From the IMG/VR virus record IMGVR_UViG_3300035698_004505, positions 1 to 33,996 of that record: 33,996 nucleotides of DNA; one strand, given 5' to 3'. Under the pieces are notes generated by a model, which worked only from the letters and a program-made list of their open reading frames with translations, had not been told where the DNA came from and did no database searches. The DNA is from a virus. Below are positions 1 through 33,996 of this stretch, piece after piece. Position numbers and translations under genes: made by a program. Position 1 is the stretch's first letter. Every line of letters begins with the position of its first letter.

Positions 1-15
1 CGATCCTAGGCCCTG

Positions 16-90
16 GTGCCGTAAAATGTCACCTCGAAAAGACCGCCACTGGTACAGTGACAATTTTTGTCAGTGCCGTAAAATGTCACC
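16..90. repeat. 18-bp direct repeat pair, insertion-sequence-end-like
   Basis: GTGCCGTAAAATGTCACC occurs exactly at 16-33 and again at 73-90, 57 bp apart. Between them, 57-77 carries a diverged inverted version beginning GTGACAATTTTTGTCA. Multiple short terminal repeats in direct orientation are typical of IS21-family transposon ends, and the motif style (GGTACAGTGACA, GTGCCGTAAAA) fits my memory of such ends. No transposase gene is in the window, so this would be the edge of an element lying to the left, or a remnant. A phage operator is the main alternative. Confidence 0.5.
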
Positions 91-139
91 CTGATTCGAG
101 GAGCTACCAAACTTGTTTAGGTAGCAATCACCTGGGCCG

Positions 140-202
140 AAAATTTTTTAAAAATTTTAGAAAAATGAAAAATGGATTTTTGATTCGGGGAACAAAAATG
201 GC
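140..202. other. AT-rich block beside the heptamer array
   Basis: The stretch is dominated by A and T runs, with only scattered G and C, and contains near-palindromic A4T6/A5T4 tracts at 140-158. An AT-rich segment flanking a repeat array is the usual layout of a DNA unwinding element. That role is an inference from position only. Confidence 0.35.
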
Positions 203-277
203 GAACATACTACACTTTTTGTATGGTACGTCAACAAATGATCCGGGTACCTTTTTCTGCCTATTTTTTAGGCATTC

Positions 278-609
278 TGTGCCACTGTGCCACTGTGCCA
301 TAGATTTCCTATTGTTGGTTTCAAAATGTGCAACAGTAACTTACACTATGTAATTTTTACAATTCATCTATTCCCATTTTCCTTACAAGTAAGAGAAAAA
401 GCATGGCACATGGCACACGAACCCCCGAACCCCGCGCCACCACTCAACATTTCCTGTGCCATGCCCCCTGTGCCATAGATTTAAAAACCAGGGCAAAATC
501 CGAGCTTGGCACAAGGTCTGCGTCATTCGACGCATAGTGTAAACCCGTTTGTGCCGCAGCTCCGCGTCATAACACGGTGCATACCAACTATGGCACAAAC
601 TATGGCACA
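278..609. repeat. TGTGCCA/TGGCACA heptamer array (iteron- or operator-like)
   Basis: Ten exact copies of TGTGCCA or its complement TGGCACA lie in 332 bp. Plus orientation: 278, 286, 294, 455 and 469. Minus orientation: 404, 411, 507, 591 and 603. A near copy (TGTGCCG) is at 549. Three copies at 278-300 are tandem with an 8-bp period, and 586-609 is a perfect 12-bp tandem of AACTATGGCACA. The fuller core CTATGGCACA occurs at 588 and 600, and inverted at 294 and 469. About 0.04 copies would be expected by chance. The layout fits iterons of a replication origin or a multi-site operator; the binding protein is unknown. Confidence 0.75.
519..534. repeat. small inverted repeat
   Basis: TGCGTC and GACGCA form a perfect 6-bp stem around an ATTC loop, inside the heptamer array. 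No T-run follows on either strand, so it is not a normal terminator. It may be a protein-binding site or part of an origin. Confidence 0.4.
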
Positions 610-696
610 GACAAAAAACCCAAATTTCTAAACGCATTGCACAAACTCAAAGGTTAACACATTCGGCTTGGCAACAAAAAAAAGCATGAAAAACCC

Positions 697-725
697 TTGA
701 TTTTGCTATGCACGCGCTATACACT
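697..725 (+). promoter_or_regulatory. candidate early promoter
   Basis: TTGATT (697-702) is followed after 17 bp by TACACT (720-725), or after 15 bp by TATACA (718-723). Either pair resembles a host sigma-70 promoter. It stands at the end of the non-coding region, about 55 bases before the first start codon, with an A-rich leader between, and is the only good candidate for driving the early operon. Confidence 0.4.
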
Positions 726-780
726 AACAACATAACAAAAAAATAAAATAAAAAAAAACACCTAAAAAGGAGCCAAAAAC

Positions 781-843
781 ATGTACAGATTTAACTATAA
801 AAACACTGGCAAAGATCCCGAATATTTCACAGGAGTTGAATAA
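781..843 (+). CDS. 20-aa leader peptide, first ORF of early operon
   Basis: A 20-codon frame (begins MYRFNYKNTGK) starts eight bases after a perfect AAGGAG Shine-Dalgarno site (767-772), the best ribosome site in the left region. Its stop codon overlaps the next start by one base (TAATG), so the two are translationally coupled. It resembles no family I know. It may be a real micro-protein or a leader that feeds ribosomes into the next gene. Confidence 0.55.
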   Translation: MYRFNYKNTGKDPEYFTGVE

Positions 844-1079
844 TGGACTGGATAATCTGCGATTGGGCAAACAATCGGCTTTTTGGGGGGGAGACTTTTC
901 CCACAATGGAAGAGGCGGACCAACATTTGGAAGCCTATTTATTTGCGAGGGTTTGCGGGAACAACGACGTTACCATGCAAGACCATGATCTTAATGATGA
1001 GCAGTGGCACACGTTCTATGACTTAAAGGGTGAATATTGGATAAGGCCCAATAAAGAGGCTAGAAAGGGGTGGATATGA
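843..1079 (+). CDS. small early protein, 78 aa, unknown
   Basis: This acidic 78-aa protein contains several Trp and His residues and starts MDWIICDWANN. It starts at the TAATG junction with the leader peptide, with GGAG about ten bases upstream of its ATG. Its TGA stop overlaps the next ATG (ATGA at 1076-1079). No signal peptide, membrane segment or known motif is visible. As the first sizeable early gene it may act on the host, but that is a guess from position. Confidence 0.75.
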   Translation: MDWIICDWANNRLFGGETFPTMEEADQHLEAYLFARVCGNNDVTMQDHDLNDEQWHTFYDLKGEYWIRPNKEARKGWI

Positions 1080-1228
1080 CTAACTACAGCTCAAGCTACA
1101 CGTTTAAGTACAGGCAAGGGTTTATTCACGGCGCAACTATTGACGGCAATGAAGTGATAAAGGTCAACGTCGATAAGTATGCGTATGTGGTTTATGTGAA
1201 ATCAATTCTCGCCTGCTCAAACGCTTAA
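1076..1228 (+). CDS. small early protein, 50 aa, unknown
   Basis: A 50-codon frame (begins MTNYSSSYTFK) overlaps the previous stop as ATGA and has AAGGGG about seven bases before its ATG. It is rich in Tyr and Val, with an alternating pattern in the second half that suggests beta strands. I recognise no family. The coupling and ribosome site are the reasons to accept it. Confidence 0.6.
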   Translation: MTNYSSSYTFKYRQGFIHGATIDGNEVIKVNVDKYAYVVYVKSILACSNA

Positions 1229-1262
1229 TAACTAAACATACTAAAAAACAAGAGGGTGTTAA

Positions 1263-1394
1263 ATGAACCAAAAACTGGCAATAAAAGAAAACATATATTC
1301 GATCAGGGACCTCGAATCTCCCTACACTGGCAATACTAAGCAGATGGCAAAGGTGGCGGCTAGGGCTTGCGCGGGGGTGGAGATTGGATTGTGA
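1263..1394 (+). CDS. small early protein, 43 aa, unknown
   Basis: A 43-codon frame starts at ATG 1263 after an AGAGGG ribosome site (about 1251-1256). It is basic in the middle (KQMAKVAARA) and has no membrane segment. Its 3' end overlaps the TTG start of the Cys-rich gene at 1384 by 11 bases, a pattern of coupling seen throughout this operon. Function unknown. Confidence 0.5.
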   Translation: MNQKLAIKENIYSIRDLESPYTGNTKQMAKVAARACAGVEIGL

Positions 1395-1518
1395 TATTTG
1401 TGCGCAGTGTGGAGAGCACACTGGTTTTGAAGAGGACCCCGAGACTGGGGACCTATATTCCCAGTGTTGTGGAAGTGGCGCTTTAAACACTGACCCTGAC
1501 GTAGATATGGAGAGGTAG
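1384..1518 (+). CDS. Cys-rich small protein, probable zinc-binding, 44 aa
   Basis: Starting at TTG 1384 this 44-aa frame reads with a CDICAQC cluster at residues 3-9, a HTGFE segment, and CC at 28-29 followed by GSG. Five or six cysteines in 44 residues, spaced in CxxC steps, suggest a small zinc-binding knuckle; similar short CxxC...CCG proteins occur in phages. A GGGGG run eight bases upstream and GGAG nearer in can serve the non-ATG start. It sits between other early genes, 3 bp before the next ATG. The start is uncertain but the frame is convincing. Confidence 0.6.
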   Translation: MDCDICAQCGEHTGFEEDPETGDLYSQCCGSGALNTDPDVDMER

Positions 1519-1521
1519 AAA

Positions 1522-1761
1522 ATGGTTGAGATTGAATATGATGATCACACGTTATTGATTGGCAAGCTATCGTCTGTGGATGATAGTTTTGACCATGAGT
1601 TTGGCAAAGAAGAAAGCTTTACGCCATGTTTAGATAGTTTTCATGTGGTGGTGTATATGGGTGGTATGGACTACGATATCACAAGCGCGTTATCGGATAA
1701 GCAGTTGACTTACTTTAAAGAACATTTTATGGAAAAAACACAAGGAAGGCGGGCACCATGA
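1522..1761 (+). CDS. small acidic early protein, 79 aa, unknown
   Basis: An acidic 79-aa protein begins MVEIEYDDHTLL, with AGAGG just upstream of its ATG. It has alternating hydrophobic residues in the first half (a likely small beta domain, with a VVVYMGGMDYDI strand) and a helical end. Its stop overlaps a nine-codon ATG frame at 1758. No family recognised. Confidence 0.7.
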   Translation: MVEIEYDDHTLLIGKLSSVDDSFDHEFGKEESFTPCLDSFHVVVYMGGMDYDITSALSDKQLTYFKEHFMEKTQGRRAP

Positions 1762-1783
1762 GTAAAATAATAAGGGGGCTTAA

Positions 1784-1900
1784 ATGATTTTTGTATGGCT
1801 ATGGATTGGCTTTATGCTTGGCATGGGCGTTATGACTTTGGTGCAAATAAACGAGAAACCATCTCGTGGTGAAGATAAATACAAACGCTGGACGGAGTAG
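1784..1900 (+). CDS. single-helix membrane peptide, 38 aa
   Basis: A 38-codon frame from ATG 1784 has a GGGGG ribosome site at 1774-1778 and overlaps the stop of a nine-codon frame (1758-1787) as ATGA. Residues 1-22 are hydrophobic, with Trp, Phe, Met and Gly; the rest is charged (EKPSRGEDKYKR). The pattern is that of an inner-membrane peptide with a cytoplasmic tail. Small membrane peptides in early operons often alter the host envelope or block superinfection; nothing here proves that. Confidence 0.6.
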   Translation: MIFVWLWIGFMLGMGVMTLVQINEKPSRGEDKYKRWTE

Positions 1901-1903
1901 CAG

Positions 1904-2779
1904 ATGCGAGCCTTTCACAATGACGTAAAAATTAAGAATAAATATTTAAGCCGTGTCCGCGCTCATGAAAAAGCTGACGAAGTTGTTAAGGGCAAGTATT
2001 GGGAAAACGGAAAAGGATGTGCGATCGGCTGTACAATTCACGACAGCAACCACGTTACATACGAAAGTATCTTAGGCATACCAAGGATTTTAGCAAGACT
2101 TGAAGATAATATTTTTGAAAACTTGCCAAATGGTTTAGCTAAAACTTGGCCACGTAGATTTTTGGCTTCCATAGAGGTGGGCGCTAATCTAGAAATGGTC
2201 TGGCCTAAATTTGCAACTTGGCTACTAACTGACAGCGAATTTGGTGTGATTCAGTTTGCAAAAACAGATGACCAAAGACAAGCCATTTACAGCGTGTCTG
2301 ACCTGTATGTGCTTAAAGCTGAAGGCGCAGACATTGGCGCAAATGATTGGCTAGAAGCTGCTGCTTATGCTGCTTATGCCGCTAATGCTGCTGATGCTGC
2401 TGCTGATGCCGCTAATGCTGCTTATGCCGCTGATTATGCTGCTGAATATGCTGCTTATGCTGCTACTACTTATGCTGCTACTGCTTATACTGCTGCCGCT
2501 CGTGCTGCTTATGCTACTGCTCGTGCTGCTTATGCTTATGCCGCTAATGCTGATGCTGCCGCTAATGCTGATGCTGCCGCTGATGCTGCCGCTAATGCTG
2601 CCGCTAATGCTGCTACTGCTTATGCTGCTTATGCTGCTGATTATGCTTATGCTTCTTATGCTGTTGCTGCTTATACTGCTACTGCTACTGCTACTGATGC
2701 TTACACTGCTGACGCTCGCACCAAATTTCGTATAGCTCAAAGCAAAAAACTTTTACAGTTACTTAAGGAGTGTAAATAA
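1904..2779 (+). CDS. phage protein with Ala-rich (AAYAANAAD) repeat tail
   Basis: The protein has 291 residues. Residues 1-147 form a globular domain with CAIGCTIH, GIPRILARLED and WPRRFLASIEVGA segments, which I recognise from conserved hypothetical proteins of phages and bacteria whose function is unknown. Residues about 148-270 are a low-complexity tail of Ala pairs alternating with Tyr, Asn, Asp or Thr (units such as AAYAANAAD), encoded by GCT/GCC-rich triplet repeats. The last 20 residues (TKFRIAQSKKLLQLLKEC) are basic and helical. GGAG lies seven bases before the ATG. The tail could form a long Ala-rich helix like type I antifreeze proteins, but no ice-binding or other role can be claimed. 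Confidence 0.85.
   Translation: MRAFHNDVKIKNKYLSRVRAHEKADEVVKGKYWENGKGCAIGCTIHDSNHVTYESILGIPRILARLEDNIFENLPNGLAKTWPRRFLASIEVGANLEMVWPKFATWLLTDSEFGVIQFAKTDDQRQAIYSVSDLYVLKAEGADIGANDWLEAAAYAAYAANAADAAADAANAAYAADYAAEYAAYAATTYAATAYTAAARAAYATARAAYAYAANADAAANADAAADAAANAAANAATAYAAYAADYAYASYAVAAYTATATATDAYTADARTKFRIAQSKKLLQLLKECK
2347..2715 (+). repeat. GCT/GCC triplet-rich repeat tract in coding sequence
   Basis: About 370 bases are built mostly from gctgctNatgct-type units, and all three forward frames plus a reverse frame stay open here. The repeats encode the Ala-rich tail of the 291-aa protein. Such tracts expand and contract by replication slippage, so tail length probably varies between relatives and the tract is a risk for misassembly. 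Confidence 0.85.
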
Positions 2780-2780
2780 A

Positions 2781-2849
2781 ATGGAACCATTATTTTGGGG
2801 CGTGATAGTTGGCGATATTATTCTGGCAAACGCGCACGAGAGGCACTGA
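2781..2849 (+). CDS. 22-aa hydrophobic micro-ORF
   Basis: ATG 2781 follows AAGGAG (2765-2770), which lies inside the end of the Ala-rich gene. The 22-residue product is mostly hydrophobic (PLFWGVIVGDIILA) and then ends in charged residues. The ribosome site supports translation. It may be a tiny membrane peptide or a coupling peptide for the gene at 2856. Confidence 0.35.
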   Translation: MEPLFWGVIVGDIILANAHERH

Positions 2850-2855
2850 ATAAAG

Positions 2856-3041
2856 ATGTATAAATGCCCAACTTGCAACAGCCCAAGGGTGGGTGAGAAA
2901 ATCAGCACCTACCCACTATATAAAAAGCTAAAGCTTATCTACGAACGTGGCTGTTATATGGTCTTGCAATCCGACGGCATCGACTGGGAAAAGGTCGAGC
3001 ACGTTTGCGCGCTACTTCAAGCACCGAAGGTGTCCCAATGA
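2856..3041 (+). CDS. small CxxC protein, 61 aa
   Basis: The 61-aa product opens with a CPTC pair at residues 4-7, and two further single Cys residues lie later, so it may bind zinc through a partial ribbon. The rest is mixed charged and hydrophobic. Its TGA overlaps the ATG of the next gene (ATGA at 3038-3041), which also encodes a CxxC protein, so the two are probably made together. Function unknown. Confidence 0.65.
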   Translation: MYKCPTCNSPRVGEKISTYPLYKKLKLIYERGCYMVLQSDGIDWEKVEHVCALLQAPKVSQ

Positions 3042-3220
3042 CGGCATGTGAGTTATGCGGACGGCGTGGATTTTTAAAGAAGAAAAAGTATGGCACCAAA
3101 GTTTACGTAGCGTGCCCCGAATGTAGGTTAGCTATGAATAAAAACGAGATAATATACGTTGGTGAGTCAGCGAGGATACCTTATAAATGGGAACGAACGA
3201 AAATGATTAGAACACGGTAG
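3038..3220 (+). CDS. small zinc-ribbon protein, 60 aa
   Basis: From ATG 3038 the product begins MTACELCGRRGF and has a second pair CPEC after about 27 residues, giving the CxxC...CxxC layout of a zinc ribbon, followed by a basic tail (KWERTKMIRTR). I chose 3038 over an upstream in-frame start at 3005 because it makes the ATGA overlap with the preceding gene and begins just before the first CxxC. It may bind nucleic acid or a host protein. It is the last gene before the structured region at 3224. Confidence 0.7.
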   Translation: MTACELCGRRGFLKKKKYGTKVYVACPECRLAMNKNEIIYVGESARIPYKWERTKMIRTR

Positions 3221-3223
3221 AAA

Positions 3224-3310
3224 GACAAGTGGCCCATAACCTAGGATTATGAGCCACCTCTAACATTACGCATTGGGTGTGCAATGTTAGGAACTTAAAA
3301 ATTACTTGTC
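3224..3310 (+). ncRNA. candidate three-way-junction RNA structure
   Basis: An outer 7-bp stem (GACAAGT 3224-3230 with ACTTGTC 3304-3310) encloses two hairpins. Hairpin 1 (3231-3255) pairs GGC and CATAA with TTATG and GCC around one mismatch, and has a loop containing the self-complementary CCTAGG. Hairpin 2 (3260-3290) pairs CTAACATT with AATGTTAG, continues with three more pairs after a mismatch, and has the loop ATTGGGT. No U-run follows, and no T-arm or anticodon pattern makes it a tRNA. It could be a stand-alone RNA or a structured leader of the primase gene 65 bases downstream. Confidence 0.5.
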
Positions 3311-3358
3311 CTACCCACAAAGGTCAACATAGTCTTTGTGCTCTCTCATCAAATTAAA

Positions 3359-3375
3359 GCATTGGGGATAAGCAG
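3359..3375 (+). promoter_or_regulatory. leader motif before primase, shared with 8514-8529
   Basis: GCATTGGGGATAAGCAG lies directly against the GTG start of the primase gene and recurs, with one base less, before the exonuclease gene at 8514-8529. GGGGA within it is the likely ribosome site. The conservation extends beyond the ribosome site, so a translational control element is possible. Confidence 0.5.
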
Positions 3376-5705
3376 TGATTCAAATTCTAGGTTTAAGAAA
3401 AATGGACGATGGGACCACCGTCCAAACTTTTGCCGATAAAAAGTGGCAATTCGACACCGTGTCGGACCTCTTCGAGGACACACACACGGTCTTAAATAAA
3501 GTACCAGAAGACGAACGTTACAATCTATATTTCACAGTACATAACTGCGCCGGAATCGAGGCGCGTGACTTCACAGAGCAATGGTTCATGCCGTTTGATA
3601 TAGATAACTGCAAAGAAGAACAAAAAGAAGAAGTGTTCACAGCGTTTTGCGACGTGTTTAAAGTATCAAAAGCAAAAACACTGGCTACGTGGTCAGGCAA
3701 CGGGATGCAATTTTTCATAGAGCTTGAAGAGCCGATAAAAGATAAGCAATACTTCGATATTCACAGACCCGTTTATAAGCTAGCGCTAGAGATGTTAAAA
3801 AAAGAACTCGAGCTTAGGAAGCTTAAGGGAAAGCCCGACTCTTCTGTGTTTTCTTATCGAAGACTTATGCGGTTCCCCGACACGCTGAACGTAAAGCCCC
3901 ACGGAAAAAAGAAAGCATACGTGGTACAAAAGCATGCCGAGCCCCAGGGCTGGAGCTTTTCCAAAGTACTGGCAGTACCCGGAGTCGATAGCCGTGGAGA
4001 AATTCCCATGCGTGAATACGCATCGTATCCGGCACCGGATGTGGAAGCGGTCCAACAGGAGTGCAACTTTTTAATAACTGCCAAAGCCGACCAGAACTCT
4101 TTATCTGAGGAACAGTGGTACGCGGTGCTTGGAATAGTTGGGCATTTGCCCGGAGGCCGCGCCCTAGCCCATGAATATAGCAAAGGCTATAAGGGGTACT
4201 CGGACAGTGAGACCGACTTTAAAGTGGAGCACGCGATTGCGGCCAGTGGTCCTAGGACTTGCGCTAACATTGAAAGCTTAAGTAAGGCGTGCCTTGATTG
4301 CAAACACTATAAATCGGGACTTAGGTCGCCTATTTCCATTAAGGGTGAGAACTATATAGCTAGCGAGGGTGACGGTTTTTACAAGGTGTATATAAACCAT
4401 CGGGGCCAAGAGAAAAAAGAGCCCCAGTACGAAGACCTGGTAAAATACTTGAATAAAAAAATGGGGAAGTCCGCGAACACACCTATTGGAATGTACGTCT
4501 ATGATGAAGAAGAAAAGATATGGGTTACAAAGGATGAAGTAGTTATCAAAAATTTCTTCTATTCTTCTATGCGCCCCAAGCCTCGAAACAACATTGTGGA
4601 AGAAGCGTATAGAACACTTAGCCACTTTAGGGCCATGCCAGTTTCTTTTTTTGATAAGTCAAAAAGGATCGTGAACCTGCAAAATGGTGTTCTTGATATA
4701 AAAACACGGCATCTAATACCCCATTCGCCGGACTTTGGTTTTAGAAATGTGCTGTCATATAACTACGAACAAGGGGCCGAGTGCCCTAATTTTAAGGCAT
4801 TTCTTCTGGGCATAATGTGTGACGATGAGGACTTGGTAAAGATCATCCAAGAATTTATGGGGTACATTGTATCGGGCGACGACTGTTGGTTACATAAGGC
4901 GTTGATCTTTATAGGCGAGGGTAGCAACGGGAAGTCCACCCTTAACCAGGTCTTACTTAGTATGGTGGGGGAAAATAACTGCTCGAAGGTTCCGCTGTCT
5001 AGATTTAGTGACCCGCAGTTTTTGTTCCAGCTTGAGGGTGCACTTGTAAACCTGGCAGATGAGAACAGCCCCGACGCTTTACTTAATTCTGACACGTTCA
5101 AAGAAGCTGTATCGGGCGGGTATATCAACGTAAAGAAGCTCTATTCTCAACCGTACCCTATGAAAAACAGGGCCAAGTTTATCTTTAACTGCAACTCGAT
5201 GCCTATTTCAAAAGACAAAACCATGGGGCTATATCGAAGGATGCTTTTTGTGCCGTTTGATAAGGTGTTTACGGAAGAAACGGCTGACGTATTTATCGTA
5301 GATAAGCTTTTGGAAGAGCTTCCAGGGATTTTAAACTTCGCGCTTGAGGGTTACGACAGGCTTATTAAGAACAAGAAGTTTACGGTGTCAGTTCAGTCAG
5401 AGGACATACTAGATAACTTTAAAGACGCTCAGAACGAAGTTCAGCAATGGCTTGACGAAAGTGTACAAATAATACCAGATAAGGATAGCTTTGTTGCTAG
5501 CTCAGTGCTATACAAGCACTATCAAGATTGGTGCGAGGAAAACAGAAAAAAATATGTCACCAATTTTGCTGAGTTCGGTTTTAAACTTCGGAAGTTTGCG
5601 GCAGCGAATGGTGCTAAGTCTCTTAGGAGAAGGATTGATGAAACTAAAAACCCAATTCGAGGTTACTCCGGGATTAAGCTACTAAAAAAAGAGGAGCGTT
5701 TTTGA
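3375..5705 (+). CDS. bifunctional primase-polymerase / SF3 helicase
   Basis: This 776-aa protein should make primers and unwind the phage origin or fork. The N-terminal third looks like an archaeo-eukaryotic primase: FDID near residues 73-76, SGNG near 106, and an RRLMRFPDTLN segment near 162. A Cys cluster (CANIESLSKACLDC) near 295-310 may bind zinc. The C-terminal half is a D5/P4-type superfamily 3 helicase: Walker A GEGSNGKST near 514, Walker B NLADE, the FNCN sensor motif and the GLYRRM arginine finger. It starts with GTG at 3375, with GGGGA upstream. Its TGA overlaps the TTG of the next gene (TTGA). It is the first replication gene after the structured RNA region. Confidence 0.93.
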   Translation: MIQILGLRKMDDGTTVQTFADKKWQFDTVSDLFEDTHTVLNKVPEDERYNLYFTVHNCAGIEARDFTEQWFMPFDIDNCKEEQKEEVFTAFCDVFKVSKAKTLATWSGNGMQFFIELEEPIKDKQYFDIHRPVYKLALEMLKKELELRKLKGKPDSSVFSYRRLMRFPDTLNVKPHGKKKAYVVQKHAEPQGWSFSKVLAVPGVDSRGEIPMREYASYPAPDVEAVQQECNFLITAKADQNSLSEEQWYAVLGIVGHLPGGRALAHEYSKGYKGYSDSETDFKVEHAIAASGPRTCANIESLSKACLDCKHYKSGLRSPISIKGENYIASEGDGFYKVYINHRGQEKKEPQYEDLVKYLNKKMGKSANTPIGMYVYDEEEKIWVTKDEVVIKNFFYSSMRPKPRNNIVEEAYRTLSHFRAMPVSFFDKSKRIVNLQNGVLDIKTRHLIPHSPDFGFRNVLSYNYEQGAECPNFKAFLLGIMCDDEDLVKIIQEFMGYIVSGDDCWLHKALIFIGEGSNGKSTLNQVLLSMVGENNCSKVPLSRFSDPQFLFQLEGALVNLADENSPDALLNSDTFKEAVSGGYINVKKLYSQPYPMKNRAKFIFNCNSMPISKDKTMGLYRRMLFVPFDKVFTEETADVFIVDKLLEELPGILNFALEGYDRLIKNKKFTVSVQSEDILDNFKDAQNEVQQWLDESVQIIPDKDSFVASSVLYKHYQDWCEENRKKYVTNFAEFGFKLRKFAAANGAKSLRRRIDETKNPIRGYSGIKLLKKEERF

Positions 5706-7138
5706 CGTTTAAATTGATGAAGCATCAAGAAGATGCGATTGCATTGGGCAATTTGGAGCGAGACATATTTCTAGCATGGGAAATGGGGACGGGTAAAAGC
5801 TGCGCCACCATTCAGATACTTCGCCATAGGTACGCGCATAGCGGGCGGTTACTTAAGACCTTGATTTTAGCACCTAAAGTGGTCCTAGATAACTGGAAAA
5901 AAGAGTTTGCCCTTTATAGTAAAGTGGATCAGGGATATATCCACGTTTTAACAGGTTCGCTCGCCAAAAGAACTGAGCATGTTAAAAAGTACCAAGACTA
6001 CTCTTCCATATTTATTACTAACTACGAGGCGTTTGATAACAAGGAATTCGTAGCCACGATTAAAGCATGGGACCCCGAGGTACTGGTATGTGACGAAAGC
6101 CATATGGTAAAAAGCCATAAATCAAAGCGGGCAAAAGCAGTGGCGTATATTTCCGACGGATGCCTTCACAGGTATTTGCTAACGGGAACCCCGATTCTAA
6201 ATTCGGTAATGGACTTATTCCAACAGTACCGAATCCTTGACGGGTATCGTGGAAACGAGTCCACCTTTGGCCACAATTTCTTTGCTTTCAGGAACCGTTT
6301 TTTCTATGACAAAAACCAAGCGTGGGTAGGCAAGTACAACCATTATCCCGAGTGGGCCCCGCGCCCCGGATCACTGGAAAATCTAATGGAGCTGATTGCG
6401 AAAAAGACCATGCGGGTAGAAAAAGCCCAGTGCATGGATTTGCCACCGTATACGGTACAAAATTTAAACGTAGAGATGAGCCCCGAGCAAGGGCGCTTGT
6501 ATAGGGAGATGAAGAAAGACTTCGTCACGTATTTAAATGACAAGGCGATCATTGCCAATTTAGCAATAGTTAAAGCCCTTCGGCTTCAACAGATAGTGTC
6601 CGGGTTTGTAAAGACCGATGACGGGCAAACTACCAGGCTTAGTAAAGTACCACGCCTTGAGGTTTTAAAAGAACAGCTCGAGATGATTACACCAAAGCAC
6701 AAGGTAATTGTGTGGGCCTGCTTTAAGGAAAACTACGTGATGATTCGCGAGCTGTGTAAAGATGCGGGCATTGAAGCCGTAGAGCTGCACGGCGGGGTCT
6801 TGGAAAAAGATAGAAAGATAGCCATAGATAGGTTTACAAATGATGACACAGTTAGAGTTTTAATCGGGAACCAGGGGGCCGCAGGGGTGGGGATCAATTT
6901 GGTTGCGGCCTCCTATTCTATTTATTATTCTCGCACCTTTAAGTTGGGGGATGACCTCCAAAGTGAGGCACGGAACTACCGTCGGGGGTCTGAGATCCAT
7001 GAAAATATAACACGAATTAACTTAGTTAGCCCTGGGACTATTGACAACCTGATATCAGATGCGCTACACTTGAAACTAGATTTAAGCGATAAGTTTCTAA
7101 ACTATATCAAAGAGAAAGGAAGACATTATGGACTCTAA
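5702..7138 (+). CDS. SNF2-type superfamily 2 helicase
   Basis: The 478-aa ATPase has Walker A WEMGTGKS near residues 26-33, the Walker B box CDESH (DESH type), motif III LLTGTP, and a C-terminal RecA-like lobe with motif V (GNQGAAGVGINL) and motif VI (QSEARNYRRG). It belongs with SNF2/DEXH DNA translocases found in phage replication modules, where they probably remodel replication or recombination intermediates. TTG 5702 is taken as the start because GAGGAG lies about six bases upstream and it overlaps the primase stop; ATG 5717 is the alternative. It overlaps the next gene by 11 bases. Confidence 0.92.
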   Translation: MTFKLMKHQEDAIALGNLERDIFLAWEMGTGKSCATIQILRHRYAHSGRLLKTLILAPKVVLDNWKKEFALYSKVDQGYIHVLTGSLAKRTEHVKKYQDYSSIFITNYEAFDNKEFVATIKAWDPEVLVCDESHMVKSHKSKRAKAVAYISDGCLHRYLLTGTPILNSVMDLFQQYRILDGYRGNESTFGHNFFAFRNRFFYDKNQAWVGKYNHYPEWAPRPGSLENLMELIAKKTMRVEKAQCMDLPPYTVQNLNVEMSPEQGRLYREMKKDFVTYLNDKAIIANLAIVKALRLQQIVSGFVKTDDGQTTRLSKVPRLEVLKEQLEMITPKHKVIVWACFKENYVMIRELCKDAGIEAVELHGGVLEKDRKIAIDRFTNDDTVRVLIGNQGAAGVGINLVAASYSIYYSRTFKLGDDLQSEARNYRRGSEIHENITRINLVSPGTIDNLISDALHLKLDLSDKFLNYIKEKGRHYGL

Positions 7139-7598
7139 TTGGGCTGAATCAGCACTTGGTTCTGAGAGTAAAATAACAGTAGAAGAACTAGACAAACTAG
7201 TTGCCGAGTACGTAGAAAAAAGAAAGCAGTACGAGGAAAAAAAGAAAGCTTCGAGCGAGGCACACGGGATCATGGAGCTTGCGAAAGGTAGTGTGCAAGA
7301 AGCCTTGAAAAACCTAGGTAAGAAGTCTTACAAGTTAGAAGGTGTTGGCACCTTTACCAGGGTAATGAAGGAAGTGGTAGCCACTCCCAAAGACCTGGAC
7401 TCAAAAAGAAGCATATTTAAATGGATAGAAGATAAGTATGGCGCGGATGTTTTAGACAGCATGCGATCCATAAACCACCAAACCCTTAACGCATTCTACA
7501 ATCAAGAAGTAGAGAAAGAAAAAGAGAACCCAGCATTTAGCATACCGGGAATAGATTCACCGACAGTGGTAGAAAACGTAAGTTTTAGAAAAGGATAG
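7128..7598 (+). CDS. coiled-coil protein in replication module, 156 aa
   Basis: The first half is a charged, helical, Lys/Glu-rich segment (residues about 15-65, probable coiled coil). The second half is a small mixed domain with VGTFTRVMKEVVATP and IFKWIEDKYG. GAAAGGA lies before its ATG, which is inside the helicase gene. I do not recognise the family; its place between a helicase and a probable ssDNA-binding protein suggests a DNA replication or recombination accessory role. Confidence 0.8.
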   Translation: MDSNWAESALGSESKITVEELDKLVAEYVEKRKQYEEKKKASSEAHGIMELAKGSVQEALKNLGKKSYKLEGVGTFTRVMKEVVATPKDLDSKRSIFKWIEDKYGADVLDSMRSINHQTLNAFYNQEVEKEKENPAFSIPGIDSPTVVENVSFRKG

Positions 7599-7601
7599 TA
7601 A

Positions 7602-7808
7602 GTGACAGACAAAGAACGATTCGAGGCATACGCAGAATTAGTGGCACATCTAAAGAGCATCGAAAAGAAACAGTGGTTAGACGTAGTGCAAGTGTTAATG
7701 AAAGATAATATATCAATGTACCAACAAAATAAGGAGCTATTAAATGGCAAACAAGGAAGTAGTGAAGAAAGAATCGAACAACCTAGCCCCGGTGATGACA
7801 AGCAATGA
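7602..7808 (+). CDS. small protein, 68 aa, unknown
   Basis: It starts with GTG 7602, three bases after the previous stop, and encodes a helical charged protein (ELVAHLKSIEKKQWLDVVQVL) with a polar tail. The last 65 bases overlap the next gene in another frame, and the AAGGAG used by that gene lies inside this one. The overlap leaves some doubt, but the amphipathic first 45 residues look real. Confidence 0.55.
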   Translation: MTDKERFEAYAELVAHLKSIEKKQWLDVVQVLMKDNISMYQQNKELLNGKQGSSEERIEQPSPGDDKQ

Positions 7809-8502
7809 GTGGGGAAGTCCGCAGAAGTTTACATCAAACGATATCGTAGTACCAAAAATACTACCCATTCAGTTTATGTCGGATAAACTTAAGAACAAAG
7901 AAGCCGAGTACGGCGAGCTTCGAGACACACTAAATAACGACTTGTTCGGTGACGTAAATACACCCATGGAGTTTATCCCGTTTTTCGTACAGAAGAAATG
8001 GGTCGAGTACCAAGTTGTTACTAACAAAGCAGGAGCCCGGAAGCGCGAATTTAGTCGCGTAATAGAAATAGACCACACAAACGACGGACTTCCATACGTT
8101 GACGAAGGTGCTGGTATTGAGCGTGACAGATGCGTGGAAGTGTACGTACTAATTCCGAAGCACATCGAAGAGGGCAGCAGCTTTCCCTACGTTTTGTCGT
8201 TCAGAAGAACTTCTTTGAAGGCAGGTAACAAGATCATCACGCAGATACTTCGTAATGAAAGAATGGGAATGGCCCCGGCTGCCGCATCCATGTTTCTATC
8301 TTGTAAGTCTACTCAAAACGATGACGGGGAATTTATCGTCATGGACGTAAAGACGGGACGCAAAACTACCAGTGATGAAGTCAAAGACTGCTTCTCATGG
8401 TACAAACTTGTGTCCAGCGGAGCCACGAAACTAGATGAGTCAGACCTAAATGGCGCAGCCCCTACTAAAGAAGCGACGGACGTTGATTCAAGCGAATACT
8501 AA
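7744..8502 (+). CDS. probable single-stranded DNA-binding protein
   Basis: This 252-aa protein has a strong AAGGAG ribosome site about eight bases before ATG 7744. The core (residues 30-215) is predicted to be beta-rich, with FIPFFVQKKWVEYQV, FPYVLSFRRTSLKAG and FSWYKLVSSG segments. It ends in an acidic tail (DVDSSEY), as in T7 gp2.5 and bacterial SSB, where the tail recruits replication partners. The position between helicases and DNA polymerase supports this role. I infer function from layout and tail rather than from a firm motif, so a recombination-annealing or other accessory protein remains possible. Confidence 0.6.
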   Translation: MANKEVVKKESNNLAPVMTSNEWGSPQKFTSNDIVVPKILPIQFMSDKLKNKEAEYGELRDTLNNDLFGDVNTPMEFIPFFVQKKWVEYQVVTNKAGARKREFSRVIEIDHTNDGLPYVDEGAGIERDRCVEVYVLIPKHIEEGSSFPYVLSFRRTSLKAGNKIITQILRNERMGMAPAAASMFLSCKSTQNDDGEFIVMDVKTGRKTTSDEVKDCFSWYKLVSSGATKLDESDLNGAAPTKEATDVDSSEY

Positions 8503-8513
8503 ACACTAAAGCA

Positions 8514-8529
8514 GCATTGGGGAAAGCAG
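8514..8529 (+). promoter_or_regulatory. leader motif copy before exonuclease
   Basis: GCATTGGGGAAAGCAG repeats the primase leader motif (3359-3375) with a single base missing. It ends six bases before ATG 8536 and two bases before an alternative out-of-frame ATG at 8532. It supplies GGGGA for ribosome binding. Confidence 0.5.
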
Positions 8530-8535
8530 CTATGA

Positions 8536-9261
8536 ATGAAAATATTAGGACTCGATTATGAAACATCCTGGACGAATCCAGTTAACGCAAAACTTGCAAG
8601 GCCCACCGAGATCGGTGCGGTCTTGTACTGTACACAGACAAGGAAGCCGTTAAAGATTATGAATGAGCTAATCCATGAGTTAGACCATCCGCAATCCCCT
8701 CCTGAGCTAGTAGCTTTGACAGGAATAACGGACGAAATGAAGGAGACCTACGGCGTCCCCTCCATTAAGGCAATGGGTATGCTTAATGATATGATGGCTA
8801 AGTGTGACTATGTGGTAGCACATAATGGAAACGAATTTGACCGTGTTATATACATGGAAGAGTGTGCCAGGTTTTCCATAGCCCCCTCTTTAAAACAATG
8901 GATTGATACCAAGCTTGATGTTCCATACCCGGAGTATATAAAAACCAGGAAGCTCTCGCACCTGGCAGCCGAACTCGGTTTTGCAAACCCGTTCCAACAC
9001 AGAGCCCTGTTCGACGTTTTGACAATGATTAAAGTAATGGAGCAATTCGACTTTAATGAAATAATAGAGTTAGCTAAACAACCCAACATGACAGTGATTG
9101 CCAATGTTTCTTTCAAGGACAAAGACCTTGCGAAAAAAAGAGGCTACCACTGGGACGGAGAAAACAAACAATGGAAAAAACAAATGAAAGAACCACAAGC
9201 GGAACTAGAAAGGGACCAAGCCCCGTTTCCGGTGACGCTGTTTCAACCGACGACATACTAA
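8536..9261 (+). CDS. DnaQ-like 3'-5' exonuclease with DUF5710-like tail
   Basis: Residues 1-180 carry the DEDDh exonuclease signature: GLDYETS (Asp and Glu near residues 6-9), AHNGNEFD (His96-Asp102), and HRALFD (His155, Asp160). Enzymes of this fold remove nucleotides from 3' ends for proofreading or repair. Residues about 195-222 (VSFKDKDLAKKRGYHWDG followed by QWKK) match the short DUF5710-type module seen at the end of phage and plasmid DNA enzymes. The phage also encodes a polymerase-linked exonuclease at 9585, so this second enzyme probably has a separate role. The final 91 bases overlap the next gene. Confidence 0.88.
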   Translation: MKILGLDYETSWTNPVNAKLARPTEIGAVLYCTQTRKPLKIMNELIHELDHPQSPPELVALTGITDEMKETYGVPSIKAMGMLNDMMAKCDYVVAHNGNEFDRVIYMEECARFSIAPSLKQWIDTKLDVPYPEYIKTRKLSHLAAELGFANPFQHRALFDVLTMIKVMEQFDFNEIIELAKQPNMTVIANVSFKDKDLAKKRGYHWDGENKQWKKQMKEPQAELERDQAPFPVTLFQPTTY

Positions 9262-9443
9262 AAAAACACAGCGACGCCTTGCTTGAGATACACACGTATA
9301 TATCGGGAGTGGAGTTTAACAGACATCGAAAAACCCCCGACCCGTTAATGGCAAACGTGGTTGCGTTTTTGGCACAGGCCCAGGGGGACTTAAACAGATA
9401 CTTGAAACAAAGGATTAAAGATGAAGAGTACGGTAAAGAATAA
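9171..9443 (+). CDS. small protein, 90 aa, unknown
   Basis: It begins within the 3' end of the exonuclease gene (91-base overlap), with GGAG about a dozen bases upstream of ATG. The first 25 residues are polar and probably disordered. Residues 28-85 are helical (DILKKHSDALLEIHTYI, VVAFLAQAQGDLNRYL). Its stop lies 23 bases into the following ribbon-helix-helix gene. Function unknown. Confidence 0.6.
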   Translation: MEKTNERTTSGTRKGPSPVSGDAVSTDDILKKHSDALLEIHTYISGVEFNRHRKTPDPLMANVVAFLAQAQGDLNRYLKQRIKDEEYGKE

Positions 9444-9588
9444 AGAGGTAACCTTTTTTATTAGGAGTTTGCCAAACGAAGTGGCAGCTAAGATTAGAAA
9501 GTACGCCGAAAGAAATAGGATGACTTTAGCCGGGGTGGTTATAAGGATGTCTGAAAAGCTTGAAGACGATGGTTTCTTTTCTAAGTGA
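9421..9588 (+). CDS. Arc-like ribbon-helix-helix protein, 55 aa
   Basis: A 55-codon frame from ATG 9421 reads KEVTFFIRSLPNEVAAKIRKY, then AERNRMTLAGVVIRMSEKL. A short strand with alternating residues followed by two helices is the ribbon-helix-helix (Arc/MetJ) pattern, with TFFIRSLP as the DNA-contacting strand. Such proteins are dimeric DNA-binding repressors. Its end overlaps the GTG start of the polymerase exonuclease gene (GTGA at 9585-9588), so the two are coupled. It is the only likely DNA-binding regulator found in the window and might bind one of the palindromes or heptamers. Confidence 0.7.
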   Translation: MKSTVKNKEVTFFIRSLPNEVAAKIRKYAERNRMTLAGVVIRMSEKLEDDGFFSK

Positions 9589-10139
9589 ACGTCATAGAAG
9601 TAACCAGTGGTCAGTACCAGTCTGTAATCGACAGTTTTGTTGGTAAGCAGTTGGGGATAGATACTGAAACTACTGGTAAATCCTTCTCGGATGTCCCCTT
9701 TGTTCTCACAATAGCTGAAGGGGATAACGTCTATTACTTCGACGTTAAAGACGTGAGCGAATCCGTCGTTCGAGCAGGGTTATTTTTTTCGCATAATATA
9801 AAGTTCGACATAATGATGCTCGAGAAAATAGGGGTGAAGCTAGATGGAGACATCCATTGCACCATGATTACCGAGCGCCTTCTGCGAAATGATATGATGG
9901 CATACTCACTCGATGCCACTGCAAAAAGGTATGGCTACGAGAAAGACGACAGCGCCCTGGCTTTTATAAAACAAAACAAGCTGTACGAAGAGCGTAAAAT
10001 AATGGGTGTCACCATGGACAAGGTCCCGCAATACTCGAAGCTACCAAAGGAACTTCTTCTGAAGTATGCGACCACGGACGCGCACCTCCACTTAAAGATA
10101 GGACAAGCGCAACTTGCAAAGCTTAACGAACCTGCATAA
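9585..10139 (+). CDS. DNA polymerase I-type 3'-5' exonuclease domain (split)
   Basis: The 184-aa product is a complete DEDDy proofreading domain: GIDTETTG (Asp and Glu near 25-27), HNIKFD (His70-Asp75) and YATTDAHL (Tyr161, Asp165). In normal family A phage polymerases this domain continues into the polymerase domain. Here the frame stops at TAA 10137-10139 just after the exonuclease, and the polymerase domain continues in the +1 frame. It starts at GTG 9585, overlapping the previous stop. It should work with the product of the next gene, either as a separate subunit or, if ribosomes shift frame, as one chain. Confidence 0.9.
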   Translation: MNVIEVTSGQYQSVIDSFVGKQLGIDTETTGKSFSDVPFVLTIAEGDNVYYFDVKDVSESVVRAGLFFSHNIKFDIMMLEKIGVKLDGDIHCTMITERLLRNDMMAYSLDATAKRYGYEKDDSALAFIKQNKLYEERKIMGVTMDKVPQYSKLPKELLLKYATTDAHLHLKIGQAQLAKLNEPA

Positions 10140-11304
10140 TAATGAAATGGCACTGCTTCAAGTATGTGCAAGCATGGAGCTGCGGGGTGTTCTTTTAAAT
10201 AAGGCATACGTGCAAGGTGCGTATCGCCACGAAATGGACTTAGTTACTAAAGCGAGGATTGATTTTGAGACGGACACGCGAAGACCATATAAAGACTCAT
10301 CTAAGTTATTTGCTGAAATATTCACCGAAAGAGGCGAGCACTTTCCTAGAACGGATAAAGGAAACCCTTCCTTCACAGGAGATTTCCTTGATCTTTGCAA
10401 CACTAGAACGGGAAAGGTTATTAGAAAAATTAGACACCATGAAAAACGAGCTACCACATACTTCCTAAACTTTATGTACTACATGGATCAAAACGATATG
10501 ATCCACCCTTCGATGAACCAAGCCGGAACCACGACTGGCAGGTTCAGCTACTCCCAACCCAACCTACAAAATTGCCCCAAAGAAGACGAAGAGGCAGACG
10601 CGCTGTCTTTAACTAACGTCCGCAGGTGCTTCATACCACCGCTCGGGTACAAAATATTAGCAGTGGATTATGCGCAGCAAGAGTATCGACTAATGCTCGA
10701 CTATGCGGGCGAGAAAGGGATGATCCATAAAGTAATGGGCGGGGCCGATGTCCACCAAGCTACAGCCGACCTACTCCTCATCTCCCGTAAAAGAGCGAAG
10801 ACATTAAATTTTATGGTTTTATACGGAGGTGGTATTAAAAAACTAGCCGCCGCCCTCGACGTAAACATAATGACAGCTAGGGAAATACGAGACGCCTACT
10901 TCTACAAACTACCAAAGGTTGCGTACTTCATAAAGCAAGTGGCAAAAAGGGGGGAAGAACGTGGCTTTATATATAACAAGTTTGGTCGAAGGTTTTGGTG
11001 CTCCGACTATAGCTTTAGTTATAAACTTCCAAACCATTTAATCCAAGGTACTGGGGCCGATGTAATTAAACACGCCATGGTTAAAATCCACTGCCTTCTA
11101 AAAGATTATCAAACAAAGATGGCTCTACAGGTACACGATGAATTGATCTTCTATCTAAAAGACGGCGAGGAAGAAGTAGTACCAAAGATCAGGGAGATTA
11201 TGGGGTCAGTGTATGACCCGTTTAACGGCATGAAACTTATCACCGACGCCAAGATATCGGACAGGTCTTGGGCGCACTGGGACCTGGAACCATGGACAGG
11301 TTAG
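10114..11304 (+). CDS. family A DNA polymerase, polymerase domain (split)
   Basis: The 396-aa frame carries the family A motifs: motif A VDYAQQEYRLM (catalytic Asp near 185), motif B RKRAKTLNFMVLYGG (Arg225, Lys229), and motif C QVHDELIF (His341, Asp342, Glu343). It is the phage replicative polymerase. Residues encoded from 10114 onward (LTNLHNNEMALLQV...ME.RGV) already match the start of this region in Pol I, so homology crosses the 26-base overlap with the exonuclease frame. The possible TTG 10114 and ATG 10147 starts both lack a clear ribosome site. A frameshift or stop-restart could make it. Confidence 0.92.
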   Translation: MQSLTNLHNNEMALLQVCASMELRGVLLNKAYVQGAYRHEMDLVTKARIDFETDTRRPYKDSSKLFAEIFTERGEHFPRTDKGNPSFTGDFLDLCNTRTGKVIRKIRHHEKRATTYFLNFMYYMDQNDMIHPSMNQAGTTTGRFSYSQPNLQNCPKEDEEADALSLTNVRRCFIPPLGYKILAVDYAQQEYRLMLDYAGEKGMIHKVMGGADVHQATADLLLISRKRAKTLNFMVLYGGGIKKLAAALDVNIMTAREIRDAYFYKLPKVAYFIKQVAKRGEERGFIYNKFGRRFWCSDYSFSYKLPNHLIQGTGADVIKHAMVKIHCLLKDYQTKMALQVHDELIFYLKDGEEEVVPKIREIMGSVYDPFNGMKLITDAKISDRSWAHWDLEPWTG

Positions 11305-11588
11305 AAAGCCGTTTTGAAAAACGCTGTATTGAGCAACTCAAAGCACTTCCTAAAAGCTGGTGGCCTGATAAGGCTCCGTCAGGTGCCATCGTCGGACTTC
11401 CTGACAGAACCGGGTGCATAAATGGCCGATTTATCTCCCTTGAATTTAAGCGTAACAGAACTGCCGCAACCGCTGAACTACAAAAGTACAATGCGATTAA
11501 GATAAGACACGCCGGGGGCCGATCCTTCTTCGTATACCCCGAGAACTGGGAAGAGATATTTAACAAACTAAAGGAGCTATCCAAATGA
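11292..11588 (+). CDS. VRR-NUC-type nuclease
   Basis: The 98-aa protein contains a VRR-NUC core: SGAIVGLPDRTGC followed by RFISLEFKRNR, where Asp and the Glu-x-Lys pair are the catalytic residues, then an AGGRSFFVY strand. VRR-NUC proteins act as structure-specific or Holliday-junction-type nucleases, which suits clean-up of branched replication or packaging DNA. ATG 11292 is preferred; a TTG eight codons upstream (11268) would only add residues with no motif. The gene overlaps the polymerase by 13 bases and the next gene by ATGA. Confidence 0.85.
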   Translation: MDRLESRFEKRCIEQLKALPKSWWPDKAPSGAIVGLPDRTGCINGRFISLEFKRNRTAATAELQKYNAIKIRHAGGRSFFVYPENWEEIFNKLKELSK

Positions 11589-12013
11589 TGTACTCAGAAA
11601 ACGAACGAGAGGTAACATTAAAGCAACTAAACGCTTTTAGTTTAAACCCAATTGCTGCATGGGGGATGATCGAAAGCTATATTGAGTTTGTACACCCACT
11701 GCCAATAAAGCTAACCTACGAATACAAAACCGAAGACGACATCATGGACCTTAAGGCAAAGTCTAAAAAGCTAGTAGAGCTTGAGATCCGCGCAGTCGGG
11801 AACCTGTCGAATAAATTTAAGGGTAACCCGCTTAAGCTAGACCAAACATTCACAAGCCTTTTTTGCAGATCATACTATGAGTACCTGCGCCCGCTTCCAA
11901 TAAGCTTCCAAGTCATGGACGCAATCGAGATACATATAAGAACACCGGGTGTGTCAGAAGCAGACGCCAAGAACCCTTTACGAAACCACTGGCAGTTCCA
12001 AAAGAAACCTTAG
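11585..12013 (+). CDS. last gene of replication arm, 142 aa, unknown
   Basis: AAGGAG lies nine bases before ATG 11585, which overlaps the nuclease stop. The protein holds two similar short segments, EFVHPLPIKLTYEYKT (residues about 34-49) and EYLRPLPISFQVMDAI (about 98-113), both of the form aromatic-x-x-PLPI, perhaps an internal repeat. No known motif. Its TAG stop overlaps the TAA stop of the convergent lysozyme gene at 12010-12013. Confidence 0.8.
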   Translation: MMYSENEREVTLKQLNAFSLNPIAAWGMIESYIEFVHPLPIKLTYEYKTEDDIMDLKAKSKKLVELEIRAVGNLSNKFKGNPLKLDQTFTSLFCRSYYEYLRPLPISFQVMDAIEIHIRTPGVSEADAKNPLRNHWQFQKKP

Positions 12014-12510
12014 TGCATACTTTGGGTAGTAACGGCTGCCACAAAACAAACATAGGTTATGTGGTGAAGGCGCTTTAACCAGCCTTTGCCGAACACAGAC
12101 CAGTTAGGATTAGACGCGTAGGCGGAGAATCTATGGTCTTGGTACAGGAACAAAAACTCCATCGGATCTATGTCAGTCAAAGATCCGATGGTAACCGGAC
12201 CTATTATCCCGTCGATGGATGTCTTGCCTATTCGTTGCAGGAATGTTGCAGCCCTGGTAACTCCCTGGTTAACCGCGCAGTCAAAAACTATCAGCCGCAT
12301 AAAACCCGGCAGGTCCTCGCAAGAACACGCGTCCCAGTAGTATTCTTTGTATAGGGCTTTCGCCCTTTGAAGGGACATGTTGTCTATGTCTTCTTTTGGG
12401 AATGCTCTTTTGGAGATGCCATACTTGGTGGCTTTTCCAGGGTCTCGGGGGTCGTCTACCATTCCCCCTTCATGCGTTAATACTATCTGTACTGCTTGCT
12501 CAAAATCCAT
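12010..12510 (-). CDS. GH108 lysozyme (endolysin)
   Basis: The 166-aa enzyme should cleave cell-wall glycan at lysis. Residues 11-33 carry the GH108 signature THEGGMVDDPRDPGKATKYGI with the catalytic Glu14, followed by a YYWD segment and the FDCAVNQG helix. Residues about 96-110 (IDGIIGPVTIGSL) match the peptidoglycan-binding module typical of the family. There is no signal peptide, so release should depend on a holin. It is the last gene of the late operon and overlaps the spanin-like gene upstream by 11 bases. Confidence 0.92.
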   Translation of the reverse strand: MDFEQAVQIVLTHEGGMVDDPRDPGKATKYGISKRAFPKEDIDNMSLQRAKALYKEYYWDACSCEDLPGFMRLIVFDCAVNQGVTRAATFLQRIGKTSIDGIIGPVTIGSLTDIDPMEFLFLYQDHRFSAYASNPNWSVFGKGWLKRLHHITYVCFVAAVTTQSMH

Positions 12511-12748
12511 GTTTACTCCTACAGGCGTTAAGTTCCGCAGATAGATCTTCCAGGTCTTTTTGTGTCATGCACACCCACGGATCTTGTCCCGGGATTACCT
12601 CAAAGAATTCAAATTTCTTCGGTAGAAACTCTCTCTTTGGCTCGTTTGTTGAACACCCCAGCCATCCGCTCGCCGTCGCGATCACGATAAGCAGCGCCCA
12701 GTTCCTTAAGGTCTGCTTTGATTTTTGAGTTGAGCCTGTGTTTCTCAT
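12500..12748 (-). CDS. spanin-like lipoprotein candidate, 82 aa
   Basis: A basic N-terminus, then a hydrophobic stretch (residues 17-31) ending in GWLGC with Cys32, resembles a lipoprotein signal, although Trp at the -3 place is not canonical. The remaining 50 residues hold WVCMTQKDL and a helical segment ending near a second Cys. Most of its first 140 bases lie out of frame inside the gene at 12609-12821, a nesting typical of Rz/Rz1 spanin pairs. Its place next to the endolysin supports a role in outer-membrane disruption. An inner-membrane spanin is the alternative. Confidence 0.6.
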   Translation of the reverse strand: MRNTGSTQKSKQTLRNWALLIVIATASGWLGCSTNEPKREFLPKKFEFFEVIPGQDPWVCMTQKDLEDLSAELNACRSKHGF

Positions 12749-12821
12749 AGTGAGCCACCATTTGTTTTATGAGCCCTATAATTTCAGGCAGGCTCATAAA
12801 AAATGCTATTACCGACCTCAC
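12609..12821 (-). CDS. lysis-cassette small protein, 70 aa
   Basis: It starts with an ATGA overlap on the preceding gene and runs out of frame through much of the spanin-like gene. The first 28 residues are moderately hydrophobic (VIAFFMSLPEIIGLIKQMV) and may be a membrane anchor. The rest is charged and helical, ending ERVSTEEI. It could be the inner-membrane partner of an overlapping spanin pair, or a holin accessory protein. Evidence for either is positional. Confidence 0.55.
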   Translation of the reverse strand: MRSVIAFFMSLPEIIGLIKQMVAHYEKHRLNSKIKADLKELGAAYRDRDGERMAGVFNKRAKERVSTEEI

Positions 12822-13054
12822 TTTTTTGGAAGCTTAATCGACGTTAAGTAGTCCACAAACCATACCAAAAATTGGTAAGTCTTTGTTTGTTTGAACTTCT
12901 CTAATTTCTCATTATCAGATTTACTTGGAGTAGACTCCACATACGTATGAAGCAGCGTCATGATGGGCTTAAATATGGCTCGAAATACCCCTAAAATGAC
13001 CAGTATTCCTGCTAGATTCGGATTGGCTGCGATAAAATCCAGTACAACATCCAC
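12818..13054 (-). CDS. holin candidate, 78 aa
   Basis: GTG at 13054 has a strong GGGGG ribosome site upstream. Residues about 14-35 form a hydrophobic helix (LAGILVILGVFRAIFKPIMTLL) and a second hydrophobic patch lies near the end (QFLVWFVDYL) before KLPKK. Size, membrane helix and place in the lysis cassette suggest a holin that opens the inner membrane for the lysozyme. The neighbour at 13064 is a rival candidate. Confidence 0.6.
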   Translation of the reverse strand: MDVVLDFIAANPNLAGILVILGVFRAIFKPIMTLLHTYVESTPSKSDNEKLEKFKQTKTYQFLVWFVDYLTSIKLPKK

Positions 13055-13063
13055 TTGTTCCCC

Positions 13064-13261
13064 CTAGTTTAATGTTTCTAACTTGTCTATGCGACGATGA
13101 GCACGGATGCTCGCGTCTTTGGCGTCTTTTATACCCAACCTAGTATCGGATACAAAAACACCGCACTTAAAGATAAAGACCACTAAAGATCCCACTGTAG
13201 CAAGATTAGTCACAACCAAGATTCCGACCACCATATAAACGCTAGACGGCAGTTCGGTCAT
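13064..13261 (-). CDS. small membrane protein, holin or anti-holin candidate, 65 aa
   Basis: Residues 7-32 form one clear membrane helix (VYMVVGILVVTNLATVGSLV and on). The tail is charged and helical (DTRLGIKDAKDASIRAHRRIDKL), likely cytoplasmic. GAAGGTG provides a ribosome site. It begins directly after the tail fibre stop codon and leads the lysis cassette. The shape also fits an inner-membrane spanin, so the exact lysis role is open. Confidence 0.6.
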   Translation of the reverse strand: MTELPSSVYMVVGILVVTNLATVGSLVVFIFKCGVFVSDTRLGIKDAKDASIRAHRRIDKLETLN

Positions 13262-16200
13262 TTATAACACCTTCGTTATTTTGACTTGGGTGTAGACTTC
13301 AGCAACTCCGAAGTTAGACGCAATACCAAACCCAGTTGTGGCTTTAGTGGTTTGACACCGATGTTGTATCTCATAAGTAGTCGCAACAGAAATTGAGAAT
13401 CGTCCCGTAATTGGTGCGTTTGTTTGAACCACTGCAGCACCGGAATTCGCACTACTTTGACCAATGATAATATCGGCTGCAGTTCCTGATGTTTGTCTAA
13501 GCTTCGCTTTAACCCTACCGACTTGGTAAGAAGGAACCATCGCATCTATATCATAGGTTCCAGGCTGAAGTGTGAATTGACTGGATGCTAGGGATACAAA
13601 ACTAGCGTCACCTTCAATGGTGTTTAGTGTTCTAGTCTGCCATGCCCCACTTGTGAAAGTACCGCCCTCAGTATTCGCAGCTTTAACGTCTTTGATGTAT
13701 GCAACTTTTGGTGCGTATGGTTGAGTTCCAGAACCTATCTTGTAAATTGATAAGTAAGTACCGTCGTTGTTCGATGCTATAGTTCGACTTAAAGAATTTC
13801 TAACATCAATAGTATCACCATATTTTAAATTAACTAAAGTAGTAGAAATGCTTTTATATATAGTATTGGCTTCAGGCCCTGCACTAACCTTAGCAGAGCC
13901 ATTTAGGTAGATATTGACACCATTGGTAGAGGCCGCTGTTTGTTGTGAATAAAAATCAACAAAATAGTCACCAGGCACCTTAACTGTATAAACACCAGTG
14001 GTACTGTTAAATGAGCCAACCGAATCCTTCTCGACTGTAGTCCAAGATGGTATGATTGTATTTGCAGCGATTGCCCCGCCATTTTTAATAGCTCGCATAA
14101 CTACCTGAGCATTCAACCCGATAGCCGCTGGATGTGAAACGCCTGAGGTTAAACCCTGCATAGGAATAGATGCCGTGAAACTAAATATATTTCCAGAACC
14201 TAATAATTGGTTGCCCAGACGTTTAGTTAATCCAGCTTCAGACGCCGCCTGTCTACCAAATGTCATGTATGTTGTTGACGGCTCAGCTAAAACTGTACCA
14301 GTTACAGCACCGACAAAGTTTGCCGCCCCGATACCGACAACTTGTATGGTTGGAATCTTACTTGTATCGGCAGAAACTATACCGAGCGGGTAAGACATCC
14401 GACCTTCAACTGCCGTAGCTGTTCCACTTGCGAACTTACCGCGGAATTCATAGTTGTCGCCATTTTGCCTATATTGAACTTCAATTCCTGTAACAGTTCC
14501 AAAACCCGTGAATACCGGGGTGTAGGAAACCCAATCAGATAGTGATTTAACATACTCACTAGCGGCTAGATCTAATGTGAAGTCATCTGCCATGAAGTCC
14601 CAAGCCGAAGCATTGGTTGTTGCTATGTGGGCTACGACCCTAAGGCTTAGGCAAGTTGTTGGAATTTGAAACTGGCATTTGAAAAAGCCAGAACCGTCTA
14701 AGTATCCAGGGTTGGGATTTAAAAGAATGCTATTTGTAGCATCGAAAATTTGTATGATTATGTCTGAAGGATCGGCTGGGTTTGCGGGGGCTCCGTAACC
14801 AAAATTTGCAGTGGCTAAATAACTAAAGCTTAAAGACACTGGTGTGCCAGCTCTGTACTTCAAGTCAGGTGCAATTAATAAAGAAAATCCTTCGCCTTGC
14901 CTGTCGGCTGCATCTTTTTGTACTTTTAAAGAAGCCTCACCATTTAAGACCTCACCCGATGTTGTCGTAATACCAATCGTAATGTTAGGTGATCCGCCAG
15001 TTCCATCAACAGGAAGGGCCGCCGCTGCGTCAGCGTAAGCCGACCAGTCGCCAATAGCTTTTTCAAAGTTACTATTGTCGCCCAAAACTAGGCCCGTAAC
15101 CCCACCACCGCCACCTGAAAGCTCCACCCAATCACCGTTGGTGATTCCTGCAATAAGCTGGAAGTTAGTCTCTTCCGATTCAACATAGACAAGCATTCCC
15201 TCGTATCTTTGAAGAGCGTTAATTGCGTCCCGCGCTGTCAGGTCTGCAACAATTAATCTTGAATCAAGCGGCAGAGCTGTTTGAACATCGAAGTTAGAAC
15301 CAAGTACAATTCCCATTAACTGCCTCTTAAATGTAAACTGGTAAGCCCCAGCCGTTACAGGGTTATCGAACTCATAAATTCTGTACGACTGCGAACTTAG
15401 ATCAAGACCCGTGATGTTCTCAGTCCGAAGCGTCCAATCACCAATCGTTTCAAAGTTGTTTACATCCAAGATGGAGGTCAGCGCGCCATAGCTCGCAGGG
15501 TACGCAAAGAAAAACACCTCGCCCGCACCTGCTGTGATGGTCTCGACTCTACTTGTCGTTGAATTTATAATCCGCTTCGTGAGAGCTGCCACATTAGCGG
15601 CGGTAAGATCAACAGCCCCAGCCCCAACATAATAAGGATAAACAAAACTAAACGTAGTAGTCGATGAAACAGTCGATGGTCCACCTGTTGCCCCCGTATC
15701 ATCCACCTCTGCGCGGAATGTGGTGTTGTCGGAAAATGAACCAGACCATGCGTACGTGGAGCTACCGCCACTTGGTATGCCACCGCCTGAAGTCTGTGTG
15801 GCGAGTAATGTCGATGGATTTAAGTAGAATCTGACCGTATCTATCGGATCAGATCTTTTAGTAATTACAGCAGTCAGTGTGCTTGACGTTACCTCGGCAC
15901 CTTTTTCTCTTAAAGAATTGCCACTGGCAGAAAGTGAAATCGTGGGTGCGGTGTAGGTAATCGCAATAATTTTATCAAGTGTGTCTTGTAGATCCGTACT
16001 CGTAAACGTAGCCCCAAACCGTGACGAAAAACCGTCGTAGTCATACTGGCCCCATTCCGCATCGGCGTCAGCGGCAGAAGCCTTTCTTAAAACAGCCCCC
16101 TCGTCACCACCAGCCGGAATTCCGTCGCCGGCATAGGTTAGAAGAGCCGCCGGGGAATACGTAGTAAGCTTGCCGTTTTCGTCCCAGCCCCAAACCTCAA

Positions 16201-16675
16201 CACCCGTCTCAGTTGGGTCCGGTATATCTAAGTCCGACTCTGCCCGGCGCTCAGTAACTCCAAGTTTCGGGGATCGCTCGATGACTTCTACTAGTTGCTG
16301 AATCATGCCTACTGCGCGATCCAGGGCCTCTTCTAGGCTCGTAGGTCTAATGCCTGCGGAATTGTTGCCATTATAGTCTAACGTCTGTGTGAAGGGCAGC
16401 ACCATGACCACAACCACAAACACGCCGTTAGCCGGAGCCGCGTTGAACTCCACATTTACATGGAAGTCACTCGGTGTCGGGCGGCCCGTTAACGTATACT
16501 CGTTTAAAGCTCCCTCAGTCTGTAAAGTAACCGTCGCAGGAGACGTTGACTCATTTCGAAGGTAGACCTTTACCTCATTGCTATCGCTAACGATTGGAAC
16601 GTCCGGCATCGCAAACGTCGTATTAGCGCCGTTTGCCGTATATATAACCTTAATTACCCTGTCGGCTAAACTCAT
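13262..16675 (-). CDS. tail fibre / receptor-binding protein, 1137 aa
   Basis: Residues 1-150 resemble the N-terminal anchor of T7-type tail fibres (VIYTANGANTTFAMPD, LDRAVGMIQQLVEVIERSP), which plugs into the tail tube. Then come an Ig-like beta domain (about 240-350), a segment with the TARDAINALQRYEGMLVYV motif common in phage adhesins (about 475-495), a carbohydrate-binding-like jelly roll (about 528-700), a C1q-like trimer domain (about 868-985, with GVYTVKVPGDYFVDFYSQ) and a final beta domain (about 990-1137). The mosaic of sugar-binding-type domains points to a host surface polysaccharide or glycoprotein receptor. Its start overlaps the ejection protein stop by four bases. Confidence 0.9.
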   Translation of the reverse strand: MSLADRVIKVIYTANGANTTFAMPDVPIVSDSNEVKVYLRNESTSPATVTLQTEGALNEYTLTGRPTPSDFHVNVEFNAAPANGVFVVVVMVLPFTQTLDYNGNNSAGIRPTSLEEALDRAVGMIQQLVEVIERSPKLGVTERRAESDLDIPDPTETGVEVWGWDENGKLTTYSPAALLTYAGDGIPAGGDEGAVLRKASAADADAEWGQYDYDGFSSRFGATFTSTDLQDTLDKIIAITYTAPTISLSASGNSLREKGAEVTSSTLTAVITKRSDPIDTVRFYLNPSTLLATQTSGGGIPSGGSSTYAWSGSFSDNTTFRAEVDDTGATGGPSTVSSTTTFSFVYPYYVGAGAVDLTAANVAALTKRIINSTTSRVETITAGAGEVFFFAYPASYGALTSILDVNNFETIGDWTLRTENITGLDLSSQSYRIYEFDNPVTAGAYQFTFKRQLMGIVLGSNFDVQTALPLDSRLIVADLTARDAINALQRYEGMLVYVESEETNFQLIAGITNGDWVELSGGGGGVTGLVLGDNSNFEKAIGDWSAYADAAAALPVDGTGGSPNITIGITTTSGEVLNGEASLKVQKDAADRQGEGFSLLIAPDLKYRAGTPVSLSFSYLATANFGYGAPANPADPSDIIIQIFDATNSILLNPNPGYLDGSGFFKCQFQIPTTCLSLRVVAHIATTNASAWDFMADDFTLDLAASEYVKSLSDWVSYTPVFTGFGTVTGIEVQYRQNGDNYEFRGKFASGTATAVEGRMSYPLGIVSADTSKIPTIQVVGIGAANFVGAVTGTVLAEPSTTYMTFGRQAASEAGLTKRLGNQLLGSGNIFSFTASIPMQGLTSGVSHPAAIGLNAQVVMRAIKNGGAIAANTIIPSWTTVEKDSVGSFNSTTGVYTVKVPGDYFVDFYSQQTAASTNGVNIYLNGSAKVSAGPEANTIYKSISTTLVNLKYGDTIDVRNSLSRTIASNNDGTYLSIYKIGSGTQPYAPKVAYIKDVKAANTEGGTFTSGAWQTRTLNTIEGDASFVSLASSQFTLQPGTYDIDAMVPSYQVGRVKAKLRQTSGTAADIIIGQSSANSGAAVVQTNAPITGRFSISVATTYEIQHRCQTTKATTGFGIASNFGVAEVYTQVKITKVL

Positions 16676-19600
16676 TGCTCCTCCACCAAATCCTCAGCCA
16701 TCGCGCCTGAAGATGTTGGGCCCTTAAGTGCAGCACCACGTTCCGCCGCTTTCCTTTTAAATGTATCCGATATCGACTCTTCCGCGTACTTCATCATGTT
16801 CGTGGCCCTGGCTCTATACGTACTTATAGTATTTTTAATGGCCCTTTTCTTGGCCGCGTCCGGCACGGACATATCCATAATTACGGTTAATGTCTCTTTC
16901 AAAGTAGGGCCGCCTGTACCAATCCCTGCCGCAAGCTTTACGTACTTGTTATACTGCGAAGGGCTCAACCTAACAGTGTTGGACTTACCAGCAACGACCA
17001 TTCGTATAGTTCTTTGAGGCATGCTGATCTTTAAGTATTCGTCCCCTTTAGGTTGCTCGGGATTCATTAAAAGCGAGTGAACTCCAAGCCGCCTAAGCTC
17101 TTTTGACAGCTTGTCTTCCTCACCTACGCCTGTATAAAACGGGCTTAGGTGGTCAGGACCAACGGCTGTCGGCATAGATATCTCTTCGCCCCAAATGTTT
17201 AAGTCGGCGGGCATGTCGCCGCCCAACCCGTAAATGTCTTTAATCTCATTTCCTAAAACAGACACCACCTTCATAAAGAAGTTTGCATCTGGGTCAGAAG
17301 CTCTCTTGTCCCGTCTGGTTGGGTCAATAGCACCCTTAATCTGTTCCCTAGCTAAACCTGACAAAGGAGCCGCGTTAGCGAAAAACTTAGCCGCCTCTTC
17401 AAACTGCCCCTCGTCTATCTTGCCCGCTGCCAAATCCTGTATTGCAGTGAAAAATCCGGGAAGATCCTCCGTCATTGCCTTAGGCGATAGGAGCTGGGAC
17501 CCAGCCGCCGCGCCCGCTAGAATAAAGTCCGCCATCTTTGATTCTTGGTCGTTAGTCAAGTATGACATCAACTCAGGGCCAGACGCCCCTAGTAACAACA
17601 ACGTAGAAAGAGGTTGGTACTTAGACACGTCTACGGAGACCCCTTTTACAGTGAGTGTCCCTGGTTTGGGTGAATTTCCACTCTTTAATGCCCTATCGGT
17701 TTTATAGTCTTTTCGTCCCAGCCCCGTTAAACTTCCCGTAGAGGACAAATATGCTCCCACCGACATTATAGAGGCACCCATCGTCATACGAGATAACGCC
17801 TCGGCGCGCTCAGCTCCGCCCGCTGCAAGCTGCGCGGCAACCCTAGGACTTAGTTTGTTAATTAAAGGAAGGCGCTCAAGTGCCATTGAATTTATGTTGG
17901 CCCCGACTCTGATAAACGGAACAAAGGCTCGGCCAAAGGGAATGGCGTTAACAAAGTTAGACATGCCCTCTAATTCTTTACCAAACATTACATGCCTCAT
18001 TCGATCTAACTCTGCGCTCTTTGTTGTGCCCCCTGGATTTAACTGAGACGTAAACGTAGACTTATCTTTGTAGATATCCGCCGCCATAGATATATCATCC
18101 GGTGGATTAGCTATCGTTTTTCTGTAAACGTCATCCCAGTTTCCGCCCGCAGCCCTTGCCTCATTGGCAAGCCTAGCTGCACGCATGTGCTTGTAACCTT
18201 CGTAGTTTATCGCTTTAAACATATTATCCGCAGCCGCAAGGCCGCGAGAAGGTGTGTTAATAGCGTACCCATAAGCATTACCAATTTTTGCTAAATTACT
18301 GGGACCATCAAACTTAGTAACCCGCTGCCTTGCTTCAGCGAATTTTACGTTAGGGTTAATTAGGTCGGGCTCTTTAAATAATGTTTTTAAGACAGGATTT
18401 GAATCCACCGTCTGATTTATAGCACCTCTTAAAGTGGCACCACCCTTACGTGCGTCGTTGTATACGTTAAAACTTCCCATGGTGAGGTTTAAAATTGCGG
18501 CACCATATCCATGTAAAAGTGCGGAAGCCTCGTTTACTTTTACAGCCCTGTTTAAAGCCCATCCCGCCGCAAATAGTTGCTCAAGAGGTTTCAAAACTGT
18601 GATCGCCGCGTTAGACACCATGTTTATAGCGTGAGTCGATGTGCGCGACAAAACGCTGTTAAACCAATGCTCATAGAAAACATCTTGTATAACTTTTGTG
18701 CGGGTCTTTTTTAATATCTGCCCCGCTTGACCCGCCGTCATTCCCTCTTGCATAGCTTTTTTCATGTACTTATGAACAATCTTGGACTCCTTGCCCAAAA
18801 TGTCAGTGTACTGCTTAACTAATTCAAACCTGTTAGCGGCATCCGTTGATGCCTGGTACACCTCTTGAAAACTTCTTAAAGCTCTTGCAGATTCAGAAGC
18901 CCCCGCCATTGCGCTACCTGATACGTACCTAAACTCCGCCATTGCATTTAAAAACCCAGCGTTGTCTGCCTCATCTAAAAGCTCTGGCATGTCTAAAAAA
19001 TTCTTTAGCTTCTCAAACTGAACATCTGTCGCCATCTTTAGGGCGACTAATTCTTCGGCGTTTGGGTTATATCCCACGTCCCGTGCTAGAAGCTTTTTCA
19101 TTTTGTTATCATTGTCGAAAATTTCTTCTGCCTTTTCAACGGTTTCCTCAATTGGTATCTTTTTTCTTTTTAGCTCCTCAAACTTCTCAATAAAAAGAGG
19201 GTCACTATCACCAAAGAAATTACGCATTTCCTCAACTTCAAAATTCTTTATGTCGTGATGTACTCGTATTCCCTTGGGGGCTGGGGCAAAGTATTCGGCC
19301 ATTTTTTTGTTTATTTTTATCTGATCTTCTGCCAACGCCGGAGACACTGCTTTTTTAGAGGATTGTTCCGCGCCTTGCTCAGCGCCTTGCTCAGCACCTT
19401 CTTTGCCCGCTTTTTTAGAGGCTTGCTCAGCGCCTTGTTCCGCGCCATCCGCCACACCCTCTTGTGCAGCTTTTGTAGCCGCTCTTTTTTCAAGCTGCTC
19501 CGGTATTTCAAACGCCTCTTTTGCAGCACGGTACTGTCTATACTTCTTCTGAGCTGCAAGTGCTCCGCCTAAAGCCTTACTGGCACCTAGGGTTGCCGTA

Positions 19601-20310
19601 TCTATGATAGCGGCCTCAATACCTATCTTAAGTCGTTTCATGGACTCTGAGTCGTCGTCACTTGTAGCTAGGAAATCAATCACAGGTCCTTCAAGCTCGT
19701 AGTGAGACTTGATAAGGTTAGCTAAGTTACCGTCGTCGGGATCTACCGCTGCCATACTATACGCAACAGAAGTTCCGATAAGCTTAGGGTTTGATAAAAC
19801 CTTCCCCGCAAACTTAAATCCGCCCACTGTACCCGCCATGGGCGCTACATATCTACCAACAAAAAAGGCCGACTTCTCAGCCATAGTTGCGTCATCCGCA
19901 GGCCGAAGGCCGAAGTCTAACTTCTCCCACTCATCCCAGTCCGCAACACCCTGGTCTTTTAAAAATTGGCCGGACCAGTTCTTACCATTAATTAGAAGGT
20001 TGCCTAAATCCTCAGCCGTTCCTACAACCGCGCCCTTTGCAAATCCCGCAACAGCCGGACCTATGTCACCTGTTTTTTGTGCCTCTATATCCGTTGGATC
20101 AAGCTCATACTTCTCAGCATCTTTTATTAGCTGCTCTCTATTTGTTTGAATCTGCGTCTTGTCCTTAGGGTTAGTTAACCCAAGCTCTTTCATCATTTGG
20201 TCGGTTTCTTCTTCAACCGTTAACTTATCAAAGTCTAAGTCTGGAAAAGACTTGGGGCTTAAATCGTCTACATCGGGCGTTAACGCCGTTCCTAATTCTT
20301 TCGGGTCCAT
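16672..20310 (-). CDS. large internal virion / DNA ejection protein, 1212 aa
   Basis: Its position (just before the fibre gene, after two other internal proteins) and size match T7 gp16-type ejection proteins that enter the host with the DNA. Residues about 140-180 and 215-260 are Ala/Gly-rich and hydrophobic and could interact with membrane. Residues about 283-320 hold an acidic/basic repeat (GAEQGAEQ, SKKAG). Unlike T7 gp16, I find no lytic transglycosylase motif at the N-terminus. It starts with TAATG overlap on the gene upstream. Confidence 0.82.
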   Translation of the reverse strand: MDPKELGTALTPDVDDLSPKSFPDLDFDKLTVEEETDQMMKELGLTNPKDKTQIQTNREQLIKDAEKYELDPTDIEAQKTGDIGPAVAGFAKGAVVGTAEDLGNLLINGKNWSGQFLKDQGVADWDEWEKLDFGLRPADDATMAEKSAFFVGRYVAPMAGTVGGFKFAGKVLSNPKLIGTSVAYSMAAVDPDDGNLANLIKSHYELEGPVIDFLATSDDDSESMKRLKIGIEAAIIDTATLGASKALGGALAAQKKYRQYRAAKEAFEIPEQLEKRAATKAAQEGVADGAEQGAEQASKKAGKEGAEQGAEQGAEQSSKKAVSPALAEDQIKINKKMAEYFAPAPKGIRVHHDIKNFEVEEMRNFFGDSDPLFIEKFEELKRKKIPIEETVEKAEEIFDNDNKMKKLLARDVGYNPNAEELVALKMATDVQFEKLKNFLDMPELLDEADNAGFLNAMAEFRYVSGSAMAGASESARALRSFQEVYQASTDAANRFELVKQYTDILGKESKIVHKYMKKAMQEGMTAGQAGQILKKTRTKVIQDVFYEHWFNSVLSRTSTHAINMVSNAAITVLKPLEQLFAAGWALNRAVKVNEASALLHGYGAAILNLTMGSFNVYNDARKGGATLRGAINQTVDSNPVLKTLFKEPDLINPNVKFAEARQRVTKFDGPSNLAKIGNAYGYAINTPSRGLAAADNMFKAINYEGYKHMRAARLANEARAAGGNWDDVYRKTIANPPDDISMAADIYKDKSTFTSQLNPGGTTKSAELDRMRHVMFGKELEGMSNFVNAIPFGRAFVPFIRVGANINSMALERLPLINKLSPRVAAQLAAGGAERAEALSRMTMGASIMSVGAYLSSTGSLTGLGRKDYKTDRALKSGNSPKPGTLTVKGVSVDVSKYQPLSTLLLLGASGPELMSYLTNDQESKMADFILAGAAAGSQLLSPKAMTEDLPGFFTAIQDLAAGKIDEGQFEEAAKFFANAAPLSGLAREQIKGAIDPTRRDKRASDPDANFFMKVVSVLGNEIKDIYGLGGDMPADLNIWGEEISMPTAVGPDHLSPFYTGVGEEDKLSKELRRLGVHSLLMNPEQPKGDEYLKISMPQRTIRMVVAGKSNTVRLSPSQYNKYVKLAAGIGTGGPTLKETLTVIMDMSVPDAAKKRAIKNTISTYRARATNMMKYAEESISDTFKRKAAERGAALKGPTSSGAMAEDLVEEQ

Positions 20311-21869
20311 TACTTACCACCGTCTTTCAGTGCTGATTGCATCTCTTGCTTTTTTTTTGCGTCTATCGCCTGTCGTAGCATCGCGTTTAACGCTTGATGG
20401 TCCCCTTCTTCTATCGCATTGGACACATCTTTTTGTAATTGTTCTTTTGGCTTTATCTGAGGGGGTGGCGAAAATACGGGGTTCGTCGGATCTATTTCTT
20501 TAATCGCCCTCTTCATTGCACTTACTGGGTCCATATTCTCGCTTCTATACTTCAAAGATAGCTCCCTAATGGCGGAAACTTTTTGTTTCTTTTTTACGGC
20601 CAGCTTCCCGTCTATATCTATACTGTCTTGAAACTTATTAGCGGGGAACGCATCCGCTAATAATTGGTTGGACACCGTACGTCGCTCAGAATATTTAACC
20701 TTACTAGCAGACGATGCCCCAAAGGATTCTACATAAAACTTGTTGTAGTCACCCAGTAAATCACTAGCGACCGTCGGCTGCATTCTTTTATCCGCTACCG
20801 CGTCCATTACGTCGTCTATAAAACCCTGATTTCTACTACCACTCTCAAGACGTTTTTTAAACTTACCAAATGTTTCTTCACTTACGTCGAAGTCCACGTC
20901 GTCGTCTTTAATAGACAGTGCCACCACATGGGATTCTTTTATAACACCAAGCTCTACAAGCCCCCTGGCCCTTTTTAAAGTCAGCTCTTGCTTAACTGGG
21001 TCTTGTAAAATATTTGCCGTTAGCATCTCCGAGTACGCATTTATTTTTGAGGCCTGCACCTCAATGTTTTTTCTGACCCTGTCTTTTTGGTCCTTCGTGT
21101 CGAAGTCCTTCATAAACGTGGTTTCAGCTTTATCAATCTCGCGCAATAGCTTCTTTCTTTCTTCCACGTCTAAGTCGCCACTTAAAATTCCGCCAACGTC
21201 AGCGGCTTTTCTAGCTCCTGAGAAATTTCGCTGCTCAATAAATCCTTGGATCGCAGACGTGCTTAGCTCTTTTCTCATGGCTTCAGAAGCCTTAAGCTTA
21301 TCCTCAAACCCAAGCGGCGAGTTTTTTATGTACTCTTCCATTCCCTGAACAGCCGACGCATATTGGTACGGGTCTCTAATAGTTAGATCACTGTTTGTCC
21401 GAAGTATCTTGTCCGTCATGCTGTTATGAAAAGAGTTGTGTAGAGCTACTTTTTTCTTCTGGGTTTCTTGGAGGCCCGACAACATTTGTTTTTGTATGCT
21501 GGAAACGGCCACCTGTCGAAGGTTCGGGTCTTTAATCTTGGCCGCTTCACCAATAATAGGCTCGTACCCCTTTTGGTATATCTCATCTAAATTGCTTCCG
21601 TCTTCTGCAAGTTCCCCCGAAGTTAGCGCACCCTGCATTGCCGCGTTGTCTACCGTCTTTGACCGAGAAGTATAGTCGGCATTAGTAGCATTAGCGTCCG
21701 CTTTGGCCTTAATGGCTTGGTACTCCATAATACTGTTAGACGCTTTCATAACGTCTTTACCAAATCCTGCAACTGCGTCCATTCTAACGGCTTCGGCGTC
21801 TGCGCTAACAGTCGGAGTTTGTCCGGGATTAATCGTCTGTCTACTGGAAACTCTTTTTAATACAGGCAT
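20310..21869 (-). CDS. internal virion protein, gp15-like, 519 aa
   Basis: A long, mostly helical, charged protein without membrane segments, with an Ala-rich start (MDAVAGFGKDVMKASNSIMEYQ) and many Lys/Glu coiled-coil stretches. It sits between the gp14-like and gp16-like genes, the slot of T7 gp15, which forms the ejection conduit in the periplasm. Assignment rests on order and composition. The stop overlaps the next start by one base. Confidence 0.78.
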   Translation of the reverse strand: MPVLKRVSSRQTINPGQTPTVSADAEAVRMDAVAGFGKDVMKASNSIMEYQAIKAKADANATNADYTSRSKTVDNAAMQGALTSGELAEDGSNLDEIYQKGYEPIIGEAAKIKDPNLRQVAVSSIQKQMLSGLQETQKKKVALHNSFHNSMTDKILRTNSDLTIRDPYQYASAVQGMEEYIKNSPLGFEDKLKASEAMRKELSTSAIQGFIEQRNFSGARKAADVGGILSGDLDVEERKKLLREIDKAETTFMKDFDTKDQKDRVRKNIEVQASKINAYSEMLTANILQDPVKQELTLKRARGLVELGVIKESHVVALSIKDDDVDFDVSEETFGKFKKRLESGSRNQGFIDDVMDAVADKRMQPTVASDLLGDYNKFYVESFGASSASKVKYSERRTVSNQLLADAFPANKFQDSIDIDGKLAVKKKQKVSAIRELSLKYRSENMDPVSAMKRAIKEIDPTNPVFSPPPQIKPKEQLQKDVSNAIEEGDHQALNAMLRQAIDAKKKQEMQSALKDGGK

Positions 21870-21872
21870 AGC

Positions 21873-22355
21873 CTAACCCCCACCCGCGCCCATGTTACCG
21901 CCCGGCTTCGGCTTCGGAACTTGTGCAGCCTGTGCATACGACGATCCGATATTTAACATAGAACCAAATGCCTGAAGCTGAGAAGCGTAGCCGATGTCTT
22001 TTGCATACTTATCAGTCTGCCTTGCTTTCATTTCTGATAGTGCCACTCTTCTCTCACCCGTCAAAGCTATCCCCTGTCTTTCCGCTTGAAGCTGTTGCTT
22101 GTCGAACGCAACTTGCGTTAACAAAGATCCCGATAGATCCACACCAGATTTTGCTATTAACGAGATATTGTCACCAATTAATAAGTCCGACTCTCTGTCG
22201 AAAATATCTAACTCCCGCTCAGTAGCGATATCATCGAGGACGGCCTGCTCCCTTAGGAAATTAGCGTTGGCTCGCTCAGCCGATCTTCTCGCTTGCGATG
22301 CCTGAAGTTGACCATATACGGCAACTCCCGCACCTACCGCTGCACCTACCCCCAT
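21873..22355 (-). CDS. internal virion protein, gp14-like, 160 aa
   Basis: The N-terminus is a small Gly/Ala hydrophobic segment (VGAAVGAGVAVYGQLQ) followed by a long Arg/Ala/Gln-rich helix (ASQARRSAERANANFLREQA) and a Gly/Pro tail. This matches the podoviral gp14-like proteins that insert in the outer membrane to start DNA entry. It lies one base from the gene at 22357 and three from the gp15-like gene. Confidence 0.8.
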   Translation of the reverse strand: MGVGAAVGAGVAVYGQLQASQARRSAERANANFLREQAVLDDIATERELDIFDRESDLLIGDNISLIAKSGVDLSGSLLTQVAFDKQQLQAERQGIALTGERRVALSEMKARQTDKYAKDIGYASQLQAFGSMLNIGSSYAQAAQVPKPKPGGNMGAGGG

Positions 22356-22356
22356 T

Positions 22357-22800
22357 TTAAAAATCCCCTTTAACAGCCGCCAATATAATCATGTTCTCAC
22401 CACCGGGTCCAGCCCCTCTTAGTAAACCCTCTTTTTTTAAACCGAAACCTTCGTTTTGACGAATGCCCGCTTCATTTCCAGATTTTACTAAGACCTGTAT
22501 TCTTCTAACGATGTCGTTACCCATTCCCTGACGTATCATCTTTTTCATTAACTTATGATAGGCAAGCCCGTGCTTAACAATATTCTTATCTAGTAACGCC
22601 CAGATACCAAAGACGCCGGGAAGCCACTCAGTAGCGCCCACACACCCAAGTACCTCGCTATCCGTAATTATAGAAAATGACAGAGCTGGATTTAGCGCAA
22701 TATTTCTAGCCGCCTCTTCCCTGTCGCCTTCAAAAAAACACGGTAACAAGTCTTTAACAATGAAAGGATCGGAAATTTTAGCACTGACCGATCTAATCAT
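22357..22800 (-). CDS. GNAT-fold protein, T7 gp13-like position
   Basis: From ATG 22800 the product has about 147 residues. A FSIITDSEVLGCVGATEW strand pair, a basic helix (YHKLMKKMIRQGM) and the RIQVLVKSGNEAGIRQNEGFGLKKEG pattern resemble an N-acetyltransferase fold. Small proteins of this type occur at this place in T7-like podoviruses, probably as assembly factors. I prefer 22800 because it overlaps the tail tube stop as ATGA and GGCGGA lies upstream; an in-frame start 15 codons earlier (22845) is possible. Confidence 0.75.
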   Translation of the reverse strand: MIRSVSAKISDPFIVKDLLPCFFEGDREEAARNIALNPALSFSIITDSEVLGCVGATEWLPGVFGIWALLDKNIVKHGLAYHKLMKKMIRQGMGNDIVRRIQVLVKSGNEAGIRQNEGFGLKKEGLLRGAGPGGENMIILAAVKGDF

Positions 22801-25625
22801 ATATCCGCCGTAATCCCGCGAAGACTCAAACATGTTACGTTGCACGGTAGAGGATCACTTCCTGTGATAAACACGCGCTCCACTCTTCCATATCCGCCAA
22901 GAAAAGAAATCTCTTTATCGTCCGTAACTAAGTCAATGGCCTCATCCGCAGGTGTAAGAGAAGACCTAAATATAAGCTCTTCCAAAACATCTAAACTCGG
23001 ACCAACTTTTGCCTGTGCCGTAGCATTAAAACGAACTACCGCTCGGTCAATTCTAGTAATAGAACCTATCGAGGAGCCAACGCCTGATCCCACGTCTATC
23101 GCCTGGGTCTCCAATACGTGACTGTACTTCTTACCAACCACAAGAATTGTGCTATCTTCGTAATCAACAGGAATTGTTATCTGACCACTCGCTACTGTGA
23201 AGTCACCAACGTAGTTACCGTTAGCGGTTACCGCCACTTCTTCGCCTTCCAAATAATCTAGGTCGTATACTTCTCGGCCGAAAGGAAGTGTGTCGGATAC
23301 TTCATAACTTGCTGTGTTTTGTGGCTCGCTATAAACTTCTAGATTTGAATATAGGGAACTTAAAGTGTTCCCGTTGTCAAAATTAGCGCCAAGTGTGAAC
23401 TTGCCTATCGACGTATCACGAGTGCCAGTACTTGTATTTGTCGCGCCTATTTGTGCGCCATTTACAAAAATACGAGTGACTCCATTTGTAATATCATAAT
23501 TTAGCTCAACTAAAAAAAGACCCTTATCGTATAAATCAACAGCGCCAAACGAAACATCATTAATGATATTGGACCCAGCAGAATCTTTTATTGTAAGTAA
23601 AAGCTCATTACCATTTGAGCCGCCCCATCTAAGCCTAATCAAATTGTTACTGCTTGACACACTCTCGGATATCGAAAACAAAGTTCCCGATCCGCGTGAT
23701 ACCTTAAGCCTTACGCATCCCGCTTGTGGAAACACCACATTACTAGCCGCCGGGTAGTTAACGTAAGCACCCGACCCAAGCCGCATCCAGTCACTAAAAG
23801 TAGCCGTGTTCGTAACCGTAGCTGTACCTACGCCATCTGAAAAATTAGCGCTGGCGCTCGAATTAAGGCGAGCAAAAAAAGATGCTGTGCCCGTTCTGTA
23901 AATAACTTTAGATGAGTCTGTGAAAACGGGTATCCTGTCGTACTCAGGTATCCCAAGCTTTAAAGATGTCTCGGAAAAATCGTTACCTATCTTCTCTAAA
24001 CGATACACCGTCGATCCGTCTATAACCCTCTCAACTACCATCCATACGTCGTCATACGTAGAATTTCTAGTAGGAAGAGCGGCGATGGATATAACCTTTC
24101 CACCAACGTCGTGGCGGTGAAAAGCTAGAACTGTATTCGCTTCATCTTTAGTGCAGGCGAATAAAAACCCGTTGTTATCTACAACCCACAAAATGCCATT
24201 GTCTAAGACCTGATAAGCCATTGCCTTTATTTTTGACGGTAATGGATTTACCGTTTCTGATAACGATAACCGTGGCATGTGCTCCGCTAAATAAGTAAGA
24301 TCGGGGGACACATACGCACCCCTTCTTTCTTCATACATCATATAACGTATCTTTCTAAACCCACGCTGAATATACGTGACCGTATCTTCCACTAGTATTG
24401 GCTGGATATACTCAGACCCAAATCCTGTCTGCGGCTTCACGTCTATAGAGCTTCGAGTAAACGAGCTGATCGCGTACTCTCTTAAATTGGTTACTAATAC
24501 AAGGTCGCGGCTGCCTGCCAACATCCCGTTAATCTTTGAAATGCCCGTTCCCACTGCCAAGTCTGCAAAGAAGGGATCGGACGCTGTCGCCGTAGCGCCT
24601 GGGTTTTGTGTTCTTTCGTTCGCCATCTCAAAGATGTCAAAGTCCTGAGACTTCCAAAGTCTATCGGGAAACGTAGGCGAGCCACCGAAATAAAGTGCGC
24701 TGTTCCAGTACGCTACCGTTCTTGGGAACCCTCTATAAGTGGACCATGCTCCCTCATACCAGTTCTTAGTTCCGCTCGTTGCAGCAGCAGGAAGCACCCT
24801 CGTTATCTCAGCGGTTACCACCGTCGCACTTGTAAAGGCCGTAATAATAGCAATACCCACTGTCCCGCTGTCTTGAAAACAAAACATGGTGCCTATGTGA
24901 CCAACATCAAACATATTTGCACTTGCCGTGAGAGTCCTACCTGTCCCAACTGTTGCGGCACTTGCCGTAATCGTAACATCGGAAAGGTTTAAATCCATAA
25001 ATGGAATAGGGCCGAAGTTGGTGCTCGCTGCTGCTTGATACTGCAAAAAATATCCGTCAATAGCTAGTACCCCCTCAAACGTTCTCGCCACAATAAAAGG
25101 AGGGAAAGACTCGTGAGTGAATACTAAGTAAGAACCCGCTTGTGCGTATTGCATTTCTGCAAGAACACTTGAGTTTTGTAAAGCATCATTCGTTCTAGGT
25201 GTAATAAGATTGCCAGATGTTCGAGCGGTGCTCACAGCCGAAAAAGGTGATACTAGTAGGTTGTTCATCCCACACCAGTTAAGAACTTCGTTATTAACCC
25301 GGATGTAGCTTATCTGGTTCTCGTTAAATCCAGACGCTTGAAACTTATTAAAAATTAGAAGGTAACTTTCGTCTTGGTCGAAAACAAACGGGATAATTCG
25401 AGCACCATCACCAAGATCCGACAAGAATAGGTCGTCACTTGTAGGTACGCGTTTTAAGAAAAACTTAGCGCCCGTCCTGCGCGATGCCCCACCTTGAGGA
25501 AGCACAATCATGTTCTTTAAAGTCCTGCATGATCTTTTGTATATTTCAGAGTCAGTTCTTCCGTATGTTTTGGGACTAGTTTCCCCGTTAATGAAATTGT
25601 TTATGATCTCATTGTAACGTGGCAC
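22797..25625 (-). CDS. tail tubular protein B (nozzle) with LamG-like insert
   Basis: The 942-aa protein is T7 gp12-like: the N-terminus (NFINGETSPKTYGRTDSEIY...SCRTLKNMIVLPQGGASRRTG) is the signature of podoviral nozzle proteins that form the lower tail tube. Residues about 590-770 carry a LamG/concanavalin-like beta sandwich (IRLRWGGSNGNELLLTI, GLFLVELNYD, RIFVNGAQIGATNT), which T7 gp12 lacks and which may bind sugars on the cell surface. It starts with GTG 25625 after AAGGGG. Three bases separate it from tail tubular protein A. Confidence 0.92.
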   Translation of the reverse strand: MPRYNEIINNFINGETSPKTYGRTDSEIYKRSCRTLKNMIVLPQGGASRRTGAKFFLKRVPTSDDLFLSDLGDGARIIPFVFDQDESYLLIFNKFQASGFNENQISYIRVNNEVLNWCGMNNLLVSPFSAVSTARTSGNLITPRTNDALQNSSVLAEMQYAQAGSYLVFTHESFPPFIVARTFEGVLAIDGYFLQYQAAASTNFGPIPFMDLNLSDVTITASAATVGTGRTLTASANMFDVGHIGTMFCFQDSGTVGIAIITAFTSATVVTAEITRVLPAAATSGTKNWYEGAWSTYRGFPRTVAYWNSALYFGGSPTFPDRLWKSQDFDIFEMANERTQNPGATATASDPFFADLAVGTGISKINGMLAGSRDLVLVTNLREYAISSFTRSSIDVKPQTGFGSEYIQPILVEDTVTYIQRGFRKIRYMMYEERRGAYVSPDLTYLAEHMPRLSLSETVNPLPSKIKAMAYQVLDNGILWVVDNNGFLFACTKDEANTVLAFHRHDVGGKVISIAALPTRNSTYDDVWMVVERVIDGSTVYRLEKIGNDFSETSLKLGIPEYDRIPVFTDSSKVIYRTGTASFFARLNSSASANFSDGVGTATVTNTATFSDWMRLGSGAYVNYPAASNVVFPQAGCVRLKVSRGSGTLFSISESVSSSNNLIRLRWGGSNGNELLLTIKDSAGSNIINDVSFGAVDLYDKGLFLVELNYDITNGVTRIFVNGAQIGATNTSTGTRDTSIGKFTLGANFDNGNTLSSLYSNLEVYSEPQNTASYEVSDTLPFGREVYDLDYLEGEEVAVTANGNYVGDFTVASGQITIPVDYEDSTILVVGKKYSHVLETQAIDVGSGVGSSIGSITRIDRAVVRFNATAQAKVGPSLDVLEELIFRSSLTPADEAIDLVTDDKEISFLGGYGRVERVFITGSDPLPCNVTCLSLRGITADI

Positions 25626-25628
25626 TAC

Positions 25629-26213
25629 TTAACCCCTTGCAAATATCGTAAATTCTTCCGACTCTATATTCTGGTAAGACTTCTCTTGTGCATTAAACGA
25701 ACGAGCCTGTGACAAAAATTGTTTGTACGCCTTGTACATATTTTCCTGCACCGTCTGCGATTGCACAAGTGTGTAGGCTATATCAGCCGCAATCCGAAAC
25801 GCAAGAGCTTCGTCAAAGTCAGGCGCAAATAACGTCGTGTTCGTAACGTCTTTTATGTATTTGATCTTCATAGTAGTAGCAGTGGTAAATACCACCTTAT
25901 CGCCGTCTACGTTGTTCCCTATTTCCCAAGGTGCATCGTAATCGGGATCTACTTCCAATACTCGTAAGACATCCGAAGGAAGAACAAACTCCTTGGTCCA
26001 CTTCGGCCACACAGGAGTGTTCCCAGTCGGCGCTAACGCCGTATAAGAAATAGCGAAGCTCCACGGATGATTACGTAGGACTTCTTTACGAAGCCTATTG
26101 TAGACATCGTTTAAAAGGATAGCCTCTTTAGTACCATCTGAGAGTGCAGATATTCTGCGTGCCCCAATTTTATGTAAAGCTGAATTACATATCTCAACAT
26201 CACTTGCAGCCAC
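25629..26213 (-). CDS. tail tubular protein A (gp11-like gatekeeper)
   Basis: The 194-aa protein has the conserved podoviral features EICNSALHKIGARRI at the N-terminus, NDVYNRLRKEVLRNHPWSFA and LPSDVLRVLEV. T7 gp11 forms the ring joining portal to nozzle. GTG 26213 is the start, with GGGGG eight bases upstream. It is the first gene after the intrinsic terminator, so its expression depends on read-through or a separate promoter. Confidence 0.92.
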   Translation of the reverse strand: MAASDVEICNSALHKIGARRISALSDGTKEAILLNDVYNRLRKEVLRNHPWSFAISYTALAPTGNTPVWPKWTKEFVLPSDVLRVLEVDPDYDAPWEIGNNVDGDKVVFTTATTMKIKYIKDVTNTTLFAPDFDEALAFRIAADIAYTLVQSQTVQENMYKAYKQFLSQARSFNAQEKSYQNIESEEFTIFARG

Positions 26214-26229
26214 TACGAAACCCCCAAAT

Positions 26230-26271
26230 AAAAAAACCCCCCCGTGAGAAAAGCAACTAAAACACGAAGGG
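26230..26271 (-). terminator. intrinsic terminator after capsid genes
   Basis: Read on the minus strand, CCCTTCGTG pairs with CACGGGGGG over nine pairs (two G-U) around a 16-base loop and is followed at once by seven Ts. This is a standard rho-independent terminator. It separates capsid genes from tail genes, comparable to the terminator after gene 10 in T7, and should raise capsid transcript over downstream transcript. Confidence 0.8.
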
Positions 26272-26279
26272 ATTTAATT

Positions 26280-26774
26280 CTAGTCAACCGCAATGATTGC
26301 TAAAAACTCCAAAGTCTTTGTTCCAGCGTCCGCTGTAGCTTCAGTACAAGAAGCCTGCACTTCTACTTCAGCAGCAAATAGCTTCATGTATCCGTCAACA
26401 GTGGAAAGCATCTTCTGTCTGCTTACAGCCGCATCACCCGGATCAGCCGCGTCAATAATGCCGTTGGCATCCGCAGCTTCAACGGGAGTAGTAGTGCCAG
26501 GAAGAAGATCTGCACTTGCAGTCCATCCAATGTTGAAAATCCCTGTCGCGCCTGTGGCAGGACATGAAAATTCAAAGTCTACTAGACGAGCGCCCTTTGG
26601 GATTTTAAACAAACGAACGATGCCGCTTGTTCCAAATTCATCGGAAGTGTCCACTGTGTACGAATCATACATAACCCGTAGGTTGCCGTAGTTTACACTA
26701 GCAGCAACTTGGTCTACTGGTTCACCTTCTACAAGAGTGACGTTTGCACCCTTTACTGTTGTCAATGTAGCCAT
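26280..26774 (-). CDS. capsid accessory or decoration protein candidate, 164 aa
   Basis: It follows the major capsid gene by 16 bases, with AGGAG seven bases before ATG. The protein is beta-rich and acidic (SGIVRLFKIPKGARLVDFEF, GYMKLFAAEVEV, KTLEFLAIIAVD), consistent with a small capsid-surface or head-stabilising protein. High-output position between capsid and terminator fits a structural protein. I do not know the family. Confidence 0.7.
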   Translation of the reverse strand: MATLTTVKGANVTLVEGEPVDQVAASVNYGNLRVMYDSYTVDTSDEFGTSGIVRLFKIPKGARLVDFEFSCPATGATGIFNIGWTASADLLPGTTTPVEAADANGIIDAADPGDAAVSRQKMLSTVDGYMKLFAAEVEVQASCTEATADAGTKTLEFLAIIAVD

Positions 26775-26790
26775 TTTATATCTCCTAAAA

Positions 26791-27711
26791 TTATGTTAAT
26801 GCGATTACAACTTTTTCTTCTTCTAAGCGAGTAGCACCAATTCCCATGCTTGCAAATACTTGTGTCGCATAGTTTTTGTCTGGGCGATCTTCAATACGAA
26901 CTTCGATATCTGCCGCAGTCGCAAGAAGCATTCCGTCCATTGCCCAGAAAATTGATCGCGTTTTGCCAATCAAAGAACTTCCAGAACCAACCGCGCCAGT
27001 CGTAGCGCTTCCAGAAAGAGCATCTACTTGAGCCAAAACCCGCTCCAAACGATGGAAGTTAAATCCCATGTAGGTGTTGATTTCGCCCTGTACTAGAGCT
27101 TTAACTGTGTTGAAGTCTGAGCTAGTTACTTGCGTCTCGCCAAGTAGGTTTTCAAGACCAGCGGCGTTAATAGCTGCGTGACGTGAAATAGACTCATCAA
27201 CATCGTTACCATCTAGGATGCGCTTAACTCCGCGAAGAGTCCTTACGTTCAAACCACTTAGGCTTGATCCATCGTTGGCAGCGTATTTTTGGCTGTTTGG
27301 GTGTGCAATGATAGAAGATCCATCTTCGCCACCGTAAGCAGAACCATCCGCAGCGGCAATAATGGTGTCATCTTTACGACGGCCCATTGCCCATGCAGCG
27401 GCTTCAGCGTACTTACCAGAAGGATTATCCATCAAACGACGTAGATCTTCTTTGTCGATAAGGTCAGCCCAAACGTAATCTTTTAAAGATACGCGACGAC
27501 GTGAATGCTCACTGTCGATTTGTGGTGTATCAGAGTGGCGAGAAACTTTCTCGACAGCTACTGCTTCGCCTAGGCGATCATAAAAAGCTGTTTTACCAAC
27601 TTGTGTTTCAGTACGAACACCTGCTTGCAGGCGGCTTCCTTTTTGTTGGCTTAGGTGCATGATCTCTGCTTTGTACTGCTGGACCCTTGCCGTAGTAATC
27701 TGTTGACTCAT
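26791..27711 (-). CDS. major capsid protein
   Basis: The 306-aa protein is at the T7 gene 10 place, after the scaffold, with a very strong GGAGG ribosome site. Recognisable capsid features are MHLSQQKGSRLQAGVRTE, the FYDRLG and RRRVSLKDYVWADLIDKED segments, and VDALSGS...GKTRSIFWAMDGMLLAT near the end, all typical of podoviral shell proteins of the HK97-like fold. It forms the icosahedral head. Confidence 0.9.
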   Translation of the reverse strand: MSQQITTARVQQYKAEIMHLSQQKGSRLQAGVRTETQVGKTAFYDRLGEAVAVEKVSRHSDTPQIDSEHSRRRVSLKDYVWADLIDKEDLRRLMDNPSGKYAEAAAWAMGRRKDDTIIAAADGSAYGGEDGSSIIAHPNSQKYAANDGSSLSGLNVRTLRGVKRILDGNDVDESISRHAAINAAGLENLLGETQVTSSDFNTVKALVQGEINTYMGFNFHRLERVLAQVDALSGSATTGAVGSGSSLIGKTRSIFWAMDGMLLATAADIEVRIEDRPDKNYATQVFASMGIGATRLEEEKVVIALT

Positions 27712-27857
27712 TTAGAGTATCCTCCGGAAAAATTGTTAATATGAATGTAGAAATTTTTTGGTCGAATACTCTGCCCGATGAATCGGAAGTATAAAAATAA
27801 GGAACCCTGACCTGGATCTACCCTTGTGCAAATTTTACGCAAGGGTAAATCGTAATG
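27712..27857 (-). promoter_or_regulatory. capsid leader with inverted repeats
   Basis: This 146-base gap between scaffold and capsid genes has two inverted repeats. TACCCTTG (27819-27826) pairs with CAAGGGTA (27840-27847), extended by two more pairs, with no T-run, so it is not a normal terminator. AGAGTAT (27714-27720) can pair with ATACTCT (27766-27772), bracketing the capsid ribosome site. The first may protect or process mRNA and the second may tune capsid translation; both are untested. Confidence 0.5.
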
Positions 27858-28733
27858 TCAACCAGGATATGCAATCTCGTATAAATCCGCGACCTCTTTC
27901 TGGGCCTGTTTATAATTGGGATGTGACGGGTTTCTGTACGGATGGCTCTTGTCCCCTTGAATATCCCTAGCCCTTTGTAGTGCGTCTCCAGGTGATACAC
28001 CCGCAAGCTTACCCTCGCCGTGCCCAACAAATACGTCTTCTTTAAAAAACTTAGACGCATTGGCAAGTAGCTTAGTTAAAGCCGGGTTGTTCTCCCATCC
28101 TTGCAAAGACGCTAGATCATTTTCAGGAAGTAATTCTTTAAGTGCTACATTAGCTTTTTTGACGTTCCCCTCGAAAGCATCGCCCCATTCTTTTTTCAAA
28201 GATGTCATACCCTCTAGGGTTTTTGATTGCTGCTGCTCATTGTAGCCCTTTAAGCTCGACGCCTCTTTTTCCAGATACGCATTTATAACCGCCTCAAATT
28301 GCTGCGGCAAAATCCCGCTCTTGTGCGCCACTTCTTTAATCGAACTTATGAACTCTTCGTTTACTTGGTGCCCCTCAGGGGTCTTGAAGTTTACTTTATA
28401 ATCTTCGATCTTTTCAGGGTTTCCAACTTTTCTAAAAAACGTGGACCAGTCGTCCGGTGTCGCATGCTTGTCTGGAATCGGTACACGGTTGCCCATTGCT
28501 TTTTGAGCATGTACCGCCATCTTAGCTAGGCCCTCTAAACTAGTAGTCGTTGAAAGTGCCGAATCGTTTCGTAAGTCCTCAGGCAAGTACGACTTAACCT
28601 CATCCCAAGACATAGTCTTGGCCGTAGCCGCAGTTGGTGTAACCGCTGCCGCTTCAGTCGGTGGTGTAGTAGCTCCGCCTGAGTCCGTACCCTCAGTCGT
28701 TACCTCGTTCATTAACCTATAGTATGATTTCAT
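27858..28733 (-). CDS. scaffolding protein
   Basis: The 291-aa protein has a disordered Thr/Ala/Pro N-terminus, WDEVKSYLPEDLRNDSALS, an IEDYKVNFKTPEG segment, a long helical region, and a C-terminus with HPYRNPSHPNYKQAQKEVADLYEI. This layout is typical of podoviral scaffolds that guide shell assembly. I keep ATG 28733 because AGGAG lies ten bases upstream; ATG 28712 would shorten it by seven residues and remove the small overlap with the previous gene. Confidence 0.85.
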   Translation of the reverse strand: MKSYYRLMNEVTTEGTDSGGATTPPTEAAAVTPTAATAKTMSWDEVKSYLPEDLRNDSALSTTTSLEGLAKMAVHAQKAMGNRVPIPDKHATPDDWSTFFRKVGNPEKIEDYKVNFKTPEGHQVNEEFISSIKEVAHKSGILPQQFEAVINAYLEKEASSLKGYNEQQQSKTLEGMTSLKKEWGDAFEGNVKKANVALKELLPENDLASLQGWENNPALTKLLANASKFFKEDVFVGHGEGKLAGVSPGDALQRARDIQGDKSHPYRNPSHPNYKQAQKEVADLYEIAYPG

Positions 28734-28995
28734 CTTGCTCTTTCTCCTGTTGCTTTTTGATAAACGCCTCTGCCTTCTTAATGTCTAACGCCAATATCTT
28801 CATGATATCCAAAACTACAGACCTTCGCCCATCGTTAAATGCCATCGCTAGTGCGTCCGGCTTAGTCATGCTCATGCTTGGAACAAGCACACCCGACATC
28901 TTCATTAAATGCCAAACCACTCTTTGGCCCGCATCTGTTTTGAATACCTGCTGATAGTCCGCGTGGGTCGCGTACCGATTGCTGCTTTTTCCCAT
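28717..28995 (-). CDS. Bbp19-like small phage protein, 92 aa
   Basis: The pattern DYQQVFKTDAGQRVVWHLMKMSGV followed later by FNDGRRSVVLDIMKIL matches the Bbp19-type domain found between portal and scaffold genes of many podoviruses. The end is a charged helix (KKAEAFIKKQQEKEQDE). The role is unknown; conserved position suggests head assembly. Confidence 0.8.
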   Translation of the reverse strand: MGKSSNRYATHADYQQVFKTDAGQRVVWHLMKMSGVLVPSMSMTKPDALAMAFNDGRRSVVLDIMKILALDIKKAEAFIKKQQEKEQDEIIL

Positions 28996-29002
28996 CTTGC
29001 TT

Positions 29003-30619
29003 TTACTCCTGTGCCAGCGGCGCTAGTTTAGCCGCTTGATCCACCTGTGTTGCTTGTTGTTGCTGTTGTAAGGCCTGTTGCTGCGCCTCTGCCTTCGCCT
29101 GACGTAGCTCCTCCATCTGAGACTTAGTTCTAAGCACAGACTGGTTAGCCCCACGAAGCTTAAATTGTAGTCTTACATACGCATCCGGGTCTAAATTATC
29201 CATGGCCTCCGGCAACATCTGCACAACTGGAATAGACGCCGATAGTGCGCCTTCTATACTCTCTAACTCACTCACCCTTTGTGCTCGCGCCACGGGGCTT
29301 GAGTAAACTACGTCTAGCTCCACTCCGTCTAGAATCTCCGGCACTTCCCCAAGTAAATCGCCGTTGTTGTCCGCTTGCACCATGATATCTAATACCCGGT
29401 CAATCAACGGTCGCAAAAACTCCGTCTGTTGACGGCCCACAAGAGGACCTAAAAAGCGAAGCTGCTCCTGGACGCGCTGGCTGACCTCTAGCTGGGTCAT
29501 TCGAGAACTCTGTACCAAGTTTAACTTATCAACAAAGAACGCCTCTCGTACGCGCTGTTGGCGCTCACGCATAGCCTCATACCCAAAGTCGATTCGTGAA
29601 TCATTAAATATCGGCTCAATCCTGTCCGTAGTGCCAGCCCTGTAGAAGTTAACCCCTCCTGGGACTGAACGAAATGGCATTACCACCCCGTCATCGGGCA
29701 TCTGCACAGGCGGATCTACCACCTTCTGAGCACCCTTTAACACAGTCTTCGCCATAATATTTAAAGTCTTAATCTCAGGCAGTGCAGTCATCGCAGGACT
29801 TCGTCCATAAATCTCGCCCGATGTCTTACTCCAGCGCGATATCACATACGGAAACCTACGAAACCTTCCCTCTCTTAATTCTAGCTTGTCGCACTTTAAA
29901 ATATACTGCGACATGTACGGCATGTCTTTTCTCTCGGTAACATCTTCACGGTAAACCGAATGAATGATCTCAAATTTATCATCCTTACCATTAACAAAAC
30001 GATTAGCCACCTTCTGCCCGACTATCTCCTTGAGAGCATCTTCAGTAGATGGAGTGCCAGATGGCACGAAAAATTCAACAATTTGACGAGGAGTCCACTC
30101 AAAAACACGATCACTTTCATCAATCATCCCCTTAGAATTTTCTGCCACAAATAGTTCACGCATAGGAACTGTCGAACAACGTACAAGAGAATCCTCATCC
30201 TCTTCAATAGTCATCGCAGCCGTACCAATAGAGCAAAGATCTAAAAAGTATTCGTAAACCTCTGGCTGGAAATTAGTATTGTTTAAAACCCTGTGCATTC
30301 TTCGAGATAGGTCTTGTAAATACAAAACCACTTCGTCCATCTCATCTATGTTCGGGTCGCCCGTTTGTAAACTAAACCACTGCGTATTCGGATTAGTTAA
30401 AAGACCATGAAGAGCCGCTACCAGTGTCTCACACGAAACCATGCCCGTATTGTCGTAAAGCTCGATCCCCTTTTTCTCACCCGGCACATTACGGCGCGTG
30501 AACTCGTTCTTACGTGGTACAACAAAATCAGCAACCTCTTGCCAATGTGTTTCCCAAACTCCGCGAATTGATTTCAAAGACTCTTGGCGCTGTATAATCT
30601 GCTGTGGTGTTCTTTTCAT
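29003..30619 (-). CDS. portal (head-tail connector) protein
   Basis: The 538-aa protein forms the dodecameric ring through which DNA is packed and released. Conserved podoviral connector features are IRGVWETHWQEVADFVVPRK, YDNTGMVSCETLVAALHGLLTNPN, QWFSL, PYVISRWSKTSGEIYGRSPA and LEVSQRVQEQL. The C-terminal 45 residues are Gln/Ala-rich (AEAQQQALQQQQQATQ) and probably disordered. It overlaps the upstream gene as ATGA. Confidence 0.95.
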   Translation of the reverse strand: MKRTPQQIIQRQESLKSIRGVWETHWQEVADFVVPRKNEFTRRNVPGEKKGIELYDNTGMVSCETLVAALHGLLTNPNTQWFSLQTGDPNIDEMDEVVLYLQDLSRRMHRVLNNTNFQPEVYEYFLDLCSIGTAAMTIEEDEDSLVRCSTVPMRELFVAENSKGMIDESDRVFEWTPRQIVEFFVPSGTPSTEDALKEIVGQKVANRFVNGKDDKFEIIHSVYREDVTERKDMPYMSQYILKCDKLELREGRFRRFPYVISRWSKTSGEIYGRSPAMTALPEIKTLNIMAKTVLKGAQKVVDPPVQMPDDGVVMPFRSVPGGVNFYRAGTTDRIEPIFNDSRIDFGYEAMRERQQRVREAFFVDKLNLVQSSRMTQLEVSQRVQEQLRFLGPLVGRQQTEFLRPLIDRVLDIMVQADNNGDLLGEVPEILDGVELDVVYSSPVARAQRVSELESIEGALSASIPVVQMLPEAMDNLDPDAYVRLQFKLRGANQSVLRTKSQMEELRQAKAEAQQQALQQQQQATQVDQAAKLAPLAQE

Positions 30620-30963
30620 TTACGCACACTGCTTCCAATATTTAACATGTTTCCCCTTAGGCGAGATGAGTCCCTCTGATCTACCGATGTATTAAACAAA
30701 AACTGTGTCGCCTGCCGACTCTTAAACTTAGGATCTGTCCCAAGTTTAGCCGCCTCAAAACTTTGCCGCACCTTTTGTAGTAAACTAGAGTCGTTTAATC
30801 CACCCGCAAACCCGGAATTTCCACCCGTGATCTTTCCCATTCCTCTGCCAATATCCGCCTGCATCTCCTCTTTAGTAATCTCCGAGATGCCGCTCGCCAT
30901 CACTTCTTTTTTTAAAGCCTCAAACTGTGGTGCATAATTACGACTCGAACTAGAACTACTCAT
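30616..30963 (-). CDS. small protein between terminase and portal, 115 aa
   Basis: The Ser-rich start (SSSSSSRNY) is followed by helical and Gly-rich segments (GRGMGKITGGNSGFAGGLND) and a polar end. GGGAG lies before its ATG, three bases after the large terminase stop. Unknown function; conserved placement suggests a head morphogenesis role. Confidence 0.7.
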   Translation of the reverse strand: MSSSSSSRNYAPQFEALKKEVMASGISEITKEEMQADIGRGMGKITGGNSGFAGGLNDSSLLQKVRQSFEAAKLGTDPKFKSRQATQFLFNTSVDQRDSSRLRGNMLNIGSSVRK

Positions 30964-30966
30964 AAC

Positions 30967-32280
30967 TTACTCCCACCCAAATACGTCATACGACGACTCC
31001 GCGTACCGTTGTAAATCACCCTTCATGGGCCGATCCTCTTCAAGCCTATAACCAGTCGCAAATGTACGTAAAGCATCCGCTGAATGCGATGCCCAGTTAT
31101 GCTTAGGTACAGTCTTAAATACGTTTTCCCTGTTGTCAAACACACGCTCGTATGATTTAAGAGCCTCGATCCCGTAACCACACTCACCCTCGTCAAACCA
31201 CATCCTACCAAGTATAGACCGAACCGCCGCTATCCCATCTTCTCTCTTTAGTCGAGGAGCAATACGCACGTTCTTTAGTCCAAGCTTTTTGATTATCTCA
31301 ACCCGACTCTTCCCCGTCCCAAGCTCCCGGGCCGCCGCATCGTGAGGCAGTAAGTGCTCAGCGTAGTCGTACGGCTTATCCCGAATCATCTTCACAATCT
31401 CAGGCAAACCCTTCGAAGATACCTCGAGATGATCAATCACATGAAGCTCCCGACCACACTCTTGTATAAACCACACAACCGTCGAATCATCCATTCCCAA
31501 ATCCCACGCCGTCGTCACACGCGAATGATTGTCATACGGAACCTTCGCTATCCGGCCCTCCTTCTGAGCAAGACCCATCTCCGCCTTGTAATACGCACCC
31601 ACCAAAGCCGCCGTAAACGAACACTCATACTCCTGCTCATACTCCTCAGGACCCATAATAGCCGCCGCCGCTTCCAACTCCGCCTGAGGTATAACCCCAG
31701 TCTCAGAAGCCTTAAATCTACACGCAAACCATGTACCCGTCTTATCGCTAGTCGCATGACGGTACATCTCATACGCGTGATTAGAGCCCTTCGGCGTAAA
31801 AATAAATATCGCCCAACCCTCACGATCAGATAACGCCGGACGTACCACCTGCGTAAACACAGTCGGGTCCTGCTCCGAATACTCATCAAGTACCACACCA
31901 TCCAAATACACACCGCGTATCGCAGCAGGTTTCTCAGCACCTAACAAAAATATCCGTATCTCATCGCGCTTATCCGACCTCGGAATGATCGCCTTTAACT
32001 CCGTCTCCCGATACTCCACCCCAGGAACATCACGAAGTATTTCCTTTAAAAAATCCCAAGAAATACGCTTGGCAGCACCATAAGTAGGTGCTATATATGC
32101 ATACTGCGGATTCTTCCTAGGATTGCGTAAAGCCCGGTCCACCATCTCATTTAAACAAAAAATCGTCTTACCAAACCTACGATGCGCTAATATAACGTTA
32201 AACCTACGCACTCGCGCATGCAAAAAATCCTGGTGCCTGCGAGGACGGTAACCCGTACTAACTACCCTGCTACTCACCAT
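30967..32280 (-). CDS. terL: terminase large subunit
   Basis: This 437-aa motor and nuclease packs DNA into the head. Walker A LAHRRFGKT is near residues 31-39 and Walker B GVVLDEYSE near 127-135; the nuclease domain begins at AWDLGMDDSTVVWF near 256-270. Length and motifs are complete, so it should be active. It overlaps the small subunit gene by 11 bases. Confidence 0.97.
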   Translation of the reverse strand: MVSSRVVSTGYRPRRHQDFLHARVRRFNVILAHRRFGKTIFCLNEMVDRALRNPRKNPQYAYIAPTYGAAKRISWDFLKEILRDVPGVEYRETELKAIIPRSDKRDEIRIFLLGAEKPAAIRGVYLDGVVLDEYSEQDPTVFTQVVRPALSDREGWAIFIFTPKGSNHAYEMYRHATSDKTGTWFACRFKASETGVIPQAELEAAAAIMGPEEYEQEYECSFTAALVGAYYKAEMGLAQKEGRIAKVPYDNHSRVTTAWDLGMDDSTVVWFIQECGRELHVIDHLEVSSKGLPEIVKMIRDKPYDYAEHLLPHDAAARELGTGKSRVEIIKKLGLKNVRIAPRLKREDGIAAVRSILGRMWFDEGECGYGIEALKSYERVFDNRENVFKTVPKHNWASHSADALRTFATGYRLEEDRPMKGDLQRYAESSYDVFGWE

Positions 32281-33046
32281 TAGCTACCACCCTTCCTATC
32301 TCCGCAAAATCTGACCCCTCCTCAAAACCAACGTCCCCAGGCCTACGTATCCCAGTCTCAATAGACGCAACCCCGATCCGAGCATCTATCTTCTGACGAC
32401 TCACAGGACTCAACTTCTCATCCCCAATGCCCGCCACATACTTGTACACATCCGTCTTCAAACGAGCCAACGCCACCTCGTCCTTATCCGGTCCCGTGGC
32501 CTCCACCGTCTCTACCAACTTCTCGAAATATCCCTCAGCTCGGTCCCTCTTCGCCTGCTCAAACGCGTCGCCAAAATCTGAATAATGACGACGCCACTTA
32601 CACAACTTCGCATACGTAATCCCAACCGCTCGACACGCATTCTTTAAACTCGATCCCTCAAGTATTAACCCGCATATCACATCCCCAATCAACGTACTGT
32701 AACGTATCCCAGGCTTTGAAAACTCCTCCTGAGACTGACCAGTGTGCGATACCCACCAACGCTCGCCCTCTATTACCACTACCTCGTACTTATCCATGTC
32801 CTCATAACGAAGATCCCGGTGCGCTACCTCGCCCGTTTGCGGGTTGAACGCCTCCGCAGTGCCAGAGGGGGATATGCGGTAGCGCCAATCTTCGGGGTTC
32901 GGGTGTCTAACAGGTGGTGGAGGTGGGATGTCTGGTGCTGGTTGCGTGATAGGAGTATCTTCGATGACTAAATCGAGTTGGTTTGGATCGGGCTCATTGG
33001 AATCCGCTCCGTCGTCTGCTTTTTCAAGGTGATCTTCTGGGAGCAT
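32270..33046 (-). CDS. terS: terminase small subunit
   Basis: The 258-aa protein has an unstructured Pro/Asp-rich first 100 residues, then a helix-turn-helix (DVICGLILEGSSLKNACRAVGITYAKLCKW), followed by helices including FEQAKRDRAEGYFEKLVETVE, the layout of DNA-recognition terminase subunits. It would bind the packaging site, probably nearby. ATG 33046 has no good ribosome site; a palindrome lies just upstream. Confidence 0.88.
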   Translation of the reverse strand: MLPEDHLEKADDGADSNEPDPNQLDLVIEDTPITQPAPDIPPPPPVRHPNPEDWRYRISPSGTAEAFNPQTGEVAHRDLRYEDMDKYEVVVIEGERWWVSHTGQSQEEFSKPGIRYSTLIGDVICGLILEGSSLKNACRAVGITYAKLCKWRRHYSDFGDAFEQAKRDRAEGYFEKLVETVEATGPDKDEVALARLKTDVYKYVAGIGDEKLSPVSRQKIDARIGVASIETGIRRPGDVGFEEGSDFAEIGRVVANGE

Positions 33047-33052
33047 ATACCA

Positions 33053-33062
33053 GTGATATCAC
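33053..33062. promoter_or_regulatory. palindromic operator candidate
   Basis: GTGATATCAC is a perfect 10-bp palindrome lying between the minus-strand promoter elements and the small terminase start, about where transcription would begin. ACATGT follows immediately. This is a likely place for a repressor to block late transcription. Confidence 0.4.
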
Positions 33063-33075
33063 ATGTGTTTTCGGT

Positions 33076-33106
33076 TGTATATGCTGTAGTGCGTCAATTC
33101 TGTAAA
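33076..33106 (-). promoter_or_regulatory. candidate late promoter
   Basis: On the minus strand TTTACA (33106-33101) precedes TATACA (33081-33076) with a long 19-bp spacer. It points into the small terminase gene and would start transcription some 20 bases before its ATG. The long spacer suggests a weak or activated promoter. Confidence 0.35.
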
Positions 33107-33140
33107 AATATGGCTCCCGTATATAAATTCCACCCCTAGA

Positions 33141-33210
33141 CGCCGTGTCCGGGGGGGGCCGCCGGGGGTCAAGCCCCCTCGCCCTCGCACGCGCCCGCGC
33201 GCGCGGGTCA
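33141..33210. other. GC-rich block, cos/pac candidate
   Basis: 60 of 70 bases are G or C, in a window of much lower GC. It contains a run of eight Gs (33151-33158), GGGGG...CCCCC able to form a 5-bp hairpin (33164-33178), and an alternating CGCGCGCG tract (about 33195-33205). Lying beside the terminase small subunit gene it may be the recognition or cutting site for packaging. Alternating CG can also adopt Z-form DNA. Confidence 0.5.
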
Positions 33211-33287
33211 TGCTATGGACATGGGGTAGGGTGGGACATCCCCTAGATAAACAGGCATGGTATCGGGGCGACTGTAGATTTTTTTCA

Positions 33288-33312
33288 CACGTGATTAAAA
33301 GTTTTACACGTG
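33288..33312. promoter_or_regulatory. tandem CACGTG operator candidate
   Basis: ACACGTG occurs at 33287-33293 and 33306-33312, each preceded by a T-rich tetramer, giving a 19-bp period close to two helical turns. The second copy sits where the -35 box of the right-end promoter would be. This is a good layout for a dimeric regulator binding on one face of the DNA. Confidence 0.5.
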
Positions 33313-33327
33313 GTCTCGTGTCTCGCG

Positions 33328-33336
33328 TGCTATGCT
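33328..33336 (+). promoter_or_regulatory. extended -10 promoter for right-end genes
   Basis: TGCTATGCT forms an extended -10 element (TGn-TATGCT) without a good -35 box; the second CACGTG operator occupies that place. It would drive the lipoprotein and following genes. Confidence 0.4.
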
Positions 33337-33416
33337 AATGTCTAGCGGTGGCACGGCAACTGCAATGCAGTGCATCATGGAACAAAACGCAACCAAACAA
33401 ACAAAGGATTAAGACA

Positions 33417-33713
33417 ATGACTAAGACAATGACTAAGCTACTAACTGCCCTAATGGTACTGACTTCACTAAACGCATGTGCTTCAAACCCATCTGCTTCA
33501 AGCCAAGACGCTTCAAACCAAGACGCTTCAAACCAAGCCGCTTCAAACCCATATGCTTTAAGCCAATATAACTTAGACGTTGTATTCGAGAACCGACTAA
33601 ATTCCATTAACCCTGAGGGATTGTCTAATGAAGCCAAGTGCGAAATGCTGAAGGACTCGTATGATTATGGTTACGCCGCTATAGTACCCTTTTGCGTAAT
33701 CATGAGCCATTGA
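33417..33713 (+). CDS. small lipoprotein with ASNQD pentapeptide repeats
   Basis: From ATG 33417 (AAAGGA eight bases upstream) the 98-aa product has a lipoprotein signal, KLLTALMVLTSLNAC, with the lipobox LNAC and Cys21. Residues 22-51 are six pentapeptide units (ASNPS, ASSQD, ASNQD, ASNQA, ASNPY, ALSQY), a flexible spacer after the lipid anchor. A 47-residue C-terminal domain with two Cys (possible disulphide) follows. Phage lipoproteins of this size often block superinfection or act in lysis; either is possible. An upstream in-frame GTG (33348) would bury the signal. Confidence 0.75.
   Translation: MTKTMTKLLTALMVLTSLNACASNPSASSQDASNQDASNQAASNPYALSQYNLDVVFENRLNSINPEGLSNEAKCEMLKDSYDYGYAAIVPFCVIMSH
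33480..33569 (+). repeat. six 15-bp coding tandem repeats
   Basis: Six units close to GCTTCAAACCAAGAC follow one another without gaps and encode the pentapeptide linker of the lipoprotein. Units 2 to 4 are nearly identical, the outer ones diverged. The number is likely to vary between relatives. Confidence 0.8.
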
Positions 33714-33763
33714 CCATTATTCAAACTAATAACTAAACCAAACAACCAAACAAAGGATAAAAC

Positions 33764-33996
33764 ATGAACCAATCAACTTTTCCAGAACGTGCTAAGGACC
33801 TTGGAATCACTTGCCTAAAGATAATTTTCGGCGCTGTTTTTTACTACTGCTTATTTTTCGCAAGCTCGTCAGAAGCGCAACAGACCAAGACCGTGTTAGT
33901 GACTGAGGCCTATACTGCATCAATACCAAGCGCCACCATGGACAAATTGGGTGCAATGAAAACACTAATCAAAAACCCAGACGCTGTTGTTTACAA
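33764..33996 (+). CDS. secreted or membrane protein, cut by window end
   Basis: ATG 33764 lies eight bases after an AAAGGA site; the leader CCAAACAAACAAAGGAT is almost the same as before the lipoprotein gene. The visible 77 residues have a hydrophobic segment near 17-33 (IIFGAVFYYCLFFA) followed by SSSEAQQ, so an uncleaved anchor or signal peptide. The remainder (TVLVTEAYTASIPSATMDKL) is not a recognised domain. The frame is open at the right edge, so the true length is unknown. Confidence 0.65.
   Translation, partial: MNQSTFPERAKDLGITCLKIIFGAVFYYCLFFASSSEAQQTKTVLVTEAYTASIPSATMDKLGAMKTLIKNPDAVVY

Follow-up and report, generated by a model that had tools for sequence, protein, structure and literature searches.

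A mixed-orientation TGTGCCA iteron array is a candidate replication origin in an uncultured T7-like podovirus

We found that a dense array of short repeats at positions 278–609 of an uncultured phage genome is probably the phage's replication origin, and that this origin would belong to the P4/PICI working type, best known from satellite elements such as SaPIs and P4, a reading that draws on sequence comparison and on a structural model. The stretch of DNA analysed, here called the window, is an entire IMG/VR record of 33,996 bp that is classed as linear, and its gene content is that of a T7-like podovirus. The array holds ten exact copies of TGTGCCA or its complement TGGCACA in both orientations, with starts at 278, 286, 294, 455 and 469 on the (+) strand, and at 404, 411, 507, 591 and 603 on the (−) strand. 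These copies form four clusters and one lone iteron: three tandem TGTGCCA with a period of 8 bp at 278–300 (+), two tandem TGGCACA with a period of 7 bp at 404–417 (−), two copies of TGTGCCAT at 455–475 (+), the lone TGGCACA at 507–513 (−), and two copies of CTATGGCACA with a period of 12 bp at 591–609 (−). The shared core, CTATGGCACA, occurs four times in the array and does not recur in the window further downstream, the extended form of the iteron is approximately CTGTGCCATAGATT, and three more sites with one mismatch to TGTGCCA lie at 327, 550 and 637. The 8 bp tandem, the 12 bp tandem and the shared core that had been described in the original prediction are all real, as is the density of heptamers that it had claimed: the whole window has 16 copies of TGTGCCA compared with 4.04 expected (sd 1.99; maximum of 100 shuffles, 11), which corresponds to ~0.04 expected per 332 bp, and ten of the 16 are in the array. 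Slippage can spread short words, and the tandem periods of 7, 8 and 12 bp could reflect a chance or mutational build-up of repeats that have no function. However, the orientations in the array are mixed and the spacing is irregular, TGTGCCA is scarce elsewhere in the genome, and a relative carries a similar word in an array at the corresponding place (see below), making functionless repeat build-up extremely improbable.

The array lies between a leftward block of packaging and structural genes (TerL, portal-type head-tail adaptor, major head protein and tail protein) and the rightward replication genes, whose early operon encodes a P4-family primase-helicase, an SNF2-type helicase, exonucleases and a family A DNA polymerase. 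The gene layout bears out the earlier claim that the array precedes this operon. In the circularised order, the array is ~2 kb, plus the gap between the contig ends, upstream of terS-terL. Among named phages the best portal matches were those of Pelagibacter podoviruses, at ~40% identity. Megablast against phages gave no close relative of the window, distant blastn of the window's left end against phages and plasmids gave no match, Rfam and tRNA scans found nothing, and the same-population contigs L001, L127 and L128 do not include the array. GC skew, which had been suggested as a check on where replication initiates, does reverse sign at the ends of the contig, but the direction of transcription reverses there as well, and the two are confounded. 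The skew also changes sign near 10–11 kb (seen within 10,000–13,000), ~1–2 kb before the convergent gene boundary.

Within the array, a stretch at 301–403 (71% AT, AT50 at the 99.6th percentile of the window) is flanked by oppositely oriented iterons and is a candidate unwinding element. The AT-rich stretch that the original prediction placed at 140–202 is 78% AT and includes the 60 bp with the highest AT content anywhere in the window (140–199), which lie outside the array; the stretch may serve as a second unwinding region or as a host-factor region. The window has the multiple short iterons in both orientations of a P4/PICI-type origin. Our comparison with relatives gave a similar picture. 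G006, the closest relative to share the window's order of genes (54% identity in TerL, 49% in portal and 29% in primase), carries at the corresponding position an array whose word, GGCACAGG, is related to TGTGCCA and occurs in both orientations around a strongly AT-rich core; this array was located by inspecting the matching place, and the locus derived from G006 (L213) fails the 7-mer shuffle test described below. In G004, another relative, GTGGTCCA repeats follow immediately 3′ of the primase gene. The relatives differ in how the replication module is arranged: in G002 (9026–11149) and G004 (471–3038) the primase gene has an inverted orientation with respect to the SNF2 helicase gene, which is not the case in the window.

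A profile scan for P4-family primases yielded 80 loci, the window included, and each was searched for a 7-mer array in mixed orientation that surpassed every one of 40 shuffles. Such arrays were present in 31 of the 80 loci, among them the window, and the remaining 49 (~60%) had no significant array under this 7-mer shuffle test. The repeated word varies among the phages. Arrays of at least seven copies were found in 24 of the 80 primase loci and in one of 35 control loci without the primase, and arrays at the same threshold as in the survey were found in five of the 35 controls, mostly with five copies, a comparison that is only rough since the control loci are shorter on average. Twelve of the 31 arrays begin between −50 and 400 bp from the primase stop, where 0.9 would be expected (Poisson p 2.5e-10). 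For nearly all arrays, the AT-richest 50 bp in the array region reaches at least the 98th percentile of the locus, and in the array-bearing primase loci it usually has iterons on either side. A cultured phage, Alteromonas phage R9Y2, shares the layout, with its array at 4606–4869 of locus L264. The CGTATCC array of G007/L136 was dropped as a comparable array because it is a low-complexity repeat. The plasmid pST5A (5.2 kb) and the streptococcal satellites Javan758, Javan740 and Javan555 have an array of inverted iterons that surrounds an AT core immediately 3′ of the primase, and terminase is not listed in the stretches examined of these four elements.

These elements bear on whether the array could instead be a pac/cosB-like site, at which the small terminase subunit (TerS, 32270–33046) would bind and start packaging. 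TerL is the most shared gene family among the TGTGCCA-array loci, and is 2–5 kb downstream of the array in seven of them and in the window (circularised order); similarly, the primase-family records with TerL that were found by family search mostly have it 1.4–4.2 kb downstream of the array. Also consistent with packaging, L119/G009 encodes a homologue of the window's TerS (36% over 73 aa) with a four-copy TGTGCCA run 1.5 kb upstream. This run, at 889–926, has a period of 10 bp and one orientation, and P4-family primase was not found in that record. The podovirus layout itself puts the array upstream of TerL, however, so position alone cannot separate an origin from a packaging site. The array touches the primase in G037, G046 and G040, with TerL ~10–19 kb off, and two Pelagibacter phages with related portal genes and no such primase annotated have no comparable array. 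Taken over the array family as a whole, rather than for the window alone, the array is not tied to the terminase module, and since arrays directly 3′ of the primase are carried by the terminase-free plasmid and satellites, the packaging-site reading is demoted and we consider it unlikely. A scan of viral contigs for TGTGCCA itself returned mostly coding repeats (GTS-type proteins), leaving a noncoding mixed-orientation subset. Among the phages with a TGTGCCA array, a P4-like primase-helicase gene adjoins the array in L114, and records without a TIGR01613 primase have an AAA_25 helicase-type primase 7 bp away (G014), a PriCT_1 primase 143 bp away (G017) or a primase-helicase ~560 bp away (G011). 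An exception is G016, whose five-copy array is near a TerL gene. In the TGTGCCA-array records, PF05272 and DUF927 were either not detected or scored below the cut-off.

For the replication origin, we propose that the initiator is the P4-family primase-helicase (TIGR01613, D5_N, DUF5906) encoded at 3375–5705 on the (+) strand, which was identified with Pfam, PHROGs and TIGR01613 (E 1e-62). Its C-terminal 140 aa (5283–5705, (+) strand) are predicted to form a winged-helix domain (mean pLDDT 88.8) that we propose as the iteron binder. The model matched best to 1DP7, the DNA-binding domain of RFX (Z 10.9). The match to 1KA8, the origin-binding domain of P4, had Z 8.5 over 83 residues at an rmsd of 2.8, and as this Z barely exceeds the range usual for unrelated pairs, it supports but does not prove a role in origin binding. 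The window encodes a primase-helicase with a predicted C-terminal winged-helix domain, for which we infer origin binding. The winged helix of P4 alpha binds repeats at the P4 origin (PMC4234260), and in SaPI Rep and SCCmec Cch2 it is the C-terminal domain that binds iterons, which lie downstream of the respective gene (PMC7581432). Across the loci, iteron similarity did not correlate with C-terminal-domain similarity (Mantel r 0.04, p 0.24), and for this reason we offer the primase-helicase as binding partner as a proposal.

The original prediction had named a different ligand, the ribbon-helix-helix (RHH) protein at 9421, and had offered a multi-site operator as an alternative to an origin, in which a phage repressor such as this protein would control the early promoter. 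RHH proteins recognise short DNA repeats, and the array's place before the early operon would suit an operator. A sigma70 scan of 278–609 found no consensus promoter inside the array, although the sigma70 consensus may not fit the host's promoters. Primase-adjacent arrays elsewhere sit 3′ of genes, not at promoters. Moreover, tblastn with the RHH protein found homologues only in same-population contigs among the compared relatives (a weak test at 55 aa), whereas the primase-helicase recurs with arrays. The RHH protein thus has no support as the ligand, and we judge an operator to be unlikely, and less likely than an iteron origin.

If the array is an origin, the C-terminal winged helix of the primase-helicase would bind the TGTGCCA iterons, hexamers would form on the oppositely oriented iteron clusters, and the AT-rich stretch at 301–403 and/or that at 140–202 would melt. 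The same primase-helicase would then unwind and prime the DNA for the phage's DNA polymerase. Known systems resemble this arrangement in part. PICI/SaPI origins (SaPIbov1, EcCICFT073) likewise involve a Rep/primase-helicase with an origin-binding C-terminal domain (PMC6092414, PMC7581432), but they are located immediately 3′ of rep, whereas in the window the array precedes the primase gene by 2.7 kb. PICIs are also satellites and the window is an autonomous T7-like podovirus, whose iterons, unlike those of PICIs, are distributed over four clusters and a single copy and whose strongest AT block falls outside the array. Satellite phage P4, with its ori/crr and alpha protein, shares with the window a TIGR01613 primase-helicase and, in the match of the C-terminal model to 1KA8, a similar winged helix; the window differs in its iteron word, in that no second crr-like site was identified in it, and in being a full phage with structural genes. 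SCCmec Cch2 is a Primase_Cterm-family helicase whose C-terminal domain also binds short repeats (PMC7581432), but its site consists of three AAGTG repeats rather than ten heptamers in both orientations. Since the window has all the testable features of P4/PICI origins except the position immediately 3′ of the initiator gene, its array would be a variant that works like the P4/PICI type. The iteron origin of the original prediction is well supported by arrays that recur beside P4-family primases, including in terminase-free elements, and nearly always with an AT core, but its description as "undescribed" is not: P4 and PICI/SaPI origins operate likewise (PMC6092414, PMC7581432), and the proposed origin in the window is thus not new in kind.

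This origin layout has been called unique to PICIs (PMC6092414), and our analysis would extend it from PICIs to phages. Our literature search, covering mostly openly readable papers, returned no account of the layout in lytic phages. An origin near the primase has reportedly been described in Streptococcus thermophilus phage Sfi21, and so how general the layout is among phages may already be known in part. The array provides a concrete candidate origin for an uncultured T7-like podovirus, and for many phages the survey suggests an origin-finding rule, namely to search near a P4-family primase for an array of iterons in both orientations that surrounds the AT-richest DNA. The specificity of initiators for iterons and the compatibility of phages with satellites become testable as a result, and co-infecting phages and satellites could be made incompatible by their differing iteron words.

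We also noted several other features of the window. At the left end of the contig, 17–33 and 74–90 are a direct repeat of TGCCGTAAAATGTCACC, with a GTGACA...TGTCA inverted element between the two copies. This repeat might be an insertion-sequence end or a terminal repeat, and the 17-mer has a single occurrence in each of 22 bacterial contigs. At 2367–2637, ATGCTGC is repeated 15 times as a coding repeat inside a 291-aa ORF (1904–2779) that has a weak match to phrog_3416. DNA polymerase A (9585–11304) is encoded by two overlapping ORFs, an exonuclease at 9585–10139 and a polymerase at 10114–11304.

Follow-up and report, generated by a model that had tools for sequence, protein, structure and literature searches.

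The folded element directly upstream of the primase gene of this virus contig appears to belong to the control region of the replication operon, as a short transcription unit that reads leftward and is similar to the pO-oop-tO unit of phage lambda; a probability of about 0.6 is given to this reading. Two hairpins with a U-rich tail are present on the minus strand, related loci share the preference for that strand, and a hairpin of this kind recurs at one place upstream of related primase genes. The production of the RNA, its ends and its function are predicted from the DNA sequence.

The window, that is, the whole stretch of DNA analysed here, is an IMG/VR virus record of 33,996 bases with a G+C content of 45%, and its portal protein is ~40% identical to the portals of HTVC010P-type pelagiphages. 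Its replication genes are on the plus strand and its structural genes on the minus strand. The genes adjoining the element and those of the replication arm are:

3041-3220, plus strand: upstream gene of ~59 aa, zinc-ribbon-like (CxxC...CPxC), with its stop codon at 3218-3220
3375-5705, plus strand: D5/P4-type DNA primase-helicase, with a GTG start
5702-7138, plus strand: SNF2-type helicase of the replication arm, downstream of the primase
up to 11304, plus strand: DNA polymerase pieces of the replication arm

The upstream gene has a weak Pfam match to Lar_restr_allev, below the cut-off. Between this gene and the primase lies a non-coding gap of 154 nt (3221-3374); the genes upstream of the gap are on the plus strand, and no leftward operon follows the terminator. 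The DNA polymerase A is distributed over an exonuclease ORF (8536-9261) and two polymerase ORFs (9585-10139 and 10114-11304) in different frames on the plus strand (8536-11304), which may reflect an assembly error, a split gene or a frameshift. A 291-aa protein encoded at 1904-2779 (plus strand) carries a long low-complexity repeat of Ala, Tyr, Asp and Asn (AAY, AAD, AAN), and its weak PHROG match is to a family of unknown function.

The sequence-only reading of 3224-3310 proposed a three-way-junction RNA on the plus strand. All of the inverted repeats on which it was built are present, namely the two arms of the closing stem (listed below), a hairpin at 3229-3257 with a CCTAGG loop and a hairpin at 3260-3290, and the plus-strand 87-mer is indeed structured (-26.5 kcal/mol, z -3.8, 0 of 200 dinucleotide shuffles as low). 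A tRNA search was negative, as that reading had held, and the window gave no Rfam match above the gathering threshold. The junction is not supported: its 7-bp closing stem is missing from the minimum free energy (MFE) structure of the plus strand of the full 154-nt gap, where the 3' arm pairs with GGGGAUAAG just before the primase start, and the gaps of the relatives collected here showed no equivalent junction.

The minus strand of the same 87 bases folds far better than the plus strand (-33.4 kcal/mol, z -5.7 against dinucleotide shuffles), and among the 3,392 strand-windows of 87 nt that cover both strands of the whole 34 kb, the one on the minus strand at 3224 has the lowest folding z, -5.9. 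The C.A mismatch of the first hairpin on the plus strand is a U.G pair on the minus strand; by Watson-Crick score alone this hairpin is unexceptional, with 1-6 such hairpins in each shuffled window. Read leftward, the element is a two-hairpin unit with the U-rich tail UUGUCUUUCU after its last hairpin. Its observed and predicted parts are:

3322-3327, minus strand: predicted -35 box TTGACC of the leftward promoter (sigma70-like position weight matrix)
3299-3304, minus strand: predicted -10 box TAATTT, a weak match, after a 17-nt spacer
3219-3296, minus strand: predicted short leftward RNA of ~71-78 nt, from the promoter-to-terminator distance, with an uncertain start at 3296-3291
3260-3290, minus strand: 5' hairpin of the leftward RNA, with arms CTAACATTGC/GTAATGTTAG
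3227-3259, minus strand: putative terminator hairpin of 13-15 bp whose loop contains CCTAGG; it is located at -146..-118 relative to the primase start, where relatives usually carry theirs
3219-3228, minus strand: weak U-rich terminator tail TTGTCTTTCT, overlapping the stop codon of the upstream gene at 3218-3220
3224-3230, plus strand: 5' arm of the closing stem, GACAAGT, which on the minus strand is part of the terminator foot and tail
3304-3310, plus strand: 3' arm of the closing stem, ACTTGTC, shared in part with the leftward promoter spacer and with TTGTCC, the -35-like box of the rightward promoter candidate below
3306-3335, plus strand: possible rightward promoter of the primase operon, TTGTCC-18-TAGTCT, which is weak (25% of the window controls are as good)

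The predicted RNA of 78 nt folds entirely into two hairpins (-33.4 kcal/mol), and the 3' arm of the closing stem lies outside it. The sequence pattern of an intrinsic (rho-independent) terminator, in which a stable G+C-containing hairpin stands directly before a U-rich tract, is found on the minus strand, and by this pattern the hairpin running from 3259 to 3227 looks like such a terminator. Its tail is weaker than in relatives: the U-tract is interrupted in the window, whereas several relatives have 6-8 uninterrupted U. The tail TTGTCTTTCT and the -10 box TAATTT are the weak points of the window's own element. The earlier statement that the element is not a terminator, having no U-run, is therefore right for the plus strand only, as the minus-strand hairpin is followed by this tail and is terminator-like. 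The suggestion of an undescribed phage ncRNA may well hold for the minus strand, where the RNA would end in a terminator. A second leftward terminator-like hairpin, TGGACGGTGGTCCCATCGTCCA-TTTTTCTT, is located at 3403-3424 (minus strand) within the first codons of the primase.

Related primase genes provide the main evidence for a conserved position. Thirty-six other loci were collected via helicase and primase alignments, giving 37 with the window; their primases are mostly ~25-35% identical to that of the window, and their start codons were assigned by position. A leftward terminator is located upstream of the primase in 19 of the 37 loci, the window included, often at -110 to -150 and with mostly unrelated sequences, and the strict search found none in the remaining 18. 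This search gave 21 leftward matches in 12.0 kb of primase-upstream sequence vs 46 in the other 284 kb of the 37 loci (17 vs 14 at a score of at least 14), whereas rightward terminators numbered 4 upstream of primases vs 28 elsewhere. On the same contigs, other gaps of at least 80 bases upstream of a gene held a terminator oriented against that gene in 4 of 78 cases, vs 13 of 20 for the primase gaps (Fisher p 2.5e-8). Such p values are too small, since the pairs L119/L125, L047/L127 and L132/L133 are non-independent, although the effect still spans several unrelated stem sequences. All statistics postdate the recognition of the pattern, with thresholds and length window picked post hoc.

The position of the hairpin varies among the loci. 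In L047/L127, L119/L125 and L048 its end adjoins the primase start and it is followed by 7-8 T on the minus strand, while L129, L132/L133, L142, L143, L146, L149, L151, L168 and L215 have theirs, which carries a leftward T-run, between about -100 and -167; the leftward hairpin is at -132..-66 in L154 and at -63..-25 in L150. Terminator and promoter are strongest in the L146/L168 and L132/L133 groups. The upstream genes are on the minus strand in about one third of the loci, where the terminator is often followed by another leftward promoter (median control fraction 0.04), so that the short RNA would be a unit distinct from the leftward operon there. Two loci (L155, L165) carry a rightward terminator-like hairpin directly before the primase (-52..-21) in place of the leftward one. 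L135 has two tandem leftward terminator-like hairpins (-266..-208 and -166..-108) that share the stem CCGCACCACG and differ in their loops, and these may be a duplicated unit. L119/L125 and L047/L127 have, in the ~100 bases before the primase and upstream of the hairpin, a block (TAGCAYAAAGATWTYGAAAAAGGWAGRTTGTTTTT) whose conservation far exceeds what a terminator requires.

Closer comparisons yielded few sequences. No close relative spanning the gap was found, the only near-identical contig beginning at window position 4362; exact-pattern scans of viral contigs recovered neither hairpin, and blastn of the gap with the primase start gave no match among cultured phages. The replication module of HTVC010P is of another kind and contains no comparable primase, and none of the cultured phages matches more than ~2/3 of the primases, all at <60% identity. 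Among the primase relatives, L016/L024, L017/L025 and L026 show a very short gap or none at all before the primase.

The strand preference extends to the relatives. In a strand-symmetric inverted-repeat search, mismatches that are A.C on the plus strand and G.U on the minus strand occurred 21 times and the reverse 7 times, and runs of at least 7 were seen only as A-runs on the 5' plus side, which are T-runs on the minus strand. The hairpin of L119/L125 at the end of the upstream gene differs in four pairs between the two loci; all four remain standard on the minus strand (2 compensatory, 2 G-U), whereas some of them break on the plus strand. With two sequences this covariation test is weak, and its score was reached by 125 of 500 shuffles.

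For the promoters, a textbook E. coli sigma70 matrix was used, which is not specific to the host. The leftward site TTGACC-17-TAATTT (3327-3299) is the best minus-strand site within -130..-1 of the window's primase, and 2% of composition-matched controls from this contig score as high, while 0 of 120 do so in another control. Across the loci, the 130 bases before the primase are enriched for a rightward promoter with its -35 box near -60 (KS p 2e-8) as well as for leftward promoters (KS p 6e-5). The leftward promoters score better in loci with a leftward terminator (p 8e-5), an association that holds among loci with a plus-strand upstream gene (p 0.008). When the RNA start is set 7 bases after the -10 box, the predicted RNA length falls within one 10-nt span (68-75 nt) in 10 of 16 loci; randomly placed promoters put a mean of 4.2 loci into the best 10-nt span, and none of 5000 draws attained 10. 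The cluster does not hold throughout, as L142 and L215 fell outside it once the search was extended from 90 to 130 bases. The 5' part of the predicted RNA forms a hairpin of its own in the window, L129, L146, L149, L151 and L168.

The recurrent rightward promoter in the relatives' gaps, TTGACA-17/18-TANCCT at about -60 to -40 (TAACCT, TACCCT, TATCCT), differs from the E. coli -10 consensus, and the weak rightward site of the window sits where the relatives have it. A candidate common plus-strand motif, TTAACCTAG, was rejected, being consistent instead with the -10 region of this promoter. An antisense promoter within the coding sequence was not clearly indicated by synonymous-site conservation at the 5' ends of the primase genes.

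It is plausible that these parts work together as follows. A promoter at ~3327-3299 would start a leftward RNA of ~71-78 nt that forms two back-to-back hairpins, the second of them acting as an intrinsic terminator at the end of the upstream gene and limiting the length of the transcript. The leftward polymerase would use the same DNA as the rightward primase promoter and would collide head-on with rightward read-through, so that the unit may tune how strongly the primase operon is transcribed, and the RNA may have a target of its own as well. Since the RNA would barely overlap the upstream gene, antisense action on that gene appears less likely than promoter competition and head-on transcription.

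Another reading, which is unlikely, takes the leftward terminator as a mere insulator against divergent or antisense transcripts that originate around the primase promoter, with the short RNA as a functionless by-product; it fits the recurrence of terminators and promoters equally well. Bidirectional promoter activity is described as ubiquitous in prokaryotes (PMC12825309). The clustered RNA lengths, the separate good -35/-10 pair for the leftward start in many loci and the additional 5' hairpin in several of them speak against an insulator alone. Chance folding of AT/GC patches is the most improbable explanation: even though single hairpins of such strength arise randomly a few times per 34 kb, the element has the lowest z of the window, and the positional excess in relatives (13/20 vs 4/78 gaps) is strong.

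A switch of translation in a plus-strand primase leader, where the closing stem of the junction would compete with the pairing of CUUGUC to the ribosome-binding region GGGGAUAAG, is very unlikely. The alternative CUUGUC pairing is present in the window and the ribosome-binding sites of L023 and L119 can pair with upstream sequence, but the junction is missing from the full-gap MFE, the hairpins of most relatives are too far upstream to reach the ribosome-binding site, and both G-U pairs and T-runs favour the minus strand, so that the structured primase leader of the sequence-only reading is disfavoured. Sequestration of the ribosome-binding site was also considered as a general mechanism and rejected, since it suits L119, L048 and L023 but fails for most loci. 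A DNA-level element without RNA structure, such as an operator or a replication-origin palindrome beside the primase, is just as hard to credit. Promoters are located in the gap too, and L119 and L125 keep nearly all of the 100 bases before the primase, beyond the hairpin; yet a protein-binding dyad would not be expected to show loops from 3 to ~50 and stems of unrelated sequence from one locus to the next, and the T-runs are consistently one-sided.

Two further ideas of the earlier reading found no support among the relatives, whose loops are unrelated: dimer formation through the self-complementary CCTAGG loop, and a packaging RNA. The phi29-type packaging RNA is a folded RNA of a small podovirus-like phage. 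Unlike it, the present element lies beside the primase and not at a genome end, has no conserved loop and prefers the opposite strand.

The lambda OOP RNA is 77 nt long and self-terminating (PMC3349717). It runs leftward as far as the hairpin terminator tO and overlaps the end of cII (PMC5869508) by 52-55 bases (PMC5869508, PMC3349717). Lower pO activity in lambda appears to let more rightward transcription through to the origin and replication region, while the OOP RNA itself seems of little importance for lambda replication (PMC3985674). The transcription unit favoured here resembles pO-oop-tO, judged by sequence only, in that a short leftward RNA would start just before the replication genes and stop at a terminator located where the preceding gene ends. 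Unlike oop, the predicted RNA reaches only the stop codon (3218-3220) of the 59-aa gene, with no antisense overlap of tens of bases; moreover, no cII is recognised in the window, and the replication module has a D5-type primase rather than O/P. The element is not filed as an oop RNA, as no homology is shown and this overlap is lacking.

The role of leftward transcription and of OOP RNA in lambda replication has been disputed for decades (PMC3985674, PMC3349717). If the present reading is correct, the same geometry, kept by position without sequence and alongside an unrelated replication module, would point to the short terminated antisense unit as a general control device and would offer many natural variants of it to test. 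A broader and rather doubtful generalisation is that D5-type primase phages carry a position-conserved, sequence-unrelated leftward RNA of ~70 nt (5' hairpin and terminator) that controls the start of replication, a non-lambdoid counterpart of oop found so far only in uncultivated phages. A hairpin without terminator character on one strand may also be a terminator on the other.

Two other structured regions were observed in the window. A strong hairpin with a leftward T-run at 12159-12191, where both gene arms converge, is probably the terminator of the late genes. The region 33121-33240, which lies between the gene for the small terminase and the end of the contig, has a G+C content of 70% vs 45% for the contig and the lowest folding energy of the window on both strands, and is a possible packaging or end site.
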